From a virus, in the IMG/VR virus record IMGVR_UViG_3300027708_001759, positions 1 to 24,628 of that record: a stretch of DNA of 24,628 nucleotides; one strand, written 5' to 3'. The translations under genes were made by a program, and so were the position numbers. The notes under the pieces were generated by a model, which was not told the DNA's origin, ran no database searches, and worked only from the letters and a program-made list of their open reading frames with translations. Position 1 is the first letter of the stretch; each line of letters starts with the position of its first letter. Positions 1-24,628 of this stretch are shown piece by piece.

Positions 1-128
1 CCTGGTGCAGAGTAAACCTTCTGCATCATTTCTCCGCAGTCACACTTCGGTGCCGCCTGATCATCTACGCTTGCAAAAACTTCGACTGTTATGCCGCACG
101 TATTGCACTTAAAGTCGTATGTTGGCAT
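1..128 (-). CDS. FmdB-like zinc-ribbon protein, 3' end outside window
   Basis: The reading frame starts at ATG 128 and runs off the left edge after about 42 codons. It begins MPTYDFKCNTCG, with a second CDCG pair near residue 34. This is the N-terminal zinc-ribbon pattern of the small FmdB-family proteins, which usually begin MPxYdyxCxxCG. The role of that family in phages is not established; metal binding by the four cysteines is the only function I infer. A strong AGGAGGA lies two bases upstream of AAC-ATG (131-137) and overlaps the stop codon of the preceding lysozyme-like gene (136-138), so the two genes are co-transcribed. The C-terminus, often a flexible tail in this family, cannot be seen. 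Confidence 0.7.
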   Translation of the reverse strand, partial: MPTYDFKCNTCGITVEVFASVDDQAAPKCDCGEMMQKVYSAP

Positions 129-135
129 GTTCCTC

Positions 136-591
136 CTAATACCACTTATATTTCACCCAGTGCGCTTTAGCTCCGCACGGTCCCGCCGATCCGTACCATC
201 GGGAGATGTAAGCTAACGTGGCGATCAATTGAGAACGCGGATCTGAGCTGTATTTCATGCCTATATTTCGATAAGTCGATGCCAAGAGCTGACCGATACC
301 ACGAGCATGCGTTGAAGGATTCTTGGCAAGCGGGTTCCAGTGTGACTCTTTAGTCAAAACATAATCTAAACATTTGAATTGCTGAGCGGTAAGAAGTTGA
401 AAAGCTAGATAGCGCGCTTCATTCATCTGAAAGCTGGCTTGTGATGCTTGAACAAATTCAGTTGTGAGATCAACTTGTTTTTGTGTTGTTACAGATTTCT
501 GATCTGGTTTAGCCACAAAAGTACCAACAGTAAAAAACACTAAACTGAATACCATTAACGTCACGATAAAGCGATGATTTAAGCGTTGCAT
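136..591 (-). CDS. Membrane-anchored lysozyme-fold (SLT/Apf-like) protein
   Basis: This 151-residue protein has a hydrophobic N-terminal segment (about residues 8-27), either a signal anchor or an uncleaved signal peptide. A polar linker leads into a lysozyme-like domain at about 72-151. The domain shows the transglycosylase pattern: ESHWNPLA with the likely catalytic Glu82, then GIGQ at 98-101, a repeated aromatic YISRWYG, and the ending AHW-WY. The ending is typical of the aggregation-promoting-factor/SLT group of Gram-positive bacteria and their phages. It would cleave peptidoglycan outside the membrane. It is the second muralytic protein in the window (the CHAP endolysin is at 8199-8717) and lies outside the lysis cassette. 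GAGGAAATA precedes the ATG, and the upstream 34-codon gene ends in TAATG at this start, indicating coupling. Whether it serves lysis, entry or exclusion cannot be read from sequence. Confidence 0.75.
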   Translation of the reverse strand: MQRLNHRFIVTLMVFSLVFFTVGTFVAKPDQKSVTTQKQVDLTTEFVQASQASFQMNEARYLAFQLLTAQQFKCLDYVLTKESHWNPLAKNPSTHARGIGQLLASTYRNIGMKYSSDPRSQLIATLAYISRWYGSAGPCGAKAHWVKYKWY

Positions 592-695
592 TATTTCCTC
601 GATTCATAGATGGATCGCAATAAATTGATCCATTGGTTGTTTCTTCGGAGTGCTTTCTTATGTTTAATTTTTTTAATCAGTGTTATGAGTTTCAT
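591..695 (-). CDS. 34-residue basic peptide coupled to the lysozyme-like gene
   Basis: This short frame starts at ATG 695 after a clear AGAAGGGGGAAAA ribosome-binding site. It encodes a Lys/Arg-rich peptide (MKLITLIKKIKHKKALRRNN, then QWINLLRSIYESRK). The first half could form an amphipathic cationic helix; the second half is aromatic and polar. I recognise no family. Its TAA overlaps the next ATG (TAATG), so translation of the lysozyme-like protein is probably coupled to it. It is the first gene after an intrinsic terminator. The ribosome-binding site matches the GGGGAA type used by neighbouring genes, which is the main reason to accept it. The function is unknown: a small regulator, a membrane-active peptide or a leader peptide are all possible. 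Confidence 0.55.
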   Translation of the reverse strand: MKLITLIKKIKHKKALRRNNQWINLLRSIYESRK

Positions 696-711
696 TTTTC
701 CCCCTTCTGAG

Positions 712-751
712 AAAAAGAGTGAGGGCCAGTCCCTCTGATACTGGCCCTCAC
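712..751 (-). terminator. Intrinsic terminator after the SSB-like gene
   Basis: A perfect 12-bp inverted repeat (arms 719-730 and 740-751, core GAGGGCCAG/CTGGCCCTC) has a 9-nt loop. On the minus strand it is followed by a T-rich tract (712-718). It lies eight bases past the stop codon of the SSB-like gene and before the ribosome-binding site of the 34-residue peptide. It therefore probably limits transcription into the last three genes of the leftward operon. Confidence 0.85.
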
Positions 752-758
752 TGCCGGA

Positions 759-1265
759 TTAGAACGTTGGATTGACCGGAGTCGCTCCTAGTTGCTGCAT
801 CAACAAAGCAATTGCCGCTTGATCCATTACTGGAGCAGCAGGATTTGCTGGTGTAGCTACCGGCGCCGATGTCGCAGGAACGGCTGCAACAACAGGCTGA
901 GCAAAAGACTTCTTCGCTTGCGCTTCAACCCACGCTTGAGCGCGAGCAACGTCAGCATCTTGGAAGTTGTTGAGTACCCATGCTGGATTTCCCTTACCTG
1001 TGTCGACGGTGCCAACACGAGCAAGAACGTTCTTTGATCCAACTGAGAGTTTGTTGGTGATACCAACGTGACCGACTTTGACGTCGACGTTGAGTTGCTG
1101 ATCTCCATCGAGATCGACGAAGTCAACCGTGAATTCGTCGATGTCACCCTTACGGAGCTCGTCGTAACGGCGATTACTTGTCTTGACCGCTGTAAAGAGG
1201 ACAAGGTGTCCCTGGTGATCCGCTGGCTTGAAAAAGCCGCCACCAGATTTTGGTTGTTCGAACAT
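759..1265 (-). CDS. SSB-like (OB-fold type) phage DNA-binding protein
   Basis: The gene encodes 168 residues from ATG 1265, which has a GAAGGGAAAC site just upstream; a longer in-frame start near 1397 would overlap the exonuclease and lacks this site. Residues 1-120 are beta-rich and Gly/Asp/Val-rich, with a vLaRVGtvd...nPAWVLNnf-DaDv-rA pattern. I associate that pattern with SSB-like proteins of actinobacteriophages. Residues 120-150 are an Ala/Pro/Val linker, and the last 20 residues form a short helix ending PVNPTF. A flexible linker plus a short conserved tip is the SSB style of organisation, but the acidic DDIPF-type tip of bacterial SSB is absent. The position directly after a recombination exonuclease supports a role in phage replication or recombination. 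The assignment rests on pattern and context only. Confidence 0.5.
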   Translation of the reverse strand: MFEQPKSGGGFFKPADHQGHLVLFTAVKTSNRRYDELRKGDIDEFTVDFVDLDGDQQLNVDVKVGHVGITNKLSVGSKNVLARVGTVDTGKGNPAWVLNNFQDADVARAQAWVEAQAKKSFAQPVVAAVPATSAPVATPANPAAPVMDQAAIALLMQQLGATPVNPTF

Positions 1266-1311
1266 GTTTCCCTTCTTTCTTTTTCTTTGATTGATTCTTG
1301 CATGTGCAAGC

Positions 1312-2070
1312 TTATATTTTCTGCTTCTTACCCATAACCGATTTGGATCGTTCAGCTTTCCATTTGAAGACTTCCAAAGCTGCTTTGAAGACACCAAACT
1401 CAGCTTCAGTTACGTCCATGTCTACAACAGACGCATTTCCTTCTTTTGGTGCATGCCAAATCTGGCAACGAGTAATTGGAGGGATCGGTACTTCTGACCC
1501 ATCAAGGCGCAAAATTACATCAGCATATTTGTACGCCGCTAATTGAATGGAGTAGTCCGGGTAAACTCCAGTGGAAGTTTTCAGATCCACAAGAGTAACT
1601 TCACCATCAATAATATGAATTCCATCAAAACTTCCAGCGTAACCATTTGAATGAGACCAGACAGTCCCTTCAATAGAAAGTGGTTGAGGTTTAATGGTTT
1701 TCAGGATCGAACGAAGATTTCTCGCGGCTTCACCTAGTCCGGGAGGATCAAACGGAGAATTAATATCAATTTCTCCACGCAATAGACCTTCGCAATATTC
1801 ATGAGCATCAGTTCCGGCAGCTGCCGCTTTGTCACGAGTTCTCCAGGGAGATCCCTTGAGCATATCGATCGCTGCATCGTCCGGAAGATTGATCCATGAA
1901 TTCTTATTAGCTGCTGCAAATTCAGCAACAACTTTTGCTGCCCAACGCGGAAGCGCGGGCTTATCGAGAACATTGAGAACAGTTGTTACCGAAGGAACAA
2001 CTTGTCCGCTGATCGGGTGAGAGTAACCTCGTCCAGTCCCGACAGTAACCGCAAGAGCTGGACTAGTCAT
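1312..2070 (-). CDS. PD-(D/E)XK exonuclease, RecB/Cas4-like
   Basis: This 252-residue protein carries the motifs of RecB-family nucleases. They are GTDAHEYCEG (His90), EGTVWS (Glu134), GSFDGI (Asp149), LVDLKTS (Asp162, Lys164) and QLAAY (Gln176, Tyr180), the last being the QxxxY motif. The N-terminus with VPSVTTVLNVLDKPAL is common in phage exonucleases of this type, which process DNA ends for replication or recombination. The ATG at 2070 is preferred over an upstream in-frame codon near 2130, because it gives an 8-bp overlap with the preceding stop and keeps the familiar N-terminus. There is no helicase domain and no cluster of four cysteines, so an iron-sulfur Cas4 is unlikely. The SSB-like partner follows 46 bp downstream. 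Confidence 0.85.
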   Translation of the reverse strand: MTSPALAVTVGTGRGYSHPISGQVVPSVTTVLNVLDKPALPRWAAKVVAEFAAANKNSWINLPDDAAIDMLKGSPWRTRDKAAAAGTDAHEYCEGLLRGEIDINSPFDPPGLGEAARNLRSILKTIKPQPLSIEGTVWSHSNGYAGSFDGIHIIDGEVTLVDLKTSTGVYPDYSIQLAAYKYADVILRLDGSEVPIPPITRCQIWHAPKEGNASVVDMDVTEAEFGVFKAALEVFKWKAERSKSVMGKKQKI

Positions 2071-2344
2071 TGTCGTCCGCCGTTGCGACGCCACGAAGGG
2101 CCAAAACCATCGCCAGAGATTTAACTCCAATTGTGAACATTGTCTGCTCCAGATCCTTAGCTACGTTTGCATCGCGTTGTGCATCTGCAAGCAGAATATC
2201 ACGATCCACCGACACCAACATTTGACGGATACGATCCGCCGATGGATCTGGAAGATAGACCGATGCCTTACGAACTAACTCGTCGTGAGCTGTTGTAAAG
2301 AGATCGTGACTTTCGTCTAAAAACTTCTTATTCTTTCGAGCCAT
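2063..2344 (-). CDS. Hypothetical protein, 93 residues, helical
   Basis: This small protein is predominantly helical and charged, with a basic N-terminus (MARKNKKF) and an acidic end (DDND). I recognise no family, and no metal site or membrane segment is seen. It starts at ATG 2344 behind AGAAGGGGAAATAA, one of the best copies of the recurrent start signal in this genome. It overlaps the resolvase-like gene upstream by 17 bp and the exonuclease downstream by 8 bp. Its place between two nucleases suggests a DNA-metabolism accessory role, which is inference. Confidence 0.75.
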   Translation of the reverse strand: MARKNKKFLDESHDLFTTAHDELVRKASVYLPDPSADRIRQMLVSVDRDILLADAQRDANVAKDLEQTMFTIGVKSLAMVLALRGVATADDND

Positions 2345-2702
2345 TTATTTCCCCTTCTGATCTTGGATCGCCATAACCCGCGTCTCGTAGTAGTTCCACG
2401 AGGACTTTAAGCGGGACGATCGCTGGCCATTTCTCTATTGACGCAGGTCCAAATCCGTCTGGACGAAGTACCGCTACTGGAATGATTCCTTCAGCGATTC
2501 TTTCGGCAGCCTGATTCATTGCTTCCGTGACTGGAAAACCCCTGCGAGCTTTAACTTCCCAATCAATTCCTACAGTTCCGGTTACATCGGTCCCTTGTCG
2601 ACCTGCACCGGCAGATTCAGCAAAGGGCCAACCATGATCAGCGAGATAGTTTGCCACTATCTTCTGAGTTGCATAGCCGCGATGTTTCCGATGTTGACTC
2701 AT
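2328..2702 (-). CDS. PD-(D/E)XK nuclease, Holliday-junction-resolvase-like
   Basis: The product is 124 residues from ATG 2702, which forms an ATGA overlap with the upstream synthase; a longer in-frame start at 2846 would lie wholly inside that gene. The N-terminus RKHRGYATQKIVANYLADHG resembles small resolvases, and GRQGTDVTG followed by WEVKARRGF supplies the D...ExK core of the PD-(D/E)XK fold. Similar small proteins are common in actinobacteriophages and are thought to cut branched or junction DNA. A VRR-NUC-like nuclease is an alternative within the same fold. The last 17 bp overlap the next gene, so the C-terminal residues EGEING are partly dictated by that gene's ribosome-binding site. 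Confidence 0.7.
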   Translation of the reverse strand: MSQHRKHRGYATQKIVANYLADHGWPFAESAGAGRQGTDVTGTVGIDWEVKARRGFPVTEAMNQAAERIAEGIIPVAVLRPDGFGPASIEKWPAIVPLKVLVELLRDAGYGDPRSEGEINGSKE

Positions 2703-3535
2703 ACGATCCGTTCTCGAGCTTGATAGACAGCGCTTTCGAGCCAATGCTCGAAGGTGGTCAATCCTGGCAGATAAAGGTTCGCTTGCCACCCATAAAGGAT
2801 CGCTCTTGCGGTTAAACTTATTTCTTCGATCGTATTTTTTGACCAAAGTGGCTCATAGTCCCAAGTTCCATCATCAATTGCGCGCAATTGCTCAGCTTTT
2901 TCGATGTCTCTATGGTATAAGTGCAAAGATCCAACTGAGTGAGAATACCAACCCATCGGCAGATCCAACGCTTTAGCTATGGCGCCTTGCATGGCAGCAA
3001 ACTGGACCAAATCGTAGGGAAGACCAAGCCACACGTCATTCGAGCGCATAGTCGTTCTCATACAAAGAGATCCATTTCTGATCAAGAACTGAAGCGATAA
3101 CGTGCAAGGAATATCTTTAACTTGAGCTCCAAGATCCTGCTTTGAATCAAAAATCGTCAGGATCGCTTGGCGCGTATCCGGATCTGATTTCAACAGATCC
3201 ACCAAAGCTTCAAGTCGTCCATAGATCCGCTGACCGTAAGCACCATGAAAGACGCCGCCGTCCAGATAGTTCGCAAAGACGCTAGATCCGGAGACCACCA
3301 ATTCCGGTGCGACAGTAGTACCCACCAACTGGAGAGCTTCGACCGCGCCGATGAAAGGCTTGAGTTCCCGGTACTTCACCTCATATGGCATCAACCACGG
3401 GCGATTAACCTTGAAGGTGACGTTGGTGAGTTCCTGAGTATCCTGACCTCGAGGAGAGATTTTGTCCCCGTGGACCAAGCACATGCCGATAGCTGATTCA
3501 ACAACCTCGGACGGAGTATCAAGTTCTAGGTACAT
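2699..3535 (-). CDS. Thymidylate-synthase-fold enzyme, probable dCMP hydroxymethylase/methylase type
   Basis: The product is 278 residues from ATG 3535, behind AAAGGGATC; an in-frame TTG at 3553 is possible but less likely. Fold motifs, numbered from this ATG, are: Glu67; the YGQR loop at 100-103; DPDTRQ with phosphate-binding Arg122; the catalytic Cys144 in DIPCTL; RSND (164-167); GLPYDL (171-176); and SLHLY (203-207). In dUMP-specific ThyA the residue after PF/PY is Asn (E. coli Asn177). Here it is Asp175, as in T4 dCMP hydroxymethylase, where that Asp recognises cytosine. The motifs MRSNDV and VGSLHLY also look closer to T4 gp42 as I remember it than to ThyA. Known family chemistry: transfer of a one-carbon unit from methylene-tetrahydrofolate to C5 of the pyrimidine nucleotide. 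Neighbouring kinase, pyrophosphatase and deaminase genes fit. An ordinary ThyA remains the main alternative. Confidence 0.8.
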   Translation of the reverse strand: MYLELDTPSEVVESAIGMCLVHGDKISPRGQDTQELTNVTFKVNRPWLMPYEVKYRELKPFIGAVEALQLVGTTVAPELVVSGSSVFANYLDGGVFHGAYGQRIYGRLEALVDLLKSDPDTRQAILTIFDSKQDLGAQVKDIPCTLSLQFLIRNGSLCMRTTMRSNDVWLGLPYDLVQFAAMQGAIAKALDLPMGWYSHSVGSLHLYHRDIEKAEQLRAIDDGTWDYEPLWSKNTIEEISLTARAILYGWQANLYLPGLTTFEHWLESAVYQARERIV

Positions 3536-3998
3536 CTGGAAGATCCCTTTCAAGGTCGTTGGAGTTAATGATTTCTACGTTGTCCATACGATCAGCAAGA
3601 TCGATGAACATGCTCTGAGCTCGGATCACGTCGTCGATCTGATCTTGTTCGCCGCGCAGCATGAGAGTTGTTGATATGGCGTCGATGTCTCGATAAACGA
3701 GGATCAAGCGAGCGCCTAATTCTTCGATCATGGCGTTGCAGAGTTGGAATGATTCCGGACGCTTGTAAAGCGATGGACGATTAAAGATCGTGGGCCAGAT
3801 CATCTCGCCCATATGCCATCGATCCAAGATCAGGTTTTCTTCTTCTTCAGCATCAACAATTGGCTTAATATATTCATCGAACCAATGGTTATGAGTTGGA
3901 ACACCGGCGTGAATGATTCGTGCGTTCTGTTCCTTAGCTAACCACGCCGCATGAGAACTCTTTCCAGTCCCATCAACGCCTTCTAGGATCGTGATCAT
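3519..3998 (-). CDS. P-loop deoxynucleoside monophosphate kinase, thymidylate-kinase-like
   Basis: The 159-residue protein has a Walker A loop EGVDGTGKSS (Gly7-Ser14) and the DRW motif (59-61), which takes the place of the DR(Y/F/H) of thymidylate kinases. A basic LID-like stretch MLRGEQ lies near residue 115. It would phosphorylate a dNMP, dTMP or a modified dCMP, using ATP. It is shorter than typical bacterial Tmk (about 210 residues). ATG 3998 is chosen because it gives an ATGA overlap with the preceding pyrophosphatase and follows AAAGGA; an in-frame TTG lies two codons upstream. The end overlaps the synthase gene by 17 bp, so the two products are made together. Substrate choice cannot be decided from the sequence. 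Confidence 0.8.
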   Translation of the reverse strand: MITILEGVDGTGKSSHAAWLAKEQNARIIHAGVPTHNHWFDEYIKPIVDAEEEENLILDRWHMGEMIWPTIFNRPSLYKRPESFQLCNAMIEELGARLILVYRDIDAISTTLMLRGEQDQIDDVIRAQSMFIDLADRMDNVEIINSNDLERDLPDVPRT

Positions 3999-4444
3999 GC
4001 GCAATCCTTTCCAAAGTCCTCAGATTGATCGCAGCCTTCTTCAGCTGAGCAAAGAACTCCAGGATCGTCCATAGCACGACCACATTCAGTACACTTTCCC
4101 CAAACTCCGTCGTATCCCTTGTTCTGGCGGATCATGTTGCGATTTGCCTTTTCCATATATCTGGTTTCAACCTCTTCCGCTGTGGCTCCGGCAGCAAGCC
4201 AAAGGTTCACTAGGAAGTGCAGAACATCAACCAATTCGCCAATAAAGGCGTCCCGGTTCAAGTGCCGGGAAGTAGCCCACGGCTTCCAGCCCACCTCAGC
4301 CAAAGCTTCGTGGAGTTCATCGGTAGCCGCAAGGACCATATCCCTAATGAACTGATTTCGGGTCTCATCGTCCATACGATGCGGATCTATTCCAAAAGAT
4401 TCACGCTGGAGCTGAGACTGACGTTCGAAAATCATGTCAAGCAT
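3995..4444 (-). CDS. All-alpha dUTP/dCTP pyrophosphatase with C-terminal zinc ribbon
   Basis: Residues 1-112 match the dimeric dUTPase/MazG-like all-alpha NTP pyrophosphatase pattern. They contain an ExxE (Glu43, Glu46) in DELHEAL, a downstream W-KPW, and ELVDVLHFLVN with Glu70 and Asp73. The latter four acids bind Mg2+. K-N-RQ-GY (99-111) follows. Family members hydrolyse dUTP, and in T4 (gp56) also dCTP, to the monophosphate. Residues 115-140 add CTEC...C...C (Cys118, 121, 132, 138), a probable zinc ribbon not usual in the family. The gene starts at ATG 4444 behind GAAGGGGAAATAA, overlaps the deaminase by 8 bp and the kinase by 4 bp. It would feed dUMP or dCMP to the synthase. Confidence 0.75.
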   Translation of the reverse strand: MLDMIFERQSQLQRESFGIDPHRMDDETRNQFIRDMVLAATDELHEALAEVGWKPWATSRHLNRDAFIGELVDVLHFLVNLWLAAGATAEEVETRYMEKANRNMIRQNKGYDGVWGKCTECGRAMDDPGVLCSAEEGCDQSEDFGKDCA

Positions 4445-4868
4445 TTATTTCCCCTTCATACTTCTTTACGTGGATACCCAATCGATCTGCGATCCTATTT
4501 AGCTGATCTGGTGGATATGTTTCTTGGTTGATTTCTCCTAAATAGAAGATCTCTTTTATGCCGTAAGCTGAGATCAGCGGAAGGCAATTCATACAGGGCC
4601 GATGCGTCACCGCCAGAAGTCCGCCACGAGTATCCATTGGCGTGACATATCTGAGCGCGTTGGCTTCAGCGTGGATCACATAAGGGCGCCGAGATTCTCG
4701 ATCGTCCCAATTCAACTGAACGCCGGAAGGCGCGCCGTTGTATCCAATACTTGCCACTGATCGATCCGGTCTGAGTACAACCGCACCGACTTTTAACCAT
4801 GGGTCCTCACTACGAAGAGCCGCCGTTTCTGCCAGGGCAAGAGCGTATTCGGTCCAATTCAGTCTCAA
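4437..4868 (-). CDS. dCMP deaminase family protein
   Basis: The 143-residue protein has the zinc-dependent cytidine/deoxycytidylate deaminase motifs: HAE (His66, catalytic Glu68) in VIHAEANAL, and PCMNC (Cys92, Cys95). It also has the family's GYNGAPSG loop (42-49) and VGAVV near the start. The expected reaction is dCMP to dUMP, which supplies dTMP synthesis. It appears to begin at TTG 4868, because no ATG occurs before residue 78 and TTGA overlaps the stop of the HTH gene exactly as ATGA does at other junctions. It is the first of four consecutive nucleotide enzymes. If the synthase uses dCMP, this enzyme would compete for or balance the same pool, as T4 cd does. Confidence 0.88.
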   Translation of the reverse strand: MRLNWTEYALALAETAALRSEDPWLKVGAVVLRPDRSVASIGYNGAPSGVQLNWDDRESRRPYVIHAEANALRYVTPMDTRGGLLAVTHRPCMNCLPLISAYGIKEIFYLGEINQETYPPDQLNRIADRLGIHVKKYEGEINA

Positions 4869-5080
4869 CGCGAGGATCTCTTTCGACCATCGCTTTGCCG
4901 GACCAATTGCTGCACCCGTGAAGTGGAAAGATTCAGGATCTCAGCTATCTGAGCATATGTCATGCCCTGATTTCTGGCCCGAAGAATCACTTCAAGGAAC
5001 TTTTCTTTACTCTTGGTTACTGAATTTGCATGAGTTTTGACTTCTCGGTGCCAATGTTTTAACTGATCTTCAATAGTCAC
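4865..5080 (-). CDS. Small helix-turn-helix protein
   Basis: The protein has about 71 residues. A basic N-terminal helix is followed by MTYAQIAEILNLSTSRVQQLVRQ, summarised here as a two-helix unit at about residues 40-62. This is a sigma-region-4/LuxR-type helix-turn-helix, and the C-terminal tail is basic (GRKRSSR). It probably binds DNA and could control the early operon or the divergent region upstream. The start is uncertain: GTG 5080 gives a GTGA overlap with the preceding stop, while TTG 5089 lies only four bases from an AAAGG. It heads the nucleotide-enzyme block and ends in TTGA, overlapping the deaminase start. Confidence 0.65.
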   Translation of the reverse strand: MTIEDQLKHWHREVKTHANSVTKSKEKFLEVILRARNQGMTYAQIAEILNLSTSRVQQLVRQSDGRKRSSR

Positions 5081-5358
5081 TCGCGCCAAGCCGCCTTTGG
5101 AGCATATGGTTCACGAGAATTGTCTTCAATTCCGATCCAAATTGCTGGCTCAGGGCAATGTTCACATTCTTTTGTGGTTGGACATTCGCAATCGTCGGAA
5201 TCTTCATCATCAGTTTCCACAACGGTTACCGCTGAAATGAATCCGGCAAGCGGATAACTGCGCTGATAAGCAACATTGACTTCTTGATCCGCAAGATCAG
5301 GATATTCGTCAGCCAATTCTTCAAGCTTTTCGATCAGTTCATTAAGTGTATATGACAT
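5077..5358 (-). CDS. Acidic cysteine-rich hypothetical protein
   Basis: This 93-residue protein has an N-terminal helix (NELIEKLEELADEYPDLADQ), then a strand-rich stretch with V-V-ET. A very acidic DDEDSDDCEC segment follows, with CxC and CxxC pairs that could bind a metal. I recognise no family for certain. The N-terminal leading helix with a YPDLADQEVNVAYQ-like motif resembles small phage proteins of unknown function. The gene starts at ATG 5358 in a TAATG overlap with the preceding 57-residue gene, behind AAAGGTGG. Confidence 0.7.
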   Translation of the reverse strand: MSYTLNELIEKLEELADEYPDLADQEVNVAYQRSYPLAGFISAVTVVETDDEDSDDCECPTTKECEHCPEPAIWIGIEDNSREPYAPKAAWRE

Positions 5359-5531
5359 TATGCAGCCACCTTTTTGATCAGTGAAAGAATTTCTGATCTT
5401 GAGTTATAGCCACGTTCCACACATATTTGAAGTTCCTTAATCTTAAACTGAACAAGATCCGGATTCAAATCAAGTGATGAGAAATATTCATATGCAAGTC
5501 GTTCAATTCTCTTATCAAGTAAATTAGTCAT
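5358..5531 (-). CDS. Hypothetical protein, 57 residues
   Basis: This short frame begins at ATG 5531 (MTNLLDKRIERLAYEYFSSL...) and ends KKVAA. It fills what would otherwise be a 170-bp gap and is linked on both sides by TAATG overlaps. AAAGGCGG lies 8 bp upstream of the start. The sequence is helical and charged with one Cys, and no domain is recognised. The gene is accepted on ribosome-binding site, overlaps and tiling, not homology. Confidence 0.65.
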   Translation of the reverse strand: MTNLLDKRIERLAYEYFSSLDLNPDLVQFKIKELQICVERGYNSRSEILSLIKKVAA

Positions 5532-5824
5532 TATGCAACCGCCTTTACTTTCAAAAAGACATAAGATTCTGACATCGGAGCGCCAAGATATGATTCCACT
5601 TCACCGTAACAATCACGGCAACCAATATATCCGTCGCAACCTTTTGCGGAAGATCCGCAGCAATTTGTGTATCCGATTAATTGACCAGCAAATGGCGCTT
5701 CAGTTTCGCGAACAATTGGATTTCCATATTCATCAATTCCGACCATATCTTTAACAAGATATTTTGGAACAAGAACATATTCATTATTCTCTAAAACAAC
5801 TCGTACGCGACGTGATGTTGACAT
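5531..5824 (-). CDS. Hypothetical protein with cysteine cluster, first gene of leftward operon
   Basis: The 97-residue protein has a beta-rich N-terminal half (RRVRVVLENNEYVLVPKYLV) and a cysteine-rich middle (NCCGSS-KGC-GYIGCRDC, about residues 54-73) that could bind zinc. Family unknown. It is the promoter-proximal gene of the leftward early operon, starting at ATG 5824 behind GGAAGGGGAAGAA. It ends in TAATG, overlapping the next gene. First position after the divergent control region suggests early, high expression. Confidence 0.7.
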   Translation of the reverse strand: MSTSRRVRVVLENNEYVLVPKYLVKDMVGIDEYGNPIVRETEAPFAGQLIGYTNCCGSSAKGCDGYIGCRDCYGEVESYLGAPMSESYVFLKVKAVA

Positions 5825-5901
5825 TTCTTCCCCTTCCGATCCTTCCCGTTCGTCCGGATCGATAAGGATAAAGCTACACTACGGGAACAGATCCGGGAGC
5901 A

Positions 5902-5931
5902 GATTTAGGGCCTTTTTTCAAAAAAAGTCAA
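5902..5931 (-). promoter_or_regulatory. Candidate leftward promoter for the early operon
   Basis: On the minus strand, TTGACT (5931-5926) is followed after 18 bp by TAAATC (5907-5902), about 80 bp upstream of the first leftward gene. The -35 fits the consensus well and the -10 is poor (three of six). Position is the stronger argument: it mirrors a rightward candidate across a palindrome. Confidence 0.3.
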
Positions 5932-5965
5932 AATTGGGCAAAATGGGCCCAAAATGTCCAATTTT
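5930..5965. promoter_or_regulatory. 36-bp imperfect palindrome, candidate operator
   Basis: The outer arms AAAATTGGGCA (5930-5940) and TGTCCAATTTT (5955-5965) are inverted with one mismatch. The centre TGGGCCCA (5944-5951) is itself a perfect palindrome. It lies between the two candidate -35 boxes of the divergent promoters, so a dimeric or tetrameric repressor bound here could control both. An adjacent T6-C-A7 tract (5913-5926) may bend the DNA. Confidence 0.5.
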
Positions 5966-5992
5966 TACACGTAAAAGAATTTGCTCTAAATA
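5964..5992 (+). promoter_or_regulatory. Candidate rightward promoter for the small-gene unit
   Basis: TTTACA (5964-5969), a 17-bp spacer and TAAATA (5987-5992) lie about 80 bp upstream of the first plus-strand gene. The surrounding DNA is AT-rich. The -35 overlaps the right end of the palindrome by two bases, as expected for a repressible promoter. The -10 is a weak match. Confidence 0.4.
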
Positions 5993-6033
5993 GTGTGCTT
6001 ATTCTATTCCATGGGAGTAGAATTATGCTATGA

Positions 6034-6054
6034 AGCTGATCGACGGGATCAGCT
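6034..6054 (+). promoter_or_regulatory. Leader hairpin before the first plus-strand gene
   Basis: A perfect 8-bp inverted repeat, AGCTGATC (6034-6041) and GATCAGCT (6047-6054), has a 5-nt loop. It ends seven bases before the GAAGGG ribosome-binding site of the gene at 6074. There is no T-tract, so it is not a terminator; it may stabilise the mRNA or tune translation. A GATC site sits in each arm. Confidence 0.45.
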
Positions 6055-6073
6055 GATAACGAAGGGTAATAAC

Positions 6074-6277
6074 ATGAAAAAGATTAGTACACAAGTTCGC
6101 AACGAATTCGATATGTGTGGACTTCCAGATCAGCTTCGCGCTCAGAATAACGTTCTTGATTATGCATCACGCAATATGAGTGAAGCAGAATATATTGAAA
6201 TGTATGAATCAGGATCTAAAGAATATCAGTCAGCTTGTGACGCTTTTGTTTCTCTTATTATGATGGGACGTAATTAA
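6074..6277 (+). CDS. Small acidic hypothetical protein, first gene of the plus-strand unit
   Basis: This 67-residue protein starts at ATG 6074, six bases after GAAGGG. The upstream in-frame extension to 5993 is rejected because it would start inside the putative promoter and leader hairpin. The sequence is helical and acidic (NMSEAEYIEMYESGSKEYQ), with no membrane segment and no recognised domain. It is the leading gene of six tiny plus-strand genes, placed opposite to all other genes and probably expressed early. Confidence 0.7.
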   Translation: MKKISTQVRNEFDMCGLPDQLRAQNNVLDYASRNMSEAEYIEMYESGSKEYQSACDAFVSLIMMGRN

Positions 6278-6278
6278 T

Positions 6279-6449
6279 ATGAACGGTTATACAAAAGAAA
6301 TTGCTGAACTACTCAATATCTCTATTGAAGAAGCTAAAAAAGTTCAGGATTACTTGGAAGAAGAAATTGGCATTGATTACTCAGAATGTACTCAGCGCGA
6401 ATTTAATTTATCAGTGAAGCTTGCTGCTTCAGAAATGAAGGTTGCATAA
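6279..6449 (+). CDS. Hypothetical protein, 56 residues, possible HTH
   Basis: The frame begins MNGYTKEIAELLNISIEEAK, one base after the preceding stop, and ends SEMKVA. Residues 4-25 (TKEIAELLNISIEEAKKVQ) have the spacing of a small helix-turn-helix, but the charged face makes this weak. It ends in TAATG, overlapping the next start, with AAGGTTGCATAATG forming ribosome-binding site, stop and start together. Accepted from tiling and overlaps. Confidence 0.6.
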   Translation: MNGYTKEIAELLNISIEEAKKVQDYLEEEIGIDYSECTQREFNLSVKLAASEMKVA

Positions 6450-6646
6450 TGTCAATGTCACGTAAAGATTATGAATTAATTTCTGAAGCTTTGAATTTTG
6501 CAAAAAACGTTGTTAATGAATCAGGACTTTATGATCCTGAGTCAGCAATTGGATTAGCGTCAAATATTATTGCTGACGCAATTGAACGCAATTATCCTAA
6601 TTTCCGCCCAACACAATTTCTAGAAGCAGCAGGAGTACAAAAATGA
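6449..6646 (+). CDS. Small conserved phage protein (MSRKDYELI type)
   Basis: The 65-residue protein starts MSMSRKDYELISEALNFAK and ends NYPNFRPTQFLEAAGV. This pairing, a SRKDY-like N-terminus and an NPxFdrxxFl-aCG-like C-terminus, is a recurring small protein of phages and prophages. Its function is, to my knowledge, unknown. The usual Cys near the end is Ala here. It shares TAATG with the gene before and ATGA with the gene after, so it is translationally coupled on both sides. Confidence 0.75.
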   Translation: MSMSRKDYELISEALNFAKNVVNESGLYDPESAIGLASNIIADAIERNYPNFRPTQFLEAAGVQK

Positions 6647-6951
6647 TAAACATGGACACTATTCTTGAAGAAATTAAGAAGATCGATTCGGAAGTAAATG
6701 CTGAAATGTGGCATACCGGTGGCGGTTGCATGACGATTTATCTTGGAACTCCTGATCAAGACGGCATATATCCGGTTGCTGCTGGTCCTGGATTTAGACG
6801 TGATGGTCAAAATGTTGCTCATTTTGATGATTTTTGTTATGGAGAAGATGGCGACGGCGTTTTTGAATACGTCCAGTCTGGATCTGACCTTGAAATTGCG
6901 CGTCGTATCTATAGCTTTTATGAGTATATGAACATGCATAAGGAGGCATAA
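6643..6951 (+). CDS. Hypothetical protein, 102 residues
   Basis: It starts at ATG 6643 (ATGA overlap, AGGAG seven bases upstream), or possibly at the internal Met4. The product is acidic and aromatic: an N-terminal helix (TILEEIKKIDSEVNAE), then a strand-rich stretch with GGGCMTIYLG and AGPGFRRDG, an acidic YGEDGDGVFEYV, and a final helix. The layout looks like a single alpha/beta domain. No catalytic motif is recognised, and function is unknown. Confidence 0.7.
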   Translation: MINMDTILEEIKKIDSEVNAEMWHTGGGCMTIYLGTPDQDGIYPVAAGPGFRRDGQNVAHFDDFCYGEDGDGVFEYVQSGSDLEIARRIYSFYEYMNMHKEA

Positions 6952-7026
6952 ATGACTGAAAAAGAAGTAATTTGTGGTGATTGTTTGTATCCATTAAGCC
7001 AATGCCAACATCATAAGGAGAAATAA
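6952..7026 (+). CDS. 24-residue Cys/His micropeptide
   Basis: ATG 6952 follows AAGGAGGCATAA with ideal spacing and encodes MTEKEVICGDCLYPLSQCQH, then HKEK. CxxC plus C-x-HH could bind one zinc ion. The stop TAA abuts the next ATG within AAGGAGAAATAAATG. Strong ribosome-binding sites on both sides support translation despite the length. No homology is claimed. Confidence 0.5.
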   Translation: MTEKEVICGDCLYPLSQCQHHKEK

Positions 7027-7182
7027 ATGTTCCCAATGTCGCCTTTAGAGTCCTGGACTTTCATAATTTTAGTGTTTACGACAGTTTACACCGTTCCAGT
7101 GATTCTGTGGAGAGTCTTTAATTACGTCTGCGAGCGCGCCCGTCAGCGCCAATTGGGGGAGTATTACTCTTCCAAGCAATAA
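7027..7182 (+). CDS. Small single-pass membrane protein
   Basis: This 51-residue protein begins MFPMSPLESWTFIILVFTTV, with one hydrophobic helix at about residues 9-29. A positively charged cytoplasmic-type tail (WRVFNYVCERARQRQ) follows. AAGGAGAAATAA precedes ATG 7027 directly. It is the last plus-strand gene before the bidirectional terminator. A role in the membrane, such as exclusion or early takeover, is possible but unsupported. Confidence 0.65.
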   Translation: MFPMSPLESWTFIILVFTTVYTVPVILWRVFNYVCERARQRQLGEYYSSKQ

Positions 7183-7254
7183 AAAAGAGACCGCCTACGA
7201 TCAGGATCATGGACAGAAGGGGTTGCCATGATCCGCCGTAGGCGGTCTTTTTTT
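7183..7254. terminator. Bidirectional terminator between convergent units
   Basis: The outer arms GACCGCCTACG (7189-7199) and CGTAGGCGGTC (7237-7247) are perfect. They are flanked by A6 on the left and T7 on the right, so the structure terminates on both strands. A second nested 9-bp stem (GGATCATGG 7204-7212, CCATGATCC 7226-7234) closes a 13-nt loop. It separates the plus-strand small-gene unit from the 3' end of the late operon; the last late gene stops inside its T-tract. Confidence 0.92.
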
Positions 7255-7519
7255 ATTCCTGTGTAGCTAATTCGCCGCCGATTGCCATATAAGCCGCGCC
7301 GTCGATCCAGCCGTCAAGTTTATCTGGAGATTGAACTAATCGGGCAACCTTGAGCTGATTCATGCACAAGGCAACCTGATATTCAGTAATTGGAGTTTCC
7401 AGGACGATGCTCCAGAGCTTTGCGATCCTGTAGAAGTTCTCTTGCGGTGTTCCGTACTCGGCTTCGCGGTCGTTGTAGATCAGCTCAGAAGCCACGTTTA
7501 GGATTTCTCCCCTGTTCAT
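7253..7519 (-). CDS. Conserved phage protein, DUF6378-like
   Basis: The 88-residue protein has the pattern R-ILNVASELI-NDREAEYGTPQENFYRIAKLWS, followed by Q-KVARL and DGWIDGAAYMAIGGE. I recognise this as a common helical phage family (DUF6378-like) of unknown biochemical role. Its helical acidic motifs loosely recall all-alpha nucleotide pyrophosphatases. It starts at ATG 7519 behind AGGGGAAAAT. It is the last gene of the late operon; its stop codon lies in the terminator. Confidence 0.75.
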   Translation of the reverse strand: MNRGEILNVASELIYNDREAEYGTPQENFYRIAKLWSIVLETPITEYQVALCMNQLKVARLVQSPDKLDGWIDGAAYMAIGGELATQE

Positions 7520-7527
7520 ATTTTCCC

Positions 7528-7917
7528 CTATTCTTCGATGATTTTAATACTATGGTGCTTCAAATATCCTATTGCAGCCCGAAGGATCTGGACATCATCT
7601 TCCGCCATGCCAATCAGGGTATTGCATTGACCGCATAGTAACCCACGAACGGCATCTTGGGAAAGATCATGATTATGATCCACACTAAAGCGCTTCCCGT
7701 GGACTTCCTCCGGAACTCCGCAGATCGCGCATTTATGATCCTGAGAGATCAGAAGAGCGTCATAATCAGTTTGACGGACGGCTTTTCTTTGCTTTTCTCG
7801 GCATTCTCTGCACTGAGATCGGCGACCGTCGGGTTCTCTGGAGCTTTGACCAAATTCGGAGAAGGTTTTAACCCGAGCACAGTATTTACAGCGCTTGCGT
7901 TGTTCCTTCTCTTCCAT
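7528..7917 (-). CDS. HNH endonuclease, endonuclease VII-like
   Basis: The 129-residue protein carries a first zinc ribbon (Cys10, 13, 36, 39). This is followed by CAIC (63-66), VDHNHD (79-84), and RGLLCGQCNTLIG (91-103). The last three are the hallmark of recombination endonuclease VII/HNH proteins, where the DHNH supplies catalytic His and metal ligands. ATG 7917 is preferred to 7977 because the longer frame runs into the membrane-protein gene and a GGGGGA lies upstream of 7917. Such enzymes resolve branched DNA or help packaging. Here it sits after the lysis genes, a common spot for free-standing HNH genes, so a mobile homing enzyme is also possible. Confidence 0.85.
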   Translation of the reverse strand: MEEKEQRKRCKYCARVKTFSEFGQSSREPDGRRSQCRECREKQRKAVRQTDYDALLISQDHKCAICGVPEEVHGKRFSVDHNHDLSQDAVRGLLCGQCNTLIGMAEDDVQILRAAIGYLKHHSIKIIEE

Positions 7918-7945
7918 TAGAAGAAGGTCCCCCTGATCGGTTAAA

Positions 7946-8188
7946 TTACTTCGTTTTCTTGGCGGATTCTTTTGCAATCTGCGCGTCCACTTCAGCCTTA
8001 GCTACAGTGACCACGCCGAATGCGGGATCTTTAGGATTAAGACCGCGGACGGTAACCCCTAGGACACCTGACAAGATAGATAGAATTTTAACAGTTAAAG
8101 ACGCGTTTGTAGCGAATGCTGCTGTTGCAAAAGGAGCAGCTATTACGACGTAAGTACCAACGACTTTTTTGATTTTATTTAGATCCAT
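7946..8188 (-). CDS. Small two-helix membrane protein, holin candidate
   Basis: The product is 80 residues from ATG 8188, behind TAAGGAGAAACCC. Two hydrophobic stretches at about residues 11-30 and 32-48 are followed by a Lys-rich tail ending ESAKKTK. Size, two membrane helices, charged tail and position directly after the endolysin fit a holin. Holins have no diagnostic residues, so this rests on topology and neighbourhood. The longer frame from 8494 overlaps the endolysin and is rejected. Confidence 0.65.
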   Translation of the reverse strand: MDLNKIKKVVGTYVVIAAPFATAAFATNASLTVKILSILSGVLGVTVRGLNPKDPAFGVVTVAKAEVDAQIAKESAKKTK

Positions 8189-8198
8189 GGGTTTCTCC

Positions 8199-8717
8199 TT
8201 ATTTGCTTGCTGGCCACGCCGGACGGGCGACACCAATGATGGTCTTATCCAGAATGCGCTTCCGGCGATAACAACCGCCGCCATTCTGTTGAGATCCTTT
8301 GACTCCTTCGGGAGAAGTATTTCCGCCGATCGTGGTGAGGAACGTCTTTCCGTTGGATTCGACGATCTCCACATGATCCGCATGACCTGCACCGTCCCAG
8401 TCAAAGAAAACAATGTCCCCTGGTTGAGCAGTTTTAGGGTCGACAAGCTGACCCTTTTTCTTAAACCATGCAAGTCCATTGATCGTGCTGACAAATCCGT
8501 GAGAGTTTTCGGCAGCTACAAGAGCGCTGACATTTGCCTGAGCAAAGCACCAGGAAACAAATCCAGCGCACCAGGGTGATCCCTGGAGGTTGGCTTTGGT
8601 GACCAATTTCCACCAGTCCCAGACCCAGACGATATTGCCAGATTTACCATCAGCTCCTCCGCCTTCAACGGTTCCGACCTTGCTTTGAGCTGCCTTTAAG
8701 ACGTCAACCGCGTTCAT
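8199..8717 (-). CDS. CHAP-domain endolysin
   Basis: This 172-residue protein is a single CHAP amidase/endopeptidase domain. Catalytic Cys50 lies in GSPWCAGFVSW, His115 in GHADHVEIVE, and polar Asn133 in TIGGNTSP. It would cleave peptide bonds in peptidoglycan. There is no signal peptide and no separate cell-wall-binding domain, so it depends on a holin for release. It starts at ATG 8717 behind ACGAGGATCA and overlaps the upstream membrane-protein gene by 14 bp. Tight linkage to two small membrane proteins makes this the lysis cassette. Confidence 0.9.
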   Translation of the reverse strand: MNAVDVLKAAQSKVGTVEGGGADGKSGNIVWVWDWWKLVTKANLQGSPWCAGFVSWCFAQANVSALVAAENSHGFVSTINGLAWFKKKGQLVDPKTAQPGDIVFFDWDGAGHADHVEIVESNGKTFLTTIGGNTSPEGVKGSQQNGGGCYRRKRILDKTIIGVARPAWPASK

Positions 8718-8967
8718 TGATCCTCGTTTTCATGACCTCGACATCAATTCTGATGCATTGCTGATTAGTAAGTAATTCTTCAACCTTATTAATCAGTCCG
8801 GTTTTACCGTCGTTATACAGCGCGTATTCAATCCGCGATAGCTTATCTTCAATGTGCTCGGTATGAGTTTTAATTGCGTGTTTAGCAATAATTCCCACTC
8901 CGGCAAGTAATGCCGCTATTACAAAAAAATATGAATAAATTATGGTCGCTGTATCGACGTTTGCCAT
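8704..8967 (-). CDS. Membrane-anchored coiled-coil protein of the lysis cassette
   Basis: The 87-residue protein has one N-terminal transmembrane helix (about residues 8-28, IIYSYFFVIAALLAGVGIIA). The remainder is helical and charged (HIEDKLSRIEYALYNDGKTG...VEVMKTRINERG) and likely a coiled coil. The layout recalls XhlA-type or class III holin-associated proteins. It overlaps the endolysin by 14 bp. It may be the holin itself or an accessory protein; the two-helix protein at 7946-8188 competes for that role. The ribosome-binding site is weak. Confidence 0.65.
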   Translation of the reverse strand: MANVDTATIIYSYFFVIAALLAGVGIIAKHAIKTHTEHIEDKLSRIEYALYNDGKTGLINKVEELLTNQQCIRIDVEVMKTRINERG

Positions 8968-8985
8968 TTGCGCGGTTACCCGTTC

Positions 8986-9099
8986 TTAGTTAGTGGTTGA
9001 CTGTTTTGCTGTTGCCTTAAGTACTGCAATTTCTTGCGCCTGTTGGCCAATAATTTCTCTGAGCTCAGCAAGAACCTGATTAACATCTATTTCTGCCAT
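8986..9099 (-). CDS. 37-residue coiled-coil peptide
   Basis: The frame starts at ATG 9099, in a perfect AAAGGGGAAATAAATG cassette. It encodes MAEIDVNQVLAELREIIGQQ, followed by AQEIAVLKATAKQSTTN. Heptad-spaced Leu/Ile residues suggest a short coiled coil. It fills a gap between fibre and lysis genes. Small peptides of this style follow tail-fibre genes in related phages. Function unknown. Confidence 0.6.
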   Translation of the reverse strand: MAEIDVNQVLAELREIIGQQAQEIAVLKATAKQSTTN

Positions 9100-9261
9100 T
9101 TATTTCCCCTTTAGATCTGGTTCGTTAGCGTAAAGTGCCTTAAGTTGATTAATTGCATCCTGTTTTATGATATGACAACCCATAACCTGATTATCATCGT
9201 CTTTAATTACTGGAAACCCATTACATCCATATGAATTAGGTTCCCCAACGTGGTATGGCAT
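9100..9261 (-). CDS. Small conserved phage protein (MPYHVG...GCH type)
   Basis: The 53-residue product begins MPYHVGEPNSYGCNGFPVIK and continues VMGCHIIKQDAINQLKALYANE. The pattern C-x-F-PVxK, VxGCH, then A-x-QLxALYA-E recurs in small phage proteins and as a short module in larger phage proteins. Two Cys and two His could bind a metal. AGAGGGGAAATAAATG links it to the fibre gene before it, and TAA-ATG adjacency links it to the gene after it. Confidence 0.7.
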   Translation of the reverse strand: MPYHVGEPNSYGCNGFPVIKDDDNQVMGCHIIKQDAINQLKALYANEPDLKGK

Positions 9262-10728
9262 TTATTTCCCCTCTAACTTTTTGAGTCTGTCGTTGAGTTG
9301 TTTAATTGCTGGCACTAAAAATATAGCAAGACGATCAAAAAGAACCGAATCTGGTTGACCTTCTGTATTTTTATTGACAAGGATTTCTAATTCAGGAATT
9401 TGAGCAACACTTTCGGCAATAAGACCAAAATTCAGTCGGTTTGTATCATCTGTGTATTCAGATTTGTAAGTAAAAGTTACGGGTTCAAGTTTAAGAATTG
9501 CTGAAAGATAATCAGCAGCAGGAATATCTGTAATGTTTTCTTTATATCTTGCAGATGAAGTAGTTGCATAAAAACGAAAATTTGATGAATTCCAATAAAC
9601 AGGAGTATATGCACTAGCAGACATAGCGTGAACTTGAAGATTTCCAAAAATTTCTGCAAGCCCCGCTACTTGCAAGCCACCACCTGAATATAGAGCATTA
9701 GAAGCTGATCCTAAAGCCTCTATTCTAGAAGCACCAATAATTTTGCTAATATCAAGAATGGCATAAGGTGATGAGCTAGAGTTTCCGTAAATATAAGTTG
9801 ATCCATAATTTAGATAGTCATTGCCTACGATAGTAAATCCACCGATGGTTCCTGATGAAGCATAGATTGAGCCAGTAAAGGAACCACTGGTCGCAGTTAC
9901 AGTGCCAGTAAATGTTCCAGCCGACGCATAGACCGTTCCAGTAAATGTTCCGCTTGTGGCAGTAATGTTGCCGGTAATCGTCGCACTAGAGGCTACGAGA
10001 ACGCCAGATGGCGATACCGAGAATGTTCCTGACCCATTGTTGTAGGCGATACCAGTAATCGTTCCTGCGTTGATCTTGCCGGCGTCAAGGTTTGCGATAA
10101 CGGTATCGCTGATCGGAGCGGAAACCCAGGAGCCACTGTTATAAACATACTGATAGAGGACTGTGCCGCCACCATTAACCTGGAACCAAATGTCGCCATT
10201 AGTGCCACTTCCTGAAGGACCAGAGGTGGAATAGTGAGCAGTGTTTTTGCCATTAGCCGTAGTTTGAGCAACGCCAGCTGTGTAAGCTGCTGATGTCGCG
10301 TTGGCATTTGCCGTATTTGCCGTTGCGATTGCCGTTGCTGCATCAGAAATCGCTTGTTGAGCCTGAGCAAGCGCTGGGTTGATTGTTGGATCTGAAAGAT
10401 CCTCAGAATTTGGAATAAAAATTCTACTAACATCCGATTGATCATAATCAGTATTATCAGCAGAATACGCGTCACCAGTTGCGGTTGTTACTGCCAAGTT
10501 TGTCGTATTAGCAACCGTAAAAGTATTTGTGGCAATAGAAGCAATTGTAAATGTTCCGTTATATCCGTCTGGAGCAAGTCCAGAAACAATGACGGTATCA
10601 CCAGCTGCAAACGTATGACCAGTGGCAGTATAAGTTGCGGTTGAGGATGTGTAACTTACTGCGCTGATTGCAAAATCTTTAACAGTAATATCAACAGGCG
10701 TGTTGGTAATCTGAGGAGCTAATGGCAT
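9262..10728 (-). CDS. Tail fibre with C-terminal S74 intramolecular chaperone
   Basis: The protein has 488 residues. Residues 1-100 form a beta-rich attachment region (ITVKDFAISAV...), and about 120-165 form an Ala/Thr-rich coiled coil. A stretch of GTFTGTVYASAGTFTG-type repeats, roughly 240-300, suggests a trimeric beta-helix shaft. From about 391 the SSARYKENI motif starts a peptidase S74 domain. In known examples the Ser cleaves the chaperone off after trimer folding. GLIAESV and a final coiled coil DRLKKLEGK complete the domain. It starts at ATG 10728 behind AAGGGGATAAAAC and follows the tail hub gene, as expected for a baseplate-attached receptor-binding fibre. Confidence 0.88.
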   Translation of the reverse strand: MPLAPQITNTPVDITVKDFAISAVSYTSSTATYTATGHTFAAGDTVIVSGLAPDGYNGTFTIASIATNTFTVANTTNLAVTTATGDAYSADNTDYDQSDVSRIFIPNSEDLSDPTINPALAQAQQAISDAATAIATANTANANATSAAYTAGVAQTTANGKNTAHYSTSGPSGSGTNGDIWFQVNGGGTVLYQYVYNSGSWVSAPISDTVIANLDAGKINAGTITGIAYNNGSGTFSVSPSGVLVASSATITGNITATSGTFTGTVYASAGTFTGTVTATSGSFTGSIYASSGTIGGFTIVGNDYLNYGSTYIYGNSSSSPYAILDISKIIGASRIEALGSASNALYSGGGLQVAGLAEIFGNLQVHAMSASAYTPVYWNSSNFRFYATTSSARYKENITDIPAADYLSAILKLEPVTFTYKSEYTDDTNRLNFGLIAESVAQIPELEILVNKNTEGQPDSVLFDRLAIFLVPAIKQLNDRLKKLEGK

Positions 10729-10739
10729 GTTTTATCCCC

Positions 10740-11873
10740 TTACGGTAGAACTAGTCGGGTTGAATTCATGGGTGAGGTCTGATAAGTAACATTCCAGTCG
10801 TCTGGAGTAATCTTATGTTGCATACCTTCAACAACAAGATAAATGGTCAAATTACGTCCGTCGACCGTTGTTCTTTTAACTGTTACCTGATCTAAGAGTT
10901 CTGTTGATAAGAAATCAGGATATAAGACATCGAGTGCCAATGCCGTAAAGTTAATTTCAGCAACCGTTGTATTTGGTTTTGCGTCTTTGGTTGCAAGATA
11001 TGTTGCAAGTTTTTGCGCCGAGTTGTCACTAAGAATTGCAGTTTCAACGCTTACCGTCTTGGTTCCATACTTGGTTACGCTTGGTTTATAGGTAAAGGTC
11101 TTTTGCTTAAGCTTACCTCGTGTTACTACGGCATTATTAATAACCTGAAGGGTTCCAGGAGTTGTCTTAATGGTATTGTATTCAACAGTATTTGCTGCGC
11201 GAGAATCATCAAACAGGAGCTGCGTAGGACGATTAAACTTCTCAGTATTAGTAATAAAGGTTGCTACACCAGTTCGACTGACATAAAATCCGCCAGCTTC
11301 AGCAAGAACGCACTCGTTAATCATGTCAGTAATGTTTTGATCTTGACCAGTCTTTTGCATGACAACGGATCCTGAGATATTACGCCAGGAAGATCCCGTT
11401 GGCCAACTAGCATATGTAAGCATACGACCAACACGCGTTGAGGTTGTCTCTTGATATGCTGTAGTTTTAAGCGCTGGAGCTGTTACCTTAGAAAACTTGG
11501 CAATAGCATCGACAAAAGTCATGGTAACAAACGCGTCAAATCCAGCATTAACGTCAGTGGTTTCAAGGTATCCGTCAAATAAAACATAACCCGAACCAGA
11601 CCAGGTAGCTACAAAGCGCGCTCGAAGACCATCACGCAGCGCAGTAACGCCACCGGATACCCAAGGTCCAGATAGATTATCTGGATCGTAATCGCCTGAT
11701 CTATTGTCAAAGACAACGCTCATGCTGCCAGCATCGACCTTTTGATCAGCGCGAGCTCGACCTCGATTAAGGTTAACCTCTCTCAGATCAGCTACTGGAA
11801 CTGTCTGAAAAGACCCGCCAAAATAGAACTGAACCTTGAGTGTTGGTCCATTTGTACCATCAAAAGCACTCAC
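10740..11873 (-). CDS. Minor tail (distal tail/hub) protein
   Basis: The 377-residue protein has an N-terminal pattern NLNRGRARADQKVDAGSMSV, followed by DNRSGDYDPDNLSGPW and VLFDGYLE. I recognise this from the minor tail proteins that follow the tape measure in siphophages of actinobacteria. The rest is beta-rich with no enzyme motif. It probably closes the tail tube and carries the fibre encoded next. The gene begins with GTG 11873, directly after the tape-measure TAA, behind GGGGGTTTAA. Confidence 0.8.
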   Translation of the reverse strand: MSAFDGTNGPTLKVQFYFGGSFQTVPVADLREVNLNRGRARADQKVDAGSMSVVFDNRSGDYDPDNLSGPWVSGGVTALRDGLRARFVATWSGSGYVLFDGYLETTDVNAGFDAFVTMTFVDAIAKFSKVTAPALKTTAYQETTSTRVGRMLTYASWPTGSSWRNISGSVVMQKTGQDQNITDMINECVLAEAGGFYVSRTGVATFITNTEKFNRPTQLLFDDSRAANTVEYNTIKTTPGTLQVINNAVVTRGKLKQKTFTYKPSVTKYGTKTVSVETAILSDNSAQKLATYLATKDAKPNTTVAEINFTALALDVLYPDFLSTELLDQVTVKRTTVDGRNLTIYLVVEGMQHKITPDDWNVTYQTSPMNSTRLVLP

Positions 11874-13421
11874 TTAAACCCCCAGAATTGCCGGATTAAG
11901 ACCTTTTCGCCGTAAAAGCTGAGCCATCTCATTGCGTACTTTAACAGCAAGATCCTTTTCAGCAATGACAGATCCGGCAACATGAACATTAACGATCATG
12001 CCCTGGCCAAATCCACCTCTGAGAGGGACAACAGCTTCAGGACCCGCCTCGCCGATCATGGCAAGCGTTGGCTTATTTACAATGCCTCCGTCTGCAAGCA
12101 TTGGAATCTTGGGAAGAGTAACACCAAATTCCTTGCCACCAAACTTTGGAACCCATGAAGGAATTTTAAAGTGAAGCTTATTAATAATTCCAATTACAAA
12201 ATTAATTAAACCAATAATTGTATTAATATAAGCTTTAACGCCATTAACAATAAACTTAAACACATTTGCAATAACGTGTGCCACAGCGCGAGCAACACCA
12301 ATAACATCTCGAATAACTGTAATTAAAAATCTGATAGATGTTACGGCAATTTTAATTGCAACAACAAGAACCTTTGAAATAATATCAACAAGGAACAAAA
12401 ACACCGGACCAATATACTTAAAAATAAATGTCCAAACAGCTTTAAGAACTGGTATCCATGTGTTTTTAATAAAATCAAAAAGAACCTTAAATACAATTCC
12501 AAGATTTTTACCAATATCGTGGAATTTACTCATTGATGATGAAGAAAGAATAAAATGCTTAGCTAATGTAATAATAGAAGTAGCAAAATTCTTTAACATT
12601 GCAATAATTGGAGAAAGAAATTTACCAATTTCTCTAAATGCAGGATTAACATATTTTAAAAGAATTGGAAAAATTTTTGTAAATGCAACAGTCATCTTAG
12701 TCAGTGCCGGAGTAATATGCGCGCCAATTTGAACCTGAAGACCAGAAACAGCAGCATGAAGCTTTTTATGAGCCTCAATATTTTGACTAATTGCTTCCAT
12801 ATTGTCTTTGGTAAGAACCAAACCATACTTTTGCGCTTCGTCTTCTAACTCCTGCAAACCGGTTTTACCCTTATTCAGGAATTTAAGCATATCAAGACCG
12901 GTACGACCAAAGAGATTTACAGCCATTGCGGTCTTGTGAATACCGTTTGGCATATGCTTAAACTTTTCAGCGGTGTCAAGAAGAATGTCATTAAAGGACT
13001 TTTGATGACCCGCTGAATCTCTTGTAGAAATGTTTAATTCTTTAAAGTGCTTGTTGTTCGAATCAATTGCTTGAGCAAACTTTTTAATTGACATCTGAGC
13101 TTTGTCAACAGAAAGACCAGATTCTTCAAATGCAAAACGAAGCTTAGAAGCTTCTTCTACGGTTCCACCAACCATGCGCTGAGTTTTAGCAACTTCTTTG
13201 CCAACATCAACAAAAGCGTGAATTGACTGATTAGCAAAGTCTACAACCTTCTTTGCGCCTGCTTCAAGTGCCTGAGCAGAAAATATACCGGCGGCAATTT
13301 CTTTAATACGAGAAAACGCGCCGCCGGTCTCTTTTGCACTATCAGCAACTTTTTTTAATGCCTTTGATGCCGAAACGTCCCGACCGATAAGATTTACGCC
13401 AAGCGACTTGTCACTAGACAT
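11874..13421 (-). CDS. Tape measure protein
   Basis: The 515-residue protein is helical throughout. Residues 80-190 match the usual phage tail-length region (KTQRMVGGTVEEASKLRFAF..., ...NGIHKTAMAVNLFGRTG). A hydrophobic block at about 305-415 could insert into the host membrane. The C-terminal LADGGIVNKPTLAMIGEAG, then PEAVVPL (about 442-467) is characteristic of tape measures. At roughly 1.5 angstrom per residue, the tail would be about 75 nm, short for a siphovirus. It starts at ATG 13421 behind TTAGGAGAAAAC, after the frameshifted chaperone gene, the canonical order. Confidence 0.9.
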   Translation of the reverse strand: MSSDKSLGVNLIGRDVSASKALKKVADSAKETGGAFSRIKEIAAGIFSAQALEAGAKKVVDFANQSIHAFVDVGKEVAKTQRMVGGTVEEASKLRFAFEESGLSVDKAQMSIKKFAQAIDSNNKHFKELNISTRDSAGHQKSFNDILLDTAEKFKHMPNGIHKTAMAVNLFGRTGLDMLKFLNKGKTGLQELEDEAQKYGLVLTKDNMEAISQNIEAHKKLHAAVSGLQVQIGAHITPALTKMTVAFTKIFPILLKYVNPAFREIGKFLSPIIAMLKNFATSIITLAKHFILSSSSMSKFHDIGKNLGIVFKVLFDFIKNTWIPVLKAVWTFIFKYIGPVFLFLVDIISKVLVVAIKIAVTSIRFLITVIRDVIGVARAVAHVIANVFKFIVNGVKAYINTIIGLINFVIGIINKLHFKIPSWVPKFGGKEFGVTLPKIPMLADGGIVNKPTLAMIGEAGPEAVVPLRGGFGQGMIVNVHVAGSVIAEKDLAVKVRNEMAQLLRRKGLNPAILGV

Positions 13422-13429
13422 GTTTTCTC

Positions 13430-13893
13430 CTAATCGTTGTTTTGTGGAACGGCTGCAATGAGATCATTAATAATATCAATATCAATGTCCCAAACATTAA
13501 ATGGTGTGATTCCTGGATAATTATGACATAGAAGAGCCATATTCTGTCTAATCTTCTGTCTTGTACCGCCACGGATCAAGGCCCGGCGGTTACTTATTTT
13601 TTTAGATCAGGATCCTCAACGCCGATTTCTTCAATTGAATATGTGTTAAGAACGTCATCAATTGAAACAATCTTTCCAGCGCGAGTCAAGCAGATCCATG
13701 CTAAAGCATAAAGAGCTTTAACCTTTGAATACTTTGGATTAGCGTGAGGCTCATCTTCGCCAAGAGTACTGAGCAAGGTCAGACCATCGAGTCCAAAACC
13801 TTCTTCAATCTGGATAATCTCGCGACCCGTAGGTCCTGGTTGATTATCTTCTCCGGGCATTGGATAGTTTTCGCCACGTAGTACTAGTGCCAT
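13430..13893 (-). CDS. Tail assembly chaperone fusion (G-T type), made by -1 frameshift
   Basis: The long product reads the upstream frame from ATG 13893 to the A7 run (13603-13597), shifts back one base and continues. It reads ISNRRALIRGGTRQKIRQN... to TAG at 13430-13432, adding 55 residues to give about 154 in total. The -1 frame is open only because of this shift and has no own start signal. Two-frame tail chaperones between the tube and tape-measure genes are near universal in siphophages. By analogy with lambda gpGT, the fusion coats the tape measure during assembly. The position, slippery run and downstream hairpin all agree. Confidence 0.82.
13565..13603 (-). other. Programmed -1 ribosomal frameshift signal
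   Basis: On the minus strand the slippery heptamer A AAA AAA (13603-13597) is in the correct phase (CTA AAA AAA TAA). A 6-nt spacer (TAAGTA) follows, and then a GC-rich 6-bp stem ACCGCC (13590-13585) / GGCGGT (13570-13565) with a 14-nt loop. The in-phase heptamer, 5-9 nt spacer and stimulatory stem are the standard elements. The zero-frame stop is the very next codon. Confidence 0.82.
13594..13893 (-). CDS. Tail assembly chaperone, short (G-type) product
   Basis: This is the 99-residue unshifted product. Its second half (PKYSKVKALYALAWICLTRAGK..., ...SIDDVLNTYSIEEIGVEDPDLKK) resembles the G-type chaperones, with ALAWI-LtRaG as the most recognisable part. It starts at ATG 13893 behind AAAGGGGAAAATA. 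It terminates at TAA 13594-13596, immediately after the slippery A7. Most translation is expected to end here, with a minority shifted into the fusion. Confidence 0.85.
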   Translation of the reverse strand: MALVLRGENYPMPGEDNQPGPTGREIIQIEEGFGLDGLTLLSTLGEDEPHANPKYSKVKALYALAWICLTRAGKIVSIDDVLNTYSIEEIGVEDPDLKK

Positions 13894-13904
13894 TATTTTC
13901 CCCT

Positions 13905-14438
13905 TTAGTCGAGTGCGTGCGATTTCTTTAGTGCGGCCAGAAAAGCTGCATAGACATCTTCTCTGAGTTCTGCCTTATGTGGAAGTACCGTGCGCAGCAG
14001 GAACGGGGTTGATTTTTGAGCAACCCAATTACCCTGCCAAGTTCCATTGGTAGATCCTTTTTCAGGAAATACCGGGTGACGCCAGGCTTTCTTAGAAAGA
14101 CCTTCAACGTAACGCGGAAGCTTCTTATACTTGCCAGTTTTTGCTTGGAATTTGGTTCCCGAGACTCGAATACGGATACTAAAACCGCTTCGGTTACTCT
14201 GGTTAATCTTAGTCTCTGTTGCCGCCGCGATGCCAGCACGCAGACCCATTTTTCCCCCTGAGGATTTCTCCCCGTGCGAAGGGAGTTCTAGAGCCGCGTG
14301 CTGGACCTCGCCAACAATGCTTTTAGACAACTTGACAAGAGTCTTCCGGAGCTCCTTGCCGATCAAGGGATCGGCGTCCTTTACCTGGCGATAAAAGTTA
14401 AGGAGATCCTGAGAGGAAATCTCAATGTCTTTAGACAC
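13905..14438 (-). CDS. HK97 gp10-like neck/minor tail protein
   Basis: The 177-residue protein has an N-terminal long helix (DLLNFYRQVKDADPLIGKEL). A KMGLRAGIAAATETKI region follows, then RHPVFPEKGSTNGTWQGNW and a final helical stretch. HPxF plus W close to the C-terminus is typical of HK97 gp10-like proteins of the head-tail interface. Its position after the major tail protein, rather than before the terminator, is unusual. It appears to start at GTG 14438, one base after the previous stop, with a poor ribosome-binding site. Confidence 0.6.
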   Translation of the reverse strand: MSKDIEISSQDLLNFYRQVKDADPLIGKELRKTLVKLSKSIVGEVQHAALELPSHGEKSSGGKMGLRAGIAAATETKINQSNRSGFSIRIRVSGTKFQAKTGKYKKLPRYVEGLSKKAWRHPVFPEKGSTNGTWQGNWVAQKSTPFLLRTVLPHKAELREDVYAAFLAALKKSHALD

Positions 14439-14439
14439 C

Positions 14440-15387
14440 TTAGAGAGATGAGTCCGAAGTTGTATAAACGACAGTCATTGGTGCATCTGTACCGTTATCG
14501 TATGCGGTAAAAGTCATTGCAAGATCAATTACGCCAGGACCTGGGACCTTAGGAGTATCAGCGTCAAACTTAACCGCTGAAAGAGTGATGGATAGAGCAG
14601 ATCCAGCAGATCCGGTGAATGTCAAAGCAACCGCTGCAGTTGTATCAGCAAGATACTTAGCAAGAAGCGTTGTATCTGTAAATTCAGCGGTTAGCTTACC
14701 AGTAATCTTACGGAAGCCATTAATAACCTGCTCAGACTTAGCTCCAGCAGCTCCGAGGTTGTAACGATCTGTCTTAATGACGTTATCTACGGTTACTGAG
14801 AAGTCCTTGACGTTAGCAATTGCTGTTCCGTCAAGTGTAATTGCGCCTTGAGCAAAGTGGAAGATAGATCCGTTTGCTGGATAAGAAGCTGTTGCAAGAG
14901 ATGTTGAGGTTGTAAGACCTGCAGCATCAACACTGAACTTACCGACAGCAAGTTCACCAGCGCCTACACCGAGCTCAAATGATGAGATCTTGCAGCCTGT
15001 AAGAGTCTTTGGAGTTACAGTTCCGCCGTACTGAGGGACACCAACCTGAGCGGTAAAGCTCTTTGTATAAGTATCGCCAAGAGTAAACGTGAAAGATGAT
15101 CCGCTCTTAGTAGGAAATGAACCCATTGCGTGAGCAAGGAGAAGTCCAAGACCGTTTGTTGGAAGATCTAGATTAATGTCGCCCGTAGCATCAAATGTTG
15201 TAACAACACGACGCTGTGAGCGAGGAAGAAGTCCACCAGCACGAAGCCCCATACCTTCGCTGATCTTCTTATTGTATTGAGTAGATTCGTCAGTGAACTC
15301 GTAGAAACGAGTCACGGTGACGTTGGTGTTAAAGGTTGTCTCGGTAGCAATGCCGAGCTGCGAACCTATACCGGAACCGATTGCCAT
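14440..15387 (-). CDS. Major tail tube protein
   Basis: The 315-residue protein starts MAIGSGIGSQLGIATETTFN, followed by FYEFTDES and a long beta-rich body without catalytic motifs. This N-terminus (gIGSQlGiatEttygt) is a familiar tail-tube opening in actinobacteriophage-like genomes. GDINLDLPTNGLGLLLAHAMG is also a recurrent tube motif. A strong AGGAGAACAAC precedes ATG 15387. Its location between the terminator and chaperone genes is canonical. Confidence 0.85.
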   Translation of the reverse strand: MAIGSGIGSQLGIATETTFNTNVTVTRFYEFTDESTQYNKKISEGMGLRAGGLLPRSQRRVVTTFDATGDINLDLPTNGLGLLLAHAMGSFPTKSGSSFTFTLGDTYTKSFTAQVGVPQYGGTVTPKTLTGCKISSFELGVGAGELAVGKFSVDAAGLTTSTSLATASYPANGSIFHFAQGAITLDGTAIANVKDFSVTVDNVIKTDRYNLGAAGAKSEQVINGFRKITGKLTAEFTDTTLLAKYLADTTAAVALTFTGSAGSALSITLSAVKFDADTPKVPGPGVIDLAMTFTAYDNGTDAPMTVVYTTSDSSL

Positions 15388-15396
15388 GTTGTTCTC

Positions 15397-15603
15397 CTAT
15401 TCGGCAGCCGGTGCGTCCGGCGCTGCTGGGGTTTGGATCATTGAAGCAGCTGCTTGATCAGCGGCAGCCCAATTTTCTGTTTGTTCTAGAAGCAAAGCTG
15501 CTGCTTCGTCTGTAACCTCGACGACATCGCCAGCCTTAACAGTTAAGCCTAAAGCGGGGACAGATAAGTCGCCAAGTGGTGAAACATTCTTAATTTTCGC
15601 CAT
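15397..15603 (-). CDS. Small virion-region protein, beta domain plus Ala-rich tail
   Basis: The 68-residue protein begins MAKIKNVSPLGDLSVPALGL, with VKAGDVVEVTDEAAALLLEQ. This is a small beta-structure that many phages encode between connector and tube genes. The last 20 residues are Ala/Pro-rich (TPAAPDAPAAE). AAGGAGAATCTC precedes ATG 15603. The exact function is unknown; a neck or head-tail completion role is inferred from location. Confidence 0.7.
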   Translation of the reverse strand: MAKIKNVSPLGDLSVPALGLTVKAGDVVEVTDEAAALLLEQTENWAAADQAAASMIQTPAAPDAPAAE

Positions 15604-15616
15604 GAGATTCTCCTTG

Positions 15617-16075
15617 TTAAGTACGAGCGTGATATGCGATGGTGAAGTTAATTACGACTACAGCGCCAGCGTTAGTCTGACGGTAGGTTGGTGAATGCGA
15701 TTCTAAACCTGCGTAAAGAACAACTCCACCAAAACTAGGGTCGGTGCGGATTACAGTATCCACAGCCGAAAGAAGAGCATAAGCTCGTGTGCGACGGGCA
15801 GAAATATCTGTATCGCCGTCCCAAGACCAAAGAAAACAGTTTACCGTACCAATTTCAAACATCTTCTTGGCACCGACAAGGTTCCAGTCGTTGTTTGCGG
15901 TTCCTGCAAGTACTTCTCCATCTTCAGATCCATCGTGACCCACGCAAATGGCATCGCCTGGATAAGACTCATCAATTTCTGGACCATCAAAGATTCTGAC
16001 GCCAGAAAGAGATGCGGCAGAACTTAAAGCTGTTTTAATGCCATCAATCAGCTGCGGCAGTGCAACCGTTGTCAT
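15617..16075 (-). CDS. Tail terminator/completion protein
   Basis: The 152-residue alpha/beta protein has an N-terminal helix (LPQLIDGIKTALSSAASLSG). A strand follows with DAICVGHDG, and a helix with SARRTRAYALLSAVDTVIRTDPSFGG. The end, AGAVVVINFTIAYHAR, is a typical final strand of tail-terminator proteins. It would cap the tail tube and join it to the neck. The start (ATG 16075) overlaps the preceding stop as TAATG without a visible ribosome-binding site, so it probably depends on translational coupling. Confidence 0.72.
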   Translation of the reverse strand: MTTVALPQLIDGIKTALSSAASLSGVRIFDGPEIDESYPGDAICVGHDGSEDGEVLAGTANNDWNLVGAKKMFEIGTVNCFLWSWDGDTDISARRTRAYALLSAVDTVIRTDPSFGGVVLYAGLESHSPTYRQTNAGAVVVINFTIAYHART

Positions 16076-16920
16076 TAGGCAAGTCCAGGAAGTGAGAGAG
16101 GATCGAGGAGTTCCATTGCGCGACGTGGTAATGAATATGTTGACGCTGGATAGAAATCGTCTCCGGTCTGGTTACGTGTAATCACGTTTGCAGCGCCTCG
16201 TTGAGTCTGCCATAGATGGCGAATAGTCTCAAGAACGCCTTGCTTTGCGGCAGGTGGTGGATTAATAAACCCTGCAACGTAGCTTACAATAATATTATTG
16301 GCTCCTGGAGCAAAGATTCCAAAGTAGGTTGGACTAGAAAGCGCTCCGGTTGTCACGCGATATACGCGCTGGCCGGTTGGATCTAGGCTGTAATCGGTTG
16401 AAGCAAGGAGAAGGCCGTTTTCATAGATCGAGGTAATGCTGAGCGCCTTAGGGTTACGAAGGCGAATATGATCGACGTTTCCGTCGTACTTTTCGCTTGT
16501 AAATGTTTGACGTCCCAGGATAACACCAAGATAGCTCTCGCAAAGATCGGTTGCAGCGTCAATAAAGCGACGGATTTCCTCATCGTTGGTTGTATTTGTT
16601 GCTGCAATATTAAGATGAGCCTTGACTTCATCGAGTGAAACTACGCCAAGATCTGCAAAGTTACGGACGGTAAATTCATCAGCATATGCGCTGGCATTTG
16701 TACCGGTAGCAACCCAGCGGATCGTGTGACGACCGTATTGAGTTGGTGTGTAGTTAATGTCATAAAGACCGGTTCCAGAGTGGGATACTGAAGGTGCAGA
16801 AGAAGATCCGTCTGGAGCAACGACCGTTGCTACAACCGCTGTTGCATCTGCTGGTGACCCTGCCGCGTCGGTAATCGTTACGCCAAGAGCAACAACATCG
16901 CCTAAATCATAAACGGCCAT
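16075..16920 (-). CDS. Head-tail connector with N-terminal Ig-like domain
   Basis: The protein has 281 residues. Residues 1-88 look like an Ig-like domain (YDLGDVVALGVTITDAAGSP, ...PDGSSS..., GLYDINYTPTQYGRHTIRW). Residues 92-280 match gp6-like connectors: VVSLDEVKAHLNI, EEIRRFIDAATDLCESYLG, then the late SYVAGFINPPPAAKQGVLET and IRHLWQTQRGA. The connector forms a ring beneath the portal. Ig-like additions occur on many virion proteins and may bind glycans or cell surfaces. It starts at ATG 16920 with a weak site GGCAGATAATC. Confidence 0.8.
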   Translation of the reverse strand: MAVYDLGDVVALGVTITDAAGSPADATAVVATVVAPDGSSSAPSVSHSGTGLYDINYTPTQYGRHTIRWVATGTNASAYADEFTVRNFADLGVVSLDEVKAHLNIAATNTTNDEEIRRFIDAATDLCESYLGVILGRQTFTSEKYDGNVDHIRLRNPKALSITSIYENGLLLASTDYSLDPTGQRVYRVTTGALSSPTYFGIFAPGANNIIVSYVAGFINPPPAAKQGVLETIRHLWQTQRGAANVITRNQTGDDFYPASTYSLPRRAMELLDPLSLPGLA

Positions 16921-16922
16921 GA

Positions 16923-17120
16923 TTATCTGCCTCTCATATTTGTTGTCGCAACGACTCGGACACCCATGTCACCGCGGTTTGTGTAATAGTTGTAAATAAC
17001 TAAAGGTTGGTTATACATCACACCGGTTTGATTGTAGCGGTAGTGATATTTGGACACCTCGTGAGACTCGCGCCAGTTCATAGAAGGAGCGGCAACTACG
17101 CGAGGTTGAATATCACTCAC
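16923..17120 (-). CDS. Tyr-rich hypothetical protein, 65 residues
   Basis: It starts with GTG 17120, overlapping the glycosyltransferase stop by 8 bp, and ends with TAA two bases before the connector start. The protein is rich in Tyr and Asn (SKYHYRYNQTGVMYNQPLVI, YNYYTNRGD) with no hydrophobic segment. I recognise no family. It lies in the head-tail region, and a minor virion role is a guess. Confidence 0.55.
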   Translation of the reverse strand: MSDIQPRVVAAPSMNWRESHEVSKYHYRYNQTGVMYNQPLVIYNYYTNRGDMGVRVVATTNMRGR

Positions 17121-18165
17121 TTATAGCTCCTTCATAATGCTTGAGGTTTTCCTTGAGACGATCAATCCAGGGAGCAAGTTCGACGGCTTTTCTGCCATGC
17201 TCGACAGCTTCTGAATAGTTATTAAGGTTATATGCTGAAATCGCAACCAAATCGTGAGGCAAGTATCCCCAGGCATCCGATTCTACTAGATATTCCAGCG
17301 GTTGCTGCGTAATCCTGAGCGCTGAGTGAGCCATAGCATAGCACTCAATCCAGCGACCTTCTGAGTAGTAATGCTCGGCAAGATCAACCCGGGGTTCCCG
17401 GCTGATCGGGGATTCTGCAATAGCTTTGAACAGCCAGCTCTCCCGGTCCTGATCTTCCATCTTGGCAAGGTATCTCATAGAAGCTGCGCGCTCTGGTTTC
17501 CAGACCGCCTTAGGAAGCTCTAGATGACGCTTAAACTGAGCAATGGCTTCAGTGTAATGGTTGTGAAAGAAGAGTTCCCGGGCATAATAAAAGGTATTCC
17601 GATCATCAGTCGGATCTTCCTTTATCGCCAGACGTAAAAGAGGAAAGTATTGACCCCTGGACTTGGTTTGATCCGGGTGATGATGGATCTCAAGCTTGGT
17701 CCATAGCTGATTTTCCTGATCCTGACAGGTAAGAACCTCGTGAACCGGGTGCTTCCAGCGGAACCCTTTGCGTGTGTGGATCTTGTCCCCGCCGTAGGTA
17801 AGGCCAGGGGATCCGTCTGGGTTCCAAGACCAGGTGTACTTATACCGAGGTCGATTAACGCCAGGGTCTAGCGTCTCGAGCTCAGATCTCCAGCCGGGGA
17901 GAAGGACTTCGTCCATGTCCAAGGCTATGCAGTAGTCAACATCCAGCGGAAGTGCGGCTAATGCAGCGTTGCGGGCGTCATCAAAGCGCCAGGGTGAGAT
18001 CTGAACGCTGATGACCTTGATGCCCAGAGCTTCAGCTCTAGATCTGGTCTCATCGGTCGATCCGGTGTCCGCGATTAGCAAGACATCGGCTTCTTTGGCT
18101 GATTCATACCATTTTTGGACAAATTGCTCTTCGTTAAGCGCGATTGTATAGACTGCAATTTTCAT
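17113..18165 (-). CDS. GT2-family glycosyltransferase with TPR repeats
   Basis: The protein has 350 residues. The first 200 form a GT-A domain: YTIALNEEQFVQKW at the start, ADTGSTDET (32-40), FDDARNAAL, and DMDEVL with the DxD metal site Asp83-Asp85. HPVHE and HHHPDQ follow. Residues 200-345 are helical pairs with TPR-like spacing (ARELFFHNHYTEAIAQFKRH; AISAYNLNNYSEAVEHGRKA). Family members transfer a sugar from a nucleotide donor; fused TPRs often bind the protein acceptor. Placement beside collagen-like and receptor-type fibre genes points to virion glycosylation. AGGGGGATCA precedes ATG 18165. Confidence 0.85.
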   Translation of the reverse strand: MKIAVYTIALNEEQFVQKWYESAKEADVLLIADTGSTDETRSRAEALGIKVISVQISPWRFDDARNAALAALPLDVDYCIALDMDEVLLPGWRSELETLDPGVNRPRYKYTWSWNPDGSPGLTYGGDKIHTRKGFRWKHPVHEVLTCQDQENQLWTKLEIHHHPDQTKSRGQYFPLLRLAIKEDPTDDRNTFYYARELFFHNHYTEAIAQFKRHLELPKAVWKPERAASMRYLAKMEDQDRESWLFKAIAESPISREPRVDLAEHYYSEGRWIECYAMAHSALRITQQPLEYLVESDAWGYLPHDLVAISAYNLNNYSEAVEHGRKAVELAPWIDRLKENLKHYEGAISE

Positions 18166-18207
18166 TGATCCCCCTGGATCTGATTAACTCTCTGTGGAGT
18201 GTTCCAG

Positions 18208-18351
18208 TTACGCCTCTAGGCTGGCTAGGTAGGCTGCGTAGTCCGAGTTGGCTGGGTCGGTAGGAATCCACCAAACTGTGCCATCCTCATCGGTGCGCTT
18301 GACTAACTCCCCCGACATTGGGGTTACTTGTACGAGTTCATAAGTAGGCAT
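18208..18351 (-). CDS. 47-residue fibre-associated small protein
   Basis: The frame begins MPTYELVQVTPMSGELVKRT and ends IPTDPANSDYAAYLASLEA. The ...WWIPTDPxNsDYxAYLAwL... ending is familiar from small proteins encoded next to tail-fibre genes in marine and freshwater phages, often of unknown function. It overlaps the fibre stop as TGATG. GGAGCG lies upstream. The 42 bp between its stop and the glycosyltransferase start hold only the latter's ribosome-binding site. Confidence 0.65.
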   Translation of the reverse strand: MPTYELVQVTPMSGELVKRTDEDGTVWWIPTDPANSDYAAYLASLEA

Positions 18352-19373
18352 CAAAGTTCAGCGCTCCAATCCATATAAGTTCCGATGTTGTCAAATGTAA
18401 GTCCAACTGCTCTTCCAGTTGTAAGACCGCTTGAGCCAGTACCACCCAATTCTATGGAATGGTAAGTGACAATAATTGGGCCAAAGCCAGTAAAACTTCC
18501 GCCAGTAGTTCCGTCATACCATAAAAGGCTTGACAAGGTGCTTATTGAAACTGATGGTGCTGCTCGCATAGGTGTTGTCAATGGAATAATATAATTGGCT
18601 GAAGAACCAGATGGACACCAACCTACGGCTACGCGAGTCTGACTTGCATTACCACCGAACCTGCGGAAATAACGAAGGCACAACGATAACTCTCCTTGAA
18701 CAGTTCCAGTAGCAGTTGAGAAGGCAGTTGCAACTGAACCTGCTTCAACCTGCACTCCCCACAAGTTCAAGGTTGAACCCGAAGCCGCAGCTTGAGCAAT
18801 AAATAATTGAAGATAAGAGTTAGTTCCAATGGTTTTACCTGAAATAGAAGGCAAAGAGAATGTGGCTGAATAACGCGCCCAAGAAGTAGTGACGGCAATC
18901 GTAGTTGGTCCAGCAATAACCAACGATGACCCACCCGATCCAAAGTTTTGATCTAATTCAACGGCAACATTTCGCGCACTATCTGCTTTTGCCCAGAATG
19001 AAACCGTGACTGATTGACCTGCTAACTGACGGACATCTTCGATTCTTTGAGAATAACCCCAGATGGTGCAAGATCCAACAGTTGTGATTGCCGATTGCCA
19101 ATAATATGTTCCCTCATATCCAGCAACTGGCGCAGATCCGGGAGTGAATGTCTGTTGAGAAACAGTGACCGAAGTAGGAACTGCATTCCAGATCATTGCA
19201 GATCGATCTGCTGTGTAGATATTTCCAGCGTTGAAATTAGTTTGAGTGAATGAAGTTCCGCGCTGCCAGATTCCAAAGTCACCATTGATGATTTTGTTCT
19301 TGCCAGCTACAAATGGGCTGGCAACTCCTGCAGAGTTCTGCTCTACCGTACTTGTAAGTTGTGCGCGACTCAT
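18351..19373 (-). CDS. Fibre/receptor-binding protein with carbohydrate-binding-type C-terminal domain
   Basis: The 340-residue protein begins MSRAQLTSTVEQNSAGVASP. It carries [19 protein letters not shown] (24-42), YTADRS, then a jelly-roll-like region with VTVSFWAKADSARNVAVELD and LWGVQVEAGSVATAFS. GELSLCLRYFRRF follows, and the end is DWSAEL. The same order of motifs is found in the C-terminal 310 residues of the collagen-like protein next door. Such domains form phage fibre tips that bind surface sugars. It begins at ATG 19373 in a TAATG overlap with AGGTGA upstream. Confidence 0.75.
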   Translation of the reverse strand: MSRAQLTSTVEQNSAGVASPFVAGKNKIINGDFGIWQRGTSFTQTNFNAGNIYTADRSAMIWNAVPTSVTVSQQTFTPGSAPVAGYEGTYYWQSAITTVGSCTIWGYSQRIEDVRQLAGQSVTVSFWAKADSARNVAVELDQNFGSGGSSLVIAGPTTIAVTTSWARYSATFSLPSISGKTIGTNSYLQLFIAQAAASGSTLNLWGVQVEAGSVATAFSTATGTVQGELSLCLRYFRRFGGNASQTRVAVGWCPSGSSANYIIPLTTPMRAAPSVSISTLSSLLWYDGTTGGSFTGFGPIIVTYHSIELGGTGSSGLTTGRAVGLTFDNIGTYMDWSAEL

Positions 19374-19528
19374 TATTCACCTGCCTGTGTGATAGAAGAG
19401 TTGGATGGGAGTGTGTCATAGATGGCTTTTTCCATAGAGGTAAAAGAACCATCGCCGTTGTCTATGATGGCGTATTCTGTGTTTGAGCCACCTAGGTTTT
19501 GGACTGAAGTAAAAGTTACATTATTCAT
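19373..19528 (-). CDS. 51-residue small protein between fibre genes
   Basis: The frame begins MNNVTFTSVQNLGGSNTEYA and continues IIDNGDGSFTSMEKAIYDTL. TAATG joins it to the fibre gene after it, and its ATG starts one base from the stop of the collagen-like gene. The Y-I-I-D-NGDGSFTSM pattern recurs in small fibre-adjacent phage proteins of unknown function. Accepted on tiling, coupling and this loose resemblance. Confidence 0.6.
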   Translation of the reverse strand: MNNVTFTSVQNLGGSNTEYAIIDNGDGSFTSMEKAIYDTLPSNSSITQAGE

Positions 19529-19529
19529 A

Positions 19530-23030
<3,501 letters not shown>

Positions 23031-23053
23031 TAGGATCTCCTTGATTTATAGAG

Positions 23054-23094
23054 GCATCGGACTAGCTGCCAGGGGGTAACAACTAGTCCGATGC
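23054..23094 (-). promoter_or_regulatory. Hairpin at the end of the glycosyltransferase gene
   Basis: Perfect 12-bp arms GCATCGGACTAG (23054-23065) and CTAGTCCGATGC (23083-23094) enclose a 17-nt loop. The stop codon of the gene lies within the stem. The sequence downstream on the minus strand (CTCTATAAATC) is not a clean T-tract, so this may be a weak terminator or an mRNA-stabilising element just before the fibre's ribosome-binding site. Confidence 0.6.
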
Positions 23095-23799
23095 TTTAGA
23101 TTTACTTTCCAAAGCCGCCTCGCGAAACGGCTTGTGGTGACGTTGATCGAGCCAAAAAGTTTTATTATGCGCGCAGATCGCGCCAGTATGAGCGTAAATC
23201 GGGATACCAAGAGATCCAAGACGACGGGAAAAGAGTAGATCTTCACCAAACCAACGACCAGCAATTGCGCCATCTACAAACCAGGCCCAATCTGGACCCT
23301 GATTTTCAGTAGCTTTGCTTTGAAGCTCAAGTAAGACTGATCGATGGATTAAAAGACATCCAGTTCCTGCGGCATCGACCTTAATCAGTTCATCAACGGG
23401 ATAATCGTCCATTGCCTGAAGACCAGACTCGGGAAGATCGCGATAAATCGTTGGTACCGGCCGAAGATGGTTATCATCGTCAAAAAAGGCAGCAAAGACC
23501 AGCGCCGATACTATCGGACGATCCTTATCGTGGACAGCATTGACCAATTTATCAAACGTTTCTAGCTCTAAACGCTCGTCTGAATCAATCATAAGCAGCC
23601 ATTCGGCTGAAGTTTGTTCTAAAAAATTCTTTACTAGAAGATTTCTAGATCTTGTAAGAAGTCCAATATTAGAAACTTGAACAAAAGAATCAAATCTTTC
23701 TGATCTCTTTCGTGAGATCTGGATCAAATCAATCACTAGATTTGCATTAATCGATCCGTCGTTAACCATTCCTATGGCAACTTTATCTTTACTTTTCAT
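23083..23799 (-). CDS. GT-A-fold glycosyltransferase
   Basis: The protein has 238 residues. TRSRNLLVKNFLEQTSAEWL leads to LLMIDSDERL with the DSD metal site (Asp72-Asp74). Later come AAGTGCLLIHRSV and FGEDLLFSRRLGSLGIPIYA. Together these are the donor, metal and acceptor-loop features of a GT2-like enzyme. Unlike the enzyme at 17113-18165, it has no TPR repeats. It starts at ATG 23799 in an ATGA overlap with the preceding gene, behind GTGGAGATACG. It lies directly upstream of the collagen-like fibre gene, so the fibre or the capsid are its most obvious acceptors. Confidence 0.8.
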   Translation of the reverse strand: MKSKDKVAIGMVNDGSINANLVIDLIQISRKRSERFDSFVQVSNIGLLTRSRNLLVKNFLEQTSAEWLLMIDSDERLELETFDKLVNAVHDKDRPIVSALVFAAFFDDDNHLRPVPTIYRDLPESGLQAMDDYPVDELIKVDAAGTGCLLIHRSVLLELQSKATENQGPDWAWFVDGAIAGRWFGEDLLFSRRLGSLGIPIYAHTGAICAHNKTFWLDQRHHKPFREAALESKSKASD

Positions 23800-23942
23800 C
23801 GTATCTCCACTCTGGGATCTACGGCGGCTGTCTCAATGACGCCTTTTTCATGCTCCAAGATCAAAGCTTCAAGCGCTTCAATTCCTTTTTCTTTAACTAA
23901 ATCTCTTGCGGTTGTTAAACCTTCCAAGAAAATTGATTTCAT
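23796..23942 (-). CDS. 48-residue helical hypothetical protein
   Basis: ATG 23942 follows AGGGGGAAGTT and encodes MKSIFLEGLTTARDLVKEKG, then IEALEALILEHEKGVIETAA and VDPRVEIR. The protein looks helical and amphipathic. It ends in an ATGA overlap with the glycosyltransferase. It fills the space between the capsid-gene hairpin and the glycosyltransferase. No family is recognised. Confidence 0.62.
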   Translation of the reverse strand: MKSIFLEGLTTARDLVKEKGIEALEALILEHEKGVIETAAVDPRVEIR

Positions 23943-23969
23943 AACTTCCCCCTAAATCTTGCGCTATGG

Positions 23970-23999
23970 CGCTGACTCTACCCGAGGGTAGAGCCAGCG
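23970..23999 (-). terminator. Strong hairpin after the major capsid gene, no T-tract
   Basis: A 14-bp stem, with one G-U pair on the minus strand, closes a CGAG tetraloop. The arms are CGCTGACTCTACC (23970-23982) and the complementary GGTAGAGCCAGCG (23987-23999). It sits 15 bp after the capsid stop codon. No run of T follows on the minus strand, so it may be a partial terminator or a 3' stabiliser that raises capsid mRNA over downstream genes. Confidence 0.6.
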
Positions 24000-24014
24000 T
24001 CAAAGCTAGACTAA

Positions 24015-24628
24015 TTAGTAGCCTGAAGGTGCGACTGTTCCCGTTCCGGCGACAGTAGAAACTGCCTTATTGAAACGATGAGCAAGCGCTGTGTATCCGT
24101 AAACCTGAAAACGCACTGTCAAGTTAGCTGACAATACATCTGGAAGTACACGTGTCTTAACGCCTGATTCAAACAAGTAGCTATCTGAGAACTTACCAAC
24201 CAAGATTGGAGATTGGTTTGTTGATGCGCCGTAGTTCTTTGGAAGTGTTGCATCTACGTAAACTCTTACGCCGTGCATTGTTCCAACAAGACCCTTTGAT
24301 GCGCCTGGTGCGTCAACAACGCCGTTAGCGTTGAATGGACCAGCTGCAACAGGAACAACGAGTGGACGTGATGAAGAATCGACCTGGCTCATGAACCAGT
24401 ACCAAGTTGATGGATGCATAACAATTGCTTCCACGTCCTGGTAACGGTTTGTAACAACCTTAGAGATTGCCTTAGCCATTGCAGTCAAGCCGCCTGTAGC
24501 TGTTGGTGTTGCTTCGGTCCAAGTTGTTGGAATACCGTTTGTTGTATCTGCGCCAAGGTTGATCAAGCCACGAAGTGTACCTGATGTTCCATCGCCATTA
24601 CCAACAACAGAAGTATTAAGCTGAAGTG
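24015..24628 (-). CDS. Major capsid protein, HK97 fold, 5' part outside window
   Basis: About 203 C-terminal residues are visible and the frame stays open to the right edge, so the true start lies outside. Typical HK97 features appear in order: an AMAKAISKV helix; AIVMHPSTWYWFMSQVDSSS, then RPLVVP; LVGTMHGVRVYVDATLPKNY; a P-loop-side stretch ILVGKFSDSYLFESGVKTRV; and the final VRFQVYGYTALAHRFNKAVS. It forms the capsid shell. Prohead protease and portal genes would be expected further right. The first visible residues are LQLNTSVVGNGDGTSGTLRG; the TTG at 24566 is internal. Confidence 0.88.
   Translation of the reverse strand, partial: LQLNTSVVGNGDGTSGTLRGLINLGADTTNGIPTTWTEATPTATGGLTAMAKAISKVVTNRYQDVEAIVMHPSTWYWFMSQVDSSSRPLVVPVAAGPFNANGVVDAPGASKGLVGTMHGVRVYVDATLPKNYGASTNQSPILVGKFSDSYLFESGVKTRVLPDVLSANLTVRFQVYGYTALAHRFNKAVSTVAGTGTVAPSGY

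Follow-up and report, generated by a model that had tools for sequence, protein, structure and literature searches.

A phage operon with a thymidylate synthase-fold enzyme as a predicted source of modified cytosine nucleotides

Does a gene set that reads as a thymidylate pathway instead provide a modified cytosine for phage DNA? The question is raised by four overlapping genes on the minus strand of a viral DNA stretch of 24,628 nucleotides (the window, that is, the whole stretch that was analysed), which run from 4868 to 2699 with 8 to 17 bases shared between adjacent genes. A sequence-only reading had described them as a coupled, T4-like cytosine-modification operon, and the coordinates, order, overlaps and residues were all as claimed. 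The first gene (4437..4868) encodes a 143-aa dCMP deaminase, with the HAE and PCMNC zinc motif (HAE plus PCxxC), a PF00383 match of 61.3 bits and similarity to solved dCMP deaminases (2w4l, 1e-17; the T4 enzyme 1vq2, 5e-7). The second (3995..4444) encodes a 149-aa all-alpha NTP pyrophosphatase of the dCTPase/dUTPase type, which belongs to the T4 gp56/PF08761 family by its profile score (48.2 bits, cut-off 22.9) and its similarity to the gp56 dCTPase, which spans the conserved C-terminal motif (blastp 2e-10). The third (3519..4004) encodes a 161-aa P-loop nucleoside monophosphate kinase that is thymidylate-kinase-like, with a weak match to the thymidylate kinases of phrog_761 (3.3e-4). Its homology to the T4 gp1 dNMP kinase is limited to the P-loop (hmmsearch 2.1 bits), and gp1 ancestry was rejected. 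The fourth (2699..3535, ATG start at 3535) encodes a 278-aa enzyme with the thymidylate synthase (TS) fold (PF00303, 67.8 bits; phrog_5131, 7e-41), a pyrimidine nucleotide C5-modifying type that we predict to be a dCMP hydroxymethylase.

The transcription unit also includes, on the same strand, a helix-turn-helix protein resembling sigma-70 region 4 (4865..5089; PF04545, 30.4 bits), whose gene overlaps the deaminase start and is kept in the near relatives of the virus, and a RusA/Hjc-like resolvase (2328..2702, with the start codon chosen by us; phrog_244, 1.3e-10), whose gene follows the TS-fold gene, a downstream position that is likewise kept. The operon is not a chance arrangement, because the TS-fold proteins of the window and of its sister genome G002 share all but 4 of 278 residues despite 92% DNA identity (dN 0.009, dS 0.39); the genes are real and subject to strong purifying selection. 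About 80 related loci have the kinase, TS-fold and deaminase genes clustered, and almost every related locus has a kinase homologue immediately upstream of the TS-fold gene. Searching phages for the operon at the DNA level yielded a single short match.

The substrate of the TS-fold enzyme is the central issue. In a MAFFT alignment with E. coli ThyA and T4 gp42, Asp175 (codon 3011..3013, minus strand) occupies the position of the base-reading Asn177 of ThyA, and the catalytic Cys144 and Thr145 (codons 3101..3106, minus strand) correspond to Cys146 and His147; T4 gp42 also has Cys-Thr. The alignment thus placed the Asp and the catalytic Cys where the sequence-only reading had put them, with no other residue at the Asn177 position, and the resemblance that it had noted to T4 dCMP hydroxymethylase was borne out by the motifs MRSNDV and VGSLHLY (MRSNDV and VGSLHVY in gp42). 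Asp177 and Thr147 are kept in 90/91 aligned relatives, the exception being the SPO1 dUMP hydroxymethylase, and also in 28 enzymes reached independently, through their linkage to a C5-methyltransferase homologue described below. The enzyme therefore combines the Asp177, Thr147 and Cys146 of the dCMP type. It lacks the Asn of a canonical ThyA and scores below the NCBIfam equivalog cut-offs (58.5 bits against 108.35 for TIGR03284, and 60.8 against 327). In the MetaGPA work, positions 177 and 147 were the best markers of cytosine-modified phage contigs (PMC8670742).

The best sequence relative in the PDB is MilA (E 2.5e-24; 5jnh, 5b6d), the CMP 5-hydroxymethylase of mildiomycin biosynthesis and the closest solved relative, which shares the base-reading Asp, the Cys-Thr pair and the fold, but whose product is an antibiotic and not DNA. 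MilA uses Lys133 and Ala176 to serve ribo-CMP (PMC5175136), whereas the corresponding residues of the window enzyme are Arg and Ser, as in deoxy-specific enzymes, which would fit a deoxyribonucleotide substrate. Since both MilA-specific residues are replaced, a ribonucleotide substrate was rejected. Among the matches listed in a VIA alignment of the AF2 model (pLDDT 88.4), MilA (Z 26.9) ranked above AfhB (9iqc, 9iqu; Z 22.7 over 218 residues), which in turn ranked above the ThyA entries (about 20), so that two enzymes acting on cytosine outrank ThyA, in agreement with the earlier proposal. T4 gp42 is absent from the best 50 VIA matches listed, which says nothing about its fold. In the family tree, which left out AfhB, the enzyme falls with MilA and SPO1, and the T4 type forms one fully supported clade without it. 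The tree thus upheld a grouping with hydroxymethylases, though not with T4 gp42.

Taken together, the operon is probably a cytosine-replacement precursor pathway, in which a dCMP hydroxymethylase feeds modified dCTP, and we infer the following route. The TS-fold enzyme would read dCMP through Asp175 and transfer a one-carbon unit to its C5, with 5-hydroxymethyl-dCMP as the most likely product. The kinase would raise the modified dCMP towards the triphosphate, a step completed by the host NDP kinase, and the all-alpha pyrophosphatase would remove dCTP (and dUTP), so that the modified dCTP would be used and dCMP recycled as substrate. The deaminase would convert surplus dCMP to dUMP, a substrate for the thymidylate synthase of the host. 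The viral genome (about 36 kb) yielded no DNA polymerase gene, so a host polymerase would incorporate the modified cytosine into phage DNA, which glycosyltransferases or a linked C5-methyltransferase-like protein may later tailor. Complete replacement of cytosine is less assured than for T4, because neither a phage DNA polymerase nor an obvious host-DNA degradation system was found in the virus. Sequence does not separate 5-hydroxymethyl, 5-hydroxy and 5-methyl products; the hydroxymethyl product is favoured because both characterised members of this branch, MilA and SPO1 gp29, are hydroxymethylases.

The 5-hydroxy product would come from a flavin-using dCMP hydroxylase such as AfhB of phage HY126, giving DNA with 5-hydroxycytosine or its glycoside. 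AfhB is the second-best structural match, and its PDB titles give dCMP as the substrate, but MilA is clearly closer in both sequence and structure, and AfhB is shorter, so we consider this activity unlikely. The loss of ThyA Trp80, which is Phe here, and of a conserved ThyA C-terminus would fit the release of a hydroxymethyl product, a link based on work with Trp mutants. Both features argue against a dCMP methylase, which would make 5-methyl-dCMP and place 5-methylcytosine in DNA, as do the two characterised hydroxymethylases on the MilA/SPO1 side. Phage XP12 provides a natural dCMP methylase (PMC5175136), and single Asn-to-Asp changes confer dCMP methylation on ThyA (cited in PMC8670742). 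Overall, we consider a methylase unlikely.

A plain supply of dTTP (dCMP to dUMP to dTMP to dTDP), with Asp as a neutral lineage trait, is very improbable, because, to our knowledge, Asp177 accompanies cytosine substrates in every studied case, and because the Asp-type enzyme is found beside a dedicated thymidylate synthase elsewhere. A canonical ThyA or ThyX was present in all 37 bacterial genomes tested with an Asp-type enzyme (37/37), and four viral records carry the Asp-type enzyme alongside ThyX; the Asp-type enzyme is therefore not a sole dTMP synthase. In addition, the DNA of Stenotrophomonas phage AXL3, which has the same gene set plus ThyX, resisted 35/37 restriction enzymes (PMC7504290). 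On the side of dTTP supply, Pfam, PHROGs and the depositors all label the TS-fold enzyme a thymidylate synthase, the annotations read thymidylate synthase and kinase, dTTP synthesis also draws on deaminase and dUTPase-type enzymes, and no further ThyA or ThyX turned up in the virus, to which the host would supply thymidylate synthase. The modified-dCMP pathway of the sequence-only reading thus appears well supported by the retained Asp177 and Thr147, the bacterial genomes and the AXL3 DNA, and the dUMP-to-dTTP route that it had weighed as a competitor is much less so. The thymidylate-kinase-like kinase, the fold common to AfhB and the thymidylate synthase labels were counted against the cytosine-replacement reading.

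The operon is best read as T4-like in function and not in descent, because the tree places the enzyme with MilA and SPO1 and the kinase does not resemble gp1; the T4 comparison made earlier applies to the activities as a set and not to ancestry. The virus shares with the T4 set (gp42, gp56, gp1 and cd) the activities, the Cys-Thr and Asp active site and the gp56 motif in the pyrophosphatase. It differs in that the gp42 clade is separate, on a long, fully supported branch, that T4 has a gp1-type kinase, and that the window virus packs its genes into one operon with no DNA polymerase gene found. The gp27-gp30 cluster of AXL3 shares the four activities and an Asp/Thr-type enzyme, but AXL3 also encodes ThyX and DNA polymerase I, and the paper describing it interprets the cluster as dTMP synthesis (PMC7504290). 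The MetaGPA contigs share the Asp177 and position 147 signature, and in them PF00303 likewise co-occurs with a dCMP deaminase and a MazG-type pyrophosphohydrolase (PMC8670742); they differ in that the genes examined here included no recognisable carbamoyltransferase, and a C5-methyltransferase-like protein is found instead.

If the reading is correct, a phage of about 36 kb would have a compact cytosine-modification pathway and modified DNA built by host machinery. Altered cytosine in phage DNA is a known disguise against host defences, and the outcome of restriction, CRISPR and type IV defences would be affected. Many actinobacterial phages carry this module under the label of thymidylate synthesis, so modified cytosine may be much more widespread among them than their annotations imply. 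For Gordonia phages, we found no paper on their DNA in the literature searched.

The C5-methyltransferase homologue is encoded in the same virus outside the window (26328-27479 of genome G001). It retains both the attacking Cys (PPC) and the Glu and has lost the motif I Phe and Gly of the cofactor loop, and its family has an invariant Lys at the M.HhaI Asn304 position and an [NC]PPC motif (41/41). The family is tightly linked to Asp-type enzymes, which were present in 28/30 contigs found via this protein, all 28 with Asp177 and Thr147. Judging from these residues, we tentatively suggest that the homologue might no longer methylate and might attack C6 of a modified cytosine in DNA, swapping or extending the 5-substituent with an unknown donor, which would amount to a novel type of DNA hypermodification, although this is doubtful. 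If the operon does modify cytosine, the linkage points to a further step that would act on already modified cytosine. With all cytosine replaced, a C5-methyltransferase homologue would have no normal substrate in this genome, which counts against the cytosine-replacement reading.

The basic residue at the Asn304 position led us to consider carboxymethylation with carboxy-SAM, as by the DNA cytosine carboxymethyltransferase CmoX (PMC12783734; PDB 8yf3), which shares this feature and the fold. CmoX has SPPC and Arg350, in contrast to [NC]PPC and Lys here, and the carboxy-SAM synthase CmoA (TIGR00740) was found in 0/26 records with a positive E. coli control; carboxymethylation was rejected, though a host may supply CmoA. 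Several genes neighbouring that of the methyltransferase were assigned no function by Pfam or PHROGs. We found no paper, including the main text of PMC8670742, that links the C5-methyltransferase-like enzyme to a cytosine-modification pathway, and its tie to dCMP modification is apparently new as far as we found.

Two glycosyltransferase genes on the minus strand, both kept in sister genomes, encode enzymes that may tailor either modified DNA or virion proteins. One is a GT2 enzyme (17113..18165; phrog_13126, 2.9e-118) that is 61% identical to a DSL-LC01 glycosyltransferase, and the other is GT2-like (23083..23799; phrog_34859, 8.4e-27) and adjoins the capsid gene. In Enterococcus phage VFW, a beta-glucosyltransferase lies two genes downstream of the TS-fold homologue.

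The 24.6 kb virus record carries four minus-strand genes from 4868 to 2699, encoding in order a dCMP deaminase, a PF08761 pyrophosphatase, a P-loop kinase and a thymidylate synthase (TS)-fold enzyme, with neighbors sharing 8 to 17 bases, confirming the overlapping operon described in the sequence-only reading. An HTH gene overlaps the start of the deaminase gene, and a resolvase gene follows the TS-fold gene. The TS-fold protein differs at 4 of 278 residues from its counterpart in a sister genome, G002 (dN 0.009, dS 0.39), indicating that the gene is under strong selection. The prediction of a dCMP-directed cytosine-modification pathway is supported; some C5 modification of cytosine is very likely, and hydroxymethyl is its probable form.

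The alignment recovered Asp175, Cys144, MRSNDV and VGSLHLY as previously claimed, with Asp175 at the position of Asn177 in E. coli ThyA (numbering used below). Asp177 and Thr147 occur together in 90 of 91 aligned enzymes, although the Thr147 count is biased by one of two search patterns, which demands PCT, while neither pattern covers the Asp177 column. The sole exception, the dUMP hydroxymethylase SPO1 gp29, has Asn at both positions. In MetaGPA, cytosine-modified phage contigs were marked best by positions 177 and 147, and Asp177 came mainly from such contigs; dCMP deaminase and phosphoribosyl-ATP pyrophosphohydrolase domains co-occurred there with the TS domain, PF00303 (PMC8670742). The ribo-specific residues of the CMP hydroxymethylase MilA are Lys133 and Ala176 (PMC5175136), whereas the window enzyme has Arg and Ser there, so dCMP, not CMP, would be its expected substrate.

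Judging from the genomes surveyed, the Asp177-type enzyme is evidently not the sole thymidylate synthase. A bacterial genome scan yielded 66 Asp-type homologues, with Asp177 and Thr147 in all 65 alignable ones, and 37 of 37 genomes tested hold a canonical ThyA or ThyX beside the enzyme. Four viral records with the enzyme, including AXL3, PW916 and GMA2, also carry ThyX, which was not found in this virus. AXL3 encodes the same four activities as the window operon, and its DNA is cut by only two enzymes, both AT-only (PMC7504290). Enterococcus phage VFW has a beta-glucosyltransferase gene two genes downstream of its TS-fold homologue. The enzymes in the 66 bacterial genomes mostly have no neighboring kinase or deaminase gene.

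The AlphaFold2 model of the window enzyme (pLDDT 88) matched MilA best (Z 26.9, 269 residues, 2.7 Å), followed by the dCMP hydroxylase AfhB (22.7) and ThyA entries (~20). In a 138-row tree, T4 gp42 types and ThyA form separate clades on long, fully supported branches, and the window enzyme belongs, like MilA and SPO1 gp29, to the large group outside both clades; deep support is uneven, MilA (partial sequence) and SPO1 are long-branched, and AfhB was left out. Since the characterized members of this group are hydroxymethylases, a hydroxymethyl product is favored as the predicted outcome. The proposed likeness to a T4 set held only in part: the pyrophosphatase shares a C-terminal motif with T4 gp56 (2e-10), but a search for T4 gp1 resemblance in the kinase found none outside its P-loop, and the synthase lies outside the gp42 clade.

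In almost every one of ~80 contigs, the kinase gene sits immediately upstream of the TS-fold gene, with the deaminase gene after or before this pair. The window-type pyrophosphatase joins the operon in near relatives only; beyond them, a homologue is found close to a C5-cytosine-methyltransferase (MTase)-like gene, at 63 of 83 MTase loci within the flanks retrieved.

The overlapping IMG/VR contig G001 is 99.99% identical to window positions 1-23911 and extends 9.2 kb further. G002, also from IMG/VR (36,216 bases), belongs to the same virus group; its two ends are adjacent within G001, which suggests a complete, circularly permuted genome. Its genes include a prim-pol/AAA protein, an HNH protein, a RecB-like exonuclease, structural genes, two glycosyltransferases and a C5-MTase-like protein; no DNA polymerase gene was seen in this list. 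The MTase-like gene (G001 26328-27479, L019:9528-10679, outside the window; PF00145, 68 bits) is accessory within the group, since another near relative lacks it yet has the four operon genes and both glycosyltransferases.

The MTase-like gene is tightly linked to Asp177-type TS-fold enzymes, with phage kinship only partly controlled for. Strong phage homologues (E below 1e-30) occur in 15 records, all 15 with a TS-fold gene, against any TS match in 2157 of 50,697 phage records; Asp177/Thr147 was confirmed in DSL-LC01, GodonK, GMA2, Sixama and Kurnik. Conversely, of 30 viral contigs retrieved through the MTase, 28 contain PF00303, and all 28 enzymes have Asp177/Thr147, one being of T4 type. 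Micrococcus phage Kurnik, a 56 kb actinophage, also has a T4-gp42-type dCMP hydroxymethylase; one MTase family thus accompanies two separate lineages of dCMP-type enzyme. In Kurnik, the MTase-like gene stands almost in a row with two glycosyltransferase genes and one for a MazG-like protein. In larger phages, the MTase-like gene is surrounded by pyrophosphatase, epimerase, UDP-galactopyranose mutase and glycosyltransferase genes.

The MTase-like protein adopts a C5-MTase fold in its AF2 model (pLDDT 89), and the family keeps PPC and E-x-V, with the motif I Phe and first Gly replaced. The DNA cytosine carboxymethyltransferase CmoX, which uses carboxy-SAM, has Arg at the HhaI Asn304 column (PMC12783734), whereas Lys is invariant there in the MTase-like family (41/41). 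The carboxy-SAM synthase CmoA was found in none of the 26 records searched. C5-MTases react weakly with 5hmC (PMC11347137).

The two glycosyltransferases (window 17113-18165 and 23083-23799) lie inside the structural gene block and are kept in the sister genomes read; modified DNA, the capsid or a collagen-like fiber are candidate targets of both. The collagen-like protein (19530-23030, 1166 a.a., GPTG-type repeats) has a 691 a.a. counterpart in G002, and its gene is a fast-changing fiber gene. The AT-rich stretch at 5993-6951, with short plus-strand ORFs opposing nearly all other genes, is a possible control region. A DUF6378 protein (PF19905; 7253-7519) also matches PHROGs families labeled phosphofructokinase, and an HslV-like peptidase homologue (phrog_1040; G001 28724-29326) adjoins an HNH gene and lies upstream of the terminase genes.
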